A DNA stretch of 38,751 nt from a virus. A program made the position numbers and the translations under genes. The notes beneath the pieces are model-generated. The model worked only from the letters and a program-made list of their open reading frames with translations. It was not told the origin of the DNA and made no database searches. Of the stretch, positions 1 through 38,751 are shown one piece after another. The stretch lies in the IMG/VR virus record IMGVR_UViG_3300018954_000006, positions 1 through 38,751 of that record, one strand, 5' to 3'. Numbering within the stretch: the first letter of the stretch is position 1; each line of letters starts with the position of its first letter.

Positions 1-30
1 CTGTCCAACTAGCCCTGTTTGAGCGTTTAC

Positions 31-124
31 GCGAGATAGTTAGATCTTATTTTATGTAATGTACTCTATGTATATAAGTAAATTGGCTTTCCCGATTTAC
101 AGTAAATCGACTTTTCCCATTTAC
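31..124 (+). repeat. 94-bp inverted repeat, left copy
   Basis: Matches the reverse complement of 26671-26764 at 93 of 94 positions (mismatch at 39). It contains an AT-rich stretch followed by a palindrome at 93-109 (cgatttac-a-gtaaatcg) and a second atttacagtaa unit at 118-128. Weaker similarity continues left to base 1, so the repeat may extend outside the window. No gene is convincing in this stretch. Confidence 0.93.
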
Positions 125-161
125 AGTAAGTTGTCCACCACGACTTACTTCCAGCCAGGTT

Positions 162-569
162 CTACCGACCGAACTCAAAATACCCCTGCACCCGACTACC
201 CAAAACCTTCGTCACCACCCGATACTTCGACTGAAACGCACTCAAGACGACAAACGTTCCCTTTTGTGCGCGACCGCTGGCTAAGTCAACCACTTCACAA
301 GCTAGCCTCTGATTAGGTACTACGGTGTCCGGGAAGAACTTAACCCTCTTGTACTTGTCATCTATCATCTTTCCCATGCAACGCCCCGTATAGGTCGCTA
401 CAGCCGTATCTAAGCCAGCATTTGCTTGCAGCTCCGGCGAGTCTTCTGCAACGGATACCAAGTATTCACCTAGAGCAGGCTTGGATTCGACAGGGTTACC
501 GTATTGATCGTAGGTTAGGGTCGTGACTCCTTCGGGTATGTAGAGGGTCATGTTGGCTGGGAAGAGCAT
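162..569 (-). CDS. Small protein of unknown function, possibly phage structural
   Basis: Not recognised with certainty. The 135-residue soluble protein has no membrane segment or signal peptide and looks beta-rich. Its size and character (short N-terminal strand region, then a stretch with a conserved-looking RCMGKMIDDKYKRVKF segment, ending in GYFEFGR) resemble small phage head-tail joining or head-closure proteins, but this is inference only. Minus-strand position agrees with the other structural genes. An internal ATG at 551 is an alternative start. It is separated from the next minus-strand gene by a hairpin at 679-699. Confidence 0.6.
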   Translation of the reverse strand: MLFPANMTLYIPEGVTTLTYDQYGNPVESKPALGEYLVSVAEDSPELQANAGLDTAVATYTGRCMGKMIDDKYKRVKFFPDTVVPNQRLACEVVDLASGRAQKGTFVVLSAFQSKYRVVTKVLGSRVQGYFEFGR

Positions 570-678
570 GATGAAGCCTTGAGCTATGAGCTGTTAGCTA
601 TCAGCTTAGAAGACACAATGGTTACGATTGCTGCTATAGATACACAAGCGTTAGCGAGTTGAGCGTAGCGAACACAAA

Positions 679-699
679 AGCCGCCTTTATCGGGCGGCT
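679..699. terminator. Hairpin terminator downstream of the KilA-N gene
   Basis: Seven-base arms agccgcc and ggcggct with a 7-base loop, with A residues to the left giving a U-run on the minus strand. It lies just past the stop of the KilA-N gene (718). The same agccgcc/ggcggct arms recur at 1954-1981 and 14140-14160. Confidence 0.7.
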
Positions 700-717
700 A
701 AAGGTCACTTAAGATGG

Positions 718-1452
718 TTACAGTAAGTGCAACTCAAAGAATGAGCTAATTGCATCATCTAAGCGATCACAGATTCTATAAATCCAGATTGACCTTTGTG
801 TTCCATTGCACAATCGCTCTTCTTTGCGCCGTTCTAGTCCGCATTTGCTGACGTGTTGACCTAATCGTGTTCGCACTGAAAGATCTGCACCAACACGACC
901 ATAGCCTAGCTCTTCTGCCCGTTCAGCGGCACCTAGCCAGCGCTCAGTAGATGCTGGCAGTTGTGGTTGGTGAATCAGAATGTTTAAAACAGTGTCTTGC
1001 AGTCCTTGTTTGATCCGAGGATTATCTTTGTCAATGTCAAAATATTCCAGTCCTCGCATAATTATGTCAATCTGCTGCGCTGGAAGCATTAGCGGGGCTT
1101 CACACTCTTTTGTTAGACTTACGCTGCCATTGTTGAGCAATTCATCAATCCAAAAATCTACTTGAACTGCAAACTCATCACTACACCATTGAGCAAAACG
1201 CAAAGCTACTTTAGGGTGTCCCCAAGTACCTTGTGATTCTGGAGTGCCACCCTGAATTGTTTGTACTAATTCCGTAACGGGGATCTGCGTTACGGCTGAA
1301 AGTGTTCGTAGATAAGACTTTGAACCATCCAAACGACTCCAGTCATAAAACCGTTTTCCTGTAGCATGAGCCATATCTGTTAGACAGACATAACGGTTGT
1401 CTGGATGGATGCGAATTGTACGATTGTTCCAAGACTTGATAAGATGAGACAT
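718..1452 (-). CDS. KilA-N domain DNA-binding protein with shared C-terminal domain
   Basis: Residues about 5-105 form a KilA-N domain, a DNA-binding fold common in phage antirepressors and regulators (visible: CLTDMAHATGKRFYDW, then WGHPKVALRFAQWCSDEFAVQVDFWI). Residues about 122-244 match the C-terminal domain of the HTH protein at 14334-15116 at roughly two thirds identity, for example GADLS.RTRLGQHVSK and ERAEELG. The pair therefore differ in DNA-binding module but share a second domain of unknown role. It is divergent from the RHH gene at 1556, so the two may share a control region at 1453-1555. Function as a phage regulator or antirepressor is inferred from the domain. Confidence 0.85.
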   Translation of the reverse strand: MSHLIKSWNNRTIRIHPDNRYVCLTDMAHATGKRFYDWSRLDGSKSYLRTLSAVTQIPVTELVQTIQGGTPESQGTWGHPKVALRFAQWCSDEFAVQVDFWIDELLNNGSVSLTKECEAPLMLPAQQIDIIMRGLEYFDIDKDNPRIKQGLQDTVLNILIHQPQLPASTERWLGAAERAEELGYGRVGADLSVRTRLGQHVSKCGLERRKEERLCNGTQRSIWIYRICDRLDDAISSFFELHLL

Positions 1453-1491
1453 AAGTGCCTTTTTGTTGATTTGTTGCCACTAAAGTTGCAG

Positions 1492-1520
1492 TTGACAGCC
1501 TTAACTTTGTTGGCTATACT
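1492..1520 (+). promoter_or_regulatory. Consensus sigma-70 promoter of the RHH gene at 1556
   Basis: TTGACA at 1492-1497, a 17-base spacer, and TATACT at 1515-1520. The downstream leader (cattgtacaccataaaagc, then aaatag) is almost the same as the leader of the paralogous RHH gene at 25367, whose promoter at 25304-25332 also has TTGACA and a 17-base spacer. Confidence 0.85.
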
Positions 1521-1555
1521 CATTGTACACCATAAAAGCATAAATAGAGCAGAAA

Positions 1556-1927
1556 ATGCCTAAAATATCTATCGAGATAACCGAACATGAAGATGCAGTT
1601 CTTAAAGCACATTGCAAGAGATTTAGCCAAACCAAAACTGCAATTCTTCGCGAGTATATACGATCACTGGCTCCTGACACGCAATGGCTGCCGAAAGGCT
1701 GGGTAGAAAATGCTGTTGACAGGAAAATCGAAGGCACATATAAAGAGCATTGGGTGACATTAAACCCTAACGCACAAGGCTATGAGTGGACTGCCATTAA
1801 TTGCTGGACAAACAAAGCATTAGTATTGCCAGAAACTGAAACTTTTGACAATTTGGGGAGCGACCCTTACATGGCTATTTCAAAAGTTCAATACATTCTT
1901 GACGATATAACTGGTTCGTCTCATTAG
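1556..1927 (+). CDS. Ribbon-helix-helix protein with C-terminal sensor-like domain
   Basis: The N-terminal 45 residues fit an RHH DNA-binding domain: a strand (KISIEITEHED), then helices with TKTAILREYIRSL. Residues about 55-123 form a small alpha/beta domain (KIEGTYKEHWVTLNPNAQGYEW, then A.SKVQYILDD). It aligns with the proteins at 25367 and 25732 over its whole length and with 10507 in the RHH part. RHH proteins usually act as dimeric autorepressors. The strong promoter directly upstream suggests autoregulation, but that is inference. It terminates before a bidirectional hairpin at 1954-1981. Confidence 0.8.
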   Translation: MPKISIEITEHEDAVLKAHCKRFSQTKTAILREYIRSLAPDTQWLPKGWVENAVDRKIEGTYKEHWVTLNPNAQGYEWTAINCWTNKALVLPETETFDNLGSDPYMAISKVQYILDDITGSSH

Positions 1928-1953
1928 TACCCATCTTAATCTTTCCACCAAAA

Positions 1954-1981
1954 AGCCGCCCCAAGTTTCCTCAAGGCGGCT
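1954..1981. terminator. Bidirectional terminator between convergent genes
   Basis: Arms agccgcc and ggcggct (14-base loop) sit between the plus-strand stop at 1927 and the minus-strand stop at 2006. An A run precedes it, giving a U-run in the minus-strand transcript. Confidence 0.7.
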
Positions 1982-2005
1982 CTCGCATTCTATAGCCAAC
2001 TAGGG

Positions 2006-2626
2006 CTACAGTAGCGGCGGAATATCCGGGCTAGCAGGAACGTCGGGGACGGTGGGCGCTTCTGAGCTGGGAAGAATCTGGTCGATCAGGGTATTGGTTT
2101 TCTGCTCGGCAGCAGCTACAGCTTCTTCGGCTGACTGAAGATTGGCTTTAGCTTTGGCGATCTCAGTTTTATCAGACTCATCATCCGATGTTAACTGGTC
2201 TACTTGAGCCTGAAGCATCCCCAGCTTTTCTTGAGCGGACTTCAGTTCAGCTTGAGCCTTTTGTAGCTCGGCTTTGTTTGTTTCATCATCGGCAGCGCTG
2301 GATTTCAGTTCGTTGAGTTTAGCGATTGCGGCGTCAAATCTAGATTGTTCAATTGGCATAGATAAATCTCCTAGTTGTTCTTCGAGTATGGCAGAAATGA
2401 GTGTGTTGACGACAATGTTAGCGCTTTGTTCCGGCGTACCTTCTGGTAAGACAGACAGGAGGGGCAGAGATTCTTTAATGAGAAGTAGATAAGACATCAA
2501 CTCACTTGATGACGATCCTATCCTCCCACTCCGAAGTCTCGTCAGAAGTTCCGCCTGTATTAGAGCGATCACTTCAATCTGATTCTGAGCGACTGTAGCG
2601 AAGGTTGCCACTGTAGCTTCAGGCAC
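2006..2626 (-). CDS. Coiled-coil protein of unknown function
   Basis: 206 residues. Residues about 95-185 are a long coiled coil rich in A, E, K and Q (heptads such as AELQKAQAELKSAQEKL). The C-terminus is proline-rich (APTVPDVPASPDIPPLL). No signal peptide or membrane segment. It overlaps the upstream minus-strand gene by 8 bases, so the two are probably co-translated. Together they resemble low-complexity accessory virion proteins, but no family is recognised and the role is unknown. Confidence 0.75.
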   Translation of the reverse strand: MPEATVATFATVAQNQIEVIALIQAELLTRLRSGRIGSSSSELMSYLLLIKESLPLLSVLPEGTPEQSANIVVNTLISAILEEQLGDLSMPIEQSRFDAAIAKLNELKSSAADDETNKAELQKAQAELKSAQEKLGMLQAQVDQLTSDDESDKTEIAKAKANLQSAEEAVAAAEQKTNTLIDQILPSSEAPTVPDVPASPDIPPLL

Positions 2627-3017
2627 GGGCTGGCGACTCCAGGATCTCTTTAGCTTGCTCTAGTGGCAAAGTGACCGCAGTTGTGCCGGGAGTGGAGTTC
2701 TGAAGAGTAATCTGATCACCTTCAACTTTAGTGACCGTAATCCCATAAGACTCGCCATTAGGGGCAGTAAACGAGAAATACTGACCTTCTTTGTATTCAA
2801 GTTGTTTGGACTCACTGGGATCTTTTAGTCCTTCAACTGGCTCGACTGGAACGACGTTGCCCCCTTCAGAAGGCGGGACTTGAGTGGGTTGGTCAGTTTG
2901 GTTAGGTTGCTGTTGAACAGTCTCTTTGTCAATATCAAGTTCGGATGGTGGCACAATGTCGTTGCTAAGTTTAACCTCTTCGCTTGACGGAGCTTGACTG
3001 TCTGGTACTTCTGGCAT
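2619..3017 (-). CDS. Small acidic protein, disordered N-terminus and beta-barrel-like C-terminus
   Basis: Residues 1-75 are rich in P, S, Q and E and probably disordered. Residues 76-132 look like a compact beta domain (EGQYFSFTAPNGESYGITVTK, then DQITLQN). The ATG at 3017 is preferred over the one at 3044 because purine-rich GAAGAAAG lies just upstream. Overlaps the coiled-coil gene downstream by 8 bases. The Pro/Gln linker followed by a small barrel is compatible with a phage decoration protein, but this is not established. Confidence 0.7.
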   Translation of the reverse strand: MPEVPDSQAPSSEEVKLSNDIVPPSELDIDKETVQQQPNQTDQPTQVPPSEGGNVVPVEPVEGLKDPSESKQLEYKEGQYFSFTAPNGESYGITVTKVEGDQITLQNSTPGTTAVTLPLEQAKEILESPARA

Positions 3018-3132
3018 GATTCTTTCTTCTACGTACAATATCAATAGTATTATAGCAAACTTGTGCGCCTTTTGCCGCGAAAGTTGACGTACACCGAAAG
3101 ATATAGTAGGTTAGGAAAAATCTGGGTGCAGG

Positions 3133-3318
3133 ATGATGAAGTTTTGTATAGATCAACGTTTTCAGTTGCTATACCACTGGAATGAGAAGGAGCAGTTGTG
3201 GCAGTGGGGCGTCACAGATAATACAACTGATAGTGTGCATTGCGGAGTTTCGGTGAGTCAGTTAGACTTGATTGCAGAGGCAGTTGAGAAAATGAAATTT
3301 TGGAGAAAGATTCAATAG
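3133..3318 (+). CDS. Small protein of unknown function
   Basis: 61 residues, divergent from the minus-strand gene at 3017. First of a plus-strand run of short genes (3133-4774). Aromatic-rich middle (YHWNEKEQLWQWGVTD) and an amphipathic C-terminal helix. Start codons at 3133 and 3136 are both possible. Not recognised. Confidence 0.6.
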   Translation: MMKFCIDQRFQLLYHWNEKEQLWQWGVTDNTTDSVHCGVSVSQLDLIAEAVEKMKFWRKIQ

Positions 3319-3353
3319 AATTGAGTAAACCCTTTATAGTGAGTGAAACGAAC

Positions 3354-3701
3354 GTGGGTACACGAGTTGAGTTCAATAATGTAATCGCATTGCGCCAGTG
3401 GTCACCATTGGTAGCTGTAGAAACTATAGTTCCACCAGATGATGAATTAGCTATCGGGTGGGCACATCCATTCCGTAAGTCGGGTCACCGAATTTATTCA
3501 CTCGATCAGCAAATGTGTCTACTGGAAACTGAAGGCAATCAAAAGTTTAAGCGACTGTTAGCTTATGTCAAGCTAAAGTATTATGGAGTGGAAATGACCC
3601 CAGCAGGAATCGAAACATTTGGTGAATATATTATTCAACGAGTTGTGTCTCAAGAGGAATCGAATACATGGTTAAGAATACAATCTCCGGTGCAAAACTA
3701 G
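3354..3701 (+). CDS. Small protein of unknown function with GTG start cassette
   Basis: Open from a TTG at 3300. The GTG at 3354 is preferred because it sits in the recurring cassette gagtgaaacgaacGTGg that also precedes genes at 4170, 4448, 24346 and 31362. About 115 residues, soluble, no recognised domain. It shares 34 bases with the next gene, suggesting translational coupling. Confidence 0.65.
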   Translation: MGTRVEFNNVIALRQWSPLVAVETIVPPDDELAIGWAHPFRKSGHRIYSLDQQMCLLETEGNQKFKRLLAYVKLKYYGVEMTPAGIETFGEYIIQRVVSQEESNTWLRIQSPVQN

Positions 3702-3901
3702 AAAGTGACATCATTGGCTTAACATCTGGATTAGAAATCCAAGTCCGTGAATGTGCCTCTACTGGAAGCAATCGCTACATGGCATGGCTCTCCGGACATC
3801 ATCATTCATTCGCAGTCGGACGGTCACCATTGGAGGCTATTGGGGCTTTGGTGAGCGAAAACAAGGATCTGTTTGATGTTGAGAAGATTAACTTTCGGTA
3901 G
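3668..3901 (+). CDS. Small protein of unknown function, possibly HicB-like fold
   Basis: 77 residues. The pattern of two strands (LEIQVREC, YMAWLSG) followed by FAVGRSPLEAIGALVSEN resembles the strand-strand-helix of HicB-type domains (glycine, then a helix beginning with EA). The similarity is by eye only. Overlaps the preceding gene by 34 bases. Confidence 0.55.
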   Translation: MVKNTISGAKLESDIIGLTSGLEIQVRECASTGSNRYMAWLSGHHHSFAVGRSPLEAIGALVSENKDLFDVEKINFR

Positions 3902-3918
3902 GTATGAGAGGAGCGAAT

Positions 3919-4152
3919 ATGGCATTATTCAACGACACCAGTACTATCAAACCCGATCGCCTAGCTAATGAAACCGTTAGTGTGGCTTTGGTTACTGATG
4001 GGCGCAAGACGCTTCATGTAGTGACTAAATTCTATTGGTACGAGCAAGTGCAATATATTGAAGCCGACCCCAGATTTGAGATAACTTGTGGCGGAACCTT
4101 AGAAACCTATGGCGACTTAAAAACTGCTGTAGACCGCTATAACGAGCTATAG
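3919..4152 (+). CDS. Small protein of unknown function
   Basis: 77 residues starting at the ATG at 3919, which has GAGAGGAG about 8 bases upstream. The earlier in-frame ATG at 3904 has poorer context. Mixed alpha/beta, ends in an amphipathic helix (LKTAVDRYNEL). Part of the plus-strand run. Confidence 0.6.
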   Translation: MALFNDTSTIKPDRLANETVSVALVTDGRKTLHVVTKFYWYEQVQYIEADPRFEITCGGTLETYGDLKTAVDRYNEL

Positions 4153-4169
4153 GAGTGAACGTAGTGAAC

Positions 4170-4391
4170 ATGGACTCAAAGTTAATATCCTTACCCGAAG
4201 CTCGTAGACAAATCCAGCTCAAGTATCCAGCACTCAGCTTCACAGTTTTACCGAAAGCCGTAGAAGAGCTAGGGATCACAATCGAGACTCAAGAAATCAA
4301 ATGTCTGTCTGTAGAAGACTTTGAAAAGTTAACAGAATACTTGGGTAACTCAGAAGTCCGAGAAAGGTTGCACCGACTGTCTTTGCGTTGA
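4170..4391 (+). CDS. Small protein of unknown function
   Basis: 73 residues. The ATG at 4170 follows the cassette ggagtgaacgtagtgaac, the same layout as several other genes in this element. Contains LPEARRQIQLKYP and an acidic C-terminal helix region. No recognised domain. Confidence 0.6.
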   Translation: MDSKLISLPEARRQIQLKYPALSFTVLPKAVEELGITIETQEIKCLSVEDFEKLTEYLGNSEVRERLHRLSLR

Positions 4392-4447
4392 CGCCGAATG
4401 TAACTGAAGTTAGACTGTTGTAAACTATAGAAGCGAGAGCAACGAAC

Positions 4448-4774
4448 GTGGAATTCGCAATTGAAACTATCCTGACAATTCTTACTGGTGTTGCGTTTGA
4501 ACAAGGACTAGATAACGCCAAGAATTTTATTGAGTATATGACCGGAGAACCTGCTAGTGAATTGACATTTGTAGCTGGCATTCGACCAGAATTGTGTAAA
4601 AAAGAAATCTTTCGTCAGCATCCGAAGCTAAAGCGAGTTTTAGAGTGGCGCAATATCGACAAAACAAATTACAACTTGTACCTACAGTCGGCGATTGATA
4701 ACTTTGGCGCAACCTTAACCATTGAGCCAATTGAAAATATGCCAAGCCCTAAAGATTGTTTAGGTCAAATCTAG
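4448..4774 (+). CDS. Small protein of unknown function
   Basis: 108 residues from a GTG that follows gcgagagcaacgaac, another copy of the start cassette. Begins with a hydrophobic stretch (AIETILTILTGVAFEQGL) that could be a buried or surface helix rather than a membrane anchor. The remainder is soluble. Last of the small-gene run before the HNH gene. Confidence 0.6.
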   Translation: MEFAIETILTILTGVAFEQGLDNAKNFIEYMTGEPASELTFVAGIRPELCKKEIFRQHPKLKRVLEWRNIDKTNYNLYLQSAIDNFGATLTIEPIENMPSPKDCLGQI

Positions 4775-4831
4775 ATCAGCATCGGGTGCGTCTGCTAGCT
4801 TTTGTAAACTTTATTGAGCGAGAGTGGGCGG

Positions 4832-5650
4832 ATGGAGTTTTGCGAAGCAAACTTGAAGACTACAGGAGTGGGTTGCCCGAAGTTTGATCCAGATAAGTAC
4901 GTGTTAGGGGGTCTGTGTCGTAAGTTTCCCGATGAGCATCAATGGGGTTCTACAGGCAAAAGCTTGAGGCGCAAAAATAACACTGGTCATGCTGGCAATT
5001 GCATTTGCTGCAAAAAGGGCTGGACTGTTGAACAAGCTATTTACAGGCAAAAAATCAAAACCCAATCCGAAGCAGAGCGTTTAGAGGAGCAGTCACTAAG
5101 AAGTCTGAATGGAGAAGAGTGGCGAGATATTAATGGTTGGGAAGGCGAGTATGAAGTATCTAATTTAGGGCAGGTCAGAAGTATTAAAAACAACCTTGTC
5201 CTAAAACCAAAAATAGATCGACGTTATTGCTCTGTGGGTTTCTATGTTGCAGAAACAGGAAAATTCAAAAGATATCTAGTGCATCGTTTGGTTGCTATAG
5301 CCTTTATTGGTGAGCCTCCAACTCAGCAACATCAAGTCAACCACATTGATGGCAATCCTTCTAACAATAACGTTGCTAATTTAGAATGGGTCACACCATT
5401 GGAAAATACAAGACACGCAATAGAAGTGCTCAAGGTGTCTAAAGTCAACAGTGGTAACTTTCAAGCCGGAAGTCAGCACAAAGCATCAAAAATGACAGAA
5501 GATGACGTGAAGTGGATTCTAGATAATCAAGCCACAATGAAGCGGAAAGATATGGCAGCAGCCATAGGCGTATCTGTAGCACTCATTAACGACATCTGCT
5601 TGCGCCGACGTTGGACTCATATTACAAGTTGGTACGGCTTGTCAGATTAA
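4832..5650 (+). CDS. HNH homing-type endonuclease with NUMOD4 domain
   Basis: About 272 residues. A cysteine-containing N-terminal region (CICCKKGW) is followed by a NUMOD4-type module (EEWRDINGWEGEYEVSNLGQVRSI, residues about 95-125) and an HNH_3-type core (VHRLVAIAF, then HQVNHIDGNPSNNNVANLEWVT). The C-terminal helix-turn-helix (KDMAAAIGVSVALINDI) probably contacts DNA. This is the classic layout of phage free-standing homing endonucleases. The frame is open from TTG 4814. It converges with and overlaps the 1049-residue minus-strand gene by 9 bases, as expected for a gene inserted between others. Confidence 0.88.
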   Translation: MEFCEANLKTTGVGCPKFDPDKYVLGGLCRKFPDEHQWGSTGKSLRRKNNTGHAGNCICCKKGWTVEQAIYRQKIKTQSEAERLEEQSLRSLNGEEWRDINGWEGEYEVSNLGQVRSIKNNLVLKPKIDRRYCSVGFYVAETGKFKRYLVHRLVAIAFIGEPPTQQHQVNHIDGNPSNNNVANLEWVTPLENTRHAIEVLKVSKVNSGNFQAGSQHKASKMTEDDVKWILDNQATMKRKDMAAAIGVSVALINDICLRRRWTHITSWYGLSD

Positions 5651-8600
5651 CGGCGACGAACAACTGGGGAGTCTAATTTGATCTCTATATTTGTAGAGAA
5701 TGCAGAGACTCTCCAGTATTTCGGCTTCCCAAAAGAAAAAGAATTCTTTTCTGATGATGCCGTCAGCACCTAAGAAATCTGGCTGGCTGGCGGCAAAACT
5801 GCCTTCCATTAGCCCAGTGTCAATGTATTGAGATTTAATATATTCATACATCGCTTTTATCATTCCAAAAGTAATTAAACTATTGCCACCAGCTAAATTA
5901 GCATAAATAGCAGCTCTAAGTGTTAATGATGCTGTAGCTGGCTCATGATATAAAACTTCAGCACCTCGCTTAACGGTGTAATTAGTTGGAGGCTGATTAG
6001 ATACCCTTGTTCTATGAAAAGAAAAAAGGAATCCTAAAAACCTCATTACTATTCTTTCTGACTGCTTCCCCCATTTAGATTTACCTAAACCTTTCTGTAC
6101 AAGCAGGTGCCATCCTTTTGCAGCGGAATGCAAAGGTCTAGTAAAATATTGACACCATTCACTGTTTGGATCGATGGTGTTCTCTGTAAATACGTTGTAT
6201 CCTCGATTGTCTATAAAGTCTGAAGCATCCCAGTAGTTAATTGCAAACCCCTGAAAAAACAATCCATTAATCTTGTCGGAATTTGCTTTTTGGTAAGCGT
6301 CTTGAGAGTCACTTAAAAATGTCAATTGGTTTGTCAGCCGATCCCATTGTTCCGTTAATACTAAATGGTACGGATCAGTATAGCCTGCCATAATTATTGC
6401 CCCTCGCCACGAGTCAATAGCCCTGTTTTCTAAGTTAAGTGTGAACAAGTTTACACCTGGCACATACCGTAACTCGTTCGTGGGCGCACCAACGGCTTCA
6501 AAGTTTCCGCACCATAAAGTGTGTGCGGTTTTCAATTTAGATACAACTGCCGCTTTGTATGTTTGTGAATAACTGGGTAGATCTTCGGGAGCAGAACCAA
6601 GCCACCAGATCCAAAGCACAACTCTTTGGGTTCCAATCGCCTGTACTTCAATATTAGTTACGGTGCCATCTGCGGGTGGGTGCGAATTAGGTTTACCAGC
6701 TAAAACCAAATCATTAACGCCAATGCTCTTTGCAGACCAATCAAAACTTTGTGGAATGTCTGCAAAATATTCTGTTCCATTAACTGTCACCTTAACTTGA
6801 CACCCAAAGTCATTAATCTCATCCAATTTAGCAAATATTGTAAATGGCAATTTAGGAATCGCTCCAATCAAATCAGGAGCTAGTCCTCGTGTTAAAAAAC
6901 CAATTCCAGTGAAGCCTCCTTTACCCCACATATCAGCTTTGTAAACATCTCTTTTGACGCCATTGATAACTACAGATTCTTGAGTTACCGTAAGCTGTCC
7001 TCCTAGTCCGCTGTAGCTATAAATTGGCTGTTCTGCTATAAATGGATTCCAAACGTTTGTTGCTGTGTTCCACTTTATAAACTCTTTGCTAACGAAGTTT
7101 CTAAGAACTGGAATATTGCTTCCAGGTACAGGTAGGCGGGCAATGTAATATTTTGAGAAATCAAAAGCATTTTGAGACAGGCTTATGATTATGTCTAATG
7201 TTGTTGCTTGAGAACAAGCTGTTTCAACTTGAATCGTTGTTGTTGCATCTACAGAAGGTTGAACTGCAAAATTTTGAATCTCAATAGAGGGAAACAGAAC
7301 ACTGCTGGCACCTACATCTAGTCGCATCCACAAGTTTTTATCGCCACCGAAATTTCTGGTAGCAGAGAAGGTTCTAGTATCGTTAGATGGGGCTACAATA
7401 ACTTGGCTACCTGGGTGACGAAATGGATCTTGCGAATCGTATTTTTTATACCAACACGAAGAGTTTTCAATCTGGGCTGAACGCACCTCGGTCAACCCGG
7501 TATAGTACATACAGCGATACCAAAATTCGTCTTCGGTGACTTCCCACAGTTTTTGGTATGCTTCAAAAGACCAGGCAAATGTATCAATTGCCGCAAGTGC
7601 CTCACCTGGACGAAGCTTACGGTGCATAGGGTAAGGTTCGTATAATTCATTAGCTTGAATGATCTCACCCGTATAAGTCGAAAATGTGACCTTCAGTTGT
7701 CCTGTATATGGCTGCACAAGTTTAACCAATCCAACAGGTTCATTAGTTGGCAAAGGCTGTCTTCCGCCTGGTTGTTGGGCATCTGAATAAAAACGACGTA
7801 TCAAACCTTTCATAGATACGTCAGTTACCCAATAATCTATTTCATAAAAAGAATTAGGATTGTAACGAGGAAAAGCGTAAACGTTTTGCCACAACAATTC
7901 TTCGTTCATCGGAATGACCCGATAAACATTTGCTAATTTCTCACCAAAGGTGGGACTACCGTAAGGAATTTGTCCAATTCCATTATTAAAATTTACAACC
8001 AGATTAAAATAGCCGTTATTAAGTGGATCTTGAGCCACAGGAGCTTTGCTAGGGACTGCCTCTAGGTTGCAGAGCCAATGAGCTGCCGAAATATTGTTTT
8101 CATCCAATGTCTGCCAATCGATAGGCGGGAAAGGTTTGATTGGATAGAGGAACTGAATGGCTGCATGAGCCATAGTCTCAGCTAACGACAGCCAGTATTC
8201 GTCTGCCGTAATCTCATGGGCGTACATAGCCGCCCGAACACCAACAAACTGTCCTTCAGTAGTACAACTTTGGAAGGTAAAATAGGCTCCGCGCCCTAAT
8301 ACGTCATGAAAAGAATTTGTACTGAGTCCAGCCGAGTTGATAATGAACGGCTTCTGATCCCTCGTGTACCTCGATAGCCACCTCTTGACGCCTTCAATAT
8401 ACCCAAGTATCTCATCACCATTAATAATTTCGGTGCGATACGGCTCACACTCGCCCTGCAAATACTCGACAAAAGTCGCCTGAACTTGCTTTAGTTGCCC
8501 TTGTAACTTCACCTCGAACCGTTCGCAGATATAAACCTTGCCCCTTTCAGCTCCGTCCGGCGTCCAGGCAAAGGGGGTTGCGCCTCGTAGAAATCTCAGC

Positions 8601-8791
8601 TTCTCGACCACTACAGCAGCATCAGTTTCCATCAGCCAGTCACTTGTAACCGACCACTCCTCAACGCCATCTGTAACCCCCACAGAAGCCGTCTGAACGT
8701 ATCCGTCACCGAGCGGAGTCTCTTTGTAGGAGAAACGCACAGACTTCGTTGCAGTCAATTCTGGTGGGAGTATTAGGGTGGGAATAGACAT
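5642..8791 (-). CDS. Phage tail protein: gpM-like domain fused to a large enzyme or receptor-binding-like region
   Basis: 1049 residues. Residues about 1-115 align with the separate gpM-like protein at 9390-9734 (shared LGDGY.Q, VTS, RG...F.WTPD, a C..R.EV.L strand and TF.E). LambdaM-type proteins sit at the tail tip. The remaining 930 residues contain helical blocks (about 120-250 and 830-1030) around beta-rich middle regions (about 370-640). Aromatic and carbohydrate-enzyme-like features (YWLSLAETMAHAAIQF, WRGAIIMAGYTDPY) suggest an alpha/alpha toroid plus beta-sandwich arrangement. That would fit a tail-associated polysaccharide-binding or degrading protein acting on the cyanobacterial sheath. 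This functional reading is inference; only the M domain is recognised. Confidence 0.8.
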   Translation of the reverse strand: MSIPTLILPPELTATKSVRFSYKETPLGDGYVQTASVGVTDGVEEWSVTSDWLMETDAAVVVEKLRFLRGATPFAWTPDGAERGKVYICERFEVKLQGQLKQVQATFVEYLQGECEPYRTEIINGDEILGYIEGVKRWLSRYTRDQKPFIINSAGLSTNSFHDVLGRGAYFTFQSCTTEGQFVGVRAAMYAHEITADEYWLSLAETMAHAAIQFLYPIKPFPPIDWQTLDENNISAAHWLCNLEAVPSKAPVAQDPLNNGYFNLVVNFNNGIGQIPYGSPTFGEKLANVYRVIPMNEELLWQNVYAFPRYNPNSFYEIDYWVTDVSMKGLIRRFYSDAQQPGGRQPLPTNEPVGLVKLVQPYTGQLKVTFSTYTGEIIQANELYEPYPMHRKLRPGEALAAIDTFAWSFEAYQKLWEVTEDEFWYRCMYYTGLTEVRSAQIENSSCWYKKYDSQDPFRHPGSQVIVAPSNDTRTFSATRNFGGDKNLWMRLDVGASSVLFPSIEIQNFAVQPSVDATTTIQVETACSQATTLDIIISLSQNAFDFSKYYIARLPVPGSNIPVLRNFVSKEFIKWNTATNVWNPFIAEQPIYSYSGLGGQLTVTQESVVINGVKRDVYKADMWGKGGFTGIGFLTRGLAPDLIGAIPKLPFTIFAKLDEINDFGCQVKVTVNGTEYFADIPQSFDWSAKSIGVNDLVLAGKPNSHPPADGTVTNIEVQAIGTQRVVLWIWWLGSAPEDLPSYSQTYKAAVVSKLKTAHTLWCGNFEAVGAPTNELRYVPGVNLFTLNLENRAIDSWRGAIIMAGYTDPYHLVLTEQWDRLTNQLTFLSDSQDAYQKANSDKINGLFFQGFAINYWDASDFIDNRGYNVFTENTIDPNSEWCQYFTRPLHSAAKGWHLLVQKGLGKSKWGKQSERIVMRFLGFLFSFHRTRVSNQPPTNYTVKRGAEVLYHEPATASLTLRAAIYANLAGGNSLITFGMIKAMYEYIKSQYIDTGLMEGSFAASQPDFLGADGIIRKEFFFFWEAEILESLCILYKYRDQIRLPSCSSPLI

Positions 8792-8876
8792 AAAAAATGG
8801 CTGACGCAGCTAACTACATCAACCATTTTCCGGGCAATACCGTGAATATTCGTAAGTAAATGCACTCATCTGTAAG

Positions 8877-9089
8877 CTATTGATCGCTACCGCTACCAAA
8901 GGGATCTTCAAGAGCTAACGAGCGGTAAAGATCCTTGAAACGATTTTGCTGTAAGAACAACTGCTCGGCGTAATGTAGACATAACTCTTTGAGTTGATCA
9001 GGACTCGCCTTCTCCAGGTTCAGTTCCAGATTCCTGATCTGAAGCAGTTGGTTCATCGTCAATGGCTGCGTTGGGGATGATTCTGTCAT
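8877..9089 (-). CDS. NblA-like phycobilisome degradation protein
   Basis: 70 residues. Residues 12-57 fit the NblA/Ycf18 helix-turn-helix hairpin. A first helix (QLLQIRNLELNLEKAS) is followed by P-DQ and a second helix with the family-typical L...L..QL....N.(F/Y)K.L.(R/K) pattern. NblA binds phycobilisomes and delivers them to Clp protease, and NblA genes are known in some freshwater cyanophages. Here it overlaps the preceding minus-strand gene by 92 bases and precedes the large tail gene, so it would be expressed late with the tail genes. An ATG at 9056 is an alternative start. Assignment is by pattern, without a database search. Confidence 0.6.
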   Translation of the reverse strand: MTESSPTQPLTMNQLLQIRNLELNLEKASPDQLKELCLHYAEQLFLQQNRFKDLYRSLALEDPFGSGSDQ

Positions 9090-9393
9090 GTTTGTTTTTC
9101 ACTCTCAGTGTGTGTTCTAAAAGTGCACGGTTGATAAAACCTTGTACTTTGCCACCATGTAAATAGATCGTTTCAGCATCAGTTAGCATTAGAGCTGTTT
9201 GAACAAGCGATTGCAATATTTGTGCTTTAATGAGCTGATTGGCATAGGATATTCGTGTTCTGCGGCTTTGATTGTCAACAATATCTGTTAACTCGTTCAT
9301 GATGGCTTGAACTGTTAGAGCTTCAATCGTAGACACCTGGCTCAAAAATTCTTCATCCGGCTCTTGATCGCCCACATCAACTTTTGTATTCAT
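8998..9393 (-). CDS. Small protein, possible tail assembly chaperone
   Basis: 131 residues, acidic, mostly helical, with a disordered acidic C-terminus (DDEPTASDQESGTEPGEGES). It starts 4 bases inside the end of the gpM-like gene and overlaps the NblA-like gene by 92 bases in another frame. Overlap in a tail cassette is reminiscent of G/GT tail assembly chaperones, but no slippery sequence was identified. Role unknown. Confidence 0.6.
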   Translation of the reverse strand: MNTKVDVGDQEPDEEFLSQVSTIEALTVQAIMNELTDIVDNQSRRTRISYANQLIKAQILQSLVQTALMLTDAETIYLHGGKVQGFINRALLEHTLRVKNKHDRIIPNAAIDDEPTASDQESGTEPGEGES

Positions 9394-9734
9394 CGAATTA
9401 CCTCTTCAAATGTTCCAGATAACTGTCTAGTATGTTCGTTAACTAAAACCACCTCCCATCGTTTACAAACGAAAACCTTTGGCTCGCGAGTGCTAGCATC
9501 AGGCGTCCAATTGAATGCTTGTATGCCGCGCCAATTGTCGAGTTGATTCAGTAAGCTGTTTGACTCGACTAATGGCAAATACTTGCTAGTCACGTTGTAG
9601 TTAGTGAACGAGTCTCGTTGACCGAGTGCACCCATCTGTTCATAACCGTCTCCCAATGCAGTGACTTTGATTGGAAACGTGACGGTCTTCGGAGTCGCCA
9701 GTAGTACCTCTAGCTCTAACGTAGGATTAGCCAT
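9390..9734 (-). CDS. Phage minor tail protein M-like
   Basis: 114 residues, the length of lambda gpM. Key elements are TVTFPIKVTALGDGYEQ near the N-terminus, VTSKYL, and NWRGIQAFNWTPD followed by VFVCKRWEVVL and TFEEV. These match the first 115 residues of the 1049-residue protein and, more weakly, the protein at 28159. LambdaM-family proteins cap the tail tube and connect to the tip complex. It overlaps the preceding gene by 19 bases and the following one by 4 bases, indicating a tight operon. Confidence 0.85.
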   Translation of the reverse strand: MANPTLELEVLLATPKTVTFPIKVTALGDGYEQMGALGQRDSFTNYNVTSKYLPLVESNSLLNQLDNWRGIQAFNWTPDASTREPKVFVCKRWEVVLVNEHTRQLSGTFEEVIR

Positions 9735-10060
9735 ACAATTATGCCTGTTGATAGAGCATTAGAGAGGAGCAATAGTAGCCATAGAAACTTCATTGCATTT
9801 TGTGCGGTATTAGCTTTCCGAACGTTGGCAAAAGCTACGATTGCGTTATCCACGTTTTCTATTGCCAAGTTAATCCCTTGTTTGGCAAACATCAGAGCTA
9901 CTTCACGAATTTTGCCAATATCGTATTCGTTTTCTAATTCAGTTTGGACATTAGCAATAGCATTTTTACCTTCTTCAATTAGCTCGATCTTTTTCTTACG
10001 GTACTCGAATTCGTGAACAAGTGCCATGTCTAATTCTGGCGCTTCAGTTTCTTTTGTCAT
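9716..10060 (-). CDS. Coiled-coil protein with one C-terminal membrane segment
   Basis: 114 residues. The N-terminal 90 residues are helical and charged (FEYRKKKIELIEEGKNAIANVQTE). Residues about 92-113 form a single hydrophobic segment ending in R (FLWLLLLLSNALSTGIIVWLIL). First gene of the minus-strand tail cassette. Tail-anchored topology could suit a spanin- or lysis-related or superinfection role, but none is demonstrated. Confidence 0.7.
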   Translation of the reverse strand: MTKETEAPELDMALVHEFEYRKKKIELIEEGKNAIANVQTELENEYDIGKIREVALMFAKQGINLAIENVDNAIVAFANVRKANTAQNAMKFLWLLLLLSNALSTGIIVWLILR

Positions 10061-10140
10061 TGAACCTAATCATTGCAACATTGAATCATTATATTGTATG
10101 CTAACTGCGCCAAGGTACGCAATTGCCGCATAAGCAGACG

Positions 10141-10237
10141 GAGGAGAATGAGATGTTGGAAGCTATACCTCTCAACTTCCAACTCTCTCCTCTCGAACGT
10201 TCGTTAACCTTCCAAATTCACAACAGGGAGGTTAACG
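10141..10237. other. Pair of long hairpins in an intergenic gap
   Basis: The first hairpin (10141-10192) pairs gaggaga...gttggaag with cttccaac...tctcctc, with a small bulge. The second (10202-10237) pairs cgttaacct with aggttaacg across an 18-base spacer, followed by a short T run on the plus strand. They lie between two minus-strand genes (10060 and 10254) and may form terminators or a cruciform. Confidence 0.7.
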
Positions 10238-10253
10238 ATTTTTGCTCATAGCT

Positions 10254-10517
10254 TTACTCCCCAAATTTCTCTTCCAACGCACCCACACATTCATTAATGA
10301 GCCTGAGATACTCGGCATCATCCTTCTGACCCAAAACATTCTTCACACCCATGTCTATCAACGCATCTATAGCCAGCTTCCGTGTTCCTTCGAGCCTTCC
10401 GGTAGCTATGGCAACCAGTTGACTTGCATAACCCCAAACGTTGACGATGATTCGACCGTCCATCTCGGAGGTTTCTGTGAGCGGGTGCTGCCAGCCGTGA
10501 ATGAGTTCAATCTTCAT
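10254..10517 (-). CDS. Small protein of unknown function
   Basis: 87 residues from the ATG at 10517, which has GAGGGA about 8 bases upstream; another ATG lies at 10523. Helical C-terminus (YLRLINECVGALEEKFGE). Overlaps the upstream RHH gene by 11 bases, so the two are probably co-translated. It could be a partner (toxin or effector) of that RHH protein, but no toxin family is recognised. Confidence 0.6.
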   Translation of the reverse strand: MKIELIHGWQHPLTETSEMDGRIIVNVWGYASQLVAIATGRLEGTRKLAIDALIDMGVKNVLGQKDDAEYLRLINECVGALEEKFGE

Positions 10518-10782
10518 GAGCAAGTCCCTCTACCTGTTCTTCCAAAGGATACGCCAAGGAAGGGTATGGATTGAACAAACCAATCATTTGTCCCTGTGTG
10601 GTTCCATCTGTGACTGTTGTCAAAGAGTAATTGGACTGCTGTTCTCCTTCTAAATACCAATTCTTTTGATCAAGCGACCGAACGAACTCCCGGAACACAT
10701 CAGTTTTAGTACGATTCGTTAACGCACAATGCTTTTCAATAATTGCCGCCTCATTATCCGGCAACCTCAATGTAAACTTCAT
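10507..10782 (-). CDS. Ribbon-helix-helix protein
   Basis: 91 residues. The N-terminal RHH (KFTLRLPDNEAAIIEKHC, then TKTDVFREFVRSL) matches those of 1556, 25367 and 25732. The C-terminal half differs from the paralogs and looks unstructured, so this copy may have lost or replaced the second domain. It is followed by an overlapping small gene. The two-gene overlap with an RHH first gene is the usual layout of type II toxin-antitoxin operons, but the second gene is not recognisable as a toxin. Confidence 0.75.
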   Translation of the reverse strand: MKFTLRLPDNEAAIIEKHCALTNRTKTDVFREFVRSLDQKNWYLEGEQQSNYSLTTVTDGTTQGQMIGLFNPYPSLAYPLEEQVEGLAHED

Positions 10783-11048
10783 AGCCGTCCTTTAGCCGTC
10801 GTATGTTACCATTAGTATAGCAAAAGCCACCGAATGCTGCAAGGTTGCTATCGCAACACTAAAGAGATAAGTAGTATTGCGAAGCAATCATGCAAGTGCA
10901 AACGGTGGCGAGTTGAAAAAGGTAACAAAGAATATGACCCAATCGTTTAGATCACCTACTAATCATACCACAATGGAATTGATTCAACAAATTTAATCAA
11001 CGACACCCAAAATATGTTATTATTAGTGTGATGCGAGAGCTTAAAATT

Positions 11049-11390
11049 ATGAATCAGCAATCTTATCTATTACATCGTCCGTATGTTTCCGTTTCTGAAG
11101 ATGACTTAGTGTGGCTAGAGCAACAAAAACCATGTATTCAGCAACTTTGGTTTGAATGCACACGGGCAGAAAAGACTGGCAAGGACTTCGGTAGATTAAA
11201 TACGAAGTTGAGCAAGAATTCATTTAGTCTTGCGAAAAAAGCACTAGATGGCTATCTTTTTGAGTTTGAACCGATACTAAAGCCGTCTGAGTCAGGGCGA
11301 TACATGCTGGAAGGCTGGCAAGTGAGAAGTCTTCATGGGTGCGATAACGAAACGGATTGGTGGGAAGATGAAGGATTGATCAATAGCTAG
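11049..11390 (+). CDS. Paralog of the N-terminal module of the 11521 protein (putative winged helix)
   Basis: 113 residues. Aligns with the first 105 residues of the following gene: LW.(E/D)C..AEK.G..F.RL.TK.SKNS...AK.AL...FEF, then GR(Y/W)..EGW(Q/E)VR.LHG. The helical pattern followed by a beta hairpin suggests a winged-helix DNA-binding fold; this is inference. The ATG at 11049 has GAGAG upstream; GTG 11028 and ATG 11031 are alternatives. Ends before a terminator hairpin at 11403-11434. Confidence 0.7.
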   Translation: MNQQSYLLHRPYVSVSEDDLVWLEQQKPCIQQLWFECTRAEKTGKDFGRLNTKLSKNSFSLAKKALDGYLFEFEPILKPSESGRYMLEGWQVRSLHGCDNETDWWEDEGLINS

Positions 11391-11402
11391 CAATTGTTTG
11401 CT

Positions 11403-11434
11403 GAAGTCGCCTTGGTATACACTGGGGCGGCTTC
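11403..11434. terminator. Hairpin terminator after the 11049 gene
   Basis: Arms gaagtcgcc and ggcggcttc (9 bp with one G-U pair) followed by ttaatttt. A second weaker hairpin (ccgccctta/aagagcgg) follows at 11459-11486. Confidence 0.7.
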
Positions 11435-11520
11435 TTAATTTTAGGTAAAAATGCAAAACCGCCCTTATCTGAACACTAAGAGCGGCTGAAAACAAAACAT
11501 TGTAAACAGGTTACTCAATT

Positions 11521-12702
11521 ATGGCACGTAAACGCGGCAAGATACAAGGCGAAGACACGTTCGGTATCGTTCATCAACCTGATTGGCATTGGATAGCCAG
11601 CCAAGACCCTTGTGTAAAAGATTTGTGGATTGATTGTTGGAAAGCAGAAAAGTTTGGCGAAAGCTTTGCCAGACTTGAAACCAAAGTCAGTAAAAATTCC
11701 TGGACAAAAGCAAAAGCTGCGTTATCTCATCTATTTGAATTTCGTCCACTTCAAAAACAGTCGGCTGCTGGTCGGTGGCAAATTGAGGGATGGGAAGTTC
11801 GGAATCTGCATGGCTCGAAAACTGGCTTCCTTTCCCAACAGATAGGAGAGAAAGACGAGGCAAATAACGAGCCAAATCAAACCCTTTCATCTCCCAACGG
11901 ATGGGAGAGTAAGCGGGAGGGGTTGGGAGAAGAGTCCCATCTGATGGGAGAGCAAAACGCTGTCGGCTTTGACACAATTGGCTTTGACTCTTGCCTATTA
12001 TATAAACAAAATAGTTCTACTATCTGCAATGAAGATACAGAAAATTCTTCGTCTATATCTCGCTCTGGTTGCTCGGAGCTAGCCCCCTGCACTAAGGTTG
12101 CGGGGTCTGCTCCGGCTCCCGACGCTAAGTTGACTCGTGAAGGAAATCCGGAGGCAAGCCTTACTGACTTACCATCATCGAAAATACATCCAGAACACGG
12201 GCTAGTTAGTGAACCTGGAAAACAAGAAGATGATCTACCCGTGCAGAAGATGCTGGATCAGTGTGGTGAATTTAATACGATTTCCGCCGCGCCAATTTCG
12301 CCAACTTCCGAACCCGCGCTAGAAGCCTCGCAAAACCCGCCCGACCCTTGGGACGCCCAATCCGACACGCTGCCCACCGAACCGACCTTGCCGCCCCGTC
12401 TAGCCCCCGATCCTGCTGAATGTAGTCGGGTCTATATAACAGTCAAACAAAAGTTGTCAGAAGTTGGGCTAATGAAGGGTAATAGTCACAGATGTCTGGC
12501 AAGATTTAAGGACGAGTTGGAGAAGGGGCGGTTGGCTAGGTTGATTGAGGGAGTGCGGGAGAATATGGAGGAGGATGCGACATTGCCTCCTGAAGTATTG
12601 TTCTCTGATTATTTACTGTATGACCCGGATACATTTGATGAACCCCAAGTTTGCGTCAAAAGAAAAGATGGTCTGACTTTGGTGTCTTGGTCAAAACTTT
12701 GA
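11521..12702 (+). CDS. Three-part protein: putative winged helix, GC-rich linker, C-terminal helical domain
   Basis: 393 residues. Residues about 10-105 are the module shared with the preceding gene and likely bind DNA. Residues about 105-300 are low complexity, rich in S, P, E and N; the DNA at 12290-12430 is notably GC-rich. Residues about 300-393 are helical (QKLSEVGLMKG, then RFKDELEKGRLARLIEGVREN). The layout resembles phage or plasmid replication initiators of the O/DnaD type, but no catalytic motif is seen. Part of the linker DNA has a decayed copy at 26820-27150. Confidence 0.7.
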   Translation: MARKRGKIQGEDTFGIVHQPDWHWIASQDPCVKDLWIDCWKAEKFGESFARLETKVSKNSWTKAKAALSHLFEFRPLQKQSAAGRWQIEGWEVRNLHGSKTGFLSQQIGEKDEANNEPNQTLSSPNGWESKREGLGEESHLMGEQNAVGFDTIGFDSCLLYKQNSSTICNEDTENSSSISRSGCSELAPCTKVAGSAPAPDAKLTREGNPEASLTDLPSSKIHPEHGLVSEPGKQEDDLPVQKMLDQCGEFNTISAAPISPTSEPALEASQNPPDPWDAQSDTLPTEPTLPPRLAPDPAECSRVYITVKQKLSEVGLMKGNSHRCLARFKDELEKGRLARLIEGVRENMEEDATLPPEVLFSDYLLYDPDTFDEPQVCVKRKDGLTLVSWSKL

Positions 12703-12709
12703 TTTGTAC

Positions 12710-12752
12710 AAATCGGGATTGTCAATTTACAGTAGATCGGCAATCCCGATTT
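12710..12752. repeat. Inverted repeat carrying the atttacagt motif
   Basis: Perfect 12-base arms (aaatcgggattg and caatcccgattt) around a 19-base loop that contains caatttacagtagatcg. It lies 8 bases after the stop codon at 12702 and may act as a terminator, though no T run follows. The loop and arms resemble the palindrome inside the 94-bp inverted repeat. Confidence 0.8.
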
Positions 12753-12860
12753 ACTACCGAGCTAAGTGAAAACACTTAGTGTCTCACGAGCGCGTCGTCA
12801 GCCACCATCTGCATTGACAATCGATACCCACCGAAGCTATAGTTGGGCTATTGAGAGCGG

Positions 12861-13184
12861 ATGAGACTTATGATCACACAAAAGCTTCGAGTCTGGTGGA
12901 TACCTCAAGTGCCCGGTGAATCGTTTTATGTTGAAGTGCCCAATTTGGTTGAAGCCAGACTGCTGTTGGACACCCTCGCAAACTATGATATTTTCCAGTA
13001 TGAAAATCGCATCAAGGGTGACTACTGCAATGCAGGTGGTTTGCAGGTGTGGGATGAACAAGATCAAGAGTGGTTTGAGTGGTGGGATGATGAAACGGGT
13101 AATGAGATTGATGATTATACATTGCCTCAATTACGAGAGATTGCTGCCATGAAACTTTTTGTAGAATCGCACATGACCAGTTAG
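12861..13184 (+). CDS. Small acidic, tryptophan-rich protein (tandem paralog 1)
   Basis: 107 residues. Shares with the next gene LRVWW.P..PG..FY, then NL.EA...L, YD.F.Y.N...G.Y.NAGGL.VW, and EW.EWWD. GAGAG precedes the ATG. Soluble and acidic. The family looks like a common phage or plasmid small protein of unknown function, and the pair probably arose by tandem duplication. Confidence 0.7.
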   Translation: MRLMITQKLRVWWIPQVPGESFYVEVPNLVEARLLLDTLANYDIFQYENRIKGDYCNAGGLQVWDEQDQEWFEWWDDETGNEIDDYTLPQLREIAAMKLFVESHMTS

Positions 13185-13231
13185 TCCTGAATCCTGGTAT
13201 ACTTTAGGTTCTAATGATTTCAGGTGCATCT

Positions 13232-13522
13232 ATGGATTACACATTTCGGTTGCTTTCCCCGCAAAATTTACGAGTTTGGTGGAAGCCTGACACACCAGGC
13301 AAAGCATTTTACATACCCGTTGCAAACCTACTTGAGGCAAAGCTATTCCTCAGTGTTCTTCCGGAGTACGATTTCTTTCTCTACATCAATCATATGCGGG
13401 GCAACTATAGTAACGCGGGAGGTTTGGAGGTTTGGAACGAAGATACTCAGGAGTGGGAGGAATGGTGGGACGAGTCAACGAATCGGGATATTGTGGATTT
13501 CAGTGTAGAAGAACTTCGATAA
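13232..13522 (+). CDS. Small acidic, tryptophan-rich protein (tandem paralog 2)
   Basis: 96 residues from the ATG at 13232 (AGGTG upstream; ATG 13214 is less favoured). Same motif series as the preceding gene, ending EWEEWWDESTN. About half of the residues agree between the two copies over the core. Unknown function. Confidence 0.7.
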   Translation: MDYTFRLLSPQNLRVWWKPDTPGKAFYIPVANLLEAKLFLSVLPEYDFFLYINHMRGNYSNAGGLEVWNEDTQEWEEWWDESTNRDIVDFSVEELR

Positions 13523-13537
13523 CAATAGGAGACAACC

Positions 13538-13942
13538 GTGAACACTAAAGACATCCTACGGCATGACGATCGCGCTTGTGAGATTATTCAGTTAGCTGGA
13601 GAGTGCTATGGTCTAATCTTTGATGAGATCATAGGATTTGAGAATGGAACTTTCACCGACAAATTCACGAAAGAATCAGTTGACTGCACAACTTACGTAG
13701 TCTCATTCTGGAATCTCCAGCATCAATTGTACGTCCAAGGCTCACTTCTGCTACTCCACGGCAGCTTCAGCATCCCAGCAGCCAATTTCTGTTCTGGATG
13801 GTTAGTCTTTGAAGACTCGGACTATCCGGAGATTCGCTTTCTACGGCAGGCTAATGAGGCTATAGTGTTCACAGGTGTGTACTCTCGTGAAGATTTGGTC
13901 AAGATGAATAATGCGTTATGGGCGAAAGGAAAAGAAGTGTAG
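13538..13942 (+). CDS. Small protein of unknown function
   Basis: 134 residues from a GTG with AGGAG 9 bases upstream. Mixed alpha/beta, no membrane segment. Starts 15 bases after the previous stop, so it is in the same operon as the tandem paralogs. Not recognised. Confidence 0.65.
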   Translation: MNTKDILRHDDRACEIIQLAGECYGLIFDEIIGFENGTFTDKFTKESVDCTTYVVSFWNLQHQLYVQGSLLLLHGSFSIPAANFCSGWLVFEDSDYPEIRFLRQANEAIVFTGVYSREDLVKMNNALWAKGKEV

Positions 13943-13948
13943 GCTGGT

Positions 13949-14134
13949 ATGATTCATTGGATAAGTGTTGAAGAAAACTTACCTGAGCCTGGAGAACAAG
14001 TCCTTGTTTGGTTGGGGAGATCTGGTTACAAACTCTGGGATATCGCATGGTATAGTGACAGATACAAAGAATGGATTGATAGTAGAGATGAGGTTTGCTA
14101 TCCAACGCACTATTCAAATGTAACTCCTCCATAA
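13949..14134 (+). CDS. DUF551-like small protein
   Basis: 61 residues. The opening W(I)SVEENLPEPGEQVLVWL and the closing TH(Y/W)..(V)TPP match the DUF551 family of small phage proteins, whose members begin W.s....LP....VLV and end in THW..LP.PP. Function of the family is unknown. Six bases separate it from the previous stop; a terminator hairpin follows. Confidence 0.65.
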   Translation: MIHWISVEENLPEPGEQVLVWLGRSGYKLWDIAWYSDRYKEWIDSRDEVCYPTHYSNVTPP

Positions 14135-14139
14135 CGCAA

Positions 14140-14160
14140 AGCCGCCCACGAGAGGCGGCT
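14140..14160. terminator. Hairpin terminator agccgcc/ggcggct
   Basis: Seven-base arms with a 7-base loop directly after the DUF551-like gene. Same arm sequence as at 679-699 and 1954-1981. Confidence 0.65.
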
Positions 14161-14189
14161 AATGTGGGCTTTAGGGGCGGAAATCTTTA

Positions 14190-14360
14190 ATGAACAATCA
14201 AATGGAAGAAGACAATAATCAACCGCAAATGTCCTGTTTGCCTAGGATTCCTGGATCAAACGCTGCAATTTATGCAGAAATCAAGCCTGACAATACTGTC
14301 AGAGAAATAGCTTTACGAATTATTCGTCAATCTCTAAAGCAAGTGCAAATCAAAGAATGA
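14190..14360 (+). CDS. Short ORF of unknown function
   Basis: 56 residues (begins MNNQMEEDNNQPQ, ends RQSLKQVQIKE). It follows a terminator and runs 27 bases into the 3' end of the convergent HTH gene. GGGGCGG lies about 9 bases upstream. Low-complexity N-terminus and an amphipathic C-terminal helix. Uncertain as a real gene. Confidence 0.4.
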   Translation: MNNQMEEDNNQPQMSCLPRIPGSNAAIYAEIKPDNTVREIALRIIRQSLKQVQIKE

Positions 14361-15116
14361 GTTTATTGCCTCGTCCAGCCTATCGCATACCTGATAAATC
14401 CAAATCTTTTGCTGGGTTCCATTGCACATCCGCTTCTCCTGTCGCCGCTCTAGTCCATATTTGCTGACGTGTTGACCGAGCCGAGTGCGAAGAGACAGGT
14501 CTGCTCCAATGCGACCATGTCCCAACTCTTCCGCTCGTTCGACTGCACCTAGCCATTGGTCGCTAGAGGGCGGCAGTCGGGGCTGATGGAGTAAGAGATT
14601 GTTGACATAATCTTGATACCCCTGTTTAACGCGAGGATTTTCAACGTCAATACCGAAGAATTTAATACTTTCTACTGCAATCTGAAGTCGTTGCTCTGGT
14701 AGCATGAGTAGAACTTTCGGTGCATCAGGAATACTTATGCCTGCTAAAGTATCTATGAAGTCTTGAAAACTTTTAGCGGCGGCTTGGCGATATATTTTAC
14801 GACATTGCTCAACTGTTTCGGGTGAAGCCTGTTTAGAGTCAAAAGCATAATACTCAACCAATGCAGCCAGGTTATCACCATCAAACCCATACCGAGCAAG
14901 GTGTTCGGAAGTTTCGGACAGGTTTAGGTTATCATTCTTAATTAGTTTTGAAATAGCTGGCTGTGAAACTTTTAGCAATTCTGAGACTTTGCGTTGAGAT
15001 AATCTGGCTCGACCATTAGAGCCAATGACAAAATCCGTGGCTTGATTCGATAACATGATAAAATCAAAGTGGTGGTTTACAAGTGCCGCTAATGCTGCCC
15101 TTGACAAGCTATTCAT
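14334..15116 (-). CDS. HTH regulator with the C-terminal domain shared with the KilA-N protein
   Basis: 260 residues. Residues about 40-70 form an XRE/Xis-like helix-turn-helix (LSQRKVSELLKVSQPAISKLI). Residues about 70-135 are helical. Residues about 138-260 match the C-terminal domain of 718-1452 (MLPEQRLQIAVESIKFFGID, GADLSLRTRLGQHVSKYGLERR, CNGTQQKIWIYQVCDRLDEAI). Likely a DNA-binding regulator, possibly forming heteromers with the KilA-N protein through the shared part. It is divergent from the RHH-led operon at 15197. Confidence 0.8.
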   Translation of the reverse strand: MNSLSRAALAALVNHHFDFIMLSNQATDFVIGSNGRARLSQRKVSELLKVSQPAISKLIKNDNLNLSETSEHLARYGFDGDNLAALVEYYAFDSKQASPETVEQCRKIYRQAAAKSFQDFIDTLAGISIPDAPKVLLMLPEQRLQIAVESIKFFGIDVENPRVKQGYQDYVNNLLLHQPRLPPSSDQWLGAVERAEELGHGRIGADLSLRTRLGQHVSKYGLERRQEKRMCNGTQQKIWIYQVCDRLDEAINSFFDLHLL

Positions 15117-15196
15117 TAGCGGCTAATCTAATATTAGCATAAGTGCAGATGAATGTGCTGCTCTATTTGTAAATATTTCTAAAGACGAATAAAACA

Positions 15197-15601
15197 ATGC
15201 CTACGCCACACGGAAGAGTAACGATTATCACACCACCAGACACGGAGGTTTCTATTGCCGACATAATGAAGGCAACAGGACATCATAAGAGCGCTGTGTT
15301 GAAAGAAGCTTTAGATTTGGGTTTGATAGCGTTGAAAGACAAACATCAACTCACCTCATCTAAACGAGTGAGCGAGATGACAGAGGAGCAACTACGAGCA
15401 ATAGTCCGGCAAGAGGTAGCGGCGGTTGTGCAGATCTCTGGTTACGATAGTCCGCCACAGCAGCTACAGCGGATCATTGATAAGGCTAGGCAAGACGCGA
15501 CAAAAAACACTAAATACGTTGGTGCTGTGGAACCACGTCCAATATTCAACGATTGTCTGACTGATGACGAGAAAGCAAAGTTGAGAGGTTACTACGAATG
15601 A
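15197..15601 (+). CDS. RHH-like DNA-binding protein leading a five-gene operon
   Basis: 134 residues. An N-terminal strand (GRVTIITPPDTEVSI) and helices with ATGHHKSAVLKEALDLGLIAL fit an RHH-type or similar DNA-binding domain. The rest is helical, ending DDEKAKLRGYYE. Start and stop codons overlap (ATGA) with the next gene. As first gene it may autoregulate the operon. Family assignment is moderate. Confidence 0.65.
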   Translation: MPTPHGRVTIITPPDTEVSIADIMKATGHHKSAVLKEALDLGLIALKDKHQLTSSKRVSEMTEEQLRAIVRQEVAAVVQISGYDSPPQQLQRIIDKARQDATKNTKYVGAVEPRPIFNDCLTDDEKAKLRGYYE

Positions 15602-15909
15602 GACTTGAACAGATGAAGTCTGAAGAGGCATACGCACTGGCAAATGAATACTTGTGCAGACTGTCGGAAGCTGGAATCACCATATTGTCAAAAACACAGC
15701 TCGACATATACAACGGACTGTACCTTTATGCTGTAGTTCAGGATGCCTTGTCTATCGCTCGTCACAGTGGTAACAGTGGAAAGGTTAGACGGGCAAATTC
15801 CATGATTAATGATCAAATGTCGATAGTCCGCCAATGTACTAATGTAGTCAACCGCTGGCTTGAGCTTGGTCAACCTCTAGATGAACTATTAGACTGGTCA
15901 AATCCATGA
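15598..15909 (+). CDS. Small helical protein of unknown function
   Basis: 103 residues, nearly all helical, with conserved-looking LANEYLCRLSEAGITILSKTQLD. Overlaps both neighbours by ATGA, implying translational coupling. No recognised domain. Confidence 0.7.
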   Translation: MRLEQMKSEEAYALANEYLCRLSEAGITILSKTQLDIYNGLYLYAVVQDALSIARHSGNSGKVRRANSMINDQMSIVRQCTNVVNRWLELGQPLDELLDWSNP

Positions 15910-16127
15910 TCTATCAACCTGAATTCCATGAGAAAGCTAAAGTGCTCATTCGTCAAGCTATAGCAGAGCGACCGATGAGTAAAGATGAGCTTTTACGACT
16001 TGCTCGTGAACATCAACTTGATCTAGCCACTCGTGCTATTCATGAGGCTGCATGGAGTATGGCTGAGGATGGGGAGGCATTTTGGAATGACCAATGGCTG
16101 CTAGAGTTGACTAAGGAGGCTGTATGA
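15906..16127 (+). CDS. Small protein with winged-helix-like character
   Basis: 73 residues. The pattern AIAERPMSKDELLRLAREHQLDLATRAIHEAAWSMAEDGEAFW looks like a small three-helix winged module of the kind found in phage regulators. This is by eye. ATGA overlaps on both sides. Confidence 0.6.
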   Translation: MIYQPEFHEKAKVLIRQAIAERPMSKDELLRLAREHQLDLATRAIHEAAWSMAEDGEAFWNDQWLLELTKEAV

Positions 16128-16402
16128 TCCCAATAACAATGTCTCGCGTGTATCGTGTATTAGTAGTTGAATCTGAAGAAAAACAGATTTGCTATGGCGA
16201 ATGGGTATTATGTGGTTGGGACTGCGAAGAAGGGTATTTGTATTTTAGTAACCCTTATGATGGTGAACTGCATGTGCCAATGCAAAATACTGAGACTGGT
16301 GAACCGAAAGCGCCTTGGGTAATTGAGCTTACCGAAAAACGGGGCGTACTAAACTTTAAACCATCAAACTCTCCAGAAGATGATGACGAAGACAATGACT
16401 AA
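16124..16402 (+). CDS. Small acidic beta-rich protein of unknown function
   Basis: 92 residues, beta-rich with an acidic tail (PEDDDEDND). Starts in the ATGA overlap with the previous stop; an internal ATG at 16139 is an alternative. Not recognised. Confidence 0.6.
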   Translation: MIPITMSRVYRVLVVESEEKQICYGEWVLCGWDCEEGYLYFSNPYDGELHVPMQNTETGEPKAPWVIELTEKRGVLNFKPSNSPEDDDEDND

Positions 16403-16814
16403 CAATCAATTGCAACTTCCGCAGCGAACGCTATACGATTGGGCTGAGTCCGAAGGCTGGAGTGAGTTGAGATACGATGAAGTTGATCATGTGTGGCGAG
16501 GTTTTCCACATGGAGAGCTAACTGAGGTTAATGTGCCTGTCAACGTGCTTTTAGAATTCATACCTCAAGCTGCTCAAGTAGAATTTGATGCAATCTCAGT
16601 GCGACTCCAAGTACTACAGTTAGCAACAGCTAAATTCTTGAAAATTCATGGTTTGACTTGGGAAACAATAGATGCTGATGCAGTTGAAGAGTTTATGAGC
16701 CAGTATCCCGGCATGTTGTATCGTCTAGCTCATGCTCGAAATGAGTACGACTTAGCTTGCAAGTATGTCGCTTATGGAGTAGCTGTACAACTTGGATTGG
16801 TCGATTCGGACTAA
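16395..16814 (+). CDS. Small protein of unknown function
   Basis: 139 residues from ATG 16395 (ATG 16380 and 16383 are also in frame). Residues 30-60 have FPHGELTEVNVPVNVLLEFIP; the remainder is helical. Last gene of the operon; converges with the terminase gene, the two overlapping by 4 bases. Confidence 0.65.
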   Translation: MTNNQLQLPQRTLYDWAESEGWSELRYDEVDHVWRGFPHGELTEVNVPVNVLLEFIPQAAQVEFDAISVRLQVLQLATAKFLKIHGLTWETIDADAVEEFMSQYPGMLYRLAHARNEYDLACKYVAYGVAVQLGLVDSD

Positions 16815-18760
16815 ATCTCCCCAATCCACACAGGGTACTTCAAAAACTTTTCACAATAGATATAGAAGGCAACCTCTAGGAACAGAAAACTGTAAAAGAG
16901 GTCGTCATTTCCATCTGCCGCCCGAACCCACCGATCGGTTTCCGGGTCACGAGTGGGGCTTGTGAGGTGCTTGAACGGGCTTAAGTCACTTTTGCTGGTC
17001 AAATGCTTGTTCCAGACCTCTGGCAGTCTGTAGATGCTATAGCCGTCTTCAGCGGACTCAATGAAGTTCTCTAGGATGAGGTCTTGGAACTTCTGATTAC
17101 GAACGAACCAGCAGGGGTATTCAGCGCCCCCGTCCTTCACCTTATCAAGCTTCACAGCATCTTTCAACGTATCCTTCTGGTCTGCCATCTCAAGTTTAGT
17201 GATGTCATTTATCGCCACCTCATTACAGAATGTCATTACAGAATCCCGACCAGGTTCGTTATCACAAATGCCATAGACAACCTTATGTTTGCTGATGATG
17301 TCTTTAGCTCGCTCTCGTATGACTTCGGAAGAGAAGGAGATGCGTCGGATGGTCTGGCGGGAGAGTTCAACTTGGTCAAGGTTGAGATAGTCTTCGGGGA
17401 GGTAGAATTCGGCGATAGTCAAAAAGTCATGTGCCCGTCCCATGTCCATCCCGCAGAGCACAAAGTCTGGTGTACCATCGGGCTTTGGCGCTGCCAAGGC
17501 TTTCTTTAGCATCTCTAGCGTGACTCCGGTGACTGCAATCTCCGATGGAATCCCTAGCTGCTGTTGCTGCCAGTCGGCAGGCTTTGATGCCCTCAACCCA
17601 CGGTCTATGAGGTCTGCTGCAAGGTTACCGAGGGTCTTGCGGGTGAGTGGGGAGATGTGAATGCCAACTTTATGGCGAAGGTTCGCACAGGCACCAGGGT
17701 CGTCTACAGGAAGCGATTGCAGGTACTCTCGTAGCCAAAGACCCGTTCGGAGGCATTTGTAGCGAGCATTCAGCCGAGTCTTCTCCGGGAGTTCTCGCCC
17801 ACACTCCGAACAAGCAATGAATGCAGACCTTACTTGATCATCCTCATCGTGCCGCCACCAGAGTACCGGACGCCCCGACTCAGTAAATGCAGTCTCAATC
17901 ATCTTGCCAGACTTGTTCTTGCGCTTAATAGTCCGCAATAGACAGCCTATGGGATGCAATGGCAAGTGTTTGTTGCAATGGGGGCAGTGGTAGTGGGGGT
18001 AAAATTCGTGGGTACAATCGGTCATTGATTCCTCAATCCCGCCCCCACCACCGGGTGTACCGAGGTCGCGTCTAGGCTTTGTTGGAATCTTGGAGGCTGA
18101 CAAACGGGGCATGACGATTTCTTTTGCCTCTGCGCCAGTTTGAGAAGCTTCTTCCACAAACACCAAGTTTGCGGTGAAGGAGACTGCCGCACCACCCGCT
18201 GCTGCTAGGTTAGATTTGTTGGGAGCACCAGTAGAAGTCGATAGGTAGCTAAAGATTGCTGTAATGCCATCGACTTGGAAGCGGGACGACAGCTTGCGAT
18301 CGCTGCGTTGGCGAATCTTTTGTCCCGTGTCTTGCTCGAATGTCTCGGCAAACTTCTCGATAACTGGTCGCTGTTGCTCAGGAACGTTAAGTTCGCGAGA
18401 GTCTCTGGTCGCGAAAAAAAATCCCACGTTCATCTTGCCGCTAATGATGACATCTGCTAGCAAGAGATTGTGGGCGAGACTTTTGCCGCATTGAGCTGCA
18501 CCAGTGGTCAGAGTATAGGGAACTCGAAAATCTCCGATGAGTTCGAGGTATTCTCGAAACCAATCGTACACTTCAACCTTGTCATTCTTTTCTGTGTAGC
18601 CGTATTTGGCAACTCTGTCTGCAAAAGGTTGACCACCAACACGAAATACTTCATCGATGTAGTTGTCGCGCTGGCGGTTCTTGTCGTTTTCATCGTCAAG
18701 GCTGTCTAGTGTTAGCTTTAGCAGCTCATCGAAGAGGGATGTGGTCGGTTTGTCGAGCAT
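16811..18760 (-). CDS. Phage terminase large subunit, GpA family
   Basis: 649 residues, typical of GpA-like terminases, which translocate DNA into the prohead and cut it. Walker A lies at residues about 87-94 (GAAQCGKS) and Walker B at about 199-204 (LVFVEEAS). Two zinc-binding pairs follow (CPHC at about 259-262; CSEC at about 317-320). The C-terminal nuclease begins near 432 with FVLCGMDMGRAHD (Asp 439) and continues with YGICDNEPGRDS (Asp 500, Glu 502). No small-subunit gene is seen next to it. An HNH gene lies divergently 69 bases away; HNH proteins beside terminases assist cos cleavage in some phages. Confidence 0.95.
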   Translation of the reverse strand: MLDKPTTSLFDELLKLTLDSLDDENDKNRQRDNYIDEVFRVGGQPFADRVAKYGYTEKNDKVEVYDWFREYLELIGDFRVPYTLTTGAAQCGKSLAHNLLLADVIISGKMNVGFFFATRDSRELNVPEQQRPVIEKFAETFEQDTGQKIRQRSDRKLSSRFQVDGITAIFSYLSTSTGAPNKSNLAAAGGAAVSFTANLVFVEEASQTGAEAKEIVMPRLSASKIPTKPRRDLGTPGGGGGIEESMTDCTHEFYPHYHCPHCNKHLPLHPIGCLLRTIKRKNKSGKMIETAFTESGRPVLWWRHDEDDQVRSAFIACSECGRELPEKTRLNARYKCLRTGLWLREYLQSLPVDDPGACANLRHKVGIHISPLTRKTLGNLAADLIDRGLRASKPADWQQQQLGIPSEIAVTGVTLEMLKKALAAPKPDGTPDFVLCGMDMGRAHDFLTIAEFYLPEDYLNLDQVELSRQTIRRISFSSEVIRERAKDIISKHKVVYGICDNEPGRDSVMTFCNEVAINDITKLEMADQKDTLKDAVKLDKVKDGGAEYPCWFVRNQKFQDLILENFIESAEDGYSIYRLPEVWNKHLTSKSDLSPFKHLTSPTRDPETDRWVRAADGNDDLFYSFLFLEVAFYIYCEKFLKYPVWIGEI

Positions 18761-18829
18761 TGGGTGGGTATTGACGTTGGGTTAAAGTTTAGCCATAATC
18801 ATGGGTGAAAATCAGTTGGAGTAAACCAA

Positions 18830-19603
18830 ATGGGCGCTGGTAAAAATTACGATTTGATTTACCCGTTAGTTTGTCAAGTTTGTGGTCAAGATTATTTGGG
18901 AAGAAGAAAAACAAGTCAGTACTGTTCTAATCCGTGTAAGTTTAAAGGGAGTACAGTTCCAATATCCGACGAGGAAGTAAATCAAGCACGAGACTTATAT
19001 CAATCAGGTATGACATGGAAAGAAGTAGAATCCACTATGGGAATAAGTGCTGTTCGTCGGCAAAAAATCTTAGCTGTTATTAAGTCAAGGTTTCAATTCA
19101 CGTCCCGTCGTGTTAAACCCAATCAAACCGGAGAAAACAACGATAGCTGGAAAGGTGGACGCACTTATCATTCATCAGGTTATGTGACCATTAGAACGGC
19201 AGGACATCCAAGAGCTAGCGGTGGCAATGGCAGCTATGTTATGGAGCACGTTCTAGCAATGGAGGCACATATCGGTCGTTATTTGGTTTGGCAAGGTCGC
19301 CAACATCCTGATAACGAAATTGTTCATCATATTAATGGAGTTCGTGATGACAATCGGCTAGAAAATTTGGTGCTAATGCTTTCCCGTGAGCACAGTTACT
19401 TGCATGGAAATCAAAAGTGGTCAAGAGATATCTTAGATGTTACCAACAATATCGTTTACCCAAATCTATCAGCGGCGGCAAGCACTGCTAGTTTAAACGA
19501 AAATGAGCTTGCAACGTACATCCATTTTGGATGGAAGCGTCATGGAATAATTTGGAAATATGCAACAGGACAACCTGTGACTGGCAGGATTCTAGAAACA
19601 TAA
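18830..19603 (+). CDS. HNH endonuclease with N-terminal zinc finger
   Basis: 257 residues. Residues about 15-36 hold a cysteine zinc finger (CQVCG, then YCSNPCK). Residues about 45-75 look like a helix-turn-helix (YQSGMTWKEVESTMGIS). The HNH_3-type core follows near residues 125-190 (VMEHVLAMEAHIGRYL, then IVHHINGVRDDNRLENLVLM). It could be a homing endonuclease inserted beside the terminase or a packaging-linked nuclease. It abuts the LuxR-type gene on the opposite strand with no gap (stop at 19603, neighbouring stop at 19604). Confidence 0.88.
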   Translation: MGAGKNYDLIYPLVCQVCGQDYLGRRKTSQYCSNPCKFKGSTVPISDEEVNQARDLYQSGMTWKEVESTMGISAVRRQKILAVIKSRFQFTSRRVKPNQTGENNDSWKGGRTYHSSGYVTIRTAGHPRASGGNGSYVMEHVLAMEAHIGRYLVWQGRQHPDNEIVHHINGVRDDNRLENLVLMLSREHSYLHGNQKWSRDILDVTNNIVYPNLSAAASTASLNENELATYIHFGWKRHGIIWKYATGQPVTGRILET

Positions 19604-19885
19604 TCACAACTTCTCTAAGTCAACAATGCCGTGTTTTGCAGCCCACAACGCTATCTGAACACGGCTCTTTAAACCGAGCTTGCAGAGGCAGTTTCGGACG
19701 TGGCTTTCCACCCCGCGACTTTTTGGCGACCCTCCAAGCATCTCTGAAACCTCCGCATTCCGTAGCCCATGAGCTACCCAGTAAACGATTTCAGTCTCTC
19801 TGGAAGTCAAATTTACCATCTGCGGAGTCGCACCATACCAAATCCTCTCGACTGGATTCTCGTATTTCTTCTTCGGTCTGTCCAA
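19604..19885 (-). CDS. Orphan LuxR-type HTH protein
   Basis: 93 residues, consisting of little more than a LuxR/GerE HTH domain (LTSRETEIVYWVAHGLRNAEVSEMLG, then HVRNCLCKLGLKSRVQIALWA). No receiver or ligand-binding domain. There appear to be two extra residues in the turn before the recognition helix (SPKSRGVESH instead of SPKTV..H), which may alter DNA binding. Divergent from the TerD-like gene, so it may control the 19886-20021 interval. Confidence 0.8.
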   Translation of the reverse strand: MDRPKKKYENPVERIWYGATPQMVNLTSRETEIVYWVAHGLRNAEVSEMLGGSPKSRGVESHVRNCLCKLGLKSRVQIALWAAKHGIVDLEKL

Positions 19886-19923
19886 ATTCTTTCTCTCACA
19901 TAGTTCTAAGTCTTCATCGTAAC

Positions 19924-19998
19924 ATCACTTATGTGATAACAGCATGAGTAGTATCACACAAGCCATCAATTGACGACAAAAGCTGCAAATGCTACCTT
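19924..19998 (+). promoter_or_regulatory. Candidate promoter and operator upstream of the TerD-like gene
   Basis: TTGACG at 19970-19975, a 17-base spacer and TACCTT at 19993-19998 form a moderate promoter. Upstream, atcac-ttat-gtgat (19924-19937) is an inverted repeat, with a further tatcacac at 19952, suggestive of regulator binding. The divergent LuxR-type protein is one possible binder. Confidence 0.45.
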
Positions 19999-20021
19999 AG
20001 ATGAAGTATCGAGAGGAAGTT

Positions 20022-20600
20022 ATGTCAGACATTATTTCGTTAGAAAAGAATCAAATTGTCTCACTCAGCAAAGGTATCAACCTCACTAAAGGACTCTTTG
20101 GACTCGGTTGGAAGCCAGTGCGACGAGGGCAGCGAGTGGACTTAGATGCAAGTTGTCTGGCTATTGATAACGAGAACAATGGTACGGAGTTCGTGTTTTT
20201 CAACCGAATGGTTGGTATTGGCGGTGCAGTCAGTTTAAGTGGCGACGATCTATCTGGAGCGGATGATGGCGAAGGAGCTAATGCACCTGACGAAATCATT
20301 ACAATCGACCTCGACCTAATCCCTGATAATGTTGAACAACTGTTGCTGATTGTCAACTCATTCTCTGGACAAACATTCGGCGCAGTTCAGGACGTGTTCT
20401 GTCGTGTCACTGACTACTTCACTCATCAGGACGTGATTGAGTACGACCTAGATGCCAATTACGCTGAGTTCACTACAGTCATTGTTGGCAAACTATCGCG
20501 AGCATTCGATAACGCTAGCGAATGGGAATTTACAGCAGTTGGCAAAGGTATCAATAGCGGTTTGAAGCCACTTCTGGCTTCCTATGGTGTGCGAGTGTAA
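20022..20600 (+). CDS. TerD-family protein
   Basis: 192 residues from ATG 20022, chosen because GAGAGGAAG sits just upstream (ATG 20001 lacks this). Matches TerD: VSLSKG near the N-terminus, then VDLDASCLAID and a SGDDLSGADDGEG...DE calcium-site region, then QLLLIVNSFSGQTF. TerD-family proteins bind calcium and are linked to tellurite resistance, phage inhibition and stress responses. This is a solitary copy with no terA, terB or terC in the window. A GC hairpin follows. Confidence 0.9.
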   Translation: MSDIISLEKNQIVSLSKGINLTKGLFGLGWKPVRRGQRVDLDASCLAIDNENNGTEFVFFNRMVGIGGAVSLSGDDLSGADDGEGANAPDEIITIDLDLIPDNVEQLLLIVNSFSGQTFGAVQDVFCRVTDYFTHQDVIEYDLDANYAEFTTVIVGKLSRAFDNASEWEFTAVGKGINSGLKPLLASYGVRV

Positions 20601-20619
20601 TTGAGTTAAGTTAGATCTG

Positions 20620-20639
20620 GAGGAGCCTCAGTTCCTCCT
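20620..20639 (+). terminator. Short hairpin after the TerD-like gene
   Basis: ggagga and tcctcc arms around an 8-base loop, followed by ttt. Weak terminator or attenuator between the TerD-like gene and the next ORF. Confidence 0.5.
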
Positions 20640-20661
20640 TTGAAGTATTTAGGAGATAATC

Positions 20662-20907
20662 ATGACAACTCCATCAACTCAAGATTATAGTGAAGAAATC
20701 AAAACCATTCTAAAAGCCTACAACACAGGTGACGCTCAGTACATTGAATGGGGAACTGTAGACAGCTTTAGCGCTGCTGTAGCTGCAATGGGAAACGATT
20801 GGGAATGCGATTGGATTTACAATGAAATTCAAGATTATTATGATTTCACAGCTTTTCGTTGGGATGACCTAAATGCAGAAGCAAAGCTAAGACTTATTGG
20901 AGAATAA
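20662..20907 (+). CDS. Small acidic protein of unknown function
   Basis: 81 residues, acidic and aromatic (ECDWIYNEIQDYYDFTAFRWDDL). AGGAG 8 bases upstream of the ATG. Only 3 bases separate its stop from the next start, so the two are co-translated. Not recognised. Confidence 0.65.
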   Translation: MTTPSTQDYSEEIKTILKAYNTGDAQYIEWGTVDSFSAAVAAMGNDWECDWIYNEIQDYYDFTAFRWDDLNAEAKLRLIGE

Positions 20908-20910
20908 CTC

Positions 20911-21225
20911 ATGCCATACGCAAAACCCAAAGACCTTATTGGCAATATTGACCCCAAATGCCTCATTATCAACGACATTCACTTCAACAATCGCAAACTT
21001 GAGATAACAGAAGAAGCCTACAACAAAGCCACACTCAATAATAACTATGATGATTTGAACTGGGCGCATAATGACCGAGTATTACGTTGGGGTATTGGTC
21101 AAGGATTGAAGACTGCCCTCCGCTACCTGCTAGCTCAAGAAGCTGAAGCCAGCGGTCGTCAAGTGTCAGCTACGATGGAAGAGTTTGATAAAGTTATTGA
21201 GGAGATGGTTAATGGCGAGCAATAG
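20911..21225 (+). CDS. Small protein of unknown function
   Basis: 104 residues. The C-terminal half is helical (GLKTALRYLLAQEAEASGRQVSATMEEFDKVIEEMV). Overlaps the next gene by 14 bases. GGAG upstream. Not recognised. Confidence 0.65.
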   Translation: MPYAKPKDLIGNIDPKCLIINDIHFNNRKLEITEEAYNKATLNNNYDDLNWAHNDRVLRWGIGQGLKTALRYLLAQEAEASGRQVSATMEEFDKVIEEMVNGEQ

Positions 21226-21418
21226 TCCGGTAGTGATGCCTTTGAGTCGGTGTTGTCTGGAGAAGATTCAACGTAGGACTCCACCCGATTCCGAAGGAGA
21301 GTTGATTTGGTGCAGAAAATGTGGTCAGTTTTTAGTGTTCCATCACAATGCTTGGAAAGACGCTGATGTCCTCAACAATCAAGAATGGCATGACTTCTGT
21401 TACAACCCAGACGAATAA
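21212..21418 (+). CDS. Small zinc-ribbon-like protein
   Basis: 68 residues from ATG 21212 (GGAG upstream). Two cysteine pairs, CCLEK...C RKC (WCRKCGQFLVF), suggest a zinc-binding module. Overlaps genes on both sides, in a tightly packed operon. Confidence 0.55.
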   Translation: MASNSPVVMPLSRCCLEKIQRRTPPDSEGELIWCRKCGQFLVFHHNAWKDADVLNNQEWHDFCYNPDE

Positions 21419-21962
21419 GATTTACGCAGGTATCGGCTCCCGTAATACTCCAGCAGACATTTGTGAGCTAATGACACAATTGGGGGCAAAACTAGCTGAG
21501 AAAGGGGCTGAGTTGAGAAGTGGTGGAGCGGATAAAGCCGACCAATCATTTGAGAGAGGTTGTGACAAAGGTAATGGAACCAAGCAAATATTCTATGCCA
21601 ATGATTGGATAGACAAATCATCGCCAACGAGTCGCATAATCAGATGGAAATACTGTGACCACAATTGGGCTGAAGCAACCGCCATTGCTTCTCAACATCA
21701 TCCTAACTGGAGTAACCTCAAGCCATACGCTCGTAAACTTCACACGCGCAATTGTTTCCAAGTGCTGGGCTGGAGCTTGCAACTGCCTGTTAACTTCGTT
21801 CTCTGTTGGACTCCAGATGGCGCTAGAACAGCCGCACAAACATCACAGAAGACTGGGGGTACGGGGCAGGCTATTAGAGTTGCAGACTCGTATGGCATCA
21901 AGGTGTATAACCTGGCAGTCACCGAAGATCTTGAGTTAGCTCGGAACTGGCTGAATAAATAA
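21390..21962 (+). CDS. SLOG/DprA-like Rossmann protein
   Basis: About 190 residues from ATG 21390 (21348 and 21366 are alternatives). The glycine-rich GIGSRNTP and LRSGGADKADQSFERG motifs, followed by VLCWTPDGA and GTGQAIRVADSYGIKVYNL, match the SLOG superfamily of nucleotide- or ssDNA-binding proteins that includes DprA. Phage and plasmid members are common; their roles range from DNA processing to nucleotide sensing in defence. No catalytic assignment is possible from the sequence. Ends before a strong terminator. Confidence 0.8.
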   Translation: MTSVTTQTNKIYAGIGSRNTPADICELMTQLGAKLAEKGAELRSGGADKADQSFERGCDKGNGTKQIFYANDWIDKSSPTSRIIRWKYCDHNWAEATAIASQHHPNWSNLKPYARKLHTRNCFQVLGWSLQLPVNFVLCWTPDGARTAAQTSQKTGGTGQAIRVADSYGIKVYNLAVTEDLELARNWLNK

Positions 21963-21988
21963 TTGCTTAGTTCCCGTAATATCTTCAT

Positions 21989-22025
21989 AAAACCGCTGTA
22001 GACCCCCATAGTTTACAGCGGTTTT
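21989..22025 (+). terminator. Strong Rho-independent terminator
   Basis: Perfect 12-base arms aaaaccgctgta and tacagcggtttt with a 13-base loop; the 3' arm ends in TTTT. Terminates the 20022-21962 operon. Confidence 0.9.
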
Positions 22026-22075
22026 CTATGGTCACAATATTATTAGCTCCAAATATTACATTGGAGGTGGGAGCC

Positions 22076-22342
22076 ATGAACTTTGATGATGTATTCGATA
22101 TTTCTATTGAAAGAGAAAAACTGCATGAGTTAGCGGTAAACTTACGCAATCATTGTGTACAGTTAGAGCAGCAAGTCGTACAACTAACGGCTAAGGTGAA
22201 GACGTATGAATTCCTAGTGACTAGGATCATGGTAGAACAGCGAGACACTAGTGACCGTATTGCGGAAGTCGAAAGTGTTTGCGCGTCATTGGCATTGAGA
22301 GTGCTCGGTGTAAGAGGTGAGGACAATGCAGAAGAAAAGTAA
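22076..22342 (+). CDS. Coiled-coil protein of unknown function
   Basis: 88 residues from ATG 22076, which follows ggaggtgggagcc (strong ribosome site). Predicted coiled coil (LEQQVVQLTAKVKTYEFLVTRIMVEQ). Overlaps the next gene by 17 bases. Not recognised. Confidence 0.65.
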   Translation: MNFDDVFDISIEREKLHELAVNLRNHCVQLEQQVVQLTAKVKTYEFLVTRIMVEQRDTSDRIAEVESVCASLALRVLGVRGEDNAEEK

Positions 22343-22958
22343 CCTCCAAAATTGGTTTCATTGGTTTACTGATTGGATGCGAGATTTCGTCAGAAAACTA
22401 AGCAACAACGCAGAAACTAAGCTCCTTGTTCTTGATGCCCTACAGTCTCGCGATAGCCTCTGTGTTGCCAGGAGTGTTAAACGGAATACTCCTGGCTCTG
22501 TATCGACCTGGTACGTAACCCATCAGCATTACCCAAATGCTCACATCATCGTAGCTCTAGATAACATTCGTGAGCTAAAGCAATTTTTAGACGAGCCATC
22601 ATTACCCAAAGATACTGTACAAATTGTTCGCACACATCTGATTTCTGTACAGTGGCTGATTAAGCTTGGAGAAAACCGCAAGCAGATATACAAGTTTAAG
22701 GGAGCCTGGTTAGCCGATCTACAAGGGCGTTCTCAAAGCATTAATGCAAAAGCTAGTGATGTTGTCAGATATTTGGTAATGGAAATTTTGAACCTTCCAA
22801 TTACCTCTGGTATTAGTTGGGAAAAACGAATTGACAAATATCATTGGGAAGAAGCGATTGTTAGCAAATGTAAGCTAATTAGTGAAAACCACAATCCCCA
22901 TCTCAAGCGTGTTAAAGGAATAGAGATTATGGAGGGGCGGCAGAATGACAGAAAATGA
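22326..22958 (+). CDS. Protein of unknown function
   Basis: 210 residues from ATG 22326 (GTGAGG upstream). Basic, mixed alpha/beta, with an N-terminal amphipathic aromatic region (NWFHWFTDWMRDFVRKL). No recognised domain. Overlaps the following membrane-protein gene by 14 bases, so the coiled-coil, this and the membrane gene form one operon. Confidence 0.65.
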   Translation: MQKKSNLQNWFHWFTDWMRDFVRKLSNNAETKLLVLDALQSRDSLCVARSVKRNTPGSVSTWYVTHQHYPNAHIIVALDNIRELKQFLDEPSLPKDTVQIVRTHLISVQWLIKLGENRKQIYKFKGAWLADLQGRSQSINAKASDVVRYLVMEILNLPITSGISWEKRIDKYHWEEAIVSKCKLISENHNPHLKRVKGIEIMEGRQNDRK

Positions 22959-23277
22959 AAAACAACCACTAATAGGTATTGTAGTTGAACCAGCTCAAAA
23001 ACCAAGAATGGTCGGAATTGAGCTGAGTTTTTATATTGGGAAGCGGATATTTTTAGCAGCTATTGCGACAATAATTCTAGCTTTTGCATTGGTAACAGTT
23101 AAAGCTAGCAAAATTGATAGTGAGGAAATATTTACTGTTGAGAATAGAGATGAACCAAACTTAATTCTTGGCGCGTTTGCATTGTATCTTCTCGGTGTCT
23201 CGACAGATCTTGACCTAACCCTTCCATTAAAAATGCTGAGAGGAGATGGTAAGAGTAATTCTAACGACGGCAGATGA
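22945..23277 (+). CDS. Small membrane protein of unknown function
   Basis: 110 residues with two hydrophobic segments at residues about 27-50 (YIGKRIFLAAIATIILAFAL) and 74-95 (LILGAFALYLLGVSTDLDL). Cytoplasmic basic C-terminus. GGAGGGGCGG precedes the ATG. Could anchor the two upstream products at the membrane. Confidence 0.65.
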   Translation: MTENEKQPLIGIVVEPAQKPRMVGIELSFYIGKRIFLAAIATIILAFALVTVKASKIDSEEIFTVENRDEPNLILGAFALYLLGVSTDLDLTLPLKMLRGDGKSNSNDGR

Positions 23278-23340
23278 CACACAATAGCGAACTAAAGATA
23301 AGCTAAAGTCAACAAAAGTCAGGCTAAGGAATTCTCTCAG

Positions 23341-23601
23341 ATGGCAAAACCAAAGTTAGGCAAACGGTGGAAAGAAGTGAGAAAGAAAGCTGTTGAGCGC
23401 GACAAACAATGCTTAAAGTGTGGAATCCCGAAACCCCTGAGCGTACACCACGTACTTCCGAAATATCTGCACCCCGAAAAGACCTTTGATCTCAACAATC
23501 TGCGAACTCTCTGCTGTAACTGCCACGTCCAATTGCACCGAGAGATAGCTTTAGTAAACATGAATCAATCAAGTTTTGACAAGTGGTTGAAATCCGGCTA
23601 A
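23341..23601 (+). CDS. Small HNH endonuclease
   Basis: 86 residues, about the size of a minimal HNH nuclease. A CLKCG pair, then VHHVLPK (first His pair), LNNLRTLCCNCHVQLH give the HNH core with two cysteine pairs for structural zinc. Such small HNH proteins occur in phage packaging loci and in accessory regions. No neighbouring terminase, so its role is open. Confidence 0.88.
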   Translation: MAKPKLGKRWKEVRKKAVERDKQCLKCGIPKPLSVHHVLPKYLHPEKTFDLNNLRTLCCNCHVQLHREIALVNMNQSSFDKWLKSG

Positions 23602-23632
23602 AGTGTTAGTGCAATATTTACAAACTCTTATC

Positions 23633-23836
23633 ATGATTAAAGAGAACAGTTGGGCAGTCAACGTAGCGGAAGGTCAAATCAATGGGTTCTATCAAAACAT
23701 CCACGTCCGAATTCAACAACATCTAGAGGGATTCGATATCTATCTCAATTCAGCCCTCCGTGGTAGCATTAGCAAGCGATCGCCAATGAAAGCGATTAAT
23801 GCTGCTAAAGATATGATTGATGCAGGATTGAGGTGA
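23633..23836 (+). CDS. Stand-alone copy of the RHH-family C-terminal domain
   Basis: 67 residues from ATG 23633 (open from GTG 23603). The pattern ING.YQN.HVRIQQHLEGFDIYL, then A.NAAKDMIDAGL, matches the C-terminal half of the RHH proteins at 25367, 25732 and 1556, but without the DNA-binding part. Could act as a partner or modulator of those proteins; this is inference. Confidence 0.6.
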   Translation: MIKENSWAVNVAEGQINGFYQNIHVRIQQHLEGFDIYLNSALRGSISKRSPMKAINAAKDMIDAGLR

Positions 23837-23852
23837 TCACAGTCTCAAAGAT

Positions 23853-24257
23853 CTAACCACAGCCAGTCATAGGGAGCATTGGTCGAACAATAATCTGCCC
23901 TTGCTCTCCCCAAATCTTGGTTCCACGAATATCTGCAATGTGCTGGTCGTTATCATATAGGCAATCCAGAAAGGCTTTGATGCAGTTGTCAGTGTCCGGC
24001 TTGGCTGTATGATACTTTCCTTTCATCTTCTTCTTTTTGATAGCTGACCAAGATGCTGGCATGGGTAGTACAAAAATCAAATGAATAGGATGAGGAAGTT
24101 CGGAATTGCCAACTACAGCTCGTAATTCATCTTTAAACTTCCAGTATCGAACAACACAGGGACGTTTCTTCCAACTGTCACTTCGAGTCATTCTAGGTTT
24201 TGGGATCGGCACAATGTTCAACACTAACTCTTTCATCAGTTCTACCTTAGTATTCAT
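23853..24257 (-). CDS. rusA: RusA-family Holliday junction resolvase
   Basis: 134 residues, the usual RusA length. Motif AKPDTDNCIKAFLDCLYDNDQHIADI carries the catalytic aspartates (DTDN and the D.DQ.. segment), preceded by PIPKPRMTRSD. RusA cuts four-way junctions during phage recombination and replication. ATG 24236 is an alternative start. It converges with the preceding plus-strand gene, 16 bases apart. Confidence 0.88.
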   Translation of the reverse strand: MNTKVELMKELVLNIVPIPKPRMTRSDSWKKRPCVVRYWKFKDELRAVVGNSELPHPIHLIFVLPMPASWSAIKKKKMKGKYHTAKPDTDNCIKAFLDCLYDNDQHIADIRGTKIWGEQGQIIVRPMLPMTGCG

Positions 24258-24345
24258 TTAACTCTAACGCGACGTTTGTGCCTAGAGCAAACTAAAGATA
24301 CAATAGAGTAGTAAACCTTATTGATTAATAGTGAGCGAAACAAAC

Positions 24346-24570
24346 GTGGGACAAATGCGTTGGATGGCTAGCAGTGGCAGCAATAACCAGACCAAAATCC
24401 TTCATCTCCGGCTAAACCCCCAAGATCCTTGGAAGCCTTACACAAGTTTCCCACAGTTGGCAGTGGTGGACTATAACATTCCAAAAGGGAGCAGGGGATA
24501 TTCCACAATGCAACAGCTTCTAGCAGCAGGCTGGGAATTAGTCCCCAGCCCTAATGACTCATTCAATTAA
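24346..24570 (+). CDS. Small protein of unknown function with GTG start cassette
   Basis: 74 residues from GTG 24346, inside the cassette gagcgaaacaaacGTGg (an earlier in-frame GTG is at 24331). Glycine/serine-rich start, then LHLRLNPQDPWKPYTSF and a C-terminal TMQQLLAAGWELVPSP. The last segment resembles DUF4177-like ends but is too short to call. Overlaps the convergent HNH gene by 8 bases. Confidence 0.6.
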   Translation: MGQMRWMASSGSNNQTKILHLRLNPQDPWKPYTSFPQLAVVDYNIPKGSRGYSTMQQLLAAGWELVPSPNDSFN

Positions 24571-25252
24571 TCGGTTTACTGAACTTTCTTTGACAGTTCC
24601 CGCATTGATACTTTTGTCTCCCTTGACATATACCGTCTTTTCTTATCCAATGGGACAAACAATTAACACAAGTTAAATCTCGCCTGATGATCCGATTGAC
24701 AATAGTTGGCGAAATATCAGGATATTCGGGATTACGGGCAACGTATTCGTTATATTCCTTCAACCAGATGGTTTTACCTGCCCAGATCTCCCGAATATGT
24801 CGTGGATGTACTCCATATAATTTAGCGACTTCTTTTGACGGAACTTGACCTTTAAGTGGAAAAATTTCAAAAATTTGAGCTTCTGTCAACTTTGCAGCTG
24901 CGGCGTTTTCTCCTTTTGGGTGTCTATTCTTTGCAACTTTGTCTGCATGATTAACTTGATCGTCTCCGAGAAATATGTGTAAGGGATTGAAACAAGAAGG
25001 ATTGTCACATTTGTGACAGCAATGCAAATTATCTGGTATAGTTTGTTTCCAGTACAAAGAAAAAGCTGCTCGATGTACGTATACAACTTTTCCAATATCC
25101 GGATTTTGTACCTTGCCATATCCAGCGCTAGATTTTCCCCATTGCCACTCTACGCAATCGTCTGCAAAAACAAAAGTGTCAATAGCTTGCTTTAGCCAGT
25201 CCCATCGGGTTGTCTGTATATTTTTCAGCTGGTCTGTTACAATGTTAGTCAT
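24563..25252 (-). CDS. HNH endonuclease fused to an IS1 InsA-like zinc ribbon
   Basis: 229 residues. HNH_3-type core at residues about 50-100 (YVHRAAFSLYW, LHCCHKCDNPSCFNPLHIFLG). A helix-turn-helix lies near 125-160 (VPSKEVAKLYGVHPRHIREIW). The C-terminal 35 residues carry CVNC and CGNC pairs with QKYQC..C..KFS, the pattern of the InsA-type transposase zinc ribbon. The fusion suggests a homing endonuclease that acquired a transposon-type DNA-binding tail. Divergent from the RHH gene at 25367, which has its own consensus promoter. Confidence 0.82.
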   Translation of the reverse strand: MTNIVTDQLKNIQTTRWDWLKQAIDTFVFADDCVEWQWGKSSAGYGKVQNPDIGKVVYVHRAAFSLYWKQTIPDNLHCCHKCDNPSCFNPLHIFLGDDQVNHADKVAKNRHPKGENAAAAKLTEAQIFEIFPLKGQVPSKEVAKLYGVHPRHIREIWAGKTIWLKEYNEYVARNPEYPDISPTIVNRIIRRDLTCVNCLSHWIRKDGICQGRQKYQCGNCQRKFSKPIN

Positions 25253-25303
25253 GTTGTGTCCTATTTAATTAGGGTGTGTTAGCTGGTAGACTCAAGGGTT
25301 TTC

Positions 25304-25332
25304 TTGACAGCTCTCCATTTACCAGTTATATT
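25304..25332 (+). promoter_or_regulatory. Consensus promoter of the RHH gene at 25367
   Basis: TTGACA at 25304-25309, a 17-base spacer and TATATT at 25327-25332. The leader that follows (cattatacaccataaac, aaatag) matches that of the RHH gene at 1556 apart from a few bases. Confidence 0.85.
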
Positions 25333-25366
25333 CATTATACACCATAAACGCCAAATAGGAGCCAGA

Positions 25367-25735
25367 ATGTCACGGATTTCAGTTCGTTTCAGTGACAACG
25401 AAGACATCATACTCGCCAACTATTGTAAAAAGAATCGTCGCACCAAAAACGACGTAATTAGAGAACTGGTACGTTCGCTAGCAACAGCCGAGCAACAGCT
25501 GCCCGATGGCTGGCAAGAGAGCGAATTCAATGGAAAGGTTGTTGGAGAATATCGGGGTTATCGGATTAGAATTTATCCTCTTGCCCAAGGATTTGAAGGT
25601 GTTGCATATGATATTGAGACAAAAGGATATTTGCCGTTGTGTTCAGTGGATATTCCAATTTGGATACCCCACGACAACATTGGACTTGCCATCTCAAGAA
25701 TGAAAGATTTGATTGACCAGGAATTAGACTCATGA
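25367..25735 (+). CDS. Ribbon-helix-helix protein with C-terminal sensor-like domain
   Basis: 122 residues from ATG 25367 (GGAGCC upstream). N-terminal RHH (RISVRFSDNEDII, then TKNDVIRELVRSL) and a C-terminal domain (KVVGEYRGYRIRIYPLAQGFEG, AISRMKDLIDQEL). Closest relatives in the window are 25732 and 1556. Overlaps the next gene by ATGA, giving a tandem pair behind one strong promoter. Likely autoregulatory DNA-binding protein. Confidence 0.8.
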   Translation: MSRISVRFSDNEDIILANYCKKNRRTKNDVIRELVRSLATAEQQLPDGWQESEFNGKVVGEYRGYRIRIYPLAQGFEGVAYDIETKGYLPLCSVDIPIWIPHDNIGLAISRMKDLIDQELDS

Positions 25736-26109
25736 CATCTGAACCAATTTACTTACCCGACGAAGAAAACTTCATTCTCTCAGAATACTGTCGTCACAAT
25801 TGCACAACAAGAGGGGCGGTAGTAGCCGAATATGTGCGATCGTTGGCGGAAAGTTTACAAGAATTGCCGAAAGGATGGAGGTACAGGTTTAATGATTTTT
25901 CAAACACGAAAGTTATTGAAGGAGACTATCGGGGCTATTGGGTAAGGATAGATTCAATACAAGACGGGTTTACAGGGACAGCGTATAACCTACAAATAAC
26001 AAACGATTTGACCAATTGTCCGCCCAGTGTTTCAACCTGGATTAATGAACAGAATTCAGTTAACGCTGTCGCAAAAATGCAGTCTCTAATTGACAATGAG
26101 CTAGAATGA
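25732..26109 (+). CDS. Ribbon-helix-helix paralog, tandem with 25367
   Basis: 125 residues. Same two-domain plan as its neighbour (ILSEYCRHNCTTRGAVVAEYVRSL; IEGDYRGYWVRIDSIQDGF; VAKMQSLIDNEL). The N-terminal strand (PIYLPDEEN) lacks the basic residues seen in the paralogs, so DNA binding may differ and heterodimers are possible. Followed by a hairpin terminator. Confidence 0.75.
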   Translation: MTSEPIYLPDEENFILSEYCRHNCTTRGAVVAEYVRSLAESLQELPKGWRYRFNDFSNTKVIEGDYRGYWVRIDSIQDGFTGTAYNLQITNDLTNCPPSVSTWINEQNSVNAVAKMQSLIDNELE

Positions 26110-26133
26110 AGTCTTTTGAATAGCCACCTTCCT

Positions 26134-26159
26134 GCCGCGATAGCCCCTGCCGTCGCGGC
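26134..26159. terminator. Hairpin terminator between convergent genes
   Basis: gccgcga and tcgcggc arms (12-base loop) followed by tttt on the plus strand, between the RHH gene (stop 26109) and the candidate holin gene (stop 26170, opposite strand). Confidence 0.75.
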
Positions 26160-26169
26160 TTTTGTGCAT

Positions 26170-26451
26170 CTATGGATGTTGCTCGCCTTCTGGTTCACGA
26201 GGCAATTCGGGAGCTTCTGAGTTCATTCCACCCGTGACAATCGTGTCCGCTCGTTGGTTCTGTTGCATGCCTTGGAAAGCCCCCGCAGTGGCAGCAATAG
26301 AACCAACGAGAGCCGTTCCAAGTAACGTGTTGATGGGTTGGACGAAACGGTCGCTTCTGTCGCCTGGGACAAACGCTAGCACCACTGCACCGAGGACACA
26401 GGAGAAGACTGTTGAGACACCGAAGAGAAGGACGTGTTGAGATTGGTTCAT
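26170..26451 (-). CDS. Small two-pass membrane protein, candidate holin
   Basis: 93 residues from ATG 26451 (frame open to 26544). Two hydrophobic segments near residues 7-28 (HVLLFGVSTVFSCVLGAVVLAF) and 40-60 (TLLGTALVGSIAATAGAF), with a charged loop and hydrophilic C-terminus. Size and topology fit a class II holin, but no family motif supports it and the candidate lysin is 3.5 kb away. Confidence 0.55.
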   Translation of the reverse strand: MNQSQHVLLFGVSTVFSCVLGAVVLAFVPGDRSDRFVQPINTLLGTALVGSIAATAGAFQGMQQNQRADTIVTGGMNSEAPELPREPEGEQHP

Positions 26452-26670
26452 ATAGGGTTTTGAATAATGTTTTCCCCGCTGGTTAAGCTTCAATTGGGCA
26501 ATAGTAGTCCGAACACTCATGAGATTCCAACTATGGCTCACCAATCATGCTCTGAACAGGGGCAGGAGTCCTTTGTCACGTAATCACCAGAGTATACGTC
26601 CCAGCAATCCGTCAAGTTCGTCCAGCTTTCATTCTACCGCACAAAACCTAGTGTCAGTGCGGGATTTCTA
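26452..26670. other. Intergenic stretch left of the inverted repeat
   Basis: No credible gene. A hairpin ccgcac/gtgcgg lies at 26637-26662, just before the 94-bp repeat. Together with the next two entries it makes an 810-base gene-free interval. Confidence 0.6.
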
Positions 26671-26764
26671 GTAAATGGGAAAAGTCGATTTACTGTAAAT
26701 CGGGAAAGCCAATTTACTTATATACATAGAGTACATTACATAAAATAAGATCTAATTATCTCGC
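26671..26764 (-). repeat. 94-bp inverted repeat, right copy
   Basis: Reverse complement of 31-124 with one mismatch. Its palindrome reads cgatttactgtaaatcg at 26686-26702. Beyond its right end, the sequence keeps about 70 % similarity to bases 1-30 in inverted orientation. Confidence 0.93.
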
Positions 26765-26799
26765 TTAAAGCCTCGAACACAGCTAGTCGGTCAGGTTGA

Positions 26800-27180
26800 A
26801 GAAAGACTTCTCGTGAATCACGCGCTCGGTCGCTTGGGCTTAACCTCTTCACTAAGGTTACGAGGTCAGCCCGTCTCCGTCGCTGAATAGACTAGTCCTT
26901 GCTCGCGCCTCCGTACAAAGATTTAGATTTGTTCGCTATCGCTCACGAAGCAAAGCTGACCTGACTTACTATCATCGTCTTTGGATCTCGAACACGGGCT
27001 AGTCGCTACGAACGAAGACAGACACTTAAACTACCCGTGCTATTGAAGCTGGATCGGTGAAGATCATTAAATACGATTTCGCCACCGCAAATTTCGCCTC
27101 AGAGCCGCGCCGACTTCCTGACCACCCAATCCCACCACTTGCCCTGTAGATCTCGCTTCCTTCGCCTTGCAGCAGCCGCT
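26800..27180 (+). pseudogene. Decayed copy of the linker region of the 11521 gene
   Basis: Shares ordered blocks with 12060-12400: cactaaggtt (26850 vs 12090), gaacacgggctagt (26990 vs 12193), ctacccgtgc (27031 vs 12235), followed by a collinear stretch ending in aatacgattt and aatttcgcc. Spacing differs by indels and no frame remains open. It lies directly beside the right inverted-repeat copy. Confidence 0.7.
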
Positions 27181-27261
27181 GAGGTGACGTGTGGTTTATG
27201 TTGTCTCTCCAAGTATTGATAGGTTATTCTTTAGAAACAAAATCACATTTCAATTCAATTT

Positions 27262-27489
27262 ATGAACAGCCATGAAATTCAACAGTATGTTCATTTGAAA
27301 ACTGAAGCCGCTTTAGCTAGACTCGCGCTACAAAGGCTATGCCAACAATATGGATTAGATATTGATTCGGAGACTTACGACCATTTGGATTTGAAAGATT
27401 TGTGTAAAACGATGGAGGATTTGCAACAAGAAGCTATCGAATATGCTGATAACATTTTGAATATGGCTAAGACTATTAGCCAATCCTAG
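27262..27489 (+). CDS. Small helical protein of unknown function
   Basis: 75 residues, helical and acidic (ALARLALQRLCQQYGLDID; KTMEDLQQEAIEYADNIL). Its end overlaps the convergent gpL gene by 14 bases. No strong ribosome site. Not recognised. Confidence 0.55.
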   Translation: MNSHEIQQYVHLKTEAALARLALQRLCQQYGLDIDSETYDHLDLKDLCKTMEDLQQEAIEYADNILNMAKTISQS

Positions 27490-28162
27490 TGAGACTGGGG
27501 AATGCACCTGTTGGCAACACTGCATTAGCCCCGAAACGTAGCTTGCAGTCCTTCAGGGTCTTTCCACAGGCGGCTAAAGGTGACCCTAACGGCACTGGGT
27601 TGCCTCTGGCGTCCCATTCTGCGGTGCCAGCGTAGGGGCATTCGGGGAGAAACCTATAACGAAACGGGCACTTATTAAGGCATAGCTGAGTCGGCAGCCG
27701 TGTCTCTAATAACTCCAAGCTGGAAACTAACTCAAAACTAACTCCTACACCAGGAACCATCTCTTTGATGTGCGAGATTTGAAACTTCTGGACAGGTTTA
27801 GTAGCAGCCGGGTTGGGTGCAATACCATCATCAAGGTTTTGACGAAGCACTTGCCGAATTGTTATCCATGCACCTGCAAGACCGTCGCCAAAGTAATCTA
27901 CAAGTCCGCTGATTATCAATGAATCTTCTGTAGTTGCGTCGGAAACACTAAGCGTTGGAACAGGTAATTGTCCTGTATTAGTCATTTCAAGTCCATCTAT
28001 GCTGCATGCAAGAGGCAAATAAGAAACTCCATCGAACAAAACGCCGTCATTCGCTGTGAACGAGAAGGTGTCGTATGGACTGCTTTTGTTAAAGTTGGTC
28101 ATGTCGAAGAGCAAAAGCTCCGCGTCGTTGGCAAGGTTTTGGAGTGAGGCTATATTACTCAT
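27476..28162 (-). CDS. Phage minor tail protein L
   Basis: 228 residues from ATG 28162, which overlaps the upstream gene's stop (ATGA). Matches lambda gpL: N-terminal beta domain with FDGVSYLPLACSIDGLEMTNTGQLPVPTLSVS, and a C-terminal cysteine set at residues about 165, 175, 199 and 206 (KCPFRYRFLPECPY, then ACGKTLKDC). Lambda gpL coordinates a 4Fe-4S cluster with equivalent spacing; an extra Cys is at 161. Part of the tail tip. Confidence 0.92.
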   Translation of the reverse strand: MSNIASLQNLANDAELLLFDMTNFNKSSPYDTFSFTANDGVLFDGVSYLPLACSIDGLEMTNTGQLPVPTLSVSDATTEDSLIISGLVDYFGDGLAGAWITIRQVLRQNLDDGIAPNPAATKPVQKFQISHIKEMVPGVGVSFELVSSLELLETRLPTQLCLNKCPFRYRFLPECPYAGTAEWDARGNPVPLGSPLAACGKTLKDCKLRFGANAVLPTGAFPSLTRIG

Positions 28163-28542
28163 AGTGCTGCGCGAAAAGATTGCGTTAATGTCCCCGAAAA
28201 CGTCCACATAACCCCGTCCTCACACCCCCGTACCGTCGCTGGACTTGCCTGATTGATCGTGTATTCCTTGCAAGTCCACAGCCGCCCTCGCAGCTCTGGT
28301 GGGGCATTTGAAGGGAATCTGAACGGGAAGATTCCCCGACGTTCCTTCAGAAAAGTCTCCATCTCACCCCCATTCCCGATAAGCTGATTGACAGCCACAC
28401 TCATCTTCACCGAGTTCAATCCAGGACTGACTCGACTCTGAAGAAGCCCCGGCTCCTTCTGCTGCTCAAGCGTTCTTACGTCACATTCGTAAGTGATTGT
28501 TGTACCATAGGCAAGGGTTAGAGGGATGACAGGGTATGACAT
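28159..28542 (-). CDS. Phage minor tail protein M-like
   Basis: 127 residues. TITYECDVRTLEQQKEPGLLQSRVSPGLNSVKMSV near the start, then FLKERRGIFPFRFPSNAPPELRGRLWTCKEYTI and TFSGTLTQSF follow the LambdaM layout (RG..PF, then a C.E..I strand and TF...L). Translationally coupled to gpL through ATGA, as in lambda (M then L). More diverged than the two M domains at 9390 and 5642. Confidence 0.82.
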   Translation of the reverse strand: MSYPVIPLTLAYGTTITYECDVRTLEQQKEPGLLQSRVSPGLNSVKMSVAVNQLIGNGGEMETFLKERRGIFPFRFPSNAPPELRGRLWTCKEYTINQASPATVRGCEDGVMWTFSGTLTQSFRAAL

Positions 28543-28657
28543 GAGTGGTCAGTGATTATTTCAGCTATCAGTGTAATTGGACATAGGTGGTCGTATGAGC
28601 GGATTGACACGCAGACTGAAGATTGTTAGAGTGGGTATTACAGAATTAGGTTAAATC

Positions 28658-28894
28658 ATGAACGAAAATTTGCGAGATTGGTTAGTTGTATTGGGCATAT
28701 CGGTAATTGAGGTGACTTTTGATTTAAGTATTCTCGCCTTGTATGCCTAATGTAGTCAAAGTATCTGGAACAATGTAGTGACAGAAGTGTTCAGAGCAAA
28801 CTCGTTAACCTATTTGCAATCGTTCTGTTTGCTAGGTTTACTAAGTATTATCGTAGGATTCCTGCCAAGATTTAATAGCTACCAAAAAAACTGA
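28658..28894 (+). pseudogene. Small membrane ORF interrupted by one in-frame TAA
   Basis: From ATG 28658 a 30-residue hydrophobic peptide (DWLVVLGISVIEVTFDLSIL) ends at TAA 28748-28750. The same frame then continues for 48 codons to TGA 28892, including a second hydrophobic segment (YLQSFCLLGLLSIIVGFLP) reachable from GTG 28778. One nonsense change in a 79-codon two-pass membrane protein is the simplest reading. Two separate short genes remain possible. Confidence 0.55.
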
Positions 28895-28898
28895 CATT

Positions 28899-29159
28899 AT
28901 GAATAAGTCACTCGCCGCCATAGTCGTACTTTTGCTCTGCACAAGCTGCGCCCCATCCGAAGTCTTTACTAAATCAGAGCAAACAATTGCTGACCAGGGG
29001 TATTCCCAAATTCAATACGAAGGTTGGGCTTGGTTTTCTTGCGGAGAAGAGGATCAATTTGCCCTTAAATATTCAGCTATAGCTCGCTCTGGTCGTCCAG
29101 TGATATTAGCGGTTTGCTCTGGTTGGTTTAAAGGTGTAACACTCAGAACAATTAAATAG
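28899..29159 (+). CDS. Small lipoprotein
   Basis: 86 residues. Type II signal: MNKS, hydrophobic LAAIVVLLL, then lipobox LCTSC with Cys 17 as the probable lipidated residue. The mature part is small with W-rich YEGWAWFSCGEEDQFA and two further cysteines. Phage-encoded lipoproteins often mediate superinfection exclusion or are o-spanins; neither is proven here. Starts 4 bases after the interrupted membrane ORF. Confidence 0.72.
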   Translation: MNKSLAAIVVLLLCTSCAPSEVFTKSEQTIADQGYSQIQYEGWAWFSCGEEDQFALKYSAIARSGRPVILAVCSGWFKGVTLRTIK

Positions 29160-29167
29160 GATGTATC

Positions 29168-29365
29168 ATGCCAGACCCAATAACCCGCACCGAAGAAGAA
29201 CGTGGTCGGACACGAAATAATGAGAATGGTTATCATTATCCGACTCCTCAGCAAGACATCATTCATAAAGTAACAACCCACTGGACACGTATGGGTCGAT
29301 TCGACGTTACAGACCTGTCCGATGAGACTGACGGGCACGGTTATCCCATATTCCCTTTGGAATAG
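29168..29365 (+). CDS. Small hydrophilic protein of unknown function
   Basis: 65 residues, hydrophilic, rich in T, R, D and E, probably partly disordered. Starts 8 bases after the lipoprotein stop, so probably co-transcribed. Not recognised. Confidence 0.55.
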   Translation: MPDPITRTEEERGRTRNNENGYHYPTPQQDIIHKVTTHWTRMGRFDVTDLSDETDGHGYPIFPLE

Positions 29366-29433
29366 ACAAAAGTCCACAACTGTTTAACTTGTGTTTGCGA
29401 TAGAATGCAATAGTAATTTACAAGTAAAACCAA

Positions 29434-29652
29434 ATGTCTGAGAGCAAAGCCTACAAACTATCTCCCGAAGCCGAAAAGCTTGCAGAGTCAAACCCCGATC
29501 TATTTGCACTACTTCAATCTTCCGAAAAGTCTCCTGAAGAGCTACAGGAGCAGCTACAGCAGTTCATGGAAACCGAAGGTATCCAGATGTCACCTGAGAC
29601 GCTAATGTCTGAGATTCGTCGGTTGGCAGTGCAGGCACCACCCAGAGGTTAG
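29434..29652 (+). CDS. Small acidic helical protein of unknown function
   Basis: 72 residues, predicted all-helical and acidic (EKSPEELQEQLQQFMETEG). Overlaps the end of the convergent GIY-YIG-like gene by 4 bases. Not recognised. Confidence 0.6.
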   Translation: MSESKAYKLSPEAEKLAESNPDLFALLQSSEKSPEELQEQLQQFMETEGIQMSPETLMSEIRRLAVQAPPRG

Positions 29653-29966
29653 GCTGCAATGTTTAGTTTAATCGGCTCAATGATTGTATTTTGAAGATCT
29701 TTAAATGTGTTGATTATCTGAACCACATCATCATCGTTTAAATTGAAAAACTCGCCCCGACGCTGACGTTTGCCCCCGTACTTCTGATGCAATTGCTTCT
29801 CTAGTAACCGGGGGTTAAAGCAATAACAACTATCGACCATTACTAAAGGCTTTGGATATGTCCGCTGTAGCTGCAATAGCCGCTTATGAGCAGACTTCCC
29901 AAAGCCTATCTTGTAAATGTTCAAGTCTCTGTACCAAAAAAGATAGCAATAGCCCCAAATGTCCAC
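29649..29966 (-). CDS. T5orf172/GIY-YIG-like protein
   Basis: 105 residues. GYCYLFWYRDLNIYKIGFGKSAHKRLLQLQRTYPKPLVMVD fits the T5orf172 branch of the GIY-YIG superfamily (YiyK.G.s..v..R...l). LLEKQLHQKYGGKRQRRGEFFNL is the following conserved helix with the Glu. These nucleases are frequent free-standing or fused phage proteins. Directly downstream of the Gp49/lysin-like gene. Confidence 0.75.
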   Translation of the reverse strand: MDIWGYCYLFWYRDLNIYKIGFGKSAHKRLLQLQRTYPKPLVMVDSCYCFNPRLLEKQLHQKYGGKRQRRGEFFNLNDDDVVQIINTFKDLQNTIIEPIKLNIAA

Positions 29967-30005
29967 GTTAGATTCTTTGCCAAATAGTTAATAAAATCAT
30001 CTTAA

Positions 30006-31238
30006 CTAATTTGGGAACTTCTTGATTAAATCATCACCCGGAATAATGGTTGTAGAAAAGACATAATCCCTATTTTTCTGGTAATCTTTGTCTTGCTTCA
30101 CAATCTTCATGAATGTGCGATGACCGTCTCGTGTTCTGCCTACGAGGCATCCGGCACTCCAGCGACCTACAGCATCTACAGGAGAGTCGCCGCCCCAATG
30201 CTGATTAATACCAAAGTCATATCCCGTAAATAGTTTATCACCAATACGACTAAAATCTTGGTTTAAGTCTCGACAAACCGTTACATTGTCATATTGCACT
30301 AGGGCTTCGTGTGGATCTGCGACTCCGTGGTAGCCAACTTGCCATGCATGATATTGCCCGAACTGAATACGGGCGCATCCATTGGCATTCATTGGGTTGT
30401 GAGTGTAGAAGTATCCCGGTTCAGTTGTGGCTTCCCAAATGCCTAGGATCTCTGGCTTTTCACCTCGATACTCAAACACGCATCGGATATCGTTGAACCA
30501 GTTGGGACTGTCATCATTCAAAGTCCCATCAGGATTCATACCTTCGATGTAAACAATGTTACGCTTACCTTCAGCAGTATGGACTTGATATCCCTTCAGC
30601 TTCATATAGGCAATAATCTTGTCAACCAGTCGCTTAGGTTTAGCTTCAGGCTCTTTAGTTGTTGCGGGAGCTGCTGCTACAGTCGCTTTAAATTTTGTCT
30701 CAATTGGTTGTTGCTCTTTAGGTGTGTCTCGCCATAAGTGCTGAAATTCTGCCAGCACTTCGGGCGCTAAATACTTTTCTAAAGTTGCGATCGCCTTCTG
30801 TTGATGCGGCAGATCGTTGAAATATCTGTATGTGTTGAGTAGGAAAGATTGAGAGGGGGTCTTGCTCGTGGGCGGCGTTGTGTTCGTTGCACTCAACGGC
30901 ACTGCCAGGGCAGGCTCCAGGCTACTTACTCCCCTCTTTTGCTCACTAGGAGCACCTGATTGCTGAAGCCCTTCATTTGTCATTGTAGCAAACTCTAGTT
31001 GCTTTCGGTAACCTTCAAGCTGCCAAAGTTGACGGGCGGCATCTTTTCGACAATAATCTCGACCCACTTCAACATCAAAGTTACTAGGGTCAACCATTGC
31101 TGCTCTGCCGCAAACAGTATAACCAGATGGTAATTTATAACTTACTAGAGTTTCTTTCCCGTCCCAGAAAATATGCTCCTGCGTTTCTGCGGCGTCCAGC
31201 AGTGCATCAATCTCTTCTTGCGTAACCGTAATTTTCAT
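30006..31238 (-). CDS. Gp49-like N-terminus fused to a lysin-like C-terminal domain
   Basis: 410 residues. Residues about 1-75 fit the phage Gp49-like domain (VTQEEIDALLDAAETQEHIFWDGK, then GYTVCGRAAMVDPSNFD...GR..CRKDAARQLWQLEGY). Residues 75-200 are a low-complexity linker. Residues about 205-405 form a globular domain with FGINQHWGGDSPVDAVGRWSAGCLVGR, similar to the H...G...S.GC core of YkuD-type or related cell-wall enzymes. A peptidoglycan-active endolysin role is inferred. Candidate catalytic residues are the His near 344 and Cys near 359, approximate positions. No signal peptide. Confidence 0.68.
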   Translation of the reverse strand: MKITVTQEEIDALLDAAETQEHIFWDGKETLVSYKLPSGYTVCGRAAMVDPSNFDVEVGRDYCRKDAARQLWQLEGYRKQLEFATMTNEGLQQSGAPSEQKRGVSSLEPALAVPLSATNTTPPTSKTPSQSFLLNTYRYFNDLPHQQKAIATLEKYLAPEVLAEFQHLWRDTPKEQQPIETKFKATVAAAPATTKEPEAKPKRLVDKIIAYMKLKGYQVHTAEGKRNIVYIEGMNPDGTLNDDSPNWFNDIRCVFEYRGEKPEILGIWEATTEPGYFYTHNPMNANGCARIQFGQYHAWQVGYHGVADPHEALVQYDNVTVCRDLNQDFSRIGDKLFTGYDFGINQHWGGDSPVDAVGRWSAGCLVGRTRDGHRTFMKIVKQDKDYQKNRDYVFSTTIIPGDDLIKKFPN

Positions 31239-31361
31239 CTAAATAATTGTGATAACAACCACTGTATTCTAACGCAATCAAGAGTAAGCTTATGTGAGTT
31301 ATTGCGGCATAAGACGGCAAATGATATGATGAGTGGGTATTGAATGGTAAATGAAACGAAC

Positions 31362-31904
31362 ATGGAACAAGTAATTTTTGAAACACCTTGGATTAAGGTC
31401 AAACGTACACCAAAAGGATTTGACTATTTAGAGCGCAAAGGAGTAGATAGCGTTGCAATATTTCTAATTCGACAACGAAGACCCGGCAAGGTTGAAGTCC
31501 TAATTCGGTTTCAGCCGCTTTCTGTACACAATGTTGATATAGACGATCAGCAAAAACTTTTCCCCTGTCCGGTAACAGGTGGAATTGAAGAGATGGAACC
31601 CAGATTCTACTGTGCTCTTCGGAAAGTAGAAGAAGAGACTGGTTATCAATTAAACCCAGACGCCCTTCATCATCTAACGACATATATTGTCGGCACACAG
31701 ACAAACGAAAGAGTCTACCTGTACATGGCAGATGTCACTGGCTATCTTGAGCCAACAGATGCAACTAATGATGGGTCATATTTCGAGTCGGTCAGCCGCA
31801 ATGAATGGAGAGATGTTGAAGAGTTGAAGGATTACGAATATGTAGCCTGTCAACTGGGTTATCACCTTATCAAGGCTCGATTAACTCAGAAGGTTTGTTG
31901 CTAG
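31362..31904 (+). CDS. Nudix hydrolase
   Basis: 180 residues from ATG 31362, which sits in the start cassette aatgaaacgaacATGg. The Nudix box spans residues 73-95: G73, E79, R87, then K88-V-E-E91-E92-T-G94. The usual Glu after Arg is Lys here, while the two metal-binding glutamates remain. Nudix enzymes hydrolyse nucleoside diphosphate derivatives; substrate here is unknown. Overlaps a possible short minus-strand ORF. Confidence 0.85.
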   Translation: MEQVIFETPWIKVKRTPKGFDYLERKGVDSVAIFLIRQRRPGKVEVLIRFQPLSVHNVDIDDQQKLFPCPVTGGIEEMEPRFYCALRKVEEETGYQLNPDALHHLTTYIVGTQTNERVYLYMADVTGYLEPTDATNDGSYFESVSRNEWRDVEELKDYEYVACQLGYHLIKARLTQKVCC

Positions 31905-32019
31905 GTTTCCAAGGGGTTGCGCAGTAGTAGCCAAGGGTACAGTCGTACCAAACGAAAAACCGACGATGCAGTAGACGGGCAACTTTTTCAATGTGATTGC
32001 AAACTTCAGCTTTACTCAT
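31870..32019 (-). CDS. Possible short ORF, 49 residues
   Basis: Begins MSKAEVCNHIEKVARLLHRRFF and contains aromatic WYDCTLGYYCATPW. Overlaps the end of the Nudix gene by 35 bases. No clear ribosome site. Weakly supported. Confidence 0.3.
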   Translation of the reverse strand: MSKAEVCNHIEKVARLLHRRFFVWYDCTLGYYCATPWKPSNKPSELIEP

Positions 32020-32039
32020 AACACCAATAGAGGTTTCTT

Positions 32040-32177
32040 ATGATTCTACCTGCTTACATCTATCTTCCGCAACAAACCATTCGTAACTTAAGCGTTCACA
32101 AGAAAACCAAAGCCAACAATAGCAAAAGCGTTTGGTGTACCCGTTGTGACAATTGGATAGCTGATTGCGTCTGTTAA
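32040..32177 (+). CDS. Possible small cysteine protein, 45 residues
   Basis: Begins MILPAYIYLPQQ and ends VWCTRCDNWIADCVC, with CTRC and CVC that could bind zinc. AGAGG lies about 7 bases upstream of the ATG. Too short for confident assignment. Confidence 0.45.
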   Translation: MILPAYIYLPQQTIRNLSVHKKTKANNSKSVWCTRCDNWIADCVC

Positions 32178-32251
32178 TATAGTTTTAGCCAGCTATCGTT
32201 GCTTGAGTGGGCGATAGCTGGCTGTAGAAAGTGTAACAAGGAGATTGTAGC

Positions 32252-33280
32252 ATGGCTAGACAATTAATTGACTTAATTGGGGAAAAGTTTGGCAAACTAA
32301 CGGTTTTGTCTCTTGATAATACCAAACGAAAAAGAAAAGAACGTTTTTGGAACTGCTTGTGTGAATGTGGGAATACTACCGTTGCCACTACAAATCAACT
32401 TCATAGAGGCAAGAGGCATTCATGTGGCTGTCACATCGAAAGAGTTTGTGAAGATCATGGGTTGAGCAGTGCTCCAGAATATCAAATTTGGGCAAGCATG
32501 AAGCACCGATGTCAACATGAGCGAAGTTACATTGAGCGGAATATTACAGTTTGCGAACAATGGAACAATTCTTTTGCTCAATTTATAGTAGATGTTGGCA
32601 AAAGACCTTCTCCTAAATATCAATTAGATAGAATTGATCCAACGAAAAACTACGAACCTAACAACGTCAGATGGTTAGAAGGAAAAGCTAATCAGCGTAA
32701 CAGAACTAATCACAGGCTGATTGAGTTCAATGGAGAAATAAAATGTATTTCGGAGTGGTCAGAGATTACGGGAATAAACCGAATCACAATTCGAGGAAGA
32801 ATAGATCGAGGGTGGACAGTAGAAAAAGCACTAACAACACCTCCCACCACCAAAAGACTTGCAAACCCAGAACGGAGCAATTCTAATAGACGTCTAAGTA
32901 TTCCTGAATACAGCTTGTGGCAAAGCTTAAAAGGCAGATGTAAACACGATTTAAATTACGTCACTAAAGGAATTTCAGTATTTCCTGCATGGGCTGATTC
33001 TTTTGATGTTTTCTATGCTTATCTACAGGAAACTATTGGTAAGCGTCCGTCAAAAGAATTTGAGTTAGACAGAATTGACTCTCTGGGTAATTATGAGCCA
33101 GGCAATATCCGTTGGGTCACTCGCAAAGAAAATATGCGAAACACAACAAACAACAGATTAGTAACGTATCAAGGTAAGACTCAAACGGTGGCTGCTTGGG
33201 CAGAAGATCTAAAAATATCTTATCAGGCAATGCTCAGTCGATTAAATCGTATGTCTGTTGATAAGGCTATGGGAGGATAA
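32252..33280 (+). CDS. Zinc-ribbon protein with tandem HNH-like repeats
   Basis: 342 residues. Residues 1-65 form a zinc-ribbon module (GEKFGKLTVLS, then C35, C37, C39 and a CGC pair at 58-60). Two homologous repeats follow, about 72-190 and 223-342. Each carries PEY..W..(L/M)K.RC...., then (Q/E)LDRID...NYEP.N.RW, a helical N..RNT/NRTN segment and an SEW/AAWAE helix. The LDRID..NYEP.N.RW core resembles a degenerate HNH. AAGGAG precedes the ATG. Inserted between tail gene I and the lysin-like gene on the other strand, typical of a homing gene. Confidence 0.8.
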   Translation: MARQLIDLIGEKFGKLTVLSLDNTKRKRKERFWNCLCECGNTTVATTNQLHRGKRHSCGCHIERVCEDHGLSSAPEYQIWASMKHRCQHERSYIERNITVCEQWNNSFAQFIVDVGKRPSPKYQLDRIDPTKNYEPNNVRWLEGKANQRNRTNHRLIEFNGEIKCISEWSEITGINRITIRGRIDRGWTVEKALTTPPTTKRLANPERSNSNRRLSIPEYSLWQSLKGRCKHDLNYVTKGISVFPAWADSFDVFYAYLQETIGKRPSKEFELDRIDSLGNYEPGNIRWVTRKENMRNTTNNRLVTYQGKTQTVAAWAEDLKISYQAMLSRLNRMSVDKAMGG

Positions 33281-33281
33281 T

Positions 33282-33845
33282 TTAAGCCATAGAGTACGTC
33301 CGAATTCTTCCACTAACAATTAAACCTGAACACAGGTGTACTCCGAAACACAAGGGTTTTGCAGCTCCAACTTTCGTAACAGCAGGCTGAGAGTTGAAGA
33401 TAAGACTATTGGGTACACCTTTATCTTCAGCTTTTGGCTGTTTCCCGCCAACAGCTGAAGATAAAGGTAAACTCCCGCCAGCTAATAATAAACTCGTACT
33501 TGACAATCCAAGAAATCCAGCACCTCCTGAAAATACTCCAATTCCAATTAATGCTACCCCAAGCAAAATTTTTCCTAACCCTCCACCGCTTCCTAAAATA
33601 GTTGGTACTACTGTTATAGTAGCCCCGCCATTCGGTATATCTAGGTGACGCTCTTCAATTTGCCAGTCCCCAATAAATACTTCATAAGCTAAACCGTACC
33701 GTCCCTGCTCAATGATCCACGGTTTAAATTTTGGATATATATTACACAAAGCCCACATCGCCTCATGAACACTGTTTACACATAATTTTATTTCATTGAT
33801 GAATTCGTCACCCAATACGCCCAACAACTTGACTGTAGTCATCAT
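33282..33845 (-). CDS. Phage tail assembly protein I
   Basis: 187 residues. Lambda gpI-like: N-terminal ubiquitin-like part (KLLGVLGDEF, AMWALCNIYPKFKPWI), then YEVFIGDWQI, a glycine-rich hydrophobic stretch (LLGVALIGIGVFSGGAGFLGL) and a C-terminal region ending in LCFGVHLCSGLIVSGRI. Works with K at tail-tip assembly. Lies 14 bases after the K gene. In lambda it precedes J; here the plus-strand HNH-like gene lies next, and no J is seen in the window. Confidence 0.85.
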   Translation of the reverse strand: MMTTVKLLGVLGDEFINEIKLCVNSVHEAMWALCNIYPKFKPWIIEQGRYGLAYEVFIGDWQIEERHLDIPNGGATITVVPTILGSGGGLGKILLGVALIGIGVFSGGAGFLGLSSTSLLLAGGSLPLSSAVGGKQPKAEDKGVPNSLIFNSQPAVTKVGAAKPLCFGVHLCSGLIVSGRIRTYSMA

Positions 33846-33859
33846 AATTAAAACTCTTG

Positions 33860-34759
33860 TTATAAAAACTTTTGATGTCTAAATAGAACGCGAATGTATC
33901 TGCGCCATTTCATTATGTGATCAATTTCCGACACCCTCCCATCAAACACATGCAGCATTCGCTGGTTCTTCTCATCCACGCAAACACCCAGATGATGCAG
34001 GGTCTTGTGCCCCGGTAGCTGCATTAGCAGACAGTCGCCACCTTTGAAACGCAAGGTATCATACAGCTCAACCTGACTGAACCCAACTTTAGGAAACCCC
34101 TCGATGTAGCGCTGCCAGCCAACCATTGTGTACTCATGTGGGCTAGAGATATAAAGACCCAGGTCAATGCCATACATCCCCCACAAAACCACTCTAGCTA
34201 CCTCTAGACAGTCTGAACGGTTCGGTTGATACGGAGTTTTGGTATACTGCTCTGGGTCACTAGGGCGTTCTATGGTCTGCTTTAGAGGATACAAATTGAT
34301 TGAGCAAGGGTCATACATATCCCACTCATCAAACTTTGTATGCCACAGCACATACGGTAGTCGCTGTAGCTTGGCTTGAGTAACATCAGAGGTTACACCA
34401 TTAGCAGGATCGTCTTCGTAAGTCAACATTCCTGGTGCTGAATCGAGACAATGAGTATGCCAGGTTGCCTGAATCCCCCTCTTTTCAAACGCTAACCTTT
34501 GTTGGGCGCTGATGCTCATGCCAGTCTTACGCGACAAACGTCTACGTATGTCTGTTAAATTGGTGGTATCATTCGGCACCTCGATGTCACGTATTTGAAG
34601 TCTTTCAATAGTAACTTTCAGATCTTCTATACTGACTTCATCCAGCACTTGATTGTAATGAATATTGGGACAACAGACGACTGCATCATCATTCAAGATA
34701 AATCCACACGTCTCCTCATCAGGATTTTGCAGAGCGAAAGTTTTAATTTTCTCCTGCAT
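33860..34759 (-). CDS. Phage tail assembly protein K: JAMM/Mov34 plus NlpC/P60 domains
   Basis: 299 residues. N-terminal JAMM-type domain: Glu near 16 (EETCGF), H101-T-H103, then T113 and D116, with Thr instead of the usual Ser. Residues about 165-299 fit NlpC/P60 with Cys 184 (NRSDCLEVARVV) and His 255/256 (TLHHLGVCV). Lambda gpK has the same two-domain layout and is thought to process tail components or peptidoglycan. Upstream, a copy of the start cassette occurs at 34797-34812 on this strand. Confidence 0.9.
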   Translation of the reverse strand: MQEKIKTFALQNPDEETCGFILNDDAVVCCPNIHYNQVLDEVSIEDLKVTIERLQIRDIEVPNDTTNLTDIRRRLSRKTGMSISAQQRLAFEKRGIQATWHTHCLDSAPGMLTYEDDPANGVTSDVTQAKLQRLPYVLWHTKFDEWDMYDPCSINLYPLKQTIERPSDPEQYTKTPYQPNRSDCLEVARVVLWGMYGIDLGLYISSPHEYTMVGWQRYIEGFPKVGFSQVELYDTLRFKGGDCLLMQLPGHKTLHHLGVCVDEKNQRMLHVFDGRVSEIDHIMKWRRYIRVLFRHQKFL

Positions 34760-34868
34760 TTCCTGAGTAATTTAAACTCTTTCTCTCGAAATCCCACGTT
34801 CGCTTTACTCACTGAATAGCTGTGTTTGCCCACAATTCTAACTATTGCAGTGCGACTGGAATTGTGTG

Positions 34869-35165
34869 TTACCACTTATTAGTCCAACAAGGGCGATAGC
34901 GAACGATTGTTGACAGTAGTTCTTTAAGTCCATTGAAACTGTAGATAGGCAATGGATCAGAATAGACACTCAAATTTTTGATAGTAAAAACGGGTGTGTT
35001 CGGGTTTTCTCTTGATATTTCAATAGCTCGCTCTAGCTCATCGAATGTATCTATTGCTAATTCAAGACAGTAAGTCTCTCCGCTGGGAGCAACCATCTCA
35101 AACAATTGTCTGGGTACAAATTCTTCGACGTGTGATAGTGTTAATTGCTTTGCAGGAACTTTCAT
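34869..35165 (-). CDS. Small protein of unknown function
   Basis: 98 residues, mixed alpha/beta: VAPSGETYCLELAIDTFDELERAIEISRENPNTPVFTI. No membrane segment. First minus-strand gene left of the motif array. ATG with CAGGAA downstream context only. Not recognised. Confidence 0.6.
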   Translation of the reverse strand: MKVPAKQLTLSHVEEFVPRQLFEMVAPSGETYCLELAIDTFDELERAIEISRENPNTPVFTIKNLSVYSDPLPIYSFNGLKELLSTIVRYRPCWTNKW

Positions 35166-35669
35166 AATTTTATAGTGTGGTTTTCTAAATTCTAACGAAT
35201 CAGCGCACGGTTTTTATTGTTATTTGAAATTATTGTGTAGCAAATCCGGACACCTAATATCAGAATTCGGACTGTCTGGATTTACACACCAAGATGACAT
35301 AAAACAATACTACGTATACGTAGCTGTCCGATTTACTGTCCGGTTATTAAACCAACTCTATTGACTGTCCGGATTTCATAATTGAGTGTCCGAATTCTTA
35401 AAATGTGATAGACATCCACCAATTTACTGTGGATAGCCATTAGTTTCAGTTATCGGCTCTCAACTTTTCTGACAACTAATGACTGACTACTTACAACTCT
35501 ATTGCAATCTATTCTCAATAACCTTCCCACTAAGTATAAATACCTATCCGAATTTACTGTCCGATTAGGTGTCCGATTTTATCAAGTCAAATTGTCACTG
35601 TCCGAATTTGTTGTCACATAGAAATGTAAATTTGTTAGAATTAAACGTAAAATCACATAGGTCTAAAAG
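35166..35669. repeat. Gene-free array of tGTCCGaattt repeats
   Basis: Copies, most in direct orientation: 35272, 35324, 35336, 35365, 35387, 35546, 35557, 35570 and 35598. Inverted copies lie at about 35244-35257 and 35262-35273. Many are followed by atttactgt (35332, 35422, 35551). Spacings cluster at about 11-22 bases. A perfect 14-base palindrome CTACGTATACGTAG is at 35310-35323. It lies immediately upstream of an HTH-like gene. It resembles an iteron replication origin or a transposase/recombinase binding end. Confidence 0.8.
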
Positions 35670-36056
35670 ATGAATGACACTGCATTAGATTTCACTGGCT
35701 GGTCTAAAGAAGACTTTCGTGGCTTTAGTAGCCGGGACGATTGGGCACTAAAACTTGGTATTAGCGTAAGAACGATTCATAGGTACGAAAGGAAAGTGCT
35801 AGGAAACGCTGAAGACCGACTACCTCAAGCGTTTTATTGGCAAGGTAGGCGAGGAAAGAAAAAATTAGATTTTTACCAAAAAACTATTCTGTGGATAATA
35901 CAAAAACTGACCTTTGGCGAAGCTTATGCTGACCAAGGAATGAGCTATGAGCAGGTACAGAATTGGTTTTCTGAGATAGATCAAAAAACGGGCAAAAGAC
36001 GCATCTTGTCTCTTACCCGACCAGTTGTAAAAGAAATAATTTTTACTGGGCAGTAA
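35670..36056 (+). CDS. HTH protein beside the repeat array
   Basis: 128 residues. Residues about 15-50 look like a helix-turn-helix (DDWALKLGISVRTIHRYERKVLG). Residues about 85-115 are a second helical unit (LTFGEAYADQGMSYEQVQNWFSEID). Position directly after the repeat array makes it the leading candidate for the protein that binds it. No replication-initiator or transposase catalytic motif is visible. It converges with the RHH gene on the other strand, overlapping its end by 14 bases. Confidence 0.65.
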   Translation: MNDTALDFTGWSKEDFRGFSSRDDWALKLGISVRTIHRYERKVLGNAEDRLPQAFYWQGRRGKKKLDFYQKTILWIIQKLTFGEAYADQGMSYEQVQNWFSEIDQKTGKRRILSLTRPVVKEIIFTGQ

Positions 36057-36255
36057 CCATAGAACAGTCTTTGTTGGGTATTTTTTCCCTATTCACTGCT
36101 AACTGCACTCTCATCCTTTCCTCCTCCAACTCCAACGCAGCCTCTATAAATGGCAGCAGAAACTCACTAATACTTTGGTTGCTATGGGCAGCGGCAGTCT
36201 TTACCCGCTTCCTCATGGATTCGTTTACATACAAGGTCAATTTGGGCGCAGTCAT
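36043..36255 (-). CDS. RHH-type (Arc/CopG-like) protein
   Basis: 70 residues from ATG 36255 (GGAGAA upstream). A strand (KLTLYVNESM) followed by helices with SNQSISEFLLPFIEAALELEEER fits an RHH DNA-binding domain. Divergent from the 36409 gene, whose promoter region it may control. Confidence 0.72.
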   Translation of the reverse strand: MTAPKLTLYVNESMRKRVKTAAAHSNQSISEFLLPFIEAALELEEERMRVQLAVNREKIPNKDCSMVTAQ

Positions 36256-36334
36256 AACAAGGTTCTCCTGAGTTGGTACGTTATCGCTCTGTATCAAGTC
36301 ACTAGCATATCATATTGTCGTCAATATATTTTTG

Positions 36335-36363
36335 TTGACTTGTCGGCAAATCTCAGTTATTGT
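36335..36363 (+). promoter_or_regulatory. Promoter of the 36409 cluster
   Basis: TTGACT at 36335-36340, a 17-base spacer and TATTGT at 36358-36363. Flanking tattgtcgtcaatata (36313-36328) may be an operator for the divergent RHH protein. Confidence 0.5.
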
Positions 36364-36408
36364 GTTAGAGTATACGTAGAAACGCAATAGTCCTATCGGA
36401 GAGAGAAC

Positions 36409-37092
36409 ATGACTAGTGAAGAAACCTTACAGTATTTAAGCCAGTACCCCCAAAACCAACTAGAGACTGCTCTTGCTGAACTAGGGTATTCGCTAGATTC
36501 TACGGATCTACCTGAAAACATAGTTGAAAGTATTGAGGCAATACTTGAGTCGGCAAGTGAGGCGGTAGCATCACGACAGCAACAACTGCCCAGTGCTAAA
36601 AGCAGTCCTGCTGAAAGCACAAAAGAAGATGAAGCCATTGTCGTCCAAGAGACGGCTAACATGATGGCTGAAATCCTAGATGTGCGAAACGTTCAAATCA
36701 ACCCCAAGGCTTTATTCGCAGTAGCTCAGTGTGCGATCAACGATGCTAAGGCTCAAGCAGCAGCTTTGGATAAAATTTGCAGACAAACGCTAGCTGCTGA
36801 ACTTCGCAAAGGACAACAACAGCGTACCGATGACTTGCTAGAGGTCATGAAAGCAAATCATCAACTGACCCAAGAAATCTTTTCAGATGCAAATTTGCAG
36901 AAGATGGTTGGTCAGGCAGTTCCAGAATATCAACCAAAAGTTGACTTAGACGTATTTATTCAAGAAGTCAAATTGGATGCCAATAGATCTGCTGACAGAG
37001 AACAGGAACGTGTCCGGGTGGGAAACGAAGTTCGTGCGAGCAAGGTAGATTTCGACTTAGACGGGTTTTTAAACGAGGTATGGGGGCAGTGA
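36409..37092 (+). CDS. Coiled-coil protein of unknown function, first of a membrane-protein cluster
   Basis: 227 residues. Residues 1-45 helical and acidic, 50-80 disordered, 80-165 long helices (ALFAVAQCAINDAKAQAAALDKICR). The C-terminus repeats a VDLDVFIQEV/VDFDLDGFLNEVW short acidic motif (about residues 178-187 and 213-225). GGAGAGAGA precedes the ATG. Overlaps the next gene by 13 bases. Confidence 0.7.
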   Translation: MTSEETLQYLSQYPQNQLETALAELGYSLDSTDLPENIVESIEAILESASEAVASRQQQLPSAKSSPAESTKEDEAIVVQETANMMAEILDVRNVQINPKALFAVAQCAINDAKAQAAALDKICRQTLAAELRKGQQQRTDDLLEVMKANHQLTQEIFSDANLQKMVGQAVPEYQPKVDLDVFIQEVKLDANRSADREQERVRVGNEVRASKVDFDLDGFLNEVWGQ

Positions 37093-37469
37093 GATTACAG
37101 ACATCTAACACAATCGTCATGTTTGCTTCGATTACAGGGGCTTGTGCCCTCTTTGGCGGCATAGTTCAAGTGTCTCAGAATCTAGATTCCAATCGACTAG
37201 AGTCTACCCGGAGCAAATCTCTCACAACAATTGCTCAACATAAGATCGCTGATACCTGCCGCCGCAGCGATGGAGGGCAATTCTTCAAGAATCAAATCAT
37301 TCAACAAGACAGTCAAATTTTGACTCCAACTTCTTGTTATGAGAACGAACTGGGAGAAAGCGCTTATGTTGCTTATGAGGGTGGCAGACTAGTGATAAAA
37401 GATGTTTTCTCTGCCAAAGAGGTCAATTCTAAGATTTCTCAAATAACCCAAAAAGGAGAAAAACAATGA
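37080..37469 (+). CDS. Membrane-anchored small protein
   Basis: 129 residues. One N-terminal membrane segment at residues about 10-30 (NTIVMFASITGACALFGGIV), then a soluble, likely periplasmic domain with two cysteines (DTCRRSDGG, TPTSCYENE) that may form a disulfide. Overlaps both neighbours (13 and 4 bases), so it is translated as part of the operon. Confidence 0.7.
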   Translation: MGAVRLQTSNTIVMFASITGACALFGGIVQVSQNLDSNRLESTRSKSLTTIAQHKIADTCRRSDGGQFFKNQIIQQDSQILTPTSCYENELGESAYVAYEGGRLVIKDVFSAKEVNSKISQITQKGEKQ

Positions 37470-38245
37470 GTAAAGTCAGAGAACCTTGGGATAAGAGAGT
37501 AACAGGGCTAGTTGATAAAATCGGACGAGTCATTCGTTCGATCTGGGATATTCTTTACAAAATCATTCAGCAGACAATTGAAAGCGTCAACTACATTGTC
37601 AGATTGCTGATTAGATTAGTAATCAATCCTAGTGCAACTATCTTCTTCTGCTTAGGGCTATTAGCATTTGTAACGGTAGTGACAAGTGTGCAATGGTGGC
37701 AAATTGGCGTTTGGATCGGAGTGATGACTGGCGTTCCAAGTCTAATGGGCTGGGGCTTAGGTCTAGTGGGAATGATTGCCGGATTGTTTATAAACATTGA
37801 AGAGCTAAGTCCTGAGCTGCATAAGATTGACGAAAGTTTGGCAAAAGCATACGACAAGATGGGGGTAAGATTAGACCACACTCCTGAGCCAGAAAATCTA
37901 AAAGACCGACTAGCGAACTGGTTTAGCTACGACATGGCTCTGGCAAAAAAAGGCAGGTTGGTCTCGTATGTGGCAGAGTCGGCTGTTGTATTAAGTTACA
38001 TCTTCATAACAGGATTAACTTTTCAAGCAATTGTTATCGCACTTATTGCCCTGATCTTTCCTGAAGTAACAGTTAAATATCTGGCATCTAAAACTTCACT
38101 GTTCGGTACGGCTAGTGCTCTAGCCAACCAGATCGAGAGTGAAAGCGGAACTACTAAAAATTTTGGCGGTGCTAGAAGTGGAAAACCTAGCTCTTTTGAA
38201 GCTCCGGGAATGGAGACTCCTAGTGGCAAAAAAGACAGGTTCTGA
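37466..38245 (+). CDS. Polytopic membrane protein of unknown function
   Basis: 259 residues. Hydrophobic segments near residues 55-75 (ATIFFCLGLLAFVTVVTSV), 80-110 (IGVWIGVMTGVPSLMGWGLGLVGMIAGLFI), 165-190 and 190-200 (VLSYIFITGLTFQAIVIALIALIF), with a basic N-terminus and a disordered C-terminus (GGARSGKPSSFEAPGMETPSG). GGAG precedes the ATG. A strong terminator follows at 38267. Confidence 0.72.
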   Translation: MSKVREPWDKRVTGLVDKIGRVIRSIWDILYKIIQQTIESVNYIVRLLIRLVINPSATIFFCLGLLAFVTVVTSVQWWQIGVWIGVMTGVPSLMGWGLGLVGMIAGLFINIEELSPELHKIDESLAKAYDKMGVRLDHTPEPENLKDRLANWFSYDMALAKKGRLVSYVAESAVVLSYIFITGLTFQAIVIALIALIFPEVTVKYLASKTSLFGTASALANQIESESGTTKNFGGARSGKPSSFEAPGMETPSGKKDRF

Positions 38246-38266
38246 TTTGAAGTGGATTGAGTAGTT

Positions 38267-38293
38267 GGGAGGGGCTTTCCTCTCCCTTTTTTT
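38267..38293 (+). terminator. Strong Rho-independent terminator
   Basis: gggagggg and cctctccc arms (one G-U pair, 4-base loop) followed by seven T. Ends the 36409-38245 cluster. Confidence 0.9.
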
Positions 38294-38307
38294 AAGGAGA
38301 GTTGAAA

Positions 38308-38751
38308 ATGGATTTAATACCAGAGAGTGACTTAAATTTACGAAACGTCACTGCCGACCCGATTGGTGAAATCATTCGTTCATCAACAGTAATACGAGAG
38401 ATGAACCTAGGAGTTAGAACCAGACTCATTGCCGAACTGATCGTTAAAATTGACGAATTAGAAGACCAAGGGGAAAAAACCTTTTCTCGCAACATGATGC
38501 TGGGTATCGGCTCTAGTTTTTCAATGGCAGCAGCGATCGCCTCTACTGGCGCTTTAGCTCCTGTTGCAGGCATTTGTCTTTCTGTTAGTGCATTAGGGTC
38601 ATGGGGAGCCTGTATGTATGAGGTCTTTACTGAAAACTTAAAACTTGAACCAATTAGAGACGCATTAAAACGTTTGTCATTAGCCCTCAAATCTGCACCA
38701 ACCGACAAGTGGGCAGCAGTTTGGGCAGTTGTAGGCGACGACATCTTTATC
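38308..38751 (+). CDS. Membrane-associated protein, truncated by the window end
   Basis: 148 codons visible, open to the end. AAGGAG precedes ATG 38308. N-terminal helices (VIREMNLGVRTRLIAELIVKIDELEDQG), then a hydrophobic stretch at about 65-105 (MLGIGSSFSMAAAIASTGALAPVAGICLSVSALGSWGA). Lies 15 bases after a terminator but in the same direction as the membrane cluster. Confidence 0.7.
   Translation, partial: MDLIPESDLNLRNVTADPIGEIIRSSTVIREMNLGVRTRLIAELIVKIDELEDQGEKTFSRNMMLGIGSSFSMAAAIASTGALAPVAGICLSVSALGSWGACMYEVFTENLKLEPIRDALKRLSLALKSAPTDKWAAVWAVVGDDIFI

Follow-up and report, generated by a model that had tools for sequence, protein, structure and literature searches.

What is the function of a dense array of TGTCCG-type boxes located directly upstream of a gene for a small helix-turn-helix (HTH) protein, and which protein recognizes it? 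The array lies in the window, that is, the whole 38,751-nucleotide stretch of DNA analysed, a 38.7-kb virus record that contains terminase and tail genes and is probably a fragment. A replication origin with iterons, a segregation site and a Tn7-like transposon end had been considered in the initial annotation of this sequence. The explanation that fits best at present is an iteron-type binding region for the HTH protein, from which the promoter of the HTH gene and a second operon would be controlled; it is proposed tentatively, at a little less than an even chance.

Architecture of the array

The array spans 366 bp (35243-35608) and comprises 11 TGTCCG-type boxes, eight of them exact and three with one mismatch (Table 1). 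For the pattern TGTCCGRWTT with at most one mismatch, 22 matches occur in the window compared to 8.4 ± 3.0 in shuffled sequences, and half of the 22 (11) are located inside the array. No other hexamer of the window clusters as strongly as TGTCCG/CGGACA, which occurs eight times in 366 bp; the next hexamer unrelated to the motif reaches five, and the maximum count per 366 bp in 200 first-order Markov windows was four. The dense array reported initially is thus confirmed, and so is most of its description: the "at least ten copies" amount to 11, the 14-bp palindrome is present, and the HTH gene follows downstream, separated from the array by 61 bp. The orientation is indeed mixed (nine forward, two reverse), although 9 of the 11 boxes point at the HTH gene. 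The AT-rich spacing is real but not pronounced: AT amounts to 61-65% across array and spacer versus 56% in the whole window, and rises to 74% between array and gene.

Table 1. Features of the array and its surroundings (window coordinates)
Feature	Position	Strand	Basis or remark
Divergent gene across the array	34869..35165	-	Kept in the relative G001 (43%)
Box cluster A	35243..35396	+	7 boxes (2 reverse, 5 forward); palindrome inside
Box, cluster A	35243-35252	-	Pattern scan
Box AGTCCG, cluster A	35264-35273	-	Pattern scan
Box TGTCTG, cluster A	35273-35282	+	Pattern scan
14-bp perfect palindrome CTACGTATACGTAG	35310-35323	.	Between boxes of cluster A
Boxes, cluster A	35325, 35337, 35366, 35387	+	Pattern scan
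Spacer	35397..35544	.	148 bp, without clear TGTCCG-type boxes, 65% AT
Box cluster B	35545..35608	+	4 forward boxes, spacing 13, 12, 29
Box TATCCG, cluster B	35545	+	Pattern scan
Boxes, cluster B	35558, 35570, 35599	+	Pattern scan
Promoter-like site GTCACA-17-TAGAAT, extended -10	35613..35641	+	Weak consensus match
128-aa HTH-type protein, presumed array ligand	35670..36056	+	Without Pfam or PHROG family
Small convergent gene	36043..36297	-	Weak DUF6364 match, below family cut-off
Three genes (227, 129, 259 aa), function unassigned	36409..38245	+	Order after HTH gene same in G001
Gene start, cut by window end	38302..38751	+	By gene order, counterpart of the 611-aa protein of G001

A spacing of 12 + 29 bp is common to both clusters (35325/35337/35366 and 35558/35570/35599); its repetition despite the differing sequence between the boxes suggests that the box geometry is kept. 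The promoter-like site, weak as its match to the consensus is, begins 5 bp past the last box. One perfect DnaA box (TTATCCACA) is present, within the HTH gene of the window.

A distant relative with two arrays

Searches with the terminase and tail proteins yielded one close relative, G001 (IMGVR_UViG_3300035686_000003, 147.7 kb), which is largely syntenic with the window and whose genes were taken as the longest open frames, uncurated; the terminase of the window phage has no match among 50,697 phage records. At the DNA level, the array region gave no match in phages and a single, insignificant hit in plasmids. In G001, an array precedes the homologous HTH gene (36% identity), its motif being TTTCYG as opposed to TGTCCG in the window. 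Both phages have the same layout in common: a box cluster, a box-poor spacer, a second box cluster and a gene start. In cluster B of G001, on the promoter side, five boxes follow each other in steps of exactly 11 bp. The G001 arrays were also scanned for DnaA boxes, and none was found.

A second array of G001 is located 92 kb away (2512-2888) in inverted orientation, with 80% identity over 385 bp; downstream of it lies a gene cluster encoding PKD/Ig-domain, glycosyltransferase and phosphatase-like proteins. Alignment of the pair reveals conservation of both box clusters and divergence of the spacer; cluster B is 100% identical between the copies, and the identity extends ~40 bp beyond the boxes to CAATTG. 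Both copies precede a gene in equal relative orientation, and the second retains cluster A though it has no divergent gene there. The conserved clusters, kept even without a divergent gene, indicate that the element is built from two clusters, the spacer between them and a promoter side.

In G001, the HTH gene is followed by the three homologous genes, a 611-aa protein that matches no family in Pfam or PHROGs and shows P-loop-like motifs by eye, an exonuclease-like protein, a helicase, a DnaD-like helicase loader and DnaB, then by two genes that by eye resemble MazG and ThyX genes, and by a DnaE-like polymerase. According to this gene order, the array heads the replication region, at the point where the tail and the replication genes diverge. 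A promoter-like sequence separating the HTH gene from its downstream neighbour implies that the HTH gene may be transcribed alone.

Further repeats and insertions occur in the two records. A 21-bp tandem repeat (AATAGGCGGCAACTCATTTCC) is found at each end of the G001 contig (147613-147706 and 4-97), suggesting a genome, perhaps circular or permuted, that was broken at the repeat; nearby, 147323-147495 is a partial copy of the gene at 38623-38793. The DnaD-like gene of G001 contains four copies of CAATTTGATCCGGT (84490-84550). A ~370-bp repeat belonging to the same dispersed array family recurs at three intergenic places (28192-28577, 66419-66790 and 127614-127996), each time, as read off the gene list, ahead of a gene and with the same orientation relative to it. 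The G001 terminase (114896-117934) has ~366 extra residues at residue 94 compared to that of the window (16811-18760); the insertion is situated at a P-loop-like GKS motif, leaves the open frame uninterrupted and looks like an intein. The window itself harbours a 24-bp tandem repeat of the AGTAAATCGACTTTCCCCATTTAC type in two inverted copies (77-129 and 26663-26794, 124 bp shared), a segment (26961-27098) resembling part of the 393-aa gene at 11521-12702, and a NUMOD4/HNH-type homing-endonuclease-like gene (4814-5650, 71% in G001).

The HTH protein as presumed ligand

The HTH protein has one detected relative, that of G001, and two members of the family are known: no relatives were found among genome contigs and plasmids, nor homologues in 29 other phage records with TGTCCG arrays, a set without a positive control. 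Its HTH domain is predicted from the sequence and from the helices of a low-confidence structural model (pLDDT 65), for which no significant fold match was obtained. The pairing of array and HTH gene is kept in both genomes compared; that the array stays beside this gene despite 36% protein identity and a motif shift of about one base supports, as far as sequence comparison goes, binding of the array by the HTH protein. The initially suspected link between the array, the HTH gene and a new type of binding protein thus gains from the conserved pairing, whereas the ligand itself remains presumptive.

The array could operate in the following manner, in which we infer the HTH protein as ligand, the cooperativity, the looping and the sign of the effect (activation or repression): Cooperative binding of the HTH protein to the boxes would join the two box clusters across the spacer. 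The protein would thereby set the activity of the promoter directly downstream of the array and, with it, control its own synthesis as well as the switch to expression of the replication region. In G001, the second array copy would place another operon under the control of the same protein.

Support for the array as an operator of the HTH protein comes from the conserved pairing, the 11-bp phasing in G001, the second copy with its conserved promoter side and, weakly matched as it is, the promoter-like site close behind the last box of the window. Several points argue against it: 11 boxes over 366 bp make a large operator; cluster A is maintained in the second G001 copy, where it has no divergent gene to serve; the promoter match is weak in the window, and a promoter scan before the G001 HTH gene found none; the HTH protein lacks an assigned family, a good model and a significant fold match; and the frequent location of TGTCCG arrays of other phages within or next to genes of replication speaks for an origin.

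A replication origin as the main rival

The array may instead be an origin, in which either the HTH protein or the DnaD-like loader acts as the phage initiator and binds the boxes as iterons, the DNA melts beside the clusters and DnaB is loaded. This main rival is a substantial possibility, although it probably does not hold; it implies two such origins in G001. In its favour, the G001 array heads the DnaD-DnaB-helicase-polymerase region, and several short sites in helical phase are present, as in origins of the lambda O type (11 boxes in the window, five at 11 bp in G001). Association with replication genes is seen in G001 only.

The motif itself is recurrent. When viral contigs were scanned for three TGTCCG boxes, at least 120 loci were obtained, compared to 56 in all for a single control hexamer of the same base composition with CpG at the same place. 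Arrays with boxes in both orientations make up 19 of 38 large non-redundant TGTCCG arrays among the matches listed but none of 17 control arrays; the latter are mostly coding repeats with a spacing in multiples of three, while the TGTCCG spacing, among the matches listed, peaks at 9-13 and 22-24 bp, which corresponds to one or two turns of the helix. The neighbours of the TGTCCG arrays are mainly O-like initiators, DnaD-like loaders and primase/helicases, whereas portal proteins and proteins without assigned function lead at the control arrays; this tally of PHROG families is free of bias from query proteins taken from the test loci. A replication gene was located within 2.5 kb of 12 of the 19 two-orientation TGTCCG arrays among the matches listed (a 13th, L088, was added by PHROGs) and near 29 of 71 TGTCCG arrays with at least four boxes among the matches listed, compared to 3 of 38 for the control, counts that lean towards the test set because some query proteins come from test loci.

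Among these loci (L016-L135), both-orientation arrays recur across unrelated phages and frequently lie within or next to genes for O-like initiators, DnaD-like proteins or primases. Palindromic forms of the motif occur as TGTCCGGAAACCGGACA (L093) and TGTCCGGATTTCGGACA (L021, L134). The palindrome of the window is not enriched near the TGTCCG arrays of other phages, where one similar case was observed: in L036, an array (2918-3043) directly 3' of a primase/helicase gene is accompanied by the palindrome TGTATACTACGTATACAG, which has ATACTACGTATAC in common with that of the window, possibly by chance, and array and palindrome are followed by a very AT-rich stretch. In the experimentally studied lactococcal origins of TP901-1 and Tuc2009, no TGTCCG array was found, and a literature search retrieved no paper on TGTCCG arrays in phages.

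Other evidence disfavours an origin. After correction for the direction of the genes, the GC skew of G001 has its switches around 33 and 105-116 kb and not at the arrays, and a pair of switches at 2/94 kb accounts for only 2% of the skew residual; in phages, however, this test is a weak one. Separate iterons, with a different motif, lie inside the DnaD-like gene of G001; the second array copy precedes a gene cluster unrelated to replication, with its promoter side conserved; and some TGTCCG arrays elsewhere adjoin integrases instead. In lambdoid phages, the iterons are located within the O gene (PMC7466680), a precedent for iterons tied to an initiator; the window array is not inside an O- or DnaD-like gene but intergenic, before the HTH gene. 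The initial proposal of an origin stays viable, as the G001 array comes first in the replication region and TGTCCG arrays of other phages are frequent at replication genes; the GC-skew switch that had been suggested as a check is absent at the arrays of G001.

A broader claim would be that TGTCCG is shared by the initiators of many unrelated phages, that such arrays are a general signature of replication control and that the HTH protein founds a new, minimal family of initiators or regulators that bind arrays, acting at two duplicated sites of its genome. This claim is unlikely.

Unlikely alternatives: partition site, attachment site or transposon end

ParR- and TubR-type partition sites consist of box clusters flanking a spacer upstream of the gene for a DNA-binding protein. 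By analogy, the clusters and spacer before the HTH gene could be a centromere to which the HTH protein binds, in the manner of plasmid-like prophages, and the G001 gene with P-loop-like motifs downstream might be taken for the partner. This segregation site, also proposed initially, is improbable: neither record contains an AAA_31/ParA match, and the P-loop protein, without Pfam or PHROG family, is encoded three genes and possibly a second promoter away from the HTH gene. An attachment-site arm region or another recombinase site is more doubtful still, since neither the window nor G001 has a tyrosine integrase, even though two TGTCCG arrays with at least six boxes among the matches listed adjoin tyrosine integrases (L078, L084). 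Least probable of all is a transposon end with TnsB-, TniA- or MuA-type binding sites: TGTCC-type repeated boxes with one dominant direction and the inverted second copy in G001, the sort of copy that the initial annotation had advised to search for, would fit, but no rve transposase is encoded in the window (a fragment) or in the much longer G001, both G001 copies face a gene with their promoter side, and diverged spacers between conserved clusters are unlike element boundaries. The rve, AAA_31/ParA and tyrosine integrase searches of both records gave matches for their positive controls, and the absence of all three makes these readings unlikely, with the proviso that the window is a fragment.

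Comparison with known systems

The window array resembles the origins of lambda (O) and phi80 (gp15) in having several short sites tied to replication genes; there, the sites differ in sequence (the TTCCCGAAAACGG type in phi80) and form part of the initiator gene itself, whereas here they are upstream of a small HTH gene without similarity to O. The phage loci with O- or DnaD-like genes (L049, L134, L093, L036) have the same hexamer, one- or two-turn spacing and both orientations, and differ in that their arrays are located in or beside initiator or primase genes. Iteron plasmids of the RepA/RepE type carry their array directly upstream of the gene for its binder, where it can serve both replication and autoregulation. 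The position of the window array before the gene of its presumed binder is analogous; the HTH protein matches no Rep family and is about half the usual size, and the boxes occur in both orientations. By the same analogy, regulatory and origin roles of the array would be compatible and not exclusive. Multi-operator regions of phage regulators are similar to the window and G001 arrays in their several promoter-proximal sites, the adjacent regulator and a copy before another operon; the arrays described here differ by more sites, a long conserved distal cluster and a regulator without assigned family.

Implications

As a binding region of the HTH protein, the array would provide a first handle on how the start of the replication region is controlled in a phage group without close known relatives, and it brings to light an HTH family that has no known relatives, along with defined candidate target sites. 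The recurrence of TGTCCG at genes for replication initiators and primases is a by-product that may outweigh the main finding: if binding is confirmed, recurrent both-orientation TGTCCG arrays would allow phage origins to be located by sequence alone.
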